64,000 nucleotides of DNA from positions 11,036,001-11,100,000 of the forward strand of contig NC_088786.1 of the NCBI RefSeq assembly GCF_949628265.1. Direction: 5' to 3'. Positions 1-64,000 of the stretch are shown here, piece after piece; within the stretch, counting starts at the first letter, position 1, and every line of letters starts with the position of its first letter. The notes beneath the pieces were generated by a model. It searched no databases. It was not told the origin of the DNA and saw only the letters and a program-made list of their open reading frames with translations. Position numbers and translations under genes: made by a program. The stretch is from Cloeon dipterum (lineage: Eukaryota; Arthropoda; Insecta; Ephemeroptera; Baetidae).

Positions 1-231
1 TCTCCAGGAGCATTTGGGAAACAAACAGCGCGTTCGAATCGGTCGACAATGCATGGAAATAACTCTCAGCGTAAAGTGTTTCACTCATTCCCATCCGTTT
101 GATTAAATCGAGCCGCCTGAGGGGGCACCCATTCTCTTTTCTCGCCGGCTTATCTTGTGCTCTCAGCTAATTAAAATCTCGTTGTGCGCGTAATTAAGAT
201 GATTGATTGATCAAGTGTGTGCGTTTGACAG

Positions 232-1514
232 CGTGCTTGACGAGCTACGCGACGGAGACGGTGATGCAGCTGTGCCACGGCAAGAGACGCTGCCAGTTGA
301 GCGCCGATACGGCCACTTTCGGCGACCCGTGCAGCGAGAACTCCCGCATGTACCTCAAAGTGGTCTACACGTGTGGTAAGTGACCCCAGCCCTTTTGTAA
401 CCTTATACCCTGCAAAAGCGCACTGGGACCAGACCGATGCTGGCCCTTGACGTACCAACTCTGCAGTGATTAGCGTAATTCTATTTACAGCAGCAAGAAA
501 TTGATTATCCAATCTCGTAAAAAGCCATTTGAATAAGTGCACAGCACAAGAATATCAGGATCGATATTTTTTATGATGAGAAATGAAAGTTTGATTTTTC
601 TTACGAGACAAACATGGATGTGGAGCTTGAACGATTTTTCCCCACAATATAGGCATCAATGTTTTGCATAATTAATTGAAAATATGGTATTTTTTAAACA
701 GCAGCATTTATTATTCTTGAACAATAAAATATTTTCTTAGAAGATTGTTGGGAAATAATTTCGCAGCACTTTCTGGTTTTTAAAAATTATTATATGTATC
801 TTAAAAATTGTACTTAAGCCTGTTAGAGGCAAATCTTCGTATTTTTCTCTTTCAAAACTCAAATAATGTGAATTTACGGCTAAATAAACACTTTTGATTA
901 TTCTTACTGCCTATTTTCCAGATTGATCGGTGCATTGTTTTATTCATGAGTAAAACAATGAAATTAAATTAGAGAAAATTGATTCGTATCCACCGTGAAC
1001 ATTCCATCTGATTGGACCTAGCAGATGATGTGAATAGAATTCTTATCGTGAATTTGTTCCATTTCTCCGTCTTTGATTCTGGGAAGAAAAAAACGAGCAG
1101 CATGAGAGTATAGTTAGAACAGCTCCGAAACGTTCAATGCGCGCGAAAAAAGATTGTTTAATTTAGTTCCGAATGGGGCGGAAACGTTTTCTGGATGGCA
1201 GAGACCTCATCTCGCACAAATTGCGAGCGGAAGGAAGTAAATTTCGGTAAGCACTTGTGCGGAATATGGTGCTCCGCCGTTGGAAAATACACACACGCGA
1301 CGCACTACACTGCGTTGTGGCGAAACACCAAATCTCTGGCATTAAAAGGGAGGCACGAGTCTTTTCCCAAAAGTGAGCCGGCAAGAGGCCGTTCGTCTCT
1401 AGAAGTTATCAAGACAAAGTTCTGCGACCAAATCTCGGGCAAACTCTTCAAATTTCATACCGAAGGCGCGAGATTGCAAAATCAATGCCTTAATGCTAAG
1501 TAAATAGCAGGCCG

Positions 1515-1557
<43 letters not shown>

Positions 1558-4500
1558 CGAACGCACGGGCACGGGCACACGCTCAAGAGAGCTTTAATGG
1601 TGAATTTACCCGCAGTTCCGAGACGGGTGCTGAAAGAGCGTTATGACGAGGGTCAAGAGGAGGACGAGTTTTCGACGCCGACCTCGTTCGTCGACTACGA
1701 TATTGACGAGGGTGTCGACATGGATTCTGTGTCTCCGGCACCGGCCGCCGCCAACCCTGAGCTGCCGCAGCCGACCAAAAGTTTGCTGCTGCCGCAGCCG
1801 CCGCCACCGCTGACGCCGCCCTCGCCTCCGACCACCAAGCAGCAGGTTCCCAAAGGTAATTGATCTGATCGATCAGCCCGGCCGCCGCTTGATTTTGCAT
1901 GTGCAGCCAGCACCCGCGGCTGCTCTAATGAGTGCTGGGATGTTCTGCATTTGCATGTGTTGCCGAAACTTTCTTCTTTCCTTCTCCAGGCAGCCTATTC
2001 AGTTGCCGCACACTTCTTGGTGCACGTCTTTTTTTATTCAGTCCGTGTCGCGAGGCCTTCTTGCATGCGGGCCTCGTACCAGATAATCTTGTAACAATAT
2101 TTCATTGTGCTCATAATAACTCGTGAGTTTTTATTAGATAATTTACTGTGATATCTGAAATATATCAGAATCCCTGTTGAATTTTCAGACGGCAGTCCGG
2201 AAATCTTACTGTATTTCTTTCCAGTTATAGTATCAAGCATATTGGTCCTAAAAATGCCATAAAAATCCTATTCGAGAAGAATTTTATTTTAAAAAAACTT
2301 TAGATATCGACGATGAAAAAGCACTTGTGACCTAATTATTTTTATAGATGTTTGTAGTGCTCGCAATTCGTTAAATACGCATGATCAAAATGGTAAAATA
2401 CAAGCATTTGATAAAGGCAAATAAGTTTACTAAGACTCAGTCCAGGAGGAAAAAGTCTGATTGAGGCCAGACTATTTCAAACAAAAGACATCACAAAAGT
2501 TACACCTTTGCTGTCACATACGCCTTGCAGATGGAGGAAAACTGTGCCGCCGAACAGTCTTTCAGTGCAGGTGGCATATAATTTCACACGTCCTGATGAA
2601 AGTTGTTGAACTAAATAACAGGGTTTAATACATAAGGTATTGTTGTTTATTGTTCATACATATCAAATTACAGTCAATTTTAAAAAAATTGTTGTGTCTT
2701 GGACTCGGCAATAAGTAGAAATTTGTACATCTTTAGGAAAGACTTAAGTAGATAAAAATAGAGCTAAAAATATACTTGATATAGATTACCTATTGCAAGC
2801 CGCCAAACTGAAAGCAATATAAAAAACAATCAGGTTTTAATGCCTGTTATGTTAATCTTTCTGCTTAAATGAAAATACATTTTGTTAGTAAATTCTGATT
2901 TGAGGATAAGTAAGCAATTTTTTTGGGACAACTAAGTGAGCCATTCTAGAACTTAATGAGTTACAAGGCTATAAATTTTAATTGCACTGTCCAAATATTA
3001 CTGCAGAATTTGTGATTTATGTTTGTATTTGAATGAGAAACTGCAGTGTTTTATATTTATTTTTCTAAATCTCACGTTTCTGGTCTAAGTCGTCAGTCCT
3101 GCAAGATTGTAAAAAAAGTCAAAGAATCGTGCAGGGATTGGTTGAGTGAGTAGATAATTCATAGTGATTATAGTGGTAGAGAGTTGAGCACTCAACAGTG
3201 ATTTAGTGCACAAACTAACTCTTGGGTCGCATCTTAATAAAACCAGTGCGTTTCTTGGTTTTTTCCAGTTTAACACTAGCAGACTATTCCACCAATGACC
3301 ACGTTCACTGGCGTATCGACTAAGTAAGCAGCTCAATGAGGTTGTCTGAAAGATTTACAAGTGATACAATCTTTATGGATTGTAAAATAATATTATTGCA
3401 CTAAAGCAATCTAGAACATTTCAGGGAGCCTTTAAAGACATACTAGCTCATTTATTTGTAGCTGCTTTTTGGCAATCACGTCACGCTCCAAGTTGACGCA
3501 TTTCATGTCGTCGGTTTTTAAAAAGACAAGTTGTATGTTTTATTAATAACTAAGACTTTTACGATTAATAATCTTGTTTATTCTACAAAAAAGCAGAAAA
3601 GACTATCGGATTATAAGCTCTTTGCAAAAAAGCTTTTAGTCTGGAGATCCAATTTAACTGCACCGGTGGGATGAGGGACTGATTGTGGGTAGTTTTGGTT
3701 CACCAACTCAATAGGTTTTCGTCTGGCCCGCATTGGAGGCGGTCCGCCCTCTTTTCCTCCCTCTTTTCTTAATGCGGGCTGCTTTGCTTGTGCAAATAAT
3801 GAAAGAGCATGCATATACGGCGCCATTGCGAGGTAAAGAAAAGTATGTCGCGCGTTTTTTTTACATCTTTTCGCCTTTGTCACTCTCTTTTTAAAATTTA
3901 ACCTCTCGGTAGTGGCAGCAGCGGCGCGGGTTGGTTGGCTTGCGGTTTTTCCAGCGCCGCTCGAGCAGGTTTCGCACACAACACGCCGTCTTATACTCGC
4001 GCGGCACCACCATATTTATATTGATGTTTGCATTTCGCCTTCTTCGTGTCGTGCCAAGAAAAAGAAAATGCTTTGATACTCGAGGAAAAATGAGCGCCGC
4101 TTGTCGCCTTTCTTTCTTTTTCCTGCTGATACACTTAGCGAAAAATAAAAACCACGCCGCGACTACCGATGAGATAGCGCGCGCCTCTCTCGCTTGCTTT
4201 TGTTAATACACAAATGCGCTTCACCTTGCTCATCGTATGATGAGAAACCGCTCTCGGCGCGGCTTTGTTTGTGTGAGCTGCCGCGAAAAATCGTAAAATT
4301 ATAATAAACCTCCGAAAGCCGTGAGGAGCAAGTTGGAAGGCGGCGGCTCGTAACTCGCCTCAGCCGGTTTCATCTTTATCATCAAAGACGGCGCGCGGTC
4401 TCAGCAAACACCAATTCATCATCGTCTGCTGCCACAACTGAGCAAATACACACTTGCGCATCTATACTTACTCGTCCTTGCCCGCCCTAGAATCGGAAAA

Positions 4501-7500
4501 TAAATTATTTTTGCTGCTAATCGAAAAGTCAAGCCGCCCTATAAACCAGGGCTGTCAATTCCTTGCCCGGAGTAACATCATCATTACCGGCTCCAGGCTC
4601 TCAGCCTTTTTCATTTCTTTTCACGGCGTTTCTCTTGCTTGTTGGTTTTTCTGGAAAAGTCATAAAAGTATATCATTATATCAAAAGTGCCATTTTTTAA
4701 GTCGGTATTAATAGCTCTGTAAGCCATAATTAATCATATTTACGAACTTTAAGAGAATTTGTTTTCAAAATTATTCTCTAATTTTGAGAACATTGGTTCG
4801 TTAAATGTGAACGATGCAATATAATTGAAAATGCAATATTTTTTACCTTTGAAAAAGCTCTTTATAATGGCAACATTTAAATTAAATTCCATTGCAAAAA
4901 TCTACACATATTTGGAAAGTAGATGCAATTTGCTTTTTTCGTAAAAATCTACAAGCTCTTGCTATTGGCAATATCTCCGAAATAGGAATAGAAATTTAGA
5001 AATTCAATTTCATCAATTTGGACAAGTGATGAAAATAAATTCATTATTACCTGCTGGCAAGCTCAGAGAATTTTGAGCAAATATCTGAAGACATTGGAGA
5101 AATTTTCCCCTGAGTCACCTAAAATGTTTTATTTTACTTTTTCAGGAATTTGAAAGTCCAACATCATTTTTTTTATCTAATCAAAGAGAGGACACGAATG
5201 TAACATCACTATGATTGAATGCAAACTGTCAACACTAATTATTGCTACGCTGAATCCAGTGATGTTCTCCCTATTTAAACTCCAGATCTCGCGTTCAGGC
5301 ATAATCTTTACTTTTAAATGGTGCCCTTCGTTAATATATGAATATTAGATGCAGTTTTACGTTCGTCAGGTAACTTCGTTTTTCTGTTTAAACAGAAAAT
5401 TATCCTTTTTTTAAAGCTGTCATAGGCAACCACGATGATAATTTATTCTGATTGATTGGCAAAAGCGTGTTGAGTGTTTCGCGAATTAAAGCTTCACGAG
5501 CGGCGACTGACGGCGTCATTACGGCACACTAGCGCGCGTTACAAGCTGCTGGGAAAAACGTCGGACTTGTGCTCTTTGAACAAGTATTTGCACTCACTCG
5601 CTCTACGCACATTTTCCTAGAGCGGTGTTCACTGCTGACTACCACACTGTATTTACTTTGAGCTGTGCTGCCGGTTCATCACACCAACGAAACGTTCGGC
5701 GGAAATTGCAGCTCTTTGTACGCTGCTCTCGGCGAATTGAGATTTTTTGCTGCTGTTTTGTATGCTTTTGATGAATATTTCCGTTCGTTGACAGATTGAT
5801 TTATTAGAACACGTGCGGGAACCAATTTTTGATTCACGTACGGATGTGATGTTAAAAAACACAAATAAAATTCAGTACGAAAAAATTATATGCTTTTTTG
5901 ATAAAAAAAACGAGATTTTACGTTGCATGTTTTAATGGGCCATTTATCGTCGTCAAAACGTGTGTTGGCATTACTTCTTTTTTTTACCAAAAAGTAAAAT
6001 ATACAAAGAGAGACATTTCGACTGTAGCATTTGGATATATTTATTATTTTAGATTTAAATTGAATCAACGTAGCGTTTTTAATACCATTTGCGAGTTTTA
6101 ATTTGATATTTTGTTGTACGTGCCAAAAACGAGAACCATAAATCTTTGGAACGAGGTAAATGCAAATTTCTAAGCATTCTCTAGAGATTTTCGGAAAGAA
6201 AGCAACAGCAAAAAAACACAATCCATCGTGTTTCATCCAGTTTTAATTTCGTGCGCCGCGACAAAATTAGCATTTAAATTGGCAAAGCACCAAAACTTGT
6301 GTGTTAGCAAAAAATGCGCGGAGAACGCAAACAGCAGCAGCAGATTAAAAGTACATAAATCTTAGCTTGTTTTCCGATTGCGATTAGCATCCGATGTTTT
6401 GCATTGTTCGCCAGCAGCGGCGATGTTTAATTTCCTTTTCCGCCCACCCTTGTGTCGGTCGGGCGAAAGTTTCGCGACGGTCCAAAGTGCTGCGCAAAGT
6501 GAATGAAAAGGGCGAAAAGTTTTATTTTCCTTGTGCATTCGGTGTCAGCGGCGAGAGTGTATTAACATAACTGCTTGTAAGCCCCTCCGGCTTAGCCCGT
6601 CGGGCCATTTTCCATTGCCACCGTCGCGGTGGCGATGATAATAATAATAACACACAACACATTCGCGCAGCAAAAACACCGCCAAAAAACAGACTCAGCA
6701 TCGTAAAAATGAAGTTTACTGCCGCAAAAAGGGGGCTGCTGTGAGCAAAAGGTCTGTTAATAAAGCATATATACAGACTGAGTTATTACGTAGCAAACAC
6801 AATTTTTCTTCGCCTTTCGCTACCTTACACCACCCGCAACGCAGCAAAAGTGAGCAGACCTTAAAGGGAGATGTGCAGATGCTAAAGAGGCTGCGGCCAA
6901 TTGCGCTATGTAAGAAAATTGCTCCATTTCAACGCTGCAATTTAGAAATAAAAACTTCGTTTACGTACATAATCTGTGCGGCCCATTTTTATCTCAAGTG
7001 GGTGTCATTTATTCTTTCACAATGGAAGTAGCTAGAAAGGCGAAATTTATTGATCTCCGACGAGCGATTGTTGATTTGCAAAGCGTGCTTAAGTGTATTT
7101 TAATATAAGAACCTATTTATTATGATTAAAGCTCCATCGCTTTCGTGTTGCGTTGCTCAATTTCTAGTTGCCCCCGCGAAAAAACAAGCAGCAACCCTTT
7201 CATGAAAATACATGACTTGTCTCCGTTCTCTCTGCTCTTTTTCGGTCCGTGTGTGCATGTGTGTTTACCATTTAAAGTAAGGATTACACACGCCTGGCCG
7301 GCCACTTTAATATTTCATCCGCTCCTTTCTGCGATGGTAAAAAGGCTCTCGTCCCTCTTGTTTTTCTTGCTCGTCCGCGAGATAAATTTCATTTGGGCCT
7401 GAATAAATGCACGGTCAGCTGTAATTGGGTAAAAGTGGCTGCATAATTCAAGTGCTCGGGGACCGGCTGGCTCTTTCTCACTTTTCTTTCTCGTTGGTGC

Positions 7501-7938
7501 TCCTGGTCGGTGCTTTTGGTCTCGGTGCTGGTGCGGTGGCGGAGGTTCACGATGCTCGTTGCAGCTAACACACCCACCCATTCTCCAAACTCCAAACGTG
7601 TAGCAGACGAAGATGCCGCTTGTCGCTTAGAGCGTCGCTTGCTTGTGTGTGTTTCAGTTTTCATTGCTACCAAAGATTTATCCCTTCAGGGCGGCGCAGC
7701 CCAGCCGGCAAACTGCACCACGGTGATTTTTAACAAAGTGGCCCCGCGCCCCAACACCCTCGGTTTCGTGTCCCAGTGGATGGACACGTACGCCTTCCTC
7801 AGCAGTGAGTAGCGCATGCATTTTTTACCGCCCCTCAGTGTGCGGGCGGGCGAGCGGGTTAGTTCGCCCGCCTGATTTGCATTTTCAGCCCCCTCTGCTG
7901 ACCCGGTCGTGTGCACGGGCAGCAAACACCTGTTTTTG

Positions 7939-8008
<70 letters not shown>

Positions 8009-11000
8009 CCTGATGTTCGTCCAATTTGGGTATTCGCCGAATAGCTGTCTATAAATCTGTCTGAATTGAATGTCCTTTGCTCAAAGCCCAACGGGCTCGT
8101 TTTTCTCCATCCCCTTAAAAGGTCAGGTGGAACCGCGCTCTCTACTTCCAACGAATGAATGTTTCTTTCCTTGTTACATGATGGGATTTTCCAGGAAATT
8201 TGAATGCTCTGCCAAAATATTTATGTTCCATTTGATATACGTGCTTTCAATCAAGAGTGTCCTAAAAAACGAACACGTGTGTGGTTTTATTAAATTGGAA
8301 ATCAAACTCAAATGGATAACATGTTGCATTTTTGGAAAACACACAATATGGAAGATTTTGATCCAGGAAATTAACAATTTATTTTTTTTTTTTGATTTAA
8401 TTTGGATGGGCAGTTAAGGTGAAACTTTTTAGTGATAAAAATTACCTCGCACGTTTTCATACTGAACAGCAGCTCTTTCTACCCCTGAGACTTCGGATCA
8501 GCAGTACCTGCAAAACAGGATCAACACTGCGGCAATCTCCAGAGGATTTTGCCTCGTCGCCTATGGAAAAAACAGACTGCGCTCCGATTCCGCTTTAATT
8601 TTTTTCATTTTCGCTTCTAATGTTGAGTTAAAATATATAGAGTATGTAATTTATTTACATATTTGCCTGAAATGGATTGTTTTTGCCTTTTTACTTTTAC
8701 GATGCGGACATTTTTGACTGATAATTAATTTGGAGAATTTAAGACAATTTTTCGGCAGCAAAGATAAATTTTACTCGTAGTGCCTATTTTTTTATATTTG
8801 CCCAATTTTGCCTTAAAAGAGGGGAGTTTTGTGTCGAATTTAAAGGTTTTTTACTGTCTTAGAAGAATTAAAATGTGGCAAATTTGCTAAAAAATTCTTA
8901 TAAATCTAACAACATAAATTTTCATCGACGAAACCCCCAATAGATGAAATAAATTGACTGATGCGATTTAAAAAAAACGTAATCAAAAGATTTTGTAAAT
9001 TTCGCTTAAAAAATAGCAACGACTTGAGTTGTTAGTGCTCAACAATTTTAGAAAAATTGGATGATATCTCTAACAGCCCAGATTAAAGCTTATTGTTTGA
9101 AACGATCGTTTTCTCAAGGCCGATGCGGCCAATCACACATGGAGCCTTTTGATACATCTTACAGCGTCTATTTCAATTAGAGCAAATTGATGTTCACCAC
9201 GTTCTTAAGAGGTACTGTGTCAAAGCATAATATTTTTCCTCTCACCCCAGTATCAAAGCCCTCGCACAAGGTAACGAGCCCCGAGTGTCGTTACTTCAAG
9301 CGGCGATGAACTTGCCTCTTGATTGTTTAACGTGCGACGAGTTTCCAATTAAATTCCCAACACTCATTTGTTTCGCGCGCACGCCGAGTATGAGACTCTC
9401 ACTCCGCGAGGCGAATACATATACAAAGCGATTCGCGCGTCGATCTGGTGATACATCATCGCCGCCGGTTCGTGTTAGCTTCGAACAGCAAACAACGTGG
9501 CTCTGGTTCCCCCAAGGGCCTTTGCAGGAGTTCTCTCTCGAGGAACAAACGCAGCCTCTGTGTACGTGTATAGGCAACCTGCTCGACGTGCCGGCATTGG
9601 TGCTGCGTAATCTCCATTGATGACGGCGCCCGCTCAATCACACACGTTTTTCGCGGGGCTATGCCACGACCCGCACAGCACTTGATGAAATTGTCAAAAT
9701 CAAACGCGCGTATTGCTTCGTGACGTGTCACCTGTCAGCTCTCGGCCGCACGGCACCCAGCCGGCGATTTAAAGGGAATGGATTGCGCGTTGGGACGCAC
9801 GTAACGCCAATTTGCATTGTTTTCCGCCGTCCTGCACAAATGATTGATGCGCCGCATTATACTGAATATTCAAACAGCTCGTTTCAATCGGAAATTTTCG
9901 GTCAATAAAGCGATTTATCCCGGAACAAACTAGCGCTGGGCGGAACGGCGCGCACGCAGGTCTCCCCGCAAAATTGCTCGAGTATTATGGGCGGCAGTAA
10001 AATTCTATTTTACGGCCTCAAGATATTCACTTTTTAACTTTTATCCTCCAGGTTCCCTCGGTGGATATCTGCAGACGAACTTTTGTCGCACGCCGGTAGT
10101 AAAAATGATCATTGATGAGTTGTTTCACTTCAGACTTACAACATGATATAAAATCAATGAAAAATATTTCCTAGAATCTAATAATTATAGTTGTAGTTAT
10201 AATTACTTTGCATATCATTTATTCATGCAATTTGATTCCGCGAAATAGTTTCCATACAGCTTTTGGTTTTTTTTATTTTATTGCTCAGTGCACGTAATAG
10301 CGAAATTTAAACGCGGAGAAAAGTAGGTCGTGGTGTTTTCGCTCAGTAGATATAAATCACTTTTCCGCAGAACAAATTTAAGGGAGTATACAGCACAAGC
10401 GTTGTCAGCGCTAATCGGATATGTCGCTAAGAGTTACGGACTTTGCGCGCTGTCAAGATCCAACACTAAAATGCCGCCTACTCTGTAACAAAATCTGCAA
10501 TAATCCTCTCAGAATTATAATCACACGATTGGCTAGTTTCTTTGGTTCAATTCTCTATGAGTATTGTTCTTTGAAACGAAATATATTTTGATTTTTAGTG
10601 CTTAAAAAATCAATAGTTTTTTTATTGGTCTACTTCGAGGTGGTTGACCCCCCCCCCCCTGATAGCGAACAACTGGCGAAAATGCCATGTCCCGTGTCCA
10701 AATAACATCGTGAACGAATAACATGGGCGCACAGACCTCGTTGGAGGAAGCTCGCCAGTCCAGAAAAGGACGAACTCATTTTGCTGCCCCTGCGCCAGGG
10801 TGTTTTTATAAACGCTAGAGACATTCGTTCCGTGAAATTAATTCACACGTGCTGGATGGAAAGGTGCAAACCAGCGAGTAGTGAGTCGGAAAGCTTTCGC
10901 AATCCTCCAAAATCCGAATGGACTCGTCATTGCAATGCAAAAGGAGTCAAACGTAAGCGCATGAGCCCGCACTCGATCTCCAAACAGTGCTCGTATTCTC

Positions 11001-12148
11001 AAATTGCAACGTGCACGAAAAAAGCAGGCACTCTCAATAGTGCGAGCCGATGGCTTAGTCGAGACAAGTGTTATTTTTGACTTTATGGAATTAAAATTTT
11101 GTTATGATTAATCAAATTGGCTGCAAATCGCTGAAACCCATTTTTTATGTGTTTCAATTGGGTGAAATCATTTTGTTCCAAATATAAGCCAATCATAAAT
11201 GAACAATAGTTCGTAATTTTTCTGCAATTTTTCACTTTTAAATTAGAGCAAGAATTTGCATGGCTATATGTAGTGTAGTTCATTACAAAAATGATACTTC
11301 TGGTTTTTAATTTGTAGTTTTCGCATGGAATGATATGACTGCAAATTATTCCTTCCCTCTTCCTGATTGGCAAAATGATTGATGCGAAATCATTTCTCCG
11401 ATAAATACTTGTGGATGCTCAGCGTCTAGGAGTAAAAAAAGTTGGTCACCCTTTGATCAAATAACCGCAAATTAATGTAGAGTTGCGGACCCCTTCAAGG
11501 GTCCGTGCCATGGCATATATCAGTCAGAAGGAAAAAATATAAATATGTGAAAGTTTTTGCTATCGAGTTCATTAATTACAATTGGCATTCAATCTTAAAT
11601 TGTATCACACAGATCAATGTCCACCTGTGTCTTGGAATTCCATGAGATTTAAACGGATTTGATTTGCTCAATATCCTTAAATTTTTTTGGGTAGAGGAAA
11701 TCAATGCGTTTTTCCATATTTTGCAGGCTAAAAAGATCAACCAAAATGATTAATGATTCTTTTAGACTTATGCAAATTCTGCTTGATTGTCACAGAAAAC
11801 CAAGAGAAGCTGTACCTCTACCTGATCGTGAGCTCAGGAGCGGGGCTGGTGTTGCTGTTGCTGGTGGTGATCGCGCGGCTGTTGGTGCAAAAGCGGCGGG
11901 CGGCGGCCCGCGGCGGCAAGTACAACCCAAACGACTCGCTGCCGAACGAGTTCGCGGAGGAAATCTCGGAGATCGACGCGGACATTAGCATGGCGGCGAC
12001 GACCATCCCGGCGATCCCGCCGCCGCCGCCAGCCCCCGCGCAGGGCGAGGTGGTCAGATACGGGGGCACAGGCGTGCGTCGGCACGACAGCGACACCAAC
12101 CCTCGGTCGCTCAGCAGACCGGGCAACAGCCAGTACTACTACGGATGA
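232..12148 (+). CDS. EVA1C: EVA-1/EVA1C-like SUEL-lectin single-pass receptor (3' part; 5' exons outside window)
   Basis: Exons seen: 232-375, 1616-1855, 7658-7804, 11796-12148; every junction is phase 1 and the frame stays open to TGA at 12146-12148. The first exon encodes the C-terminal part of a galactose-binding lectin (SUEL) domain: CLTSYATETVMQLCHGKRRC, then a CSENSRMYLKVVYTC ending. The second is an acidic, proline-rich linker. The third carries NCTTVIFNKVAPRPNTLGFV, resembling the membrane-proximal region of EVA-1 proteins. The last has one transmembrane helix (LYLYLIVSSGAGLVLLLLVV), a basic stop-transfer RLLVQKRR and a tail of about 95 residues with a polyproline run. C. elegans EVA-1 is a SAX-3/Robo coreceptor for Slit; the same role here is inference. 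Latrophilins also carry SUEL domains, but they have seven helices and a GAIN domain, which do not fit. Extra exons inside the long introns cannot be excluded. Confidence 0.7.
376..1615 (+). other. Intron of the EVA1C-like gene
   Basis: Begins with donor gtaagt and ends at acceptor cccgcag. AT-rich first part, GC-richer end. A TG microsatellite lies 61 nt before the acceptor. No coding signal seen; the 102-codon plus-strand frame at 1195-1503 has no family resemblance. Confidence 0.6.
1521..1555. repeat. (TG)n microsatellite
   Basis: About 17 uninterrupted TG units just upstream of the acceptor at 1615 in the EVA1C-like gene. It sits where a polypyrimidine or UG-rich splicing regulator would act, but a function is only inferred. 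Confidence 0.95.
1856..7657 (+). other. 5.8-kb intron of the EVA1C-like gene
   Basis: Runs from donor gtaatt to acceptor gtgtgtttcag. It contains scattered open frames of up to 122 codons on both strands, none with recognisable domains, consistent splice sites or codon bias. GC-richer islands near 3.6-4.4 kb and 6.3-7.5 kb may be regulatory. I see no gene in it. Confidence 0.5.
7940..8005. repeat. (CT)n microsatellite
   Basis: About 33 perfect CT units in the EVA1C-like gene intron, 135 nt after the donor at 7805. A length-variable locus is likely. Confidence 0.97.
10629..10894 (+). repeat. Structured dispersed repeat, copy C (full length)
   Basis: Most complete plus-oriented copy of a four-member family. 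In order: a weak 5' hairpin, a C-run, the conserved core CTGATAGCGAAC, the hairpin CCTCGTTGGAGG, the hairpin GTCCAGAAAAGGAC, CTGCGCCAGGGTG, a T-run, AAACGCTAG, the hairpin GTGAAATTAATTCAC and a GCTGG/CCAGC pairing. Seventeen consecutive bases around the GTGAA hairpin are identical to copy B. No tRNA-type A/B box was recognised, so the class (SINE or ncRNA-derived) is open. Confidence 0.8.
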
Positions 12149-12905
12149 GGCGAGGTTTGTGGGGGGTGCTCCATTATCCCACCGCCCCCCACGTACTGCA
12201 TCTAGAGGACGCACGCACTTAGCACGGACAGAGTGCCGGTTGGTGGCTGTGATCATTTTAATAACTCATGCCTATGGTGTGCAGCTGGCTGGAGCCAACA
12301 CCCGACGACGGCTTATTGAGGTGGAACCATAGAGTATGTCGTGCGGATGCTGTCGTGTTCACCTTATTCAATTTGAATGCCAACGAATGCATCTGATATG
12401 CTCAAAGAAACGGAAAATATTTATTCTACTCTGTTTTGTTCGCGAGAAACTGAGTCAGTATTTTGACAGTGTGATTGTGAATAATTTCTTGATTGATATC
12501 AAACATATTTTTCTGCAATCGGTTGAAAATTGGGCCTATGTCCTTTGTGCTTGAAGCGCCAACAGATGGCGCCACCAATCATTCACAATTTTAAGGCACT
12601 CCAGCTCAGAGTTCAGATTAAATTCAAGCGTACAAAATTTGATATAAAAATTCAGTTCAAATGAAAATGATATTGTTTCATGTAAAATGTTTTCTTACGC
12701 CGATAATGCTCAAAAGCAGGTTGAAATTCGAAATCGGAGATTAATAGCTCTAAAATTGAAAATGAATGGTGGTGTCTTCTGTTCTGTTCGCACCAAGGAT
12801 TTTTACAAATGGAAAATTAAATCATTTTTCGTTTCAGATCGCTTCAAGAATAATAATTTGCTAAATTCTATTAAAATCTTGGTGCTCTAAAATTTGTACA
12901 TCTTT

Positions 12906-12915
12906 AATAAATAAA
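12906..12915 (+). terminator. Candidate poly(A) signals of the EVA1C-like gene
   Basis: Two overlapping AATAAA hexamers about 760 nt after the stop codon, the first canonical signals found downstream. Confidence 0.5.
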
Positions 12916-14049
12916 ATTAATTTGTTATCAAATGATGGGAACAATATCAAATATGCAATTTAGTTCAGGATACCTGGAAACTTAACAAAACCTAAAAATT
13001 ATCTGGTTGTATAATGAACAGGGATTTAGATTTTGTATGATTTTACCTCAAACTTGCATAAAAGAGTTTTATATTCCTGCAGATAATTTCAAACAAAGTG
13101 CAACAATGCCAATGACTCGAGTGTTAGGTACTATTATATTTCTTTGACCATATATATCTTTACACATTTAGACGCGTACGGTTCAGCTGTACCGTAATGC
13201 GCACACACTCCCATGTGCTAGAGACTGAAATTGTGAGCGTTAATTAGGGTGAACAGGACGCTATCATATATGCTCTGTGCTCTGGATGTGGCGTGAAAAT
13301 AATTTCATCAGAGCGTCGGAGTGCTGCTCATGGTGGTGGTTTGTTTGTGTGGACGAAAAAAGTGCTGGCGCGCAAGTGGAAAAGCGAATGGAAATATCAC
13401 CCTGTTGCGCGGTGCGCGTGCTATTAAATTGATGTATATGTCTCGTTGTTGTTGTTTGACACGAACGATCACCCGACCCGTGTTTGACGAGCGAGCGAAC
13501 GTGTGTGCGAGTGCGCCTCTCACTCGCTCCCTTGCTGCTGACAAACCCCGTGAGAAAAGATTTTATACACGCATTCAAAATCCCCTGTTTAAAAGCTCTC
13601 TGCCGCTGTTTATATTAAAAGTATTTATTATTAAAAATATGGTTTGTTGTTTCTCTTCTTTTGAATACCTCTTGTTCGCTCGCAGAACATTGAATTTCTC
13701 AAAAAAGAGATACCACTTTGTTAGCACAAAGCAAAGATTTCTTTGTGAGATGTGGATTCAGCAAATTTGAAAGGGAAATTTTTGTCCCCTATATATAAAC
13801 TATAAAGATTCAATTTTATGATTTTGTATGCTGTTTAATAATAATCACTAATTATTAGTAATGATAATTAAATAAAGAGTAAAAAACTAGAAATCAAAAT
13901 TAAAATACTTATTTTGTAGTCATCAACTGCTCAATAACATATCAGAAAACCAGCTGGAAATTGTAAATGGCTAATCAGCCGGTAATTTTGGAATTTTATA
14001 AAGAAGCTACTCTGCCTCTGCTTGCTCTCTTTTTTAAATATCGGTGTGA

Positions 14050-14255
14050 TTTTTACTCCCTGCAGGCAGTTTATAGGCGAAAACTGGTGTCTCAATTATG
14101 GCGCACATTAATTACACGAGCACACAAGCCACCACAATGGGTGGCCAATCCTTTGAAGGACCATCGCTGCCTCCACACCAAGGACTTCACACGAAACACA
14201 AAGCATTCCTCCAGTGAAATCACACGTGATGGATAGATGCAGACCAGCAAGTTTA
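14050..14255 (+). repeat. Structured dispersed repeat, copy D (diverged)
   Basis: Aligns by eye along its length with copies B and C: TATAGGCGAAAACTGG matches the CTGATAGCGAAC core region, AAGGAC and GCTGCC line up, then GCATTCC, GTGAAATCACACGTG and ACCAGC. Where the others have CCTC/GAGG it has CCACC/GGTGG, and where they have GTCC/GGAC it has TCCTTTGAAGGA. The pairing is retained with different bases. Confidence 0.65.
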
Positions 14256-14958
14256 GTAGGCAAGTCAAAGTGCCTCATCCCTCTTAATTTTCAGCGGACT
14301 GACAAAATGAGCAGCCAACACTGACCCCCCCCTCCCTTTGTTGATTTCTCTGTCTTCCTGATACCGTTTCTTCAGGACAACTGCTTGAACCTTGTGAAAA
14401 ATACACTGGAAAATTTAATAACAGAATGTATCTTTGTTCAAAAAATATTATTACGTATGTTAAGTGATTACTACTGTGAAAAGTGGAAAAAACAGCCACT
14501 CAACTCAGTTTCAGGGAAGTATTTCCTCAGGGCCCGCCATAAACCTATCTCAACCTGCCTCCACTTATATACCTCCTCTTGCAGTGACTAAATATACTAT
14601 GAACGGCCATCCTCATATTCTATCCTTTCTTACATTACTGATGGATATTCAAATTTCGGACTATTTCCGTTTTTAAATCCTTTTGGACAGCTTCCTTTCC
14701 AGAAAAATTCTTTTCGTACAACTTGCATCACCCCATTTAATGATAAAAGCATTATCACAGAAACAATTTCTCATTTTACCGTTTAACGAATCCAGCACAT
14801 AATAATAATAAAGTGTGTGATATATTATCAACTAAAAGCTCAAAATATGAAATTCTTTGGCTTCAATATTCATAATCATCAACAAGCATTGAAGCTTTAA
14901 ATGATTACGAGGAAAAATACCTCGATTTATTCAGTGCGTTTTCACCGGTTCAACAGTC

Positions 14959-15222
14959 ATGGAGACCTGCTGCTCCTTGTGTAAAAGACCCATGGGTGCA
15001 GATGCGCTTATGTGTAGATTCTGCCATGATTTTGGACCTATATCTCATCCTGATTTCTGCAAGCGCCCCCTGACATGTGTAGGTAAGATATTTTATCGCA
15101 AAATGCATATTTTCCTTAATATTTAAAAATCCGATTTCACAGTTAAAACATTCCGGGAGATGCCACCAATATTTCAGTGGACTTGGCTTCCGTCACCTGA
15201 ACTAAATAACAGCTTAAAATAA
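14959..15222 (+). CDS. Two-exon gene for a 67-residue Cys-rich (zinc-ribbon-like) protein, unknown family
   Basis: Exon 1 is 14959-15082 (ATG to donor G|gtaaga) and exon 2 is 15143-15222 (acceptor tttcacag, stop TAA at 15220). The 60-nt intron joins phase 1 to phase 1 without a stop. The product starts METCCSLCKRPMGADALMC. It has cysteines at 4, 5, 8, 19, 22, 34 and 40, so CCxxC and CxxC pairs suited to binding zinc, then a short tail with FQWTWLPSPEL. No signal peptide or membrane segment. An AATAAA lies at 15450, 228 nt past the stop. The gene converges on the WD40 gene at 15722. I do not recognise the family. It could be a pseudogene fragment, but intact frame, splice sites and poly(A) signal argue for a real small gene. 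Confidence 0.6.
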
Positions 15223-15449
15223 TTATAGAGGCGTATCCTACGTGGAATTAGATGTCTGGTAATCAACGCTTTTTCACAAATGAAGCATTAGAAGACTTTC
15301 AGTTAAGAAATCAAAAGTTACCAATGTGTATTTGCAAATTTTAACGCTCAAATAGATTCCAAGAGCACACATTAACAACATAATAATCATTTTTATTAAT
15401 TGAGAATATATGCATATAAATGAAAGTAAGGTAACACAGTTGTAGAGCA

Positions 15450-15455
15450 AATAAA
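15450..15455 (+). terminator. Candidate poly(A) signal of the small Cys-rich gene
   Basis: AATAAA 228 nt downstream of the TAA at 15220-15222, only 35 nt from the opposing signal of the WD40 gene. Confidence 0.45.
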
Positions 15456-15489
15456 AGCATGGAAGATTCTGTTGCTAAAAATAGAAAAG

Positions 15490-15495
15490 TTTATT
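15490..15495 (-). terminator. Candidate poly(A) signal of the WD40 gene
   Basis: AATAAA on the minus strand, 227 nt past the stop of the WD40 gene. The transcript would run into the tail of the convergent small gene. Confidence 0.45.
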
Positions 15496-15721
15496 TGGCA
15501 GTGCATGCAACTGTCACGAAATTCCACCTCAGTTTTTGCCATTTTAAAATTAGTCAAATGCAACCTCGTTCTGGCATAAATTCTCCAAGTTGTTATTTTC
15601 ACAGTGTAAAAACAATATCATATTGTGAGATAGTAGCAAAAGAGATTGCTTATGTACTAGCAAAGTACTTGACCTGTAAGACAAACAGGCTTGTAGCGAA
15701 ATAAAAACACAATCATTAACG

Positions 15722-18700
15722 TTACGTAACTTCGTAGTACTCTGTGCAACCGTGACTGGGCGCACCAAGTCGAAGAATGCCGACTGATCTGTCTTTCGAG
15801 CCAGTGACAAGATCTGAAAAAGAGAGACTTCCACTTAGAACCCACAATACGTAAAAATTAAAATTATAAAAATATTTTAGTCGTCTTTTTGGCACTATTT
15901 TAGCAATTTCCCACGTTTGGTCCATCAAAAAAGGAATTTAAATTTAAGCTAGATATTTAACTGTGGCTAAATTGGATGTAGGAGAAAATCAAGTTTTTAA
16001 ATTCACAAAAAAATTTGGCCTGCTTGGAAAATTTTAAAATGATTGTTAGCTTTGAAACGATTATTTGACTTAGAAAGTGTATATTTAAAAGTAAAAACTA
16101 TCAAGAAATAAAAATCCTCCTGATTGATACCAATGCTTTGTAAGCCTGGAAAACAATCCAATTTTCTGTTTAAGTGTAGTAAAAATCGGTACTCACATTC
16201 ATCGTACTGTGAAATGTCGAGGTCCTGTGCGTCCTGCCTGTGCTTAAAGACAGGTCCCAGGTACTTGTGATGGTTTGGGAAGCGGCGGTAGCGTCTGAGG
16301 ACTCCGTCGTCACCCACTGAGTAAAGTAGGCCGCCGTTGGAAGTATACCTGTTGACATGTCAACGGACAGCGCATTGATCTCATGACGCCCAAGGCTGCG
16401 GGGGAGGGAATTCGTGTCTCACCTTAGCTTCCAGATGGGCGTCTCGCGGTTGTCCTTTAACTTTTCTCTGACGCCAAAGTCGGGCAGGTACGTCGAGACG
16501 ATATCACCACCCGTCATGATGACACCTGCAATTCATTCATCACCGCGATCAATCTCATCTGCATAGAAATGCGAGCCAGGCTAAAATCACCCCTCGCAAC
16601 TTAGGGCGCGCGGGGTGCAGCCAATTTTACGCTGTGACAGTTCTGCTCTCGTAAGAAAAGAATCTGCGGCTGACAACCAGCGTCGCCGACACATTTTAAT
16701 TCTCTCACGGGAACAAGCAGGTTGGTCCAAAATACTTAAATTGTTTAAGTGAATTCGTGTGCAAGGGGAATAATAGAAGTGTGCGTTTAAAACAAATTAA
16801 AAACAATTTGCTATCAATTTCTTTTGAAAAAATCTCAATCTCTCTCAATTTTATTTTAGCATAAATATCAAAGCAAGCGCACGCGAGCATTAGATTTTGT
16901 TTCCATGTGCGGATGATTATTTTAATCTATTCTGTGATTGGAAATGTCAATGGGACCTGATTTGATGATGTTCAGGATATAATAAAATCTGCAAGTTTTT
17001 TAAGTGAAGTTCTTCCCGGTCACTTTTCCATTAAATATTTTTCAACTCAATTTATGATTAAAAAGCTCCAGCTGAACGGGAAATATAGTTTAAATAAATT
17101 AAAAGTGCATGGATCAAGTCCTAATAAAACCTGTCGTAAGTCTGCGGCAATACCTGCGCTTGAAAAATGGATCAGTGGTAAAAATTCGGGATTCGGTTAG
17201 CAAATTAAACCTGAGTCTCTTGGTTTCCGATTATCCAGAAAGTAAAAGTAATGAGTCAACCCAATTATAAAGAGAAAGTCCACATAAACTTTTGAACTGA
17301 ATAAAAATGACAAGATGTTTTCGATTTTATTGTTGAATTACCCATGGAACTCGTTGAACACGAAAATAAAACGGTCGAGCTTTGATCCAATAATATTCTC
17401 GAGGGAATCAAATCGTTTGCCGATTTTTGTTCCACCATTCCAAGTTCCCGACTAGCTCCTTTCCAGAAAACAAAGAACTTCCTAACTTAGCAGCTAAATT
17501 AAACAACAAGGATTGCGCGACGACGGTTTCATTTCAATTTGTCCAACTTTTATTGTCGGCGCACAGCGAAATTAAAACGACGAGGACGTTGAGCTGCGTT
17601 CAAGTCTCAGAGAGAAGTCAGTCGGGGGCGAAAAGCACTCGCGCTACGTTTTCACATGCATATTTTAAAACTTTCTGAACAGATTAAATATGCAACTACT
17701 AGCAGCCATGCAATCAACTCGTCGGCAGCGCATTATTACGATTGTGCAAACACTAGTTAGTAGTTGCATTCTGAGCTAATTAGTTTTTGCGGAGTGAAAA
17801 GGGATGGTGACACAAGCGGAAATTTGCATTTGTGATTATCAACACCCTCAACCGCTGCAGCTGCGGTGAAGCGCGGACTGTCATTTGTGGGTGTTTGCAG
17901 ATTTTTTCTGGAGCAAAGCAATTTAAGATTTTTTACGAGTTGGCTTTTTTCAATTACCAAGAGGACATTACATGTACGGAAACGGGAAATTGCTTTGACG
18001 CCAGCTGTCATCAGGATGTGTGTTCTCTAATTTGAACGTATAAAAGCACAGCACATGTACAAAAAATCCGATGAATATTCATTCTGAACGATTCCACAGC
18101 ACCAATGATTTTGCTGCCACTGGTTTTGCTTTCATGTGTGTCAATTTACAATAATTAACAATATTATTTTTGTTGGTATGGCAGTTTTTCTACTCCAAAA
18201 CAAACAAGTATATAACGCTTTCAATTATATGCAAAAGAGTCAAAAGCTGGCTAAGCAGCGTGTGCTTTCGCCAAATTGTAATGGACAGTAATAATTAATT
18301 CTGCGCGAACCACACTTTCCATTATACACACTAAATGTTCACCAGAGGTAGGACCTAATTCATTTTGCTTATTATCCAATCATTTTATAGTATAACGCGT
18401 CAGTTTAGCTGTAAAATATAATGCGTTTTCCAAAAGCACTTCAATTGAATGTCAGTACATTCTGGCACATTTAGGATATTTAATTTTGAGTTTAATGCAA
18501 CCTATTAACGTCATTATTTAGATCGCAGTGACAAAAATACGAAAAAATAAAACTAAAGCCAGCGGTTTGATATGTTGTATTACTGCATGTTATGTTAGTT
18601 AAAGAGATAAAAAAAGATTGAAAATATTTATAACCATATTACACTACCTTAAATCGTGAATTTAATGGCATCTATTCATGCCAAAATGCAATTGCGCTAA

Positions 18701-21506
18701 GAGATTGCTCAGCGGCACAGTTTCTTTCGCTGTGCAATGTGTTTTTAATGTGTGACTCTGATACTTTCTTGGTTTCTGTTCATTTCAGATTTGCCCTGAT
18801 GCGTTAAGTCATTGCTTATAAGAATTGTTAACCAATTCTCACTTTTACCGCCGTTCGCCAAGTCATTATTAAAAAATGACTTTGTACAATTGTGATGAAC
18901 TATAATTGTACGTGAGGAAAAACGTTTTAATAAATGTATGAGATTACTGAAGCCAAATCTAGCCTTTCTTTGGCCGCGAACTAATAACAGCGAACAGCAC
19001 ACGCCGCCAGAGACGAGCCAAGCCCTGCGGAGGACCAACGATGCCCCTGAACCAACGTCAGAAAATGCGTCCCGTGAAGACATTCACTCATGTTTAAGAG
19101 GTGCTAAAGCCAGCAAAAAGCGAGTAGGTGTGTTTTTCCACGACTCTCTTATATGAAAGGAATGGTAAAGTTCACAGTTTAAATTCCATCGTGTGGTCAA
19201 TTTAACCTCAACACATTGCTTATTTTGCATTAGTAAAATAATTAATATAATTAGCATATGTATGCAGGAAATTACGAAAAAACTTTTTGACTCCCTCTTT
19301 GTCCTAAAAAAATACATAACTGTTAATATCCGCTTCCTCTTCACATTGTTAATTTTGTATTAAGTCTTTAATAATCATTGTAGGTATTTATATCACTAGA
19401 GTTAACGCTTTGCTATTGTCAACTAGTTTAATTTTGTAATTTTGAGTTGTTATCACAGTCAGAAATTTATGTAGATGCAAAGTTTCTTTAGAAGGAGTAA
19501 GAAGTAGTGGTTACCGTTCAATAATTTTTTGCTTCATGTTCAATGCGAAAGTTTATCAAAGAAGAATGTTAATGAAGATGCACACTCACTGTTAAATCCG
19601 TCATCAGATTCGTCATTATAGGTTTCAGGCGAAGGGCAGATGGTGTTCACATGGTGATTGACTTCAAATGAGTGTAAAACTCGACCATCAAAAGTAGAAA
19701 CCTAATAATACCCATCAAATTTAGAAGTGGATTGGTGTGATTGAATAAGTGTTTTACCTTGCAAGTACCATCGCCGCTCGCGCTGAGCAGGACGCTTTGG
19801 TGTCCTCGGGCCCATGGCCACGATGAATCAAGAAACGTCACATCACGAATCACACTGCTATGGAGCTAGAATTAAAAAGAAAAAAATACCCGTAACAATA
19901 AATTTACCCTGCTGATCTGTTGTGAGAAATGCTACGTTGCTCCCTGTCAGAGCTGGGTCTGACATCGCGATAAAATCAAACTTTGAATCTAATAATTGTT
20001 TAGCGATTTTTTACAATTTTATCCCGCAGTAATTAAATATTGGCAATTTTTTTTAATTTTATAGGTAGAAAATTCATTTATAAGCCAAAGAGAAAACTTT
20101 ATTGAGATAGCAGAAAAAATAGTAATAACATGAAAAGGGAAATATTTTAAATTAAAAAAGGATTCTCAAAATGCTGCTGTGTGGAATTGATGAGACAAAA
20201 TCTCACATGATCTCGTTCTGATAAGCCGCACTTTTATCACCTTAGACTTCATCAGCAGTAAAAAATCACTATTTGCTGCTAGAAAATTTGGATCACTGGT
20301 AGCTGAAACTGACTGACTTAACTCACTTCTAAACATGGTTTCACCTATAACCGTCCAACCAAAACATCGGTATTTTTTATTTTTAAAATTCTCTTTTAGT
20401 TTGAGATGGAAGATTATTGGAAACTTCTGTGTGTTACCTTACCGCTGCAAAACACCGAAAGAAAAGACATAGCATTTTGCAGAGTATTTCAACACTTATA
20501 CGTTTTCCTATGCTTTTTGTGAACGACTTCAGTGCAAAAAGAACAGCGCAGAAACAGACGCTTTCATTCAGTGTGTCGCCACAAATTGAGTTCCCACCTG
20601 GTGCACACATATATGTTCCATAAATTCCATCCCAAGATAAGTACTATGGAAAATGATTTAGCGCCAGCAATATCATCTTTACCATGTAACTTTGTGGACT
20701 CATTTTCACAAAAACCAATAAAAAGGTTATGATTTATAATCGAAATGTAATAAAAACATCTAATAAATTTGAGGATTCAATTATTGTGTTGAGAGTAGGG
20801 TTAAAATGCAAGACTTACATCATACAAAAAGTCGAGGGGCAGTGGCATGCGCAAGTCGAGCAGCGTGAGGCCCTTGCCATTGACGGCGACTGATACAGCC
20901 ATGTTGGGACACACTGGGTCGGTAGCCAGCCCAGTCCTGTCTCGGCCGTTGAAGGCACAGTTGTCGTACGACAGTAGCTGGTCGCCTCTCTCTACATCGA
21001 CGACCGCCACTCGCCGAACAGTGGTTGCAGCCAAAATCTTAAAAATGGAACACTCACGCTTTCAAGGATGCACGTGCATTTACGCAACAGAAACAGTTAC
21101 ATAAATATACTCTTTCATTCATGACTAAAGCACAGATTAACACCAAGAGCGGCCGTAAAAACTGTCTTCTTAAGTATATTTTCTCAAGTCTCTTTTACTA
21201 CTCAAGTTCATTTTTTAAGTGCTCTGACCTTGCTGCCATCAGAGGTGAATCGGACTGCGTTTATGTTTCTGGCCAAGGTCAGGGTGGTGATCTGGTAGGT
21301 GACCAACATCTCCGCCCGCAGAGCCGAATACAAAATTAGCCTTCCATCGTAGGCACCAGAGCAAAATAAATAGCGGTCCTATCCAAATCATATGTTACTT
21401 TGTTATACATCTCTGCTAGGTAAAAAATAACCTTTGGACTGAAAGCCACTCCACGCACGCTGCCTTGGTGGTACTTGAGGAACTTGGGAGTTCCTTCTTG
21501 CTGCAT
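15722..21506 (-). CDS. WD40-repeat protein, 336 aa, eight coding exons
   Basis: Exons in transcription order: 21506-21432, 21378-21229, 21037-20819, 19865-19758, 19701-19590, 16525-16423, 16348-16197, 15813-15722; phases agree and the total is 337 codons including TAA. It begins MQQEGTPKFLKYHQGSVRGV. WD-type blades are visible: SVRGVAFSPKDRYLFCSGAYDG, then NAVRFTSDGSKILAA, VIRDVTFLD...LLSASGDGTC, LLYSVGDDGVLRR and a closing YLVTGSKDRSVGILRLGAP. With no other domain, it is probably a single seven-bladed propeller acting as a scaffold. I cannot assign an orthologue. A 3.06-kb intron (16526-19589) splits it. Donors of exons 1 and 2 are weak (gttatt, gtcaga). It is divergent from the RCC1/propeller gene. 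Confidence 0.85.
16526..19589 (-). other. 3.06-kb intron of the WD40 gene
   Basis: AT-rich intron between coding exons 5 and 6. Open frames of up to 112 codons are present (for example 18745-19083) but show no domain, bias or splice support. Confidence 0.6.
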
Positions 21507-22487
21507 GGCTCACTCTTTTGGCACTGTGCTCTTAAGTATCATATATAACACCATTGTGGAAGATTACGATCTTACACCACCTAAAAAATAGCAATTATGT
21601 TATACAAGTTGTTTTCGATAAAATACATATGTGTAGATTATGCCTTACGTTAAATATAATTTTGATAAATTGAATTCCAGGGTTGAAGTTTTTGGCACAA
21701 ACCAAACCGCAATTTTGGTCCATAGCAATTAATATAAATAAAATCACGACAAATTAAAGAGAAAGGAGAATAACTTAACGTCCAAGAGTAAAAAAATTGC
21801 GAGCAGCCATAAAAACAATTAGCAATTCGCAATACTCTGCTCACCTAAGCATAAAGACAGCAAATATCAGCTAGTCGAGAGCCCCTCCATGGGCAGGAAG
21901 ATGTAGGTACGAGCGTTTCGGCAACGAGTCGGCCGTTCAGCTGCCGAAATCAGCCAGAGCCCCCTCGCGTCGCCTCACAGGTCACCTCAATGCGAGAAGT
22001 AACCCTGTTCCGAAGCGAGGGGTAAGCAAAAACCACCGTGTTTCGGACGCGACGTGAAGCGTGAAGAGACGGCCGAAAATCAGACTGAGGTAAGATCCCG
22101 TCGTCTGTCAAAAGGAGGCGTGGCGATAAATAGATACACGGCCGAGAGCCAGCTGGGGTCGTCGGGGAGGAGGAGCAGGGAGCAGTGTGTCTCTCGCACA
22201 CACTCTGCTGTTTTCGCTGTTATTTTTAGCCCTAATTATGATCTGCCCATTAGCGAATGTTCATTAACAAAGGCCAGCTATTAAGGTAAACCATCTGATG
22301 CATGAGGGAGCACGATAATCTAGCGCGGGCGCCCAATTCTGGCATTTAGAAACACTCTCTTGTTGTCACATGACCTTCGTGCTTTTTCAATGCGGCATTG
22401 ACGGCCGCGATTTTGCCGCTGCCGGGCCTTTTCTCCATCTACGCAGCGCTTATTCCATTCTATCTTGCAGAGATTCAGAGAGACAAC
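21507..22487. promoter_or_regulatory. Divergent promoter region between the WD40 gene and the RCC1/propeller gene
   Basis: 981 nt separate the two start codons. Its middle (about 21.9-22.2 kb) is GC-richer than its flanks. An acceptor tatcttgcag at 22461-22470 shortly before the ATG at 22488 suggests a 5' UTR intron in the plus-strand gene. No TATA box stands out. Confidence 0.5.
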
Positions 22488-25400
22488 ATGTTTGCGGAGG
22501 AGATTTTCAGCCTGAGGCCGCTGCTGGCGACGGAGGAGCACGAGATCAAATTGTGCGCTCAGCGCAGAAACGGACAGCAACAAATTTTTGGACTTGTCAC
22601 TGGGTAAGACGAATTGATCGGTTTATTGATTGGCGATTGATGCTGTTTAATCTACGCTTTTATATGCATCTAGATTAGCTCCAAAAATTGTGCCATGGGC
22701 CTAATTCGCGCTGCCCACTGAATCTGTTTGTCTTGGACTAAAATCAATACTGCCATTAACATTTTTTTCTCTGTAGGAACAACCGTTTGCTGCTTTACTA
22801 CATACATTCTGACAGAGAGCTATCAGTGATCAAAGATGTTCTGTGGCACTTGGAACCAACTCAACAAATCTGCTGCCTCGCCTTCGATCCTAGTGGCATT
22901 TGGCTCGCTGTTTCCTGTAACATCTACTCGCTCGGTTGGATTTAAATTATAACATAGTCTTTTTGCAGGCTGTGATAGCTCACTATGCATAGTTCCTGCA
23001 CTTGCCCTTGTTGACCCTGAGGCTGCTCTTGACCTCCGCTGGCAGACAAGTGACATCACAAAGCTGCTAACCACCAAACTCCGACCAGTGGCAACGTCCA
23101 TTGTCTGGTGGAATAGCCTGGATGGACAGCATGTGGCCATCCTGGGCTCTGAGAATGGCCAAATCACGTTTGTCAGTCTGACAACTGGCAATGATTTAGG
23201 ACGCACATTTGTCACTGGGGAGATCAATTCGCTGCAACTGTGTCTCGACAATAGCCTTGACCTTGTCTTTCTTATTGTGAGTGCATATCAGTTGAAGTTT
23301 ATTTTTAATTATTTACCATTATTGCGTGACCCTAATATCTGAAAAATCCAATGTCGTGGAGCGCAGTCATGTAAAAAATTCATATCTTAATTTTTCCTCT
23401 CGCAGATCTCTGGGCCGAAAAGCCAGTGGAGATTAATTTTGGAGCAAAGATCTATTGGCTACTGTTGGCCGCTGGAACACATTGAGGGAGATGGTTTGAT
23501 GCCGATACCAGTTCGCTCCCGACTGCAAAATCTGAAGCACCTTTCAGTCGATAAAATGGCCTCGCTGAAGCAAATGCTGGTCGAGACCAAGAAAGGTGGA
23601 ACTAGCAGTGCAAAAAAGGGTCAGTTTTGTAACATATATTTTACTCTCTTGCATTTTACAGTGGTAATGTTTCAGCTCCTGATGAGCCTAGTAGTAAAGA
23701 AATTAGCACCACGCCTGTTGCTTTACAAGGACCTGAAATTTACTCGTTTCAGTATTCCAAGGAACGATATTTAATCTCCACCTACAATCCTTCTATACAG
23801 TTATTAAAAGTGAGTTAATTTATAATATTTTTACAAAGTGTTAACTTCTCTTGGTGACAGATTTACCCTGCTGGTACAGGAGAAGAGAAAATTCTTTATG
23901 TTCACAAAATTCCATCAGATGGAAAACCCATCCTCTACGCTGACCGATTCATTTTGCTCTCTAACACAGAGAGAAGCTCTATTTATATTTCATCCTGCCA
24001 CCTTTCAGAAGTAAAGCCTGATCTGGTGAGTACACATTAAAAATGTCAATATTTTTTACTTATTTATATTTTAAGGAGCAAAGCACAGAGTCTGTTGTAC
24101 AATCCTTTGATCTCGGAGCTGGAGAACAAGTAATTGCGATGTACAAGAGACTGCGAAGCACAATTGCAGATAGCGACAGTAATCTAGGTGGACAGGAAAA
24201 TCCAAGTACAGAAACGTTTATTGTGATCACATCTAGAAATGTTTTTGAGGTTGCCCCCACGTAAGTTGTCATTAATTTCTCTTGAATAAATGTAATATTA
24301 TGCTTACTAAATAATCATGTATTGGCAGAAAACCGCCTGCAGAGCTTTTCATGCAAATGGCCTTGGACAGCAATCAGCTTGAGAATGCTGAACGGTTGGC
24401 TGTATTGTTTGGACTGAACTTGCAGACCCTCTTGGAAGCTGCTGCTGACCAAAAGTTGGAGGAGAGGCAGTTTTCCCATGCAATCACACTTTACAAGCTT
24501 TCAAAAGTGAGTTAGCTGATTTCCTGCTGAGTCTAAAACACACCTCTTTACTCTTTTAAACTCTGTAGACCGGCTCATTTCAACTTCTTGTCATTTTCAG
24601 TGTCGTTTTCTCAAAAGTGCTCTGAAATTTGCAAAAAGTGGCCATCCCAATGAGCTCCTGAGCTACATTCAAATTTTGCTTTCTGCCAGAGACACTGAGC
24701 TCTCTCAGTCTGAAAAGCTGCACTTATCCAACCTGGCCATGATGTCTTTTGCAGAACAAGTACTGCGCCAGTCTGCTCAGGAAGGCACTCCTCTTTTCAG
24801 CAAATACTTGTAACATTTCTGCATTCAATATGGAATTGCCACTCATAAATTTGATTACTCAGATCATTTTTGAAGTCCAATCTTTTCTACGATGAAGTTT
24901 TGGCTGTGAATATTGCCGGTCAGACGAAAACCTGGAAGGTTCTACATTTCTTAGCTACAAACCGAGGCCTGTATCCAGAAGTGCTGGACATTTTGCTGAA
25001 AGTCAAGCCAAGAGACAGTTAGTTCATGTTCATATCGCGCCAAACATAAGTGTAACCATGTTGCTAGGTTTAGTTTGGGACTGTCTGAGTGATCCTGAAA
25101 TGCTTCAACCGCTGCTCTTGAACAATAAGCGAGCCAAGCTTCACATGCAGCTTGTGACTGCCCAACTGCCTTTCTTAGAGCTTGATGTGTTGCAGGCAAA
25201 TAATCTCACTAGTCATATACTTTGTCTCAACTAATATTTTATCGTTATGTCACAGAAACTGTCGGCTTTGTACAATCCTTACTCGCCTAAATTCAAAAGT
25301 TTTTTGGACGCAGCTTACCAACAAAAGGTTTACAAGAACTCTGGAACCCTAACCTATAACAGAGTAAGCTTCAGCTTTCCTTTCTTACAATTTTGCTGAC

Positions 25401-28400
25401 CATATTTTCCAGGAAAATACTCAAATCCAAGAATTTGTTGAAATTTTTATTTGCATCATGCTGCAATTGTTGAAGAACAAATCCTCCCCCTACCTCAACA
25501 GTTTGGTCAAGATGTTTAAGCCAGAGCCAAATATTAAGGTTTGGAATTGCTTTTTAATGCTTTCTGGATTACTGACGTTTTTATTAGACTAAGAAAAACG
25601 TTGCGCCAGCTTGTGGGCACAAAATCCTCAGCGCTGGATTCTCTCATGCTGGCCTGGTCCGAGGCAAACAACTCTACATGTGGGGCAATAGCGTGCAAGG
25701 CTGTTTAGGTAACGTCGCCCCTAACGTCTGAAACACAGTCCTCATTTTTTTTGCAGGTTGTGGTCCAACCATGATCAAGTTCATGGTTCCAAAATCACTG
25801 GACTTGTTCACTGGTTTGGGAGTCCACGTGCACAGTATTTCTTGTGGTAAAAACCACTCCCTTGCATTAACCTCAAACGGGGTAAGCGCAGCTTTAAAAA
25901 TAAAAATAAATCTGGATTAAATAGCTTTGTTTTCTCTGCTAGGTGTACTCATGGGGAAGCAGCCAGTTTGGACAGTTGGGCTTCGGAATTACAAGCCACT
26001 CCTCGCACCCAAGGCTGATTGAAAGCCTGTCTGATGAGGACATCATCCAGGTTTCTGCTGGGCAGTACCATTCTCTTGCGCTCAGCAAGAGTGGGAAGGT
26101 GTTTGCCTGGGGCTGGGGCGTACACGGCCAGCTTGGAAATGGATCAACAGACGATCAGAATGTTCCGATGCCTATCGCCACACTCGCTCATAAGGTATAT
26201 AATTCATCTCATTTATTTTATTCTATTTTTACAAACGAATTTCTAGGTTGTTGTTCAAGTTTGTGGAGCGCACGGCCACTCTGTTGTGTTGACTGACGAT
26301 GGTGAGGTCTGGGCTTTTGGGAGCGGGGCCTTTGGCCAGCTTGGAGCTCCAAATCTGCCAAAAAGCAGCGTCCCGTTGCTAATAGACCTGCCAGAGAAGA
26401 TTCGCCTCATTGCCTGTGGATATTTTCACTGTGTAAGCTGTACACTAGTCCATTTAACTCTCAAGCATGTATACTAATTTGTGCCTTCAGCTCGCAGTCA
26501 GCACCACGGAAAATTTGTACACATGGGGCTCAAGTTACCAGGCTCTTAGGTTGCACGCACAAGCCCAAAAACGAGCAAGGATTTTGCAAGAAAAACAGTT
26601 TGTGCCTGATTCAGCTCAAGAAGAGGAAATCATCGCTCATCCTCCTCAGTTTTCACCTAGTCTCATAGATACCAGCCAAGTTCAGGGAACCATTGTCCAG
26701 GTTGGATTTCATTCAAGCTTCTATCTGCAGCGCCTAACTTTTCTGGATAGATTTCCTGCGGTTTTCATCATTCACTGCTGCTCGACTCAAAAAGTGAAGT
26801 CTACTCGTGGGGTCGGGGGATAGATGGGCAGCTCGGTCAAGCGAACCGTAAAGAAATCTCAGCACCACTTGCCCTACCATCGCTGTCAGGACGCAACATT
26901 GTAGCCATTGATGCCGGAGCTGATTTCTCACTGGCCATAGACAAATCAGGAGCCCTTATTTCCTGGGGCAGTAACTCTCACTCTCAGGTAAATTCTTTGT
27001 CAAAAATTTGAAGTTTGTTCTCCATTAATATTTTCCAGCTGGGAACCATTCCTCAAGAGTCAAAGAGAAACAACATGGAGGGAAAGCTGGTCAAATACAA
27101 AAACATGAAACGGGTAATCAAAATTCCAGCTGGTCGCCAGGCAATTGTTGAGACACCAACTGACGTAATCTCATTCCCTCAAATTTTATCCTTTGCTGAG
27201 GAGGATGACGAAGAACAGCAAGTAATAAATTTGAGATTGTATAAATTATTGAGGTACTAGAGCTATCTTTTATTCAAGGAATGTGCTCCTGTGTGGAACA
27301 CCAAAGATCTGCCCTTTGATGCAGAGGGCTTACATTTCGTCCTTGAGGCCCTCCAAGACCTGTATGACCCATCAAAAATACTGTCCAAAGTAAGTGCAAC
27401 TTTTCCAGAATTTTTTTTAAGAAAATATGATCTATAAATTTTTTTACCATTTTTAAGAGTCATAATATTCAATAAAATATTTTAATATCATTAACTTGCT
27501 GTGAATGGTTAGCATATCAGTAAAGTGCTAAAAGAACTACCAGAAATGAAATATTACCCACCGAATTTATGCAAAAAAGGCTAACATTGATTGTAACTTG
27601 CTAAAGGTGCAAAATTTGGCCAAAATTGTGGTTATTGTTACTAGCAGTCAAACAGAATCTCAAGGTAAATCTTTTATTAATCATCATTTATGACTGTGTT
27701 CCAGTGTTTGGAGGCAGAAAATTACCAGGCTGCAGCCAAAGTCGCTTCTCTGCAGAAAAACTACGCTGTTGCTCTAACCTATCAGCTGACTGCCCTTTCG
27801 AAGGGAGGAAATAGCCACTGCTCTTCACTCTCCTCCCTTGACTCACCCCAAGGTGCCATATACTGCTTCACTGTCGAAGGAGGCTCCGAGCAGCGTGCAG
27901 ATGAAGGGCAGGAGTTGCCCAAAGAGAGCATGGCAGGCGAAGCTAGCAATATTGTTGAACACTATATTGATTTCATTGAATCTGAGAGCCACTGTGTCAT
28001 CAAAAAGCTGCTAGAGCAGGTGCGTAATGGTTTTAAATTGTAAAAATATTGGTTTACTAATGGTATTATGTCTAGGGAATCGACTTTTGGCTAAATCATT
28101 CATTGCCAATGGGACACTTGGAGGAGTTGTTTATGAAGCACATCACTAAGTTCTCTATGCCCTTAGGACTTATGCTATTTTGGTGAGTTACAAAATTATC
28201 TTGTTAATTTTTAGAAGTGGTAAGGGGCCACATTTTGATTTCTGTTTCTGCTGGGATTGTTTTTTAGAGATTAAGATGAAAAGCCTCATGTATATTACAT
28301 TATTTTTCTCCAGTTATATTTTGGTTGGAAATTTGAGATGGCTATTTTGGTGTAAAAATACCACCATCGTTTTCCGCATTTCCAATTTTATCGCCATGTA

Positions 28401-29172
28401 AATTTGGAACAATTATAGGTTTAGTATGCGTTAAGGTTGAAAAAAATCGAATCCCCTTGAGCAATGTAGTTATTTATCGACTGAAAGAGAGCTCAAAAGG
28501 AAGCTAAGAAGGAATCTTATAAGGTGAAATACCCCCTGTTGTTTTTAAATTGCAAATCAGTGTTTTAAAAATTCAACAAGTGAAATGTTCATGTTAGTGA
28601 TTTATCTTACAAATTTCCCTAACTGGATTCTAATAAATTTCAAGCAGCTCAACTAAGGAAGACTCTCAGCTGTGGAGTCAGCTTTCAACCAGCTTCTGTC
28701 TCCAGCTATGCAAGGACATATTGTCTGGGATGAATGAAAGTACGCTTTTGCCAAAGATTTTCTACAATTTCTCTAGTGTTGCTTTTTTATAGAAAAAGTG
28801 ATACCGGAATACGTCGAGCTGCTATCCCAAGTTACCGCGCACCACGGAGGAGAAAGAGCCGAGCTTGAGAGCTGGAAGCGCGAGCCGCAAAGTCTAGTCG
28901 ACAGTGTGCCAGACAAGGGCATGTTCATGACGCTCCACGAGAGCTCTTCTAGTCAGTCGGAGGAGCAGCTTATTTTCACTTGTGGCCATCGCTATGGACT
29001 GGACACCTTCCACAGGTCACTGCTGCCAGAAATTGAACTTGCGCTACTGCGCTTAAATCAGCCCTTACCAACCACTGCCTCCATTTTGAGAGAGCTCTTT
29101 AGCCTGAACCCCCTTGTGAAACTCGCCTGCCCAGTGTGCGTCCTTTCGCACCTGCAGGAGAGCTCAATGTAG
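22488..29172 (+). CDS. 1494-aa protein: WD-like propeller, alpha-solenoid, seven RCC1-like repeats, C-terminal RING-like motif
   Basis: Exons: 22488-22603, 22777-22916, 22969-23276, 23406-23619, 23676-23809, 23861-24025, 24076-24260, 24329-24506, 24601-24809, 24863-25017, 25068-25195, 25256-25363, 25413-25538, 25588-25708, 25757-25881, 25943-26194, 26247-26432, 26491-26700, 26751-26987, 27039-27221, 27279-27389, 27705-28019, 28076-28182, 28648-28739, 28793-29172. The sum is 1495 codons with TAG. Residues ~1-330 look like a divergent WD propeller (CLAFDPSGIWLAVSC). Residues ~370-720 are helical repeats as in HOPS or clathrin-type solenoids. Residues ~723-1160 are RCC1-like (VYSWGSSQFGQLGFG, VFAWGWGVHGQLGNG, VYSWGRGIDGQLGQ). 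The end has FTCGHRYGLDTF followed by ACPVC, half of a RING. The layout suggests a trafficking or tethering role, which is inference. No orthologue named with confidence. Confidence 0.85.
27390..27704 (+). other. Intron of the RCC1/propeller gene
   Basis: 315-nt AT-rich intron, donor gtaagt, acceptor tgttccag. Nothing else seen. Confidence 0.7.
28183..28647 (+). other. Intron of the RCC1/propeller gene
   Basis: 465-nt AT-rich intron, donor gtgagt, acceptor caagcag. The 73-codon frame at 28180-28401 is intronic and lacks support. Confidence 0.7.
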
Positions 29173-29727
29173 GAAGCACTATAGGAACAACGAACTTACT
29201 TCTCGTCATTTGCATCAAGGCATACACAATCCAATATTTTGATATTTCTGCCAGTTTACCAGATTATATATACAGTATACTCGTTAGTTTGTAACTATTC
29301 TATATTGTCACGTTTACAGTTCCAAACAAGAGGACAATATTGAAGAATCTTATTAAAATATGTATACCTATTAAAAGTTACACACACTTAGTTTTTTTCC
29401 GTGAAAAGGATATAATCAAACAATTGAAGTGTAATTTTGTGTAAATTTATTTATTTACAAATAGGGTAACAGTTTTAATTCACAAAATTAAAAAAATCAT
29501 ACTCATACATAGATTCTATTAAGAGTTGGTTGTTAAAACACATATGGTCATCAGAAACATTTACTAAAATTCAACTTTCACACAATTATTGAAAAATAGA
29601 ATGTCTCTCAGTCACAACATTCATCAGAGGGTCAAAAAAACACTGCCGCAGAAAAATTTCAAACTGGTCACTCTCATCCTCTAATATGGCAAAAGGCAGT
29701 ATTTGCGATTTTCCATCGTCTACTCAT
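29173..29727. other. Convergent 3' ends of the RCC1/propeller and ZP genes
   Basis: 555 nt between two stop codons. No canonical AATAAA was seen for the plus gene (an ATTAAA-like variant is near 29352). Two overlapping AATAAA copies for the minus gene lie at 29446-29455. Confidence 0.5.
29446..29455 (-). terminator. Candidate poly(A) signals of the ZP gene
   Basis: Overlapping AATAAA hexamers on the minus strand, about 275 nt beyond the ZP stop codon. Confidence 0.5.
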
Positions 29728-32700
29728 TCACTTTCCCGAGTAGTGCGAGCCCATCGCCGAGCCTGCCCTGTTTTGGTGTCCTGAGTACCTGCTGCCAGGC
29801 CGCGAGTGCACGATCGCGTAGTGGTCGCTGTTGGTCGACACGGATCGAGTCGAGTTCATTGTCGAACCACCAGACATGTAACCTGGCTTTGCGTTCAGAG
29901 AGTACCTAGAAAATATTAGTTCTTGCTAGAAAATTTAAGATTTTTTATGTAAAAAGAAGGGGAAAAGCAGATATCAACTAATTACATTAATGCAAATTAC
30001 TTTTTCATAAAATTGTTATTGACGAGTTAATCAAGGCTCAACGCTCAGTATGAAATGAGCAACTAAAATGAGAAAGGCCTCTGAAAATGTAATCATTTTC
30101 TCTTCATAAAACCGAGGGTCAAGCAAGATTTCGCGCTTGACTTGCTGTTCAACGGAGCAGTCAAAATAGCTGCGACACATTCAACTCATGAATTTATATT
30201 ACCTAGATCCATAGTGAGAGTCCTGCCAAGTTCTGTATGGATCATACTCCTCGATGATGCTGGGGTCCTTCTCGATAATCTCGGTTCTGGCGCATGCACA
30301 AGACATGGCCGAGCAGAGGAAAATATTGATGATCAACATGATGAGGAAGAGCACGCCGAACGCCACGCACAGCCACAGAAGCCACGACGGGTGGATTCCG
30401 TCGCAAAGGGCAGCAACTGAAAATTCCGAAAATTTATTTGACGCGTAAATATGAATTATTTCATAACATTTATTTCTAGAGTCGGTAAGAAAATTTCTTC
30501 CTTAAATAAAATGGCAAGAAGCGATATAAAAGTTTTTATGACGGTCTTAAAAATAAAAAGAGGGGAAATTATTTTCGCTTTAATTTAAACTGGCTCGTAA
30601 AATATCTATAGCAACACAAAAGTGAATCTCACTTGATGGTTGTCCGGGTTCAAGCACAAAAACGTTGGTGCTGGCCAAGAGTCCTCCGTTTTGCTCAGCG
30701 CTCTCGTCAGTTAGTGCCTTACTCTGCCCGTCGCACTTGGGTTCAGGACACGCGCCTTTGCAGACTGCTAGGTCGCACTGGAAATGGATTTCATTGCTGT
30801 CCTGGAATCTGAACATGGAGTAGAGGGTTGCGTCGGCCACACCGAGGTTCTCATTGTAGCGGAAGCGGGAGATGACGCCGCCCGGCAAGGGACACCTAAT
30901 TGGTTTTGAATTAGCCGAGCGCACAGGTGTGAAACGGTAAAATACCCTTGATCGTCAATCAATTCCGTTTTGTTCTGCTTGTTGAAGGCGAAGCACGACT
31001 TCACGTTGATACCGTAGGAACCTTTAGAATATTTATACGTTAAGTTTAATTAGTCTGTTTCGGTCTATCACGCAGACTTAAATTAGTAATCGAATTATAG
31101 CGAACCAAAAAATTGTTCGAAGTATATTTCAATTAGAAGTTAAATCTGCTACAAATTGTCTAGCAATGCTAAATTTCACTAATATTTTTATTCAATTCAA
31201 ATCGGTTTATTTCTCCAAAATGTGATCATAAAAATGTATACGTTGACTTGTATCAATAACATTTTTTAACATTTTAATTTAGATATTTAAAAAAAACACG
31301 AAATTCTCGAAACATTATATGCACTGAAAAAATGCCCAGACCGACAAGAATTCGACTTTGTCTGACAATCAAATGCGTATATTAAAATTGAAAAAATTAC
31401 CGTCTGGTCGTGAGATGGACGCTCTGAGGGTGTACGTGTGACCGTAGACGGCCTCGTAAACCGGCCTGTCCCTGTCAATAAGCGCCAAATTCACCAAGGC
31501 CGTCTCGTTCCTGGAACAATGCCCGCGTAATCTGCTTAGAATAAAAATTCCAATCTCCCGAAATGGGCAGGCACAAAACACACTGGTGTAATCCCATCTA
31601 ACGAGAGACACAATTAAAGCAGAGACTCTTTTTAAAGAGCCAGAAAGGCAGTCTTTTTATTAACTGCAGTAATCTCCTCTGCACTAAAACGTGTGTATCG
31701 TCATTCTGTATAAACCTTTTTTGCAAGAGAAAATTTCGCGGCTCATTACCTCGCGTTCTTGAAGCCGGCCTTGCCGCAAGTGATGACATAAAACTTGTCA
31801 TCGGCCAATTCAAGCGTCTTGTGGATGCGAACGGCTATCGGAACTGACCGCTCGTCCGCTTTCTAGAACAGGGACGAGATTTTTAGACTCCGTAGTTTAA
31901 TGTCGCGTGCGAGGTGAAAAAACTCACGTTGTTTACGAGAACACCACAGTAGTCGCGGGCACCTTTGGCCGCCAGAAGGTTCAACTCCAGAGAAGTGGTT
32001 GTGGTGCCATTGCCCACCGCCATACAGTTGGATGTTCGGAAATCGCGAGCGTGCACAGTTCCTATGATTCATAATAAATTTAGTTTAACCATTCGCACAA
32101 GCGTTAATTTTCTAGCTCTGTTCCAATTTCTAGCTACTGTATTTTATTTCATATGATTTGACTATTTAATATGTATGAATAAACAATTTTATAAAATTGG
32201 AAAAACTTCAAAGATATTTTAATTAAAAGAAAACACTGTTAAAAATTTGCCAATATTTAGCAAAATGAATACAGCAATCATGACATTTAATTTCTTACCA
32301 ACATAATTTTGACTCGTGACCACTTTGATGGTCATGTGTCCCGCTTTGCATGTTGCGGTGACCGTGGGCGCAAAGTCTTTGTCCACCAGTTGTCCGAGGG
32401 CGGCCTGCAAACAAAAGAGCAAGAATTAATCACGCGCACTTCCTGATCGACTGGTCGCTCGTTGCTGGCTGTGGGAAGAGCAAAATGTGTAACAACAGCG
32501 AGAATAATTGGCTCAACTGCTTTTTCAGCGCCCACTTTCGTACTCTCTGGCATTGGAACGAGAGACGGGAGCGAAGCGATTACGTTTCGCGCACAGGTGA
32601 AAAAGGAAGGAAATAAAAATGGCATAGTAATTTACAGCCGGCGGTTTATGAGAACGAGTCTCGTATTCACACAAATAATGCTCAGGTGGTTTTATATAAT

Positions 32701-35700
32701 TTGCGGTAAAACCAGCCAGCATCCTGCGGAGCAGCAAGAAATCATCGTTGGTGGTTTCGCTTTTTTTCTCTCTCCCGCACGCATTCAGATTAAATTGTCT
32801 CGGCGAGATGAAATTTATGTCCGGAGATTGGGAATAATTGTGGAGAGCCAGAGATAAGCAGCTCGTGCATGCACTTGTCATTAAAAACATAAATCTGCCC
32901 GCGGTACGGAAGGGGCTAATCCATTGTTGGCCCGACAGAAAGTGAGAGCGACGCCGAGATCTCAGTCGGATTAGCTTCGAAAATAGAGGATATAAGTGGA
33001 CAAGTGTTCAGAATCGACCAGACTCTGAGGGAGCTGAAATTCGAACTTTCTAACGAATTATATATTGGATGGAAAGGAAACGCTGGAGGATTTTATGCAT
33101 CTCTCAATTTTCCTCGCACGGCGTTGTTCACATCATTCATTCGACCGCAGCTAAACAATTACGTATACGTATCCAGCTGGAGAATTATGCTGGCTGCCGT
33201 CTCGTTTACTAATTGAGATTTTCCACTCTGCAGCAGCTACTCTTCGCATTGGTCATTAAGAAAGATTTGGAGAGCACTGCCGTTGCTGCTAATGGTATTC
33301 TGAGCGCGGTTTCCTTTCATTACGCTATTTTTCCATGGCGCAGATGAGAGTAAATTAAGAATTGCTGATGAAACCGCGCCAGGCACTAATGACGCGATAA
33401 TTTTATTACCCTCTTGCCATTGTGAAATGGAGCACCATAGAAACAACACCACGGCGTTGATTTTTTTTACCTGCCTTGAGATTGAGACATATAAATATAA
33501 GTTGATTTGGTTCTAGGAAAAAATATGGACACAAACGATAATTATCTTCTCCGTATCAAACTACATTTAAACTCTGTCAATTTAGATGCTCCATTTTTAT
33601 AACTAATTATACGAAGACCTGCTGAACTTTTGTTAGTTTTTCAAGGCAGAGAGAGAGAGATGAATGAATTCCCATTAGTAGCAATGAAAACTCTTTCTTT
33701 GTCCGGTGCTCATTTTAAACTTTTGAATCTCCTCTAGCTTGACATTCAACCTTTTGAAAAAGTTAGTATTCATTTTTGAAAAGATAAAACATTGCGTTTC
33801 ACGCAGCGGGGCAATATGAACTTTTCCACCACGCAAAACTTTTCGCAACTTATTTTTCCGCTTCCAGCATATCAAACGGAGAAGGCAACTTGTAAATGCA
33901 ATAAACGTGGCGTAACACTCAAGAAACTTTTCTAAATCCATCCAATATATCAAACCTGCCAGCCAAGAGTTCGCTCTTGACAAAAAAATATTCTCATCTT
34001 GAAAAGGAGTGAAGTAGTACTTCTCAATTCTCTTCTTTATTTCTGTTTTTTCAGTTCAAAAGTCTGAACATCATCTTTCCGTAAATTCATTTGAGCATTG
34101 TAGAGCATATAGCAAAACCACAAGGTTAGACCCGCGCGTCAAAAATCAGTGACGAGAATCGACGGCTAATGTTTTCGCGGTTTTGAAAAGCACTCGCTTG
34201 CCGCTGCCACAAAAGTAACTGCTCTAAAACGAGGATTCACGGTGCAAATAATAGCACCAAAAGGTTTATATTAGTTCAATTTTAATGTTGTCTTAATTTA
34301 AAAGTTTTAAAGTCAAATACACTATTAGGGTAACTATATAGTTTCGATAAACCATTTTTTACTGGTAAATGAATTTTAAAGTTGGATTATTCATTATACA
34401 CAGAAGTTATTGTTAGAGCACTAAATATAAATAAAATCCTAATTTATATCATTCATTGATTTAAGACCTTGGATATCAGACGTGTTTGGTGTTTTTCTCG
34501 AATCAAGTAGGCTGTCATGGGTAGTCGATTGACTATTGTACTTGACTAAACAAATCTAAAAGGACGTGGAAGTATCAATAAATATTAATTGATCTTAAAA
34601 TGGCTACTCCCATAGGCAAATTAATAAGAATGGAAGGCTATTAAGTTGAAATAATATAAAAATAAATTGGAGCAAATATTATTTCGCTGCAATTTTTCTT
34701 TTAGGAATTTTTAAGCTATGCTCATACAAAATTGTTGGTCTAAAATCCTGACATAAGGGGAAAAACACTAATCCAAGTCTAAAATTTGGCCCTGACTAAT
34801 TTGCTGTAATTTGTGTTCGTCGGTCCCACGCGTCAGAGTGCGAACGGAACGCAACAGATGAACACTAATCGATTCTCTCCACCCTTTCGCCATCAGGACG
34901 TCGAATGTTCGCGCGGGGTGCCCATATAAGCCTTGGCGCGAGTGTCCTTGTGGTGCGGTCGGTCGGCGAGCAGAGGCTGCAGCAGCTCTCGATCTCGACA
35001 ACCGCGCGCCTCCCACATACCATAGCGCGCCACATACGCGCATACATATATATCTGCATCAAGGCCGCCCAGGATGGAACGAACCAGGGTCAGGTGAGCG
35101 AGATGCGGCTGCTTTTCAGTGCGGACGCTGCTCTCGAAATAATGAAAATCATGTGTGTAATAGACGCCTTTGTTGCTTGCTCGGGTTTCGTTTAAGACAC
35201 GCAATTAAACGCCGAGATTCATTAAAGTTCGCCTTTGTTATGCGCGCCAGAACCAACATCAATCAACATAGCTATTCAGAAAGCGCGGCTTTGGAAAAAC
35301 GACGTTGGCCTCTCGGTTAAATGTTTTAATATGCTAGCCAGTTTTTCGGCACGTTGACAGACAGCTCTTTATTAATTCAGCACACACGCGCCCGCTGGCT
35401 TTTCGGGGCTCGCGCACACGCAGCAAGCAAACTGCGCTGAAACATTGCACAAGTGTCGTTTTTGGCAAAGGCCACTTGCAAAAGAGACAACACGCAGGCC
35501 CAAATCGAGTTTTCCAGTCAAATTTTGCAACAAATTAACGTGCCCTTGGCAGCTAGACCACGTTAGCACTGTTTGTCTTCGTGTTCAGTTATAACTCAGC
35601 GGAAGAAATTCTCTCGATTTATGAAGCACATTTAAAAGGGGAAGTGCATTGTATTATGCAAGAGGCAGGGCTTTGGAATGCAAATGCAGCCCATTCCAAC

Positions 35701-38700
35701 TTACGTGACACAGACAGCGCACACATCAAAGACAGAAAAGTCACTATTGTTGAGCATCCAGAAAAAACCTAATGGTCTAACTCTCGTGCAGTGTAATGTG
35801 CGACATTCCATGAAGTCCGCATTTTCCTCTTTCCACCGCATTGCCATTTCCAGCCCATATTACAGCGACATCAGCAGGAAAATGTTGGAGGATTTCAAAG
35901 ATGAGGAAAAAATGTTTCTCTTTCTGACCGTTGGGTTCCAACAGAATTTCAAAGTATCCTTTGTCAGTGATTTTAAATGATCTAGTTTAATTTATTATTA
36001 CGATGGAGTTAAGTGAAAATTTAGAATCTCAAGCCTCAAGCTGAAATTCCAATTGAAATTTTTCGAATAACTGAAAATTAATTTGAAGATATTAACCTGA
36101 TTAAACGGTTGAAATGTTAATGTTTACTTTGAAATTCCATTCCCTCCATTGTTAAATGATTTCTGAAAATGAATAGTACCGTGATGTGAAAGAGCAATCT
36201 TGCTCATAGCTTTAATCTAACAGACATGAGCGGTCGGATTCCTCGAACATTTTAATTATACACGCTGAGAAGCACACTCGTGCATTTTTCAATGAAAATC
36301 CTTTATATGCCAGACAAGCAACAAATTGGAATATCATTTCAGGAAATCTCCCATGCTGGCAGCATCACGCGTTTCTCGACGCACGCTCGCACACATGAAG
36401 CATTATTTTTCAAGATTGGGTTGCAACATCTCTCAGCAGAAAGCAGAAGTGCTGCGGGTTGCCTCAGCAGAACTCACAATGTCTGCATGTAATCCATTAT
36501 GGAGGTGGTAATTCGATTCGAGTCGGCGTGGAAAGGAAATGACTTTCCACTGCTGAGATAAGAGCCTTCCGAGAGTGATGAAATCTACTTGTACATATAT
36601 GACTAAATATTGCCTATAATTTAGTAGGCATGAAAATGTAATGTATTTGGGCTTGATAAAAATGCAATTTTTGCCACAAGCATATATGGCTCTCATTATT
36701 TGTGTCTGTAATAATGTCTGACAAAACAAAGAGATTTTCCAAAAAAATCCAAGGATAATTTTTTCATTTTTTTATTATTACATACATACTTAACTAATTT
36801 TTCAATGCCTCTAATCAACCGTTTTTAATTGAAATTTCCTAGCGCGGAGGTTAAAAAAGAAGCCGCTGTTGTAGCTGTTGAGGCGACAAGTTTAAATTAA
36901 ATAACATGATTCAAATGACGTACGCCAACACAAGCAGAGCCTTGGCAAAGCGTCTGTGCACGCAGAGAGTTACCAAACACATATTATTCCAGCAGCCTAC
37001 GCACCTTCCACTCCATATAGGGTGGTCACTGCTTATATATATTTATGGTGCCGTGAGCGAGTTGTTGGCTCGAGCAGAAAGGAGAATGTCGCCGCCTCGT
37101 TCGCTAATTCACTCTCGCTGATTTTATTTCCAGCATACACGAATGGTGCATTTCATGTCTCGAGAGTTATTGTTATTATTTCAAGTCAGCTAGAGAAAGA
37201 GGTGGCGAGTGCTTTCGTTTTCAGTTCCTCCGCCTCTCTATTAACCGCACAAACGATCCCACGCGTTTCTATTTCAAGAAAAAGTTGTTTGGATGCAACT
37301 TAGACGACACATAATCGCAACGCAGCGATTCTCTTAATTAGAGAGACGGTCATAGAGTTTAATTGCATAATTCCAACTTGATTGCTCTTCAAGTAGGTGC
37401 GTCGACCGGCATTTTTGTAAAATCAACATTGCCATGTGAACTTTTCTAGCGTTTCACTTTTTAGGAACCTGTTGGATAATCTCTTCAGTAATGCTTCGCA
37501 TTTTTCTCCATAATCTTAGGAGTGAAATTTTGGTGCTTCATTCAGAAGACTATTCTCATGTTTAATTTTTTTGGTAAAATTGCATATTTTTTGTTTTACA
37601 TAATTTAAATAAACAATTTGCTTGGGCGCAACTTTCTTCTCATTCTGTGATAGGTTGCAAGTTGAATATTTTATGATTCAGTACGATAAACACATATAAA
37701 AAGGAATAAAAATGTTTTTATTAGCTCAGACTTTGCCAGCCGACAGAACAAGACAAGCCATTAAAATGCAAAGCACCGTGCTTTTTGCAGATCGCTCGCG
37801 TCTCGGCCTACGCGAGTTTGAATGGAAGACAAAAAATCTGTGAGCTCTCAGCTTAGAGATCCTGCACCTGTGCAGATTCGTAAGAGATTTCCCAAGAGCA
37901 TCAACAAAACAAACAATCAGCCCGCGCACGTGAGCATGCGGGCGGAGAAATCCCTCTCTTGCCTTTGCCTGTGTGGTTCAAAGTCAAGAATGCGAATCAA
38001 TTATTGGCGTGCGGCGACTCGGAATCAAAACAGCCGATTGATTGCCCGCTGTGCGAGATGCTCGCACGCACGCCGCGCCGCACACATTAATTAATTGCTT
38101 TGCTCGAGACATTGAGAGTGCCGAGCAATCCAGCAAGGATGCGAGTGGGAAAAACAGCGTGACGCGGGGTATGCGGATAAATTGTCCTCTCGCACATGGA
38201 TAGTGTCGCAACCCCGGCCAGCAGCTCGTAAATACATTTTATATTATGTGGTTGCGCGCGCGAACGAGACTTATTTCTCCTCTTTAGGGCAAAACAAGAC
38301 AAGGCTTTTGGGTCAAAGAGGATGTGGTGCGGCGAATTCGAGTAAATTGGCATTCAGCCACAGACTCGTGTCTCGTCCTTCGATCGCCGAAACGCCGTCC
38401 TCTGCTGAACACCTGAGCAAATAGAGACAGACAAGCAGAAAATCAATATTTCGCTCAGCTCTATGGCTCTATATAGGCAGTGCTGCAGCGATTCCATTCT
38501 TCTTATATGATGCTGTTTTTGCAAGTTATTTCTCAACATTTTAGAAGATTGCCGAGATGGAATGCTAAAGGTTTGCGCAAACATGTGATTCACGGAGCGC
38601 TCTTCTGTGCGCAACTCCGTCGTTATCGCAGCGTGCAACGCATGCAATATTTTTGCGTCTGATTATATCTATATCGAACATTAATTAGCTTTGAAATTTT

Positions 38701-41700
38701 CCATTTTTTCTATACCATTCATCAGTTTCCAGTTTACTGTATCAATTATGATACCTTACTGGTCTGCTCCTTGAAATATTATAGTTATATTGCTCATATT
38801 ATGGTCTCAAATTATACTGTTTGAAAGGGAAAAACATCTAATTAAATTCATAGCCGGATTTGGAGCGTTTTGCCTTAATCGTGCTGCAGCCATAATATCG
38901 ACACGGTCTCCACGATTTTTTCGTACTTTCAGCAGCAGAGTCTCGCTTATTAAGCGAAACCAGTTCCCGGAGCTGATCAGAATGCTAATTTTGCCTAGCA
39001 CTTAAAGCCAATATAATACTTTATTTTGCACTCTACCCTACGTGACATTGGGGAATAATTTTTTTCCCTCGGATTTGCTCGACTCATTAGCATAAATATC
39101 AAACAAAAGATCCGTGCAGAGAGACGAGAATCACTTGGACGTAAATTTAAGTCGTGAGATGCGCGAGAAAGGAAGCGGCAATGCATCACTCCTTCTCGTT
39201 TGTCAAGCTGGAAATTAAATTACAGTCAAGGCAGAGGTCTAGGCTGTGCGAAAATAGTTTTGATTTAGTGACGTGCTTGCTAGGTGTTGAGATTCCGGAT
39301 AATTGGCTGTGCCTGTGATAAAATTTATGGTCAGCAACGCTTGTGTTTTTCTCGTGTAAAAGGCCCCTGAGATGGCACAAGAGAAGAAACCTGAGCGCGG
39401 GTATATAGTTTTGAAAGTAGCCATTTTGCCGGTGAAAAAGCGAGATATTATTAATTATTTTTACTGCTTCTCGCAGACGACGGCGCACAAAAAATTAAAT
39501 TCAGCTCACATATAATGGTTGCACGTGCAAGGATTCTGTTTACGAGGGTCGTTTTTCAAAAGCAATTATAATTTTCAGTTACATTCCCGGTTTTACGAGG
39601 AGCAGAAACGTCCATCTCTTAAGGTAAACAGACAGCACACAAATTTATTTCGATAAAGGGGCCTGGTATGGATACAAAAGATAAAATTGCAAAAATGGTT
39701 AGAATTCCTTTCTCGTGTTGTTTTTGTTGATTGGTCTTTGTAAGACAAAAGCTAAAAATCAGCGCGAGAATTCGACAGCAGCAACGATGTTTATACCGCA
39801 ACATGAATTGACCTGAGAAATGTTGATGTGGGAAATTTGTGCTGCCAAATTTCACCAACCTTTCTAATTTGCTCGTGAAATTTATAAAAGTTTATTGATC
39901 AGGTTATGGAGTAAAATTGAAGCGCAAATTGTGTGCAAAAATGCCATCAGCAGCCACCATTCTCGGGGTGATAAATGTAAAATTAAGCAACATATGGGCC
40001 TTGTCGATAAATATCGTGAAAAACGCACTCGCGGTAGAAAGTCGGTCTTTTATTACAATTCCACGCTTCGCGGCCAAAAATCTATGAACACGAAAGTAAA
40101 GTATAGAGAGCGAAGAGACACGAAAACACTCAATTTAAAGCACAGCTTACTTAGCGGATGGGACAAATATAAATAAACGGTGCTTTCTTCTAATTGCACT
40201 TTCGAGCAGAAGAAATAACAGTAGTAAAAAGCTTTTGCTACAACATTCGACAAAAGACAATCGTGACAGCCGACCGGATACGATAATTTATTCAGCGCGA
40301 ACGTGATTTTTTCACATTCTCACGACCTGTTCTTGGATGAGGTGTTTAAATGAAAATTAGCACACGTTTAAAGGAACAAAGGCCACGTCCAAAGTAAATT
40401 GCTTTTGGTGAGAAAACGCATTCAAATAATGCCGGCGGTCTAGCTTAGTGGACAGGACAGAGAATAGCTTTTCGCACTCGTTCATTTCTCGGACTGATTT
40501 TACTCGTGCTTAATCTAAATGACAACATATATTTTGTTATATTTCTAACGCAATAAATGCTGATTTGTCAGAAAACTACTCTATTTGTCTATTTGCTAGA
40601 CCCGCTTGAGGTAGCCAATAGTTGTTCTTGTATTTATATTTTTTCAAATTAGTCTAATTTGTTGCATGTTGAATAGGACCAAATAATGTAATACAATCAC
40701 GGACACTTTTAGCTTATTTCTGCTGTGGCTCTTATGATATATCCAAATGAGGATTTAAGGAAAACTCATTAAAATTTATTTGATAAATTAAAAGCGGAAA
40801 TTTTGGAAAGGTTAAAGACCAAATGTGAGAAAAAACAACTATACGCACTATATATATTAAACGAAAGGTAAAAAAAGGTTGCGGCTATTCCAAACATATA
40901 TTTTTCATTCTTATTGAATTTCTCTGTATACAATTTGTTATTTTGTTAGATCGATCATGAAATCGATTGAATGCTATTTTGAGGTATATTTTTATTAATT
41001 GTCTAACTTTTCGGCAAATCGCAAAAGTTCCTTTGTATGGCAAACTTCGATGATGCTGTGTGGTGTCACGATCGAGAGTCTTAAATGTTATTACAGGTGA
41101 AGCCATTGGGTCTTCGCCTCAAATCCCGCAGGACAGTATGTTAAAACTGGCCTGAGAGTGAATTATTGACGGTGGCAGGAGAACATACACAATGCGCAGG
41201 GCTTTTAGCTCTGGCGGGCAACAACCTTTGTCTCTCTCACTTTCTACTGACTCTGGCTCGTTGGGTACAGCGAGAGATAAGTATGTCACACTTTCTGCCG
41301 CGCTGTATACATAGATTGTGCATGCGTGCGCGAATAGAGTGTGCTGTGTTCCATTCGCATCCAGCCTCTGTGTCTGCTGGTGTCGGGATCAGCACCGAAT
41401 TTGTGTAATATATCGCCGCCGCCTCTGTCTCTCGTAGAAGCACGTTTCAAATTTAGCGCAGGCAGGCTCCGTCGGCGGCCGCCTGGGCAGGCGTCGGCTT
41501 TGTATTGCGATATTGGATGGCCCCTTTTGTTGCCTCAGACAGACTTGGGTTGTTATATTCTAAGCGATAGATTACACCGACCACTGGCGTAAGCAAGTAC
41601 TTAAGGCAAAATGGATGTAATGGAAAGCTGATTCGCCGCTGGCCAAAATTATTCAATCCTTTGGAATCTGCTTCAAGCAGGACCACTACGATAATGTTCA

Positions 41701-44700
41701 ATTTAGTATTTTTACACCAATTAAGAGAGGATATTAAGTGATCTTGGCCTGTTTTTAAACTGAACGAGTATGAAGTGAAATATGAGGGTCCGATTAATTA
41801 CGACCCTGGGAAGCACGTTGAATTTTATACTGGTTGCGATTCACAACGCTGGGAAATTTTGGGCCACTGCACGTGGAATTGATAATTTCACTTTCTTTGG
41901 TGAATAAATTTAAAGTAATATGAAAATATTGTTCCAGCCTTGTAGACAAATTTAACATAACAGTGATTTTTTTCTGTCGCGGTGAGGAAACATCCTGGGC
42001 GATACGCAACCATCCAACTTGAGGGCCAGCTTCCAGCTGCTATATATATAAGAAAACGCACCGCATTCCGATCGACACACCTGACTGAAAAGTTAAACCT
42101 CCTGGCAGCGAGTCAAAAAGACGAACAAAGAATATTGCTTCGCATCTCCTGAATTCCAAAGCACGCGCACCAACCACTATTCTTTTTCAATGTTCTTTTC
42201 TGTCAGTTGTACGCCAAGAGATCGAATCAATGAAAAGCACAAGCTGATCGAAACATGAAAGGCTTATTTTAATTGAAATGGAATAAATAAATATAAACCT
42301 AAAATGCAAAATTTTCAAATGCATGAGTGCTTTGCCGGCATACTTTGCAGTTTGATACAATCATCACTTGCCTTGGACTACTTTTGAGGCTGACAATACC
42401 TGCTCATTTTTCAATTAACACGTTTTAAATTCAATTGTGGAAATTAAAAGCAAGAGCGATTCTTGAATTAAGCCCCATGTAATTCCGCCAATGCTTGCTC
42501 AAGTTAGTAAAATTTCGCCGAGCACACAAGGCCGGGTGTAATTGTCGCTAAAAATTGGGTGAGCAAAACGGTTTTGTGAACTCCTCTGGAAGCACTCCAG
42601 GCGGATAAACTTGCCAAGCAGACGGAAAAAACAATTAGAAATGCGGCGTTTTAAATTGTATGAGCCGCTTGAACTCGGCGTTTAACACGGAGGGCCATAA
42701 ACTTGTCTCGAGCAGCTTTCCGCCGAGGGAATAATTTCCTATTTGGCCGACAGCAGCTTTTGGAAAGTAAAAGTTTCCACCGCGTGCTCACAGTGCACCA
42801 GATCAAAGGCTGTTAATTTTCGCGGCTGCGAACATACTCATGCCGCAAAGATGACGATAATAAATAATAATAGATTCTGCAAACGTTGCTGGAAGAGCTT
42901 TTTGGCTCAAAAGATTGCGTCCTCGCAGGTCGTTATCGAGCAGGTGAGATGCGTAGAGGGCGTTAAGCAACGTCGGAGGCAGCAGCACGCAACGACCCAC
43001 GCAAATTTAATCCATTATTACGTTGTTTATCAGCAGAGAATGACCGAAAACGCTCACTTTCAGCAGGCCACGTGATTATCTTACATCGTCTCGAGTGCAA
43101 TGCTATTATTTGCTTTTGCAAGGGTTATAATCACATGCACGCGTTCGTTGGGCAAGCAAACTTTACCGGCTCGGAACGACGACGCCGGCTTTTTGTGTCG
43201 AATGTGCATATTTTGTTGTGCGCCTATATTTTGACGTGAGTCAGGGTTTTCGTCCACTCGATTGCTTCATTATTAGCAGAACAATGAGCCTATTTGCACA
43301 TAATATCTTCGCTGCGCCTCGCCCGCGCGCGTGACAACAACCAACCTTCTGTTCGCCGCAAGTGTTTGGTGCTTGAATATGGATTCAAACGTGCAACTTA
43401 AGTGAAAACTTACGGCCGCACATTGTGAATTTTATGCATTAGGCAGTTACATTTAAATTCTAAGCGAATGTGAAAATGCTATGAATTTGTTTTAAAATGC
43501 ATATCTTTTTACGGTTGAGTAATAATTGTTGAATAATGTTGTACTTGACTCAGCAGATGAATTGATGTGCGAATAATGAGGTTAATTTGCATTTCGTAGA
43601 ATAACTGTATTTTTAACAGGTTTTCTGGATTTGCAAAAACAAAATTTAAACTTAATTAAGTTGGGCATAATACGAGCGCTTCCATTTTGTTCTGAAAATG
43701 TGCTTTTTGTAAGATATAAACTTGTTTTCAACTTCCTTTCATCTTTCCATCCTAAAAAGCCATGGGTCGTAGGTCTGAAATGAAGCATTTAGAACCTCAC
43801 AGTGATTTACACGGGCTATATTTCACGTTCGCACGCTCGGATGAGCTCTGAGGTACACGCAAAATTTGCTCGGCGCGAACATTTTCCTTTGAGCGCATCA
43901 ACTTTTATGAAAGCCCCAGCTTCCCCCTGCATCAGCAGCAGAAACAGTGTGTCTAGTGAAGCATCTGTCTGCCTGCGGCCGGAGAAGCAAAATGACCTTA
44001 TTCCAGCCTAGAGAGGGTGAAAAAAGTGAAAAATTCTCTCACGCACACCTCCTTGTTTTCAGTCGAAACAAGGAGCATGCAACCCTCGCGGTGTGTCCCG
44101 CCCCGCAACAAAACGATCTAATAAAGAGTTAAACGCGCAGTTTCGCGCTCAGCGGCCGAATATCATCAAACTGTAAATTAGAATGAGAATGCAACTGCGT
44201 GGACCACGAGTGTGTGGTGGCAGAGCAGCCACTGCGGCGTGGAATCATCTAGTTTGTCTAAATGCAGCCGGCGTGACCGCGCCAACAAACAACAAACTCT
44301 CTCGATCGCCGCTATTTGCATTAAAGCACTAAATTTAACTCCACAAATGCAAATGACTGATAATAGGCCCAAAATGAGAGCACGCATACATCATGCGATG
44401 GAATAAATTATGCCAGGTTGATTTAATAGGCTTCCTTTTTTCTGCTTCGAAGAGATAGGTTAATAAGGTGTGAAAAAACTGCAAGAATATCTAAAAAATG
44501 CGACTTGATCTTGCGGCAGACGCTTGCTTGGTTTTCTCACATCGACTGCATGCATATATATACAATTTCCAACGGGCATCCATATCTTTTCCCCCGACTA
44601 ATTGCAGTTCAGGAGCAAAAAATCTGAAAAGCAGCGTTCCCGGAATGCTGCTCTCTCATCATCTTCATCAGGGCTTGTCTTGCGGCAGGTGGGCGGTCGG

Positions 44701-46371
44701 TCGTACCGATGGAAAAAAGCGCGGCGCGGGTCGTCTTTCATCTCTCTCCGCGCGTAGATAGCGTGCAATGTACCCTTACACAAACATAATGGAGCCGGAA
44801 TATCTATCTGCTCCTCCTCATTTCGCGGCCGTGGGCAGTTTGTTAATTTCACTTTGCATCTCCAGCCGCGTAATAGCAGCAGTTCCATCGGCTCGGCTGT
44901 GATGTAAGGTATTAGCGGTTTCTGCAGCTGCGAGAGCGGGTTCCTCTGTGAGCACCCGCTCACCCGTAATGCGAGCACCGTCGCCCAGATCAATTTTGCG
45001 GCTCGTCACCGACGATGCGAAAATCATTCTTTTTTCTTTAATTTTGATGACGACTGCTTTGAAAGAAAGGTCTTTTCGTTTTTATTTTCTTCTGCACAAA
45101 TATGGCTGCACCTCTTGTGTATACACGAACAAGGAAAAGCGATGTCTGCTGACGCTTTATTATGTGCTTGAGCTAAAGGAATGAGTCAATTTATGTTACA
45201 TGTGTTGTGGGTTTTACTTGTGCAGCAGTGCGCTAAACAGTTTTTTCTTACACATTTCTGACTTGTCATTCTGAACTTCGGCAGTCTTTGGTGAACGGGC
45301 ATTTCCCGCTAACTAATCTTAATCATGAAGGGATTGTGCCAACATTTATCAAGATACATAGATCTATGCGCATTAATGAACACATGTCCATACAATTATT
45401 TCTGTTTGGATAACAATGCAGATTTAATGCCGAACAATGTTTGAAAATATTTAAACTCCAAACTCAAGTAAATTATTTATGACTCGAATATTATTTACCA
45501 AGAATTTTCAAGGTGACTCCAACTTTTTGCTATTGAATTCGTGGATCCGATTGATTTTAGGGGTACACCTCTGAGAAGTCTGAAAATGCCCAGTATGGGA
45601 CAATGACAAGAAGAAGATTTGTATGGCTGGCGTTTAATATACGAAATCACTGATATTATCATGGTTTAAGCTATAAAAAGCCCAGGAAATTTTTCTTTAT
45701 TTTGCAAGTTTTGCAATTTAGACCTCCGCTTTCCTAATTTTTCATTACAACGCGACATGTTGATATAACTCTTTTTGTGCTCGGCCCTTTGAAACTCATC
45801 CTTAATATATTATTACTTTCAACGAATCCCTTGAAATGTGATAATGGAATATAAAATATAACAAATCTAGTCCAGCTATATTAAGAATAAATTTTGTATC
45901 TACATGTTTTTGTCAGTTTTTCAAGCAACTGGTAATGAAAGTGACGATCATACAACCTTAAATTCAACATCAATTTGTGCAAAAGTAATACCATTCGCGG
46001 TTTTTTTCATCACACCCCAGCTTATCATGTCATAAAAATAAGTTTTGCTGTTTTAGCGGAAAAACCCCTGAATTAAATAGTTCAACGATGCATCAAATCA
46101 CATGGCACCTGGCTACTCTTTGAGCTTAAAGCGCAATCATGATCAAAAATCAAAGGCTGTCATTAACAGAGCGCAAAGCATATGAATCGAGAGATACAAA
46201 AGACGGCCCTCAAACGTACGGCAATGAAACGTACCGAGAGCAATGAGCAGGAAATTGGCAGATTGGCCAAGGATTCGATTTGCATATCGCACACGCAAAA
46301 CGAAAGTGAAACCGATGAGCGCTTACCCCTCCGCAGAGCAGGACCAGGAACAGAATGCGCGTCGCCACCAT
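29728..46371 (-). CDS. ZP-domain single-pass transmembrane protein, 412 aa
   Basis: Exons: 46371-46327 (signal peptide), 32404-32299, 32061-31928, 31862-31750, 31510-31401, 31021-30946, 30895-30633, 30416-30203, 29905-29728. All phases match and the total is 413 codons. The first exon encodes 15 residues (MVATRILFLVLLCGG) ending in phase 0, and exon 2 continues AALGQLVDKD, giving a normal cleavable signal. ZP-N cysteines: TATCKAG, TSNCMAV, DYCGVL, VITCGKAG. ZP-C cysteines: VKSCFAF, GCPLPGG, FQCDLAVCKGACPEPKC. A transmembrane helix (WLLWLCVAFGVLFLIMLIIN, about residues 293-316) precedes a ~95-residue tail with EKDPSIIEEYDPYRTW. Insect ZP proteins polymerise in apical extracellular matrix and link it to epithelial membranes. 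No RxKR/RxRR furin site is visible before the helix. I do not assign a fly orthologue. Confidence 0.87.
32405..46326 (-). other. 13.9-kb first intron of the ZP gene
   Basis: Between the signal-peptide exon and ZP exon 2. It contains many short open frames, all without domains or splice partners. GC-richer patches at 34.85-35.1, 37.7-38.4, 42.7-43.2 and 44.6-45.0 kb could be enhancers or unannotated promoters. At 35074-35093 a short ATG frame runs into a gtgagc donor on the plus strand, but nothing downstream confirms an exon. I see no gene. Confidence 0.5.
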
Positions 46372-49300
46372 CGTGTCGCTTCTTAGGGTGGCAGCCCCTG
46401 TCGTGCACAACCCTGGGTCTTTCGGTCGGTGGGAAGTTAACACTGGAATGCAGGTCGGGACGGCGGCTGCAGCACCAAGGTTCCGCAATGACTAACCGAC
46501 GTGAGCCAACCGACTCAATGGAAACAGCAGGTTCGCCCCCACGACTGCCGTCGACGCTGCCCACCTGAGAGCGGACCCTGAGCGGCATCTGCAGGAGGAT
46601 AGCGAAATTTGTCCGCACCTGACGCAGGTACACAGCCAGCAGCGAGGGGATTTAAAAATCGATAGGCCTGCGAAACAGGCTGTGCGATCATCCGCCGCAG
46701 ATTACGTTGCATCGGCCGCACCCCGAATTCCGGTCAATCTGCTAGCATGACATGACACCACATTTGCCATGTAATTTTGCATGCCTAGCGGGGTTTCGTA
46801 TTAATTTTAGCCAGCTTTCCGCCTGCTCTTCCTTGCAGGTGATTTTTTTCACCGGGATTTTAAAACTATGTTTATTGTTTCCGCTCAAACGCGAAAGAAG
46901 AAGGTTCTCGATAATTGTTAGGTAATATAAACAATTATATATTTAGTTTGGTGTCTCTGATATAGAGGTGATTAAATTATTTTACACAAATAGGAAAGAT
47001 GAAAACTAATGGAAATTTTATGAAGGTGCTAATAACACTAAATGTTTCTGAGCCTAACTTAGTTTTTTATAGATTTGCCTACCACTTAAAATAATATCCT
47101 AAAATTCAACTAGAAGTCAAAACTATTGAGTATGAATGCCTAGCGTTTAAAAAAAGACCCCGGTGCGGGATCAGTAACACGAGAGATGATCTTTTCTAGA
47201 CTGGGCTTCCTCCAATGAGGCCCGGTTTCACTAGTTGTTCGCTATCAGGGGGTCGCCCATCTCAAAAGAGGTGAAAAATTAACAACAACAAAAATTAGTG
47301 GCTCCGTGAACACCAATTAAAATTTACCTTTATTTAAATCAGCCAGCAGAGATGTCTTATATTTAAATTTTATTATAGCACTAGCACACAAGTGGTATTT
47401 GCGAGTCAACCCATTGCGCGACGGAATGGAAAACTTGGATCATTACAGCCAGCTCCCAAATAATATTATATTTCGTTGTGAATTTTCGAGTTGCCGGACA
47501 GGGAAGAGAGACCAAGCATGCGGCTCGCTTCACTGCGGGAACTCACTCGTATATGATATTTTAGTGCGACTTTTAAATAATATACGTTTCCTCTCTTGCA
47601 CACATTCAGCCGACAGTCAAACAACGAGACACAGCAAACAGGGGTATTGTGCTTTTATTTTACCTTATTAATTATACAATACGCTTACATGTCAGCGTAA
47701 TGGAAGCAGGGCGAGGCTGAGCAGGGCGTCTGAATTATTTCCTCCTTGATGAGGTCATTTATATTTTCGGACCAAAAGGCGTGTTTTCGTTATCAGTGTC
47801 CGAAAAAAACTTCCAACTGAAGATTTAGCTTTTGCTTGACCACTAAGTGTATTAATTTGCAATTTTTCCCGCAGTTTTCGTAATTTCAAACAAAATGCTT
47901 GATAATAACAAATTAGTTCAAGAGAGCTACTAGCAAAACAATGCCTTGCTACATAAGCAATCAACTATTAACCCTAATCGACTACGCACTTTTCTATTTG
48001 AAGGAAAAAATAAACACAGTGCAGTACTTGAGCTCTGCAGGCAGATTATACCACCCGCTGGTCTAAAGTCAAAGGTTTTGCTATTGGAGTGTATATTCAT
48101 TCCCCAGCCTAGCTTTGAAAACTTGACGGATGGGAATTTTAATGGTTAAAAAAATTTCTTGATTAGTGTTAATAGTGCGCTCTCCATAAAAGAAGCTAGC
48201 TCCATAATAAGGCGAAAATGCTCTCTACGTGCGCAGTCTCGTTGCTGTTGTGCCGGCGATAAAATACCCACGCAACTTGCATCAATATTAATGTGCAGGA
48301 ATGAATAAATTCTTGCTCGTAAAATGTGTTCAAGAACTGTTGCTTTGTCTTAACGTAAAGAGTCAGCAGTAATATAGCGCGTACCGAGAGTGCAAAGCTC
48401 GATAAAACTGAAACAGTTATGTGTACAAAAGCTGAGAGGACGCGGAAAAGGCTGTAATAAAAGCAACAAATAGGAGCAAATAGCACCGGTAAAATAAAGC
48501 AACAAAAATCAGACAGCGCCTGCTAAGTAAACGATGACAAGCACCCGCGACGCGCACGCGAGGGGAGTTTCGCACACACGGCGTTAGTTGCGGGGGTGTA
48601 CGCTACAGCGCTAAGGGTGGTGGATAATAGTATTGAGCGGTCACATGACCCATTGAGATGTGGAGTCTTGGTATCGATCAGGACGGCAGTAAGAGTGCAG
48701 CAGTCAACTCCACCGCTACCCTTAAACGACGCTCTTCAGGTGAGATAAAGCGTTGAAAGCGATGACTTGCGGGTGTGCTGATACCACCTCGCAGGTCGTC
48801 CGCCACCCTGAGGCTGCTCGAGAAGAGATTGCTCGAGCCGTGCCTCGATGGGACTTTTCGGGACTCGCTGCGGGCGCTCAAAAGGCCGCGCCTTTCGCTT
48901 GGGTTTTTCGCGGCTCTATAGATTCATTGACTGTCTTTCTGTCATTGCATGCTTTCGGCGCACTTCTCGCGTTGCTATCGGAAAACTGGTTCCTGACGCG
49001 CGTGCATCAGGCAAAGTGATGTCGGGAGAGCACGCGGTCAAGAGCTCGCTGATCGTGCTGAGACTCTTTACATCAAGTGAGTGAGAGAGAGTTCAACGAT
49101 CTCTGCGCAGGAGCGTATGCAAAACCCTTTCTTCGATTAGCTTTTCGGCTTGGTTTAAAAAATTTTCGGCCGGCGAGCAGCCACCCGCGGGGGCAGCAAT
49201 TGTGCGAGTTGCGACGAGAGCACACTAGCCAGAGATTTGTAGCAAAGATACGCGCGCGGACGAAAATCAATAAAACAGCAACCTCTCTCACACGCTCTCG

Positions 49301-49749
49301 CAAACACACACTGCGTCCATAAAAAGCGAAAAACTGACGAATGGCGGCTAATCCTGCTCGATGCGAAAGCAGCTTACTCGCCAAGCAGCTTGACCCCGTG
49401 CTCTGTTGACTGAATTGTGCGTGAAGCCCGAGCGAAGCTTTTGGACGCCTGCACACGGGCTGTAATTATAATCGAGCACAACAGAGTGTCGCGATGGGAG
49501 AGATTAAAACTTGACCTAGACTAGAAACTAATTATCAGCAATTTGTACCAGCTCGTTTAGCAGTTAACCCTAGAAAAAATCCGCTTTTTAATTTAGCTCT
49601 TTGTATGTGCGGCGCATTTAATAGCGCGCCTGTAGCACACACTCTAAAAATATTTTACTGCCACTCGAGTCCCTCGCGTAGCAAACAATTGCATTTGCAT
49701 AAAAACAACACACACACACACCATTAACCGAATCCTGCCTTTGCCGCAG
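46372..49749. promoter_or_regulatory. Divergent region between ZP and synapsin: ZP 5' UTR/promoter, repeat copy A, synapsin 5' UTR and promoter
   Basis: Just upstream of the ZP signal exon (46.37-46.75 kb) the sequence is GC-rich, as expected of a 5' UTR and promoter. Repeat copy A lies at 47134-47273. From 48.5 to 49.1 kb the sequence is GC-rich again and ends with a good donor (CATCAA|gtgagt, exon end 49076). With acceptor tttgccgcag (ends 49749) this suggests a synapsin 5' UTR exon and a 673-nt intron. Confidence 0.5.
47134..47273 (-). repeat. Structured dispersed repeat, copy A (shortened)
   Basis: Read on the minus strand: CACCTCTTTTGAGATG hairpin, GACCCC, CTGATAGCGAACAACT, hairpin CCTCATTGGAGG, hairpin GTCTAGAAAAGAT, CCGCACCGGGGTC, a T-run, AAACGCTAG, CATTC, then it diverges. 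It lacks about 50 nt between the core and the CCTC hairpin that copies B and C share. GACCCC can pair with GGGGTC to close the structure. Confidence 0.8.
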
Positions 49750-52700
49750 CTCTTAAGGAGCAGTGATTTAGCCTGAGACCAGACCCAAACCAGCCGCCAC
49801 CATTTCTTTCTCAGTCTTCAAACAGTCCTTCACCACCAATGTCAATTACTTGAAGCGAAGGTAACACCTCAAATCCCCTTCCCAAGCGAATAAATTAAAA
49901 TCCAGTCCCCTGGTGAAAAGGTTTTCCTCCGGGGACCTTTCCTCCGAGTTTGACGATGAGGCTGAAGGGCAGGCGCCGCCCACCGCGACGGCCCAGCAGC
50001 AGCAGGCCCCGCCAGCCCAGCAGGCGGTGGCCGGCGCCGCAGCTACCCAACAGCAGCAGGGTGACCTTAGCCTCAACCTGAGACCCAACAGCCGCACCAC
50101 CAGCGCGCCTTCGTCGCCCGCCAAGACCAGGGAGAGCCTGCTGCAGAGGGTGCAGTCCCTGACGGGCCAGGCCCAGGAGAGGGGGGCCGCCATTCTCAGC
50201 GCAGTGCCTGTAGCCTCCATTCGGCCTTCGTACAACAAGGAGCGGTGCTTTACCCTGCTTGTAATCGATGACCAGAACACTGATTGGTGAGTTTAAATTT
50301 GTTTGACTAGAACAAAAAAATGTGTTTATAGTTCAAGTGCTAAATTTAGTCAATCGGCTCAGAAAAACTCATAACCTTTTCACCATCACCTGCTTTATAA
50401 AAAATGCCACCCCTTAAATCTTATCTATAGGTTTTATTCGTTGAGGAAAATAAAAATTATTGTAGCAGTTCCCGCACATTTGGCGTTAAGTTCGTCTCGA
50501 TTGCACCTCATTATTTTGATGCACAACTTGCTACTGTAGCAGAAAACTTGTAGAAGCAACTAACAAAATAAATAACATACAATAATGTGCGTCTAAAATT
50601 TAAATAAATAATTTAACAAAAGAAAACAACCCTCGCCGCAATATTAAAATTATACAAAACAAGCCTGCTCAAAAACTGATTTCAATTTTAAGGTCGAAAT
50701 ATTTTCGCGGCAAGCGTCTGCACGGCGACTATGACATCAGAGTGGAGCAGGCCGAGTTCAGAGAATTGTCGCTGACTGCTAGTGCCGATACTGGCACAAT
50801 GGTGTCGATGGCGGTGTTCCGGAATGGCACTAAGGTGGCTCGATCCTTCAAACCAGACTTTGTGCTCATCAGACAGAACCTGCGTGACGCCGGCGAAGAT
50901 TATAAAAACCTGCTGCTCGGTTTCAAATTCGGTGGCGTGCCCAGCATTAATTCCATCAACGCAATTTACAATTTCCAAGTAAGCAAGATTTAATATCATA
51001 TATTTACCAAGAATGGTAAATTAAAGGAAATATTCCGATAGGATAAACCCTGGGTGTTCGCGCACTTATTGCAAATTCAGAACCGCCTGGGCAAAGACAA
51101 CTTCCCGCTGATTGACCAGGTTTACTATCCAAACGCAAGAGACATGGTAAGATTTCCAATTTGAGCTGAAAATCCGCTCAGTGTAGCCCCGTAACCCCCC
51201 TTAATTCAATAGTCGTCGGTTTCGTCTAACACGAAAAAAAATTATTGATCAAGCAGCTAAGCTCGTCGCGCTACCCTGTAGTATTCAAAGTGGGCCACGC
51301 GCACAGCGGCCTTGGAAAGGTTAAAGTTGAGACGCCGTCAGACTTCCAAGACATGGCGAGCGTCGTGTCTGTGGCCGGCACCTATTGCACCACTGAGCCT
51401 TTTGTCGACGCCAAATATGACATCCACATTCAGAAAATTGGACAGAACTACAAGGCATTCATGTAAGTTACAAAAAATTTATCCTTTATTTGTTTGAAAA
51501 CCTAAAAAGAGGGTTGGTATTTAATGGAATTTTAATATCTACTCATCAGGCGCAAATCGATCTCTGGTAATTGGAAGACAAACATGGGGTCAGCAATGTT
51601 AGAGCAAATTCAGATGACTGATCGCTACAAGTCGTGGATAGACAGCGTGTCTGAAATGTATGGCGGGCTCGACATCTGCGCCTTGGAGGTCGTTGTCGGC
51701 AAGGACGGCCGCGAATTCGTTATCGAAGTTAATGACTCGGCCCTCAGCTTGATGGGAGACACACAGGAAGAGGACAGGAGACACATCGCTGACCTTGTCG
51801 TGTTTAGAATGCAGGTAAGTCCCGATCTGCTATACTTATTCAACTAAGCCCCTAATTGTAAATTACCTTCCGTGACCTTTGAACTTTAAGATGAGAATGA
51901 GATTAGAAAGATTGTTGGAGAGATAACTTTGGTGAAAGGCAAATAGACTAACACAAAGATGTTAAGACTTTCCATTGGTGTTAGCATATATGGAATCGAT
52001 ACTATGGCGCCGGTTTTTCCCATGCGACGTACATAGAGCATTTTGTGATGCGTTGCAGTTTTTCATACTCCCAACTGAGTCAACACTCCATGCAATACCC
52101 CAAAGACTGAATGATTTTATCTTGTACAGTGCCATTGTGCCGCATTCATCCATCAAGCTTTGAGCATTCTAAAAATATCGACCTTTTTGCAAAGCAAATC
52201 TGCTGCTCAACAGTGATTTTGTTTCAAACTTAAAAATCAACTTGGATTTCAATTTCTCAGAATTTAAAAAGTCTCAGCTATAATATGAATGGAGTTTTTC
52301 TTAAAAAAGCGAAGGTGAAAGAGGCAGAAAATTTAAATGGGCCTTTGTAAGAGAGTTTTGTAATTCGGCAGAACTCGACGCGGCCCGCGAACCAGGGTCC
52401 ACCTCAGCAGCCGCCACCAAAGCTGCCGAATCTGCCGTCTGCAGGCGCGATCGCCCCTCCGATTCCCCAGCGGTCGTCCGTCTCCAGCCAGGGCGCAATG
52501 TCACCGAACGAGGAAAGGGCCGCCCTGGGCCTGAGCACCGACTTGCCGGCATCGACCTCTCCTGGAAGGGAGCCAGTTCAGCGCCGAGATTCTCAAGGTA
52601 AATAAAAAGGAACTAGCCGGCTACTGTGCAGAGCAAAAAAAAATCGCATGCCACACCCGCTTCAAAAGAAAAGAAAAAACGAAAGCGCTTTCTGCTCTCA

Positions 52701-53242
52701 TCTCACTTAGAGCCATCAACCCTCGACATAAACAAAGCATCCAAGCAAGAGATGAGTGCTGCTGTTGAGTTTTTCTTCCGCCAAGAAGAGCCCACACCGT
52801 CTCTTGGGCTTTTTTGCATTTCTTAATAATTAAACGTATGCGCTGTAGGACAGGGGGAAATTACTTAGGGCCGGGTTTAATTTTGGGGGTCAGGTACCTG
52901 TACCTCATTTATAATTTTCCCATATAGGATAGGTTTTTAATTATTAATTACCATGAAATTATAGTTTAGCGAATGATTTTAATACAGTTTTAGGGAAAAT
53001 CTAATAAGCTCTCAACGTCACTGAAACTGCGCCCAATACAACAATTTTCAATTAATTATTCGGCCCAATTTGTTTCAGCCTCCCAAACAAGTAATATCAG
53101 CAGCGTTTCGGGTCAAAGAGACGGTAACAGGCCAGCTTTCGGTCGGCAGGGCAGTCAACAACAACAACAGCCGCAGGACGACAACGAGGACACAATGAAG
53201 AATCTGCGCAAGACGTTCGCTGGCATCTTTGGTGAGATGTAA
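49750..53242 (+). CDS. Syn: Synapsin (non-AUG or damaged start; about 542-558 aa)
   Basis: Exons: 49750-49860 (5' UTR plus start), 49921-50286, 50693-50978, 51042-51146, 51257-51462, 51550-51814, 52372-52597, 53079-53242 (TAA). Synapsin coats synaptic vesicles, binds ATP and tethers the reserve pool. Joining 49860 to 49921 gives [15 protein letters not shown], the domain A PKA site (RRFS). Then come [15 protein letters not shown] (domain B), the actin/ATP-binding C domain ([68 protein letters not shown]), a proline-rich region with QRRDSQ, and domain E ending [16 protein letters not shown]. No in-frame ATG lies between the stop at 49769 and domain A. The 60-nt intron has a weak acceptor (gtgaaaag); ccag at 49902-49905 is an in-frame alternative adding five residues. 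Identity is certain; the start is not. Confidence 0.95.
50287..50692 (+). other. Synapsin intron
   Basis: 406-nt AT-rich intron, donor gtgagt, acceptor ttttaag. No nested gene. Confidence 0.8.
51815..52371 (+). other. Synapsin intron
   Basis: 557-nt intron, donor gtaagt, acceptor ttcggcag. No TIMP-like or other coding sequence on either strand. Confidence 0.8.
52598..53078 (+). other. Synapsin intron
   Basis: 481-nt intron, donor gtaaat, acceptor tgtttcag. It contains a lysine-rich 66-codon frame (52626-52826) that reads like A-rich intron rather than an exon. Confidence 0.7.
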
Positions 53243-56200
53243 GTCGCGCCAGCGGGCAGACAATACAATTACTACACGCGAGAGAGTCATAATACCACAA
53301 CCACTCATGGAAATTATTACCATATATGTTCTTTGAAAGATGCTAGCGGAATTGTAGTCCCACTGTATTAGAGGTAGATGTCTTGTAGCGGGGTTGCGAA
53401 TGGATCAGAGTTGTCATATCAAAACAATGGATCTGGAACACATCAAAGCGCTAATATCACATGATGCGAGCTGGTCAAAATTCATTCCCATATGCAAATG
53501 TTGGGAAGTTTTTGATACAAAATTTTGTTGCCGAAACGAAAGAGTTTTTAATTTCTCGCTACCAAAAGTGAATTATATTAATTACTGCAATTAAATTTGT
53601 TGAATAAATAAAAGCTTCTCGCAGAGATTCTTATTAAATAAAATAAATTTAAAGTTCAAAAGAATGGCAATAAATCGTAACTTGTAGTTATGTGGCTTTG
53701 AAAATAAAATCATTAATATAATATAGTCAGCGAATTACGCGCACTGCTACTCATCATGATGTTGTTAAAACGAATGGCAGAGAACTCTCTCAAACGTACA
53801 CCATTTTTATGTAATTTACAACGAAGTGGACTGAATTAGTGAATGCGGAGGAGGGAAATTAATCAGTTAGCAGAGAAGCGAACGGACTGTGCAAAGTCAA
53901 ATTATTATTATCAGCCGAAATGTCTTCTTCTTTGTGTAGGCTTGAAAATCCTCGCAGCCCCATTTAGTGGTTATGAGTGACACATACATGAAAATTCGAG
54001 AATTCGCAACCACGAAGTAAATACACATAACAAACCGCATTATAAATAACCCATGGAAAAGTTGTACTTGTTTGTGTGTGCAAAGGAAAAATGAAACAGA
54101 GAAAAAATAACACATGCTAATACAAACTCATTCTCATTAATTATAACTACCGACTATTAATAACAACAAAGGTATTATGTACTGTATGATACACGAATGG
54201 TGTTAAAACAAATAATTGATGTGCTTGGGAAAATATTACAATATAATGTGTGAGGCGCTGCATATATGGTTACATTATACATTAATCAATATGGGAACGT
54301 TACTAATAAACGAATTAATGCAAAGGTGAGGAAAATTGATTAAATGCGTATATATGTGTGTCGTTCTGTTACCTCTGTGATAATTGATTATCAACATCAA
54401 TGCGTTGTGTTGATTATTATCAGATGCTACTATTTAATATTTTGAACCTATATACTCCCTCACCCCACGAGTGGATCATGTGAAGTAATAAATTAAATTA
54501 TCGTGCATTACACAGGTTGATATTTGACGAAAAAGAGTTATGTAACTGTTGTTGTTTCTATTTGCTGATACTGTAATAGTTAAAGGTTGACAGAGCGAGT
54601 CTGAAATTTGGCTGAAATTTGATGGAAATCGGCAGGATTAGCTTTTCTACAAACACTAACTCAGTTATAAGATCAACACTCGCCAAATGGAAGTTGCAGA
54701 AGAAGTCCCAACCAAACTGCCCAGGGCCAAAATCAAAGTTTGCTTAATATCTGAAAGGAGGAAAGCGAAAGTTTTGAGTGGCTTCTTGGGTCGTGGGTTG
54801 GCTTCAGTCCGATTTCCTTGCTCTAAAACTACACCAATATATAGTTAGCCGAAAGCTAGCATGAAATATATTTGTCGGTTTTCATCAATTTCAGTCGTCT
54901 TCCAGCGCAAGCCGCTCTGTGTATATATTATTTATTGCGCAATTTAAAAGACACAGCGTAGGTTTCTCGCGAGAAATGGTGTTGATGAAACGTAATTTAA
55001 AATTAACTGCATGCGTTCAGTTGTTTCACGCGACTATTAATTGTAAACGAACGAAATACTTCCGACATAATAGGACACGATGACGACAAAAGCGCTACCC
55101 CTCTCTTGATCTCTCTTCTCTAAAGTTAAGTAGTTTTAGCGCCGGCGACGTACTCGATCTCTCTTCAAATACACACGAAAAATAAAAACAAATATACACA
55201 CACGCAAACGCAAAACCATACCAAAGATACAGGAATGCATTTCGGCGTAGGCAGGTTTAATACCGTGAAAAATGGGCCTAAATAGCACTCACACTCGTGT
55301 AAAAACGTTTGTAAATATTGTTCGATTCGAAAAAGCTGCGTTGAAAATTTTATGCTGTGTTCATAAAACGAGCTGTTCATCGAACAATAAATAATTACAG
55401 TGGTTGAACTGCTCACGACACTGACAGTGAATAAAAATGCATGGATTGTTCTTACACCAGCCTACGCCCAAAATTAGATGTGGAAAGCACACTGATACTG
55501 ATACATAAAATAAAATTGAAGAAAAATTATGAAAAAGTTTCATATTGTTTTACTCATTGAATTCACACTTCGCCTGTTGTATAGCTTGCGTTAAAAAATC
55601 TAAATACAATGTTATTTCAATATATCAGAGTGTATATTTCATCCTTGGCTGCAATAATTATGTTAATAATGGAGCATGAAATTAGAGCACGTTGCATATT
55701 GTATAGGAGTTTAGTAGAGACAGGAATGAATAATATTCATCACCCTCAGATTCGATGTCAATGGCCTCGCTATGTGTGCCACATTATAAATCAATCTCAA
55801 AAATAGCGTGACGAAGTGACGGGCGTTAAGATTAACAAATTTAAGGATTAAATCATTAATCATTACAGCAACTACGTATAATACTAAACTTGCAATGGAC
55901 AGAAAAAAATGAGTTGAGATCGACAACATTATTTTCTTAATAAACGATTTTTGTATTGTTAATATTTTTATCCGATATATTATCATCTTTATTGTTTTTT
56001 GGCGAGGTCATACATCAGATTTTGTTACAATTCTAAATATATGCCCCCCAATTGCAATGCACAAAATAACAAATGCCAAGAATTCACCACTATCATGATG
56101 TGTCTTTTGTATTATTTACAAATCTTTAGGGCTGTGAATTTGAGACGCTTTTAGTTGATTTCGTAGCTGATTTAGATGGTTTTAGATGATTTTTTATGTG

Positions 56201-56963
56201 TCAAAGCAATGCCACACGTTATTTTGACAGTTAACATGGATTTTTATTGTAAAATCTCGGAAATTTGTTGTTGATTATTCAAATTAAATTTCACCAGTTG
56301 CGAAAGCCCTTATTGGTGTTCACAGCCGTCAATTTATAGCGCCAGTGGTTATTTTAGATTTTAAGGTAATTTCGCTGCGACGGTTGAAGTATATGGTTCA
56401 AATGGCTTTAAATTGCATGATTCGTGCTCATTTGATGTCCCTCGGTCGGTATCGATTCTTAGAAAAAAATAGTCGATCGACTGAAATTCACAGCCAAATC
56501 ATTGTCTTTCCATTTCCCATCGCAGGCAAGAGGAAAAGGATAATACGTGTTTAAATTTCAAACCAATGACTCAAAACAATTCCTGGAATTTATAATATCT
56601 TCTTTATTTAGAAACTGCTGATATAGCCTCGCACTTATGCAATGCCGCTCGACACGGTACGTAATTCCCCTCGCGCGCTGCACTCGTGCTCTCTCCCGCT
56701 ACGGCCGGTTGGTTCAGTTCGAGGTCGTGCAGAGGGCAGCAACGCAGCAGCATTGTCGGTCGGCATTGATAATTTCCGAGGCACTCTTAACCCGTAACTG
56801 TGTTACTGCGCGTGTCGACCGGCTTCTACGAACTTTTCGGCCGTTGCACGCCCGAGCGGAGCCCGATCGTGCGTCAGGTGAGTCTATTACTGCTCTGTGG
56901 GTGGAAAATCGACTTTCAACGCGCATTTTGTTGCAGAACCTTCGAGAAAAGCCGCCAACAGAG
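53243..56963. other. Synapsin 3' UTR, intergenic DNA and MOF 5' UTR
   Basis: After the synapsin stop, a 42-codon open frame runs to TAG at 53369. AT-rich sequence follows with an AATAAA at 53603-53608 and others further on, so alternative long 3' UTRs are possible. Near 56.64 kb GC content rises at the MOF 5' end, where a 59-nt intron (56878-56936, donor gtgagt, acceptor ttgttgcag) precedes the start codon. Confidence 0.55.
53603..53608 (+). terminator. Candidate proximal poly(A) signal of synapsin
   Basis: AATAAA, immediately followed by an overlapping second AATAAA, about 360 nt after the TAA. Confidence 0.4.
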
Positions 56964-59004
<2,041 letters not shown>

Positions 59005-59112
59005 AAGCATTTCAACTCGATGGACTGTTGCTTATAAAGTGAGTACACGAGTTGGTAGAATCAACTAAGTTAAACGCACTAGCCTGTCGCTGGAGAAGTA
59101 AGTGTGGTATAT

Positions 59113-59118
59113 TTTATT
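59113..59118 (-). terminator. Candidate poly(A) signal of FERRY3
   Basis: AATAAA on the minus strand, 17 nt beyond the FERRY3 stop and still upstream of the MOF stop, giving a very short 3' UTR. Confidence 0.5.
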
Positions 59119-59135
59119 GGGGTTGTAACATACAG

Positions 59136-62079
59136 CTACTTTCCAGTAAACTTTAGTGGGTTCGACACCCGAAATATGCTTGACAGCATTGTACAGAGAC
59201 TCTTGAACAGATTCTCCGATATGCCCTATAAAGGAAACTGTTAGTTTGAAGGATAAATCTTTGGTTTTTGTTCTCTACCTTTGGCAAAACGAATTGAATT
59301 GTTTTCAGTTCGGATCCACCCCAACTCGCTGTTTCAATCATGAAGCCTTTGATGCATTTAAAAACGAGCTCTGCTCTTTTGGTGCACCAAACAACTGTCA
59401 TTTCCTGTTGGCAAACTGTTGCTTAAACGGTTCAGGTGAACTAATTGATAGGACGTACCTCTGACATTTCGTGGACTAGAAGAAGCGGAATGGTCAAACT
59501 TGTAATGTCATAAGCACTCGACGTCTTTAAAATATTCCTCAATCCTAGTATCACTGGGTGTCTTGAAGTGATATCTTAAAACAAAATAGAATTAGATTGG
59601 AAATGCTTTGATAACTTGAATGGTAATGAACTTGTGGACACTGGACGGGTAAAAAGATAAAGAGTTTAAGTGATGGATATAATCGATTTTGCTTGGTTTA
59701 TGCACGAATTACAATTTTCATTCATTCTTAAATGATTCCAATATTCAAAACGAACTGAGCTTTAAAAACAAGACGCCAGGAATTTCAAATTAACGTATAA
59801 TTTGAAATATCAAGTCTGCGTAAAAATTTGTTAAATGTGACAAGAAATTCAGGTTAAAACAAGCTATTGAACTGAACAAGTACCTGACATAATAGAATCA
59901 TCGCTCAATATGTGGTAAACAACATGAGCCTCTGCAAGACTTGAATGCTTGGTCACATAGCAGTCACCTGGTTGGAGATTTCGTCTTATTGCACCGCTTT
60001 TGTTCTGAAATTTACTATCCATAAATTATTGTATAAAACCAAGTAACGAAGAAGTTACATCATTATTTTGGAGCCTCCACTCAATAGCTTGTCGTGCCTG
60101 AGAGGTCAGAGTTTCCAGTTGCTGTTCGACAGGCAGAAAATGCAACTCTGTTCCTTTTTCGCAAATATTTTGGAATGCTCCGAAGGGCGCTGAGGTTGAC
60201 GGGGACTGGCAGTCGGTGAAGAGAACCAAACCCTGCAGTTCATTGGAGTAAAGGGATAAGGAAGTGTGAATGCGTTGAGTCTGGCCTCTACAAATGAAAG
60301 ATGAGATGATTAGCCGTTTTAAATGTTCATGTTAGGTCAATGCACTCACTGGCAGTCGCAGAGGGCAAGCATGTCGCTGGCTAGCAGTCGTACATTATGC
60401 ATTTGTTTCATTTGCGAGCCCAAATGAATGGTGAAGCTTTCCTGCATGATGGGCAAAAATTGATTTGATGCAGTCTGCACCTTAGGGATTTCAAGCTCAA
60501 ATTCTGGCCATAGAGCGGATCTGAAATAATTGCGTTTAGTTATCTCTAAATGACGCATGTTCTGACGCGCAACTTGCTGATTTACACTTTTTCAAAAGTG
60601 TGAATTAATTTCACGGGACAAATTTCAATTAAAAGACCCCGGTGCGGGGGCAGTAACATGAGCTAGCTGGTCCTTTTCTGGACTGTGCTTCCTCCAGTGA
60701 GGCCAGTGCTCCCATGTTAATTGTTCGCATTTGTAATGTTACAGGGACGAAGTTTTCACGAGTTTTTCGCTATCAGGGCATAGCTCATCTCAAATGAGAT
60801 GATCCAAAACATTAAAAAAAATCTAGTAATTACAGCTGCCATTATTGGTATTTTCATTTCCATTCCTGTAAACATGTTGTTTTAACTACTTAATTGTTTG
60901 CATGTATTTGGAATTTGAAGTTGCTCTTATTTAAATTAACATCATTCTATTAGGTATAGTTATTATTTTATTTTTCAGAAATGAGGCAATCTCAAAAAAT
61001 ATTGACAAATATTTACCTTTCTAGAATTGAAAAGCATTTTATTGCTATCACTTTTGAAAAATAAATGTGACACTTTGTAATGATGATAACTCTTGAGGTA
61101 AGTTGTTTCCGTATTATATTATTCAATTCAAGAGTAGTAATATTGATACCATATAATATCGATAATAAAAGATACGTACAAATTTTGCTCTGGTTGAGCT
61201 TGCTGGCTGAGACCCACTAGCCAAGCTCTGGCTTCACGCCGCTGAGTTGTTTTTAATGAATCCAATCGGCTCTCCCACTGGACGAGCAACATTTCTTTGT
61301 GTTCCAAATGAGAATTTGCCAAGCTGTTAATTTGCTCTTCGGTCAAAGCTTCCAATGCCTGCTGCATTTCCCTTTCTTGTCTGTTGTAGTAAAAATAATT
61401 ATCAAATGTTAGAGATGAATTTTTTTAGCTTATCTTACTTAAGCGTAAGTTGGTTAATTTCTGCATCGCGGAGGGTGACCATTTGGTTAACTTGCGCAGA
61501 CATGGCTTCAATTCCCTTGAGGACATTATCAAGCATCGGTGAATGTACTAGCTGGTGGTAAGCTTCTGCAAACAGCTCTTCATCGGAGAGTGCAGTTGGG
61601 CTGCAATATTGCGTCACTTCCTGAAGGGAGAAGAAAATGTAAAAAATCATGCTAATTTATAATGTTTGCCAGTTATTACTCCTTTGTAAGCTACTTCCCA
61701 CTGCTTCACCAGGCTATCAATTTGATCTGAATTTTTTTGTTTAATCGCCTTCGCGACCATTTCATCAGCAATCCTGTCTTGTTCAGCTTTTAGTTTCTCC
61801 TTGACAAAAGTTTCAATACTCTCAGTAAGGTCTGCAAATTAAAGCTTGTTTAATAACGTAGCACTAACTTTTATAATAGAATTTTTAACCATCGATAATA
61901 TAATGGGGCAATCGAAGAGTTGCTATAAGACGGGATGCAAGTTCGGGTGCTGAGTCTTTGAAGGGGATTTCCAAACATGTTTTTAATTCATAATTATACT
62001 CTGGAGCTGATGGTGCGGGGAACGTCATGATAAAGTCAGCCTCGATCTTGTGATCTTCTTTGGGGGCGTTTGGTTTCAT
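59136..62079 (-). CDS. FERRY3: FERRY3/C12orf4 homologue, FERRY Rab5-effector complex subunit, 525 aa
   Basis: Exons: 62079-61890, 61831-61680, 61620-61439, 61380-61180, 60520-60350, 60287-60059, 60004-59884, 59574-59459, 59404-59279, 59225-59136; 526 codons with TAG. It matches human C12orf4 (552 aa) along its length: [11 protein letters not shown] near the N-terminus, [69 protein letters not shown], then [20 protein letters not shown], and ISENLFKSL...SSIFRVSNP at the end. Human FERRY links early endosomes to mRNA via Rab5. No membrane segment; a helical region ([20 protein letters not shown]) sits mid-protein. A strong acceptor (ttgttattgcag) just before the ATG implies a 5' UTR intron. The donors of exons 1 and 9 are weak (gttaaa, gtagag). 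The 660-nt intron 60521-61179 holds repeat copy B. Confidence 0.93.
60521..61179 (-). other. FERRY3 intron carrying a dispersed repeat
   Basis: Donor gtacgt, acceptor atttcag. Repeat copy B occupies 60570-60806, ending about 50 nt from the acceptor. The rest is AT-rich. Confidence 0.85.
60570..60806 (-). repeat. Structured dispersed repeat, copy B (full length)
   Basis: On the minus strand: perfect hairpin CATCTCATTTGAGATG, core CCCTGATAGCGAA, hairpin CCTCACTGGAGG, hairpin GTCCAGAAAAGGAC, CCCGCACCGGGGTC, TTTT, hairpin GTGAAATTAATTCAC, hairpin ACACTTTTGAAAAAGTGT, then ATCAGCAAGTTG. It is the copy with the best-preserved pairing. Confidence 0.85.
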
Positions 62080-63148
62080 TGTGTTAACTGCAATAACAAA
62101 AAAATTAAAACTATAGATAGCGCGGAGATTATGGACAAATTATTGTGATTGAAATCAGACACCTTGCAGAGCTCATATTAAAGTTATCGATTTTTTAAAT
62201 CGTAACAACAACTAAAGAAAAAGGTAAAATTTGATACATTTTGGATAATTCCCACACAGTAGTAGTTAACAATAAATTGTATGTATGTACTCATATTATT
62301 ACTATACCTTTTGAAAAGACAAAAATGTAACTCTAGATACTGCCTACATTACCATCATCTGCTTTTTGCTATCATTGACAATGAGAGCAGAGGAGCGACG
62401 AGCAGCTGCTGCCGTAAACTCCAGCAAGCTCTATTGCGCAAACGCACGTTGAACACAACACACCCTCTAGCCCAAGCCAAGCACGCGTTTGCCGACGTGC
62501 ATTACATGATCCTTATTATGCCTGCTGTTGAGGCAGGTCTGCGCAGGTTACTGCACTAAAAGAGGCAGTTACGTTGACGTCATAAAGGGCAACTCCATTT
62601 TACGTTGTTTATGTCTTACAATTAGATCGTTTTCTGTAATACCAATGAGTCCAGGAAAAATTGTAAAATAAAAATCACTTGTTGGCTATTGTAATGTTAG
62701 ATGCAAATATTTATTTGACACCAAAGGAATACATACAAAAGGTTATACATGTTTTGCAGAGAAACTTCATCTATTCATTATTTTTGTCGGCAACTCCAAA
62801 TTTTGATTTGGAAGGCATCCTGTCACTCGCAGCATAATATTGAATAATATTCATGTCCATCCGCAACACTTGGCTATGCTTGCAGTGCAGTCCAAAGTAC
62901 AATATGCCTTCAGTAGAAACGAAATGTTTGCGCTCTTTTTACCATAAGAGATCATGAAGTTGTGGAAAAACATTTAATTCATGAACCTTTATCAACTACT
63001 ACATTAAAACACATTGCAAGTCTTCGTGTCAAGAGTCCCATTCCTTCTTTGTTATGAACAGGCTGATGATATACTCGTCATAAATGCCTTCTCCGCTCTT
63101 CCTCAGATGAAACGATAAAATTACGATGCAAAATGACACTCCATTAAT
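62080..63148. other. H3.3 3' UTR and FERRY3 5' region
   Basis: Both flanking genes are on the minus strand. The part next to H3.3 should be its 3' UTR, ending near the AATAAA at 62710-62715. The GC-richer stretch at 62.39-62.58 kb is the likely FERRY3 promoter and 5' UTR exon. Confidence 0.5.
62710..62715 (-). terminator. Candidate poly(A) signal of H3.3
   Basis: AATAAA on the minus strand about 430 nt after the stop. Its presence and the introns mark a polyadenylated replacement histone rather than a replication-dependent gene with a stem-loop end. Confidence 0.5.

Positions 63149-64000
<852 letters not shown>

Follow-up and report, generated by a model that had tools for sequence, protein, structure and literature searches.

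A probable SINE-like retroposon family with a strongly folded RNA head and without visible target-site duplication in the mayfly Cloeon dipterum

A short repeat occurs at several places in a window of 64,000 nucleotides of Cloeon dipterum DNA (contig NC_088786.1, positions 11,036,001 to 11,100,000), and raises the question of whether a folded RNA is preserved in it by selection or a mobile element has been scattered through the genome. Four copies were reported in a preliminary description, with hairpins kept while the stem bases change, and two readings were offered: a SINE descended from some structured non-coding RNA that was not recognised, or a dispersed family of non-coding RNA genes. 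The reading favoured here, with a probability of roughly 0.7, is a SINE-like non-autonomous poly(A) retroposon whose head is strongly folded and which integrates without visible target duplication. The first of the two earlier readings comes near to it, as far as the element is probably copied from RNA, is poly(A)-tailed and has a folded head without an Rfam match.

The repeat family is real: the four places are homologous, and one profile built from genomic copies matches all of them. A full-length copy of the old subfamily is located at 10617..11059 (profile match 10618-11059, E 1.2e-112), likely with the RNA sense on the minus strand and the RNA 5' end at 11059. It starts with a run of seven T (10617..10623), which, judging from the sequence and from the T-run lengths of young copies, is likely the complement of a minus-strand poly(A) tail. 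Three hairpins follow on the same likely sense strand: the central-domain hairpin GTCC/GGAC (10758..10771), which is GCCC/GGGC in the young subfamily; CCCTG/CAGGG (10788..10800), for which the old consensus has CCCCG/CGGGG and the young one CCTC/GAGG; and GCTGG/CCAGC (10851..10875), which has changed little among the subfamilies and has the sense-strand loop GCACC. The head domain, with a strong fold in the subfamily consensus, occupies the RNA 5' end (10895..11059, likely minus strand). The span 10629-10894 given earlier lies within the repeat, but the copy continues to 11059, so that about 60% of the element was covered, the right-hand 165 bp (the head) were missed, and the strand was read opposite to the likely RNA.

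An old-type copy without the head is found at 60560..60809 (E 2.1e-60, consensus positions 6-256), and a partial copy at 47132..47281 (E 2.6e-33, consensus positions 6-197); both are profile matches on the minus strand, with a likely RNA sense on the plus strand. The diverged partial copy at 14027..14266 (plus-strand match, E 1.5e-19, likely RNA sense minus) perhaps belongs to an older subfamily; used as a query, it returned three genomic places including itself, the two others being weak, and no subfamily placement was obtained from them. A fifth, decayed copy, absent from the preliminary description, is present at 18975..19168 (plus-strand match, E 4.6e-10, likely RNA sense minus). The core CTGATAGCGAA, earlier ascribed to all four copies but as degenerate in the second, is exact in three. 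The named stems are present: GTCC/GGAC, GTCT/AGAT in the 47 kb copy, TCCTTTGAAGGA and GCCACC/GGTGGC in the 14 kb copy, and GTGAA/TTCAC. The window also includes, at 56637-58022, the start of a gene for a MYST-type histone acetyltransferase (Tudor-knot, MYST zinc finger, MOZ_SAS; Tip60-like).

The genome search covered 190 Mb in 10 contigs, five of them of 33-43 Mb. The 10.6 kb copy used as a query gave 405 candidates, the best 40 of which were scored; besides the query itself, these comprise 39 copies at 73-80% identity. Alignment of 39 genomic copies with three window copies, flanks included, gave the anatomy of the element, which spans about 424 bp: one end has a T-run and then ATCGGTTCACC, and the opposite end has GCCAACGGCTTGGTT. 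The old consensus found 2,377 first-look candidates, 40 of which were scored. The last 22 bases of the element, at the end opposite the T-run, occur at 875 genomic places within three mismatches, and the young T-run end at 1,325 places within two mismatches, each reversed control pattern giving 0. Together with the fifth window copy, these counts replace the earlier family size of four. The repeats are non-coding, their subfamily consensus sequences are 402-426 bp long, and they are dispersed in many copies, as expected of a SINE (<1 kb). (In the same genome, an Orco exon lies at C2:29672023, and an exon-by-exon scan gave only five odorant-receptor matches.)

At least three subfamilies, named old, C and young, are present genome-wide. 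The 22-base end scan revealed a younger form, with the end GGGCTGGTT, in many identical copies, and the young subfamily was obtained from eight places chosen for this end or for the neighbouring form GGGTTGGTT; subfamily C was derived from one divergent copy. Mean identity to the consensus is 87.5% in the old subfamily (59 copies), 91.2% in C (26) and 96.2% in the young one (37), values that lean young since the copies used were mostly best hits. The young subfamily, whose 37 copies average 96% to their consensus, has been recently active. A published description of the family was not found in titles or abstract starts among the matches listed for SINEs without duplications, unusual heads, insect SINEs and Cloeon, the literature coverage being incomplete. 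Several loci merit separate mention. L134 and L137 contain solitary stretches of 23-33 nt of the family's RNA 5' end in otherwise unrelated DNA. L101, L141 and L142 (C1, 37.4-38.2 Mb) share the DNA adjacent to the element and probably go back to a single local segmental duplication, which in L142 breaks off at the element. L108 is a young copy interrupted by a MITE-like stretch with long inverted repeats.

One end of the element varies in a way expected of a poly(A) tail. A T-run of 6-25 was found in 26 of the 29 young copies reaching the far end, the three others (L101, L102 and L129, with a short or interrupted run) being dropped by the cut at 6; read on the opposite strand, this is the A-rich 3' tail of variable length that SINEs have. 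Truncation is mostly one-sided. Five of ten T-run-anchored copies are truncated on the RNA 5' side at scattered points (L104, L105, L107, L110 and L112), four reach the end, and L111 keeps the end with a small insertion; these ten were selected for lacking a listed opposite end, which counts against this evidence. By hand count, 11 of the 100 listed places with the exact T-run end have a listed opposite end, within at most two mismatches. Among the copies anchored at the far end, the tail module is retained in 27 of 28 (in L129 no further than position 10, and in two as the tail of subfamily C), and the remaining one (L128) is interrupted. One-sided truncation beside an A tail of varying length points to reverse transcription starting from poly(A).

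The minus strand, in the orientation of the 10.6 kb copy, folds more strongly than the plus strand by 33-36 kcal/mol in all three subfamilies, with minimum free energies (minus/plus) of -160.7/-127.3 kcal/mol for old, -172.6/-139.5 for C and -180.6/-144.7 for young. The head has 10-14 G.U pairs in the sense fold versus 2-3 in the antisense one. Runs of at least four T are absent from the young sense strand and number three on the other; in the old subfamily there are two versus three. Taken from the T-run and truncation pattern, the fold energies and the G.U pairs, the RNA sense is likely the minus strand at 10.6, 14 and 18.9 kb and the plus strand at 47 and 60 kb.

The sense RNA would begin at AACCAGCCCGTTGG. 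The head of the young RNA, its first 165 nt, folds at -78.4 kcal/mol, whereas 200 dinucleotide shuffles averaged -43.2 and none of them folded as well (z -9.0); the antisense of the same head gives -51.6 kcal/mol (z -5.3), and the old head -66.5 kcal/mol (z -3.1). In the young subfamily and C, the head domain is closed by an 11-bp stem of CCAGCCCGTTG with CAACGGGCTGG. The start of the head and the central domain can be aligned among old, C and young; C and young share almost the whole head, and old shares only its first ~60 nt with them. The RNA 3' tails (about 50-70 nt) of the three subfamilies are unrelated by eye in the alignments, and read GATAAAAAGAGC, GAGGTT and GAACCGAT before the A run. 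As far as these alignments go, the module mosaic is the pattern of SINEs that change tails.

The same anatomy could be produced by an internally deleted LINE derivative moved by its parent, with the LINE 5' UTR as the head and the 3' UTR as the tail. Poly(A), 5' truncation and the abundance of intact reverse transcriptase frames across the genome agree with this origin, whereas the persistence of the head beside differing tails in three subfamilies does not. The search for a LINE partner met abundant reverse transcriptase frames; the best 150 of 551 candidates were scored, LINE and LTR types not being separated. The tails had no match at E up to 1 in six LINE-type 3' regions, a weak test as only six places were compared and several regions began past the gene end. 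Such a derivative is considered improbable.

Most SINEs derive from tRNA, 5S or 7SL RNA and leave target duplications. For a head of this kind, the Rfam check proposed earlier was carried out on five young loci and gave 0 matches at E up to 2, a threshold that a very diverged head could escape; Rfam over the window gave nothing for the repeat at gathering level. A tRNA-, 5S- or 7SL-derived head was thus not recognised in these loci or in the window. At relaxed thresholds, part of the 10.6 kb copy had two weak matches, both far below the gathering scores, and ARAGORN reported no tRNA. Among internal Pol III boxes, to which the examination was confined, the best A box agreed at 9/12 positions and the B box at 7-9/11, in inconsistent positions. 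A tRNA-like A box in the head (TTGGCTCGCATTGTT..GAGCGC, with the look of a D-arm) was rejected, as it fell outside the best matches and had no consistent B box.

HaSE1 and HaSE2 of Helicoverpa armigera offer a close comparison (PMC3272025): they are non-coding elements of 286-386 bp built of head, central domain and tail modules, with differing tails behind the same head and domain, and HaSE1 has 5'-truncated copies. Their head is tRNA-related and contains A and B boxes, and HaSE1 copies are flanked by duplications of 5-18 bp (PMC3272025); in the present family neither a tRNA head nor clear boxes were seen, and an A tail is found but no duplication. Some SINEs carry folded 7SL, 5S or snRNA heads, and are similar in having a folded RNA head; the difference is that here no Rfam match was obtained at E up to 2.

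Target-site duplications, a usual mark of SINEs, were not found. The flanks of 26 young copies scored 4.13 versus a null of 4.06, with 104 of 300 shuffles as high. Duplications planted in every copy raised the score to 4.75 (3 bp), 6.33 (5 bp) and 10.86 (10 bp), so that the test sees duplications of at least 3 bp outside the T-run if all copies have them, duplications of T only being hidden. An earlier test on 17 old copies, not significant and underpowered, is superseded by that on young copies. A natural empty site is provided by L126 (G000:C1:14810190-14810880), where a young copy lies inside another young copy in opposite orientation: the target, TTAG/TTTAG with the insertion at the slash, has no clear duplication or loss, microhomology with the element ends leaving room for a short one. 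Another copy, L128 (G000:C1:18502380-18503080), has this TTAG/TTT position split by an unrelated stretch which starts with nine T on the sense strand. TTAG/TTT is a possible preferred target site.

It is chiefly in lacking a duplication that the family differs from ordinary SINEs, and the same lack speaks most strongly for the principal rival, a non-autonomous Helentron (HINE, a relative of Drosophila DINE-1); such rolling-circle DNA elements insert between T and T. Absence of duplication at a T-rich insertion site, as found here, is expected of HINEs, and T-rich targets, border Ts, non-coding sequence and high copy number are likewise common to both (PMC4067079). A variable number of border Ts is also reported for Helentrons, with 2 to 5 Ts in Culex (PMC4067079). 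Fragments of Helitron Rep are present in the genome, a 4-bp AGCC/GGCT hairpin stands near the plus-strand 3' end in the consensus (a palindrome of 5-10 bp is expected of a HINE), and in subfamily C the two end regions match in inverted orientation over 10 nt with one mismatch. However, HINE subterminal inverted repeats measure 12-15 bp, one lying close to the 5' terminus and its partner 38-60 bp away from the 3' terminus; old and young have at best 7 nt with one mismatch, and the match in C, which spans nt 26-35 from one end and nt 7-16 from the other, is not in the HINE position. Neither family end occurs in 17 partly overlapping Rep loci of ~3 kb, outside which the ends of the Rep elements may fall. 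T-runs as long as 25, truncation largely at a single end, and folding of the RNA type on one strand, with G.U pairs, also depart from the HINE/DINE-1 pattern (PMC4067079), as do the missing subterminal repeats. A Helentron origin is accordingly judged unlikely, though less so than a LINE derivative. As a separate observation, the Helitron Rep loci L048-L061 (G000, on C10, C7 and C1, four of them on C10) are ~98% identical to each other and probably belong to a recently active Helitron.

The SINE-like retroposon is therefore filed as a variant and not under a named SINE class, because neither a target duplication nor a known RNA head was found.

Whether the hairpins are kept by selection depends on the level at which the copies are compared. 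The earlier argument drew compensation from four diverged copies. Within subfamilies, pairs in which both bases have changed and pairing is kept number 59 versus 49.8 expected among the 59 old copies, 8 versus 9.2 in C and 6 versus 1.4 in young, the last being few. Single copies decay neutrally. The dispersed non-coding RNA gene family is left unsupported by this decay; the strong fold of the consensus head would suit functional structured genes, but copies decaying near chance, some of them truncated or nested, would not, and this reading is highly improbable.

Compensation could also be imitated. In old copies, the C>T/G>A rate is 0.129 at CpG versus 0.081 elsewhere, and such a bias can mimic compensatory change in stems that contain CG, for example CCCCG/CGGGG. 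The CCCTG/CAGGG hairpin of the 10.6 kb copy (10788..10800) departs from the consensus at two stem positions, in both by CpG transitions. An artefact of CpG decay combined with the use of four diverged copies accounts well for single copies, where no clear excess was seen within subfamilies. As an explanation of the whole signal it is doubtful, since the double differences at pairs 113/122, 146/162 and 211/223 lie outside CpG and are common to most members of the subfamilies carrying them.

Between subfamilies, the covariation check suggested earlier has a mixed outcome. In the old-to-young direction, three Watson-Crick pairs of the kept hairpins in the central domain are double-compensated, where the null mean is 0.38 (P 0.007); two of the three share one base and are thus alternatives. 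From young to old there are two such pairs (P 0.073). Neither the four comparisons involving C nor any of the six restricted to the first 59-60 nt of the head reached significance. A set of 32 copies was assembled from 10 of 29 young, 10 of 44 old and 10 of 21 C copies and two more window copies. In this set, 88.0% of the cells are paired in a structure specified for the count, and sliding the partners gives at most 46%; 9 pairs and 36 cells have changed on both sides versus 3.9 and 10.8 in shuffles (0/500 each), the structure having been drawn from the same sequences on which it was counted. Pair 113/122 is UA in 11 copies, UG in 11 and CG in 9, mainly young, C and old, respectively. Pair 146/162 is UA in 10, CG in 9 and unpaired in 11, mainly C, and pair 211/223 is CG in 17, UA in 10 and unpaired in 4. 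The informative positions represent about three events inherited by many copies. RNAalifold on the 32 copies gave only 5 pairs (-4.2 kcal/mol), which counts against a consensus structure. These five pairs join the GCACC loop of the GCTGG/CCAGC hairpin with the GGTGC loop of a CCCC/GGGG hairpin, both little changed, and a kissing contact between the loops is possible. The claim of compensatory change thus fails within subfamilies and gains modest support between them, where it would consist of about three fixed double changes; selection at the RNA level is likely rather than proven.

For the SINE-like retroposon, the following scheme could be proposed. A master copy would be transcribed from the strand opposite to the one read at 10.6 kb. 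Three modules would make up its RNA: a 5' head of ~165 nt, which in young and C is closed into a multi-branch fold; a central domain, about 172-188 nt long and carrying several small hairpins; and a 3' tail that has been exchanged between subfamilies and ends in poly(A). A reverse transcriptase, probably encoded by a LINE, would start at the poly(A) end and copy this RNA into T-rich DNA; by stopping early it would yield copies without the RNA 5' end, and integration would leave no visible target duplication. The copies would then decay neutrally, while the masters would keep the RNA shape, which may be needed for copying. A further, tentative suggestion is that an unrecognised structured RNA founded a superfamily of such elements, characterised by a closed multi-branch head, possible kissing loops, swapping of tails, compensation in the masters and duplication-free integration of poly(A) cDNA.

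Arrays of TTAGG/TTAGGG were not found in the genome-wide scan (1 match versus 4 for the reversed control), and Ephemeroptera lack TTAGG according to PMC8977481. A young and abundant family with neither a known RNA head nor a target duplication, in an insect without TTAGG arrays, is a lead towards an RNA source and a route of integration. Compensation in such families is to be sought between the consensus sequences of subfamilies and not in single copies, and the family illustrates how selection could act on the RNA shape of a genomic parasite even as the individual copies decay without constraint.
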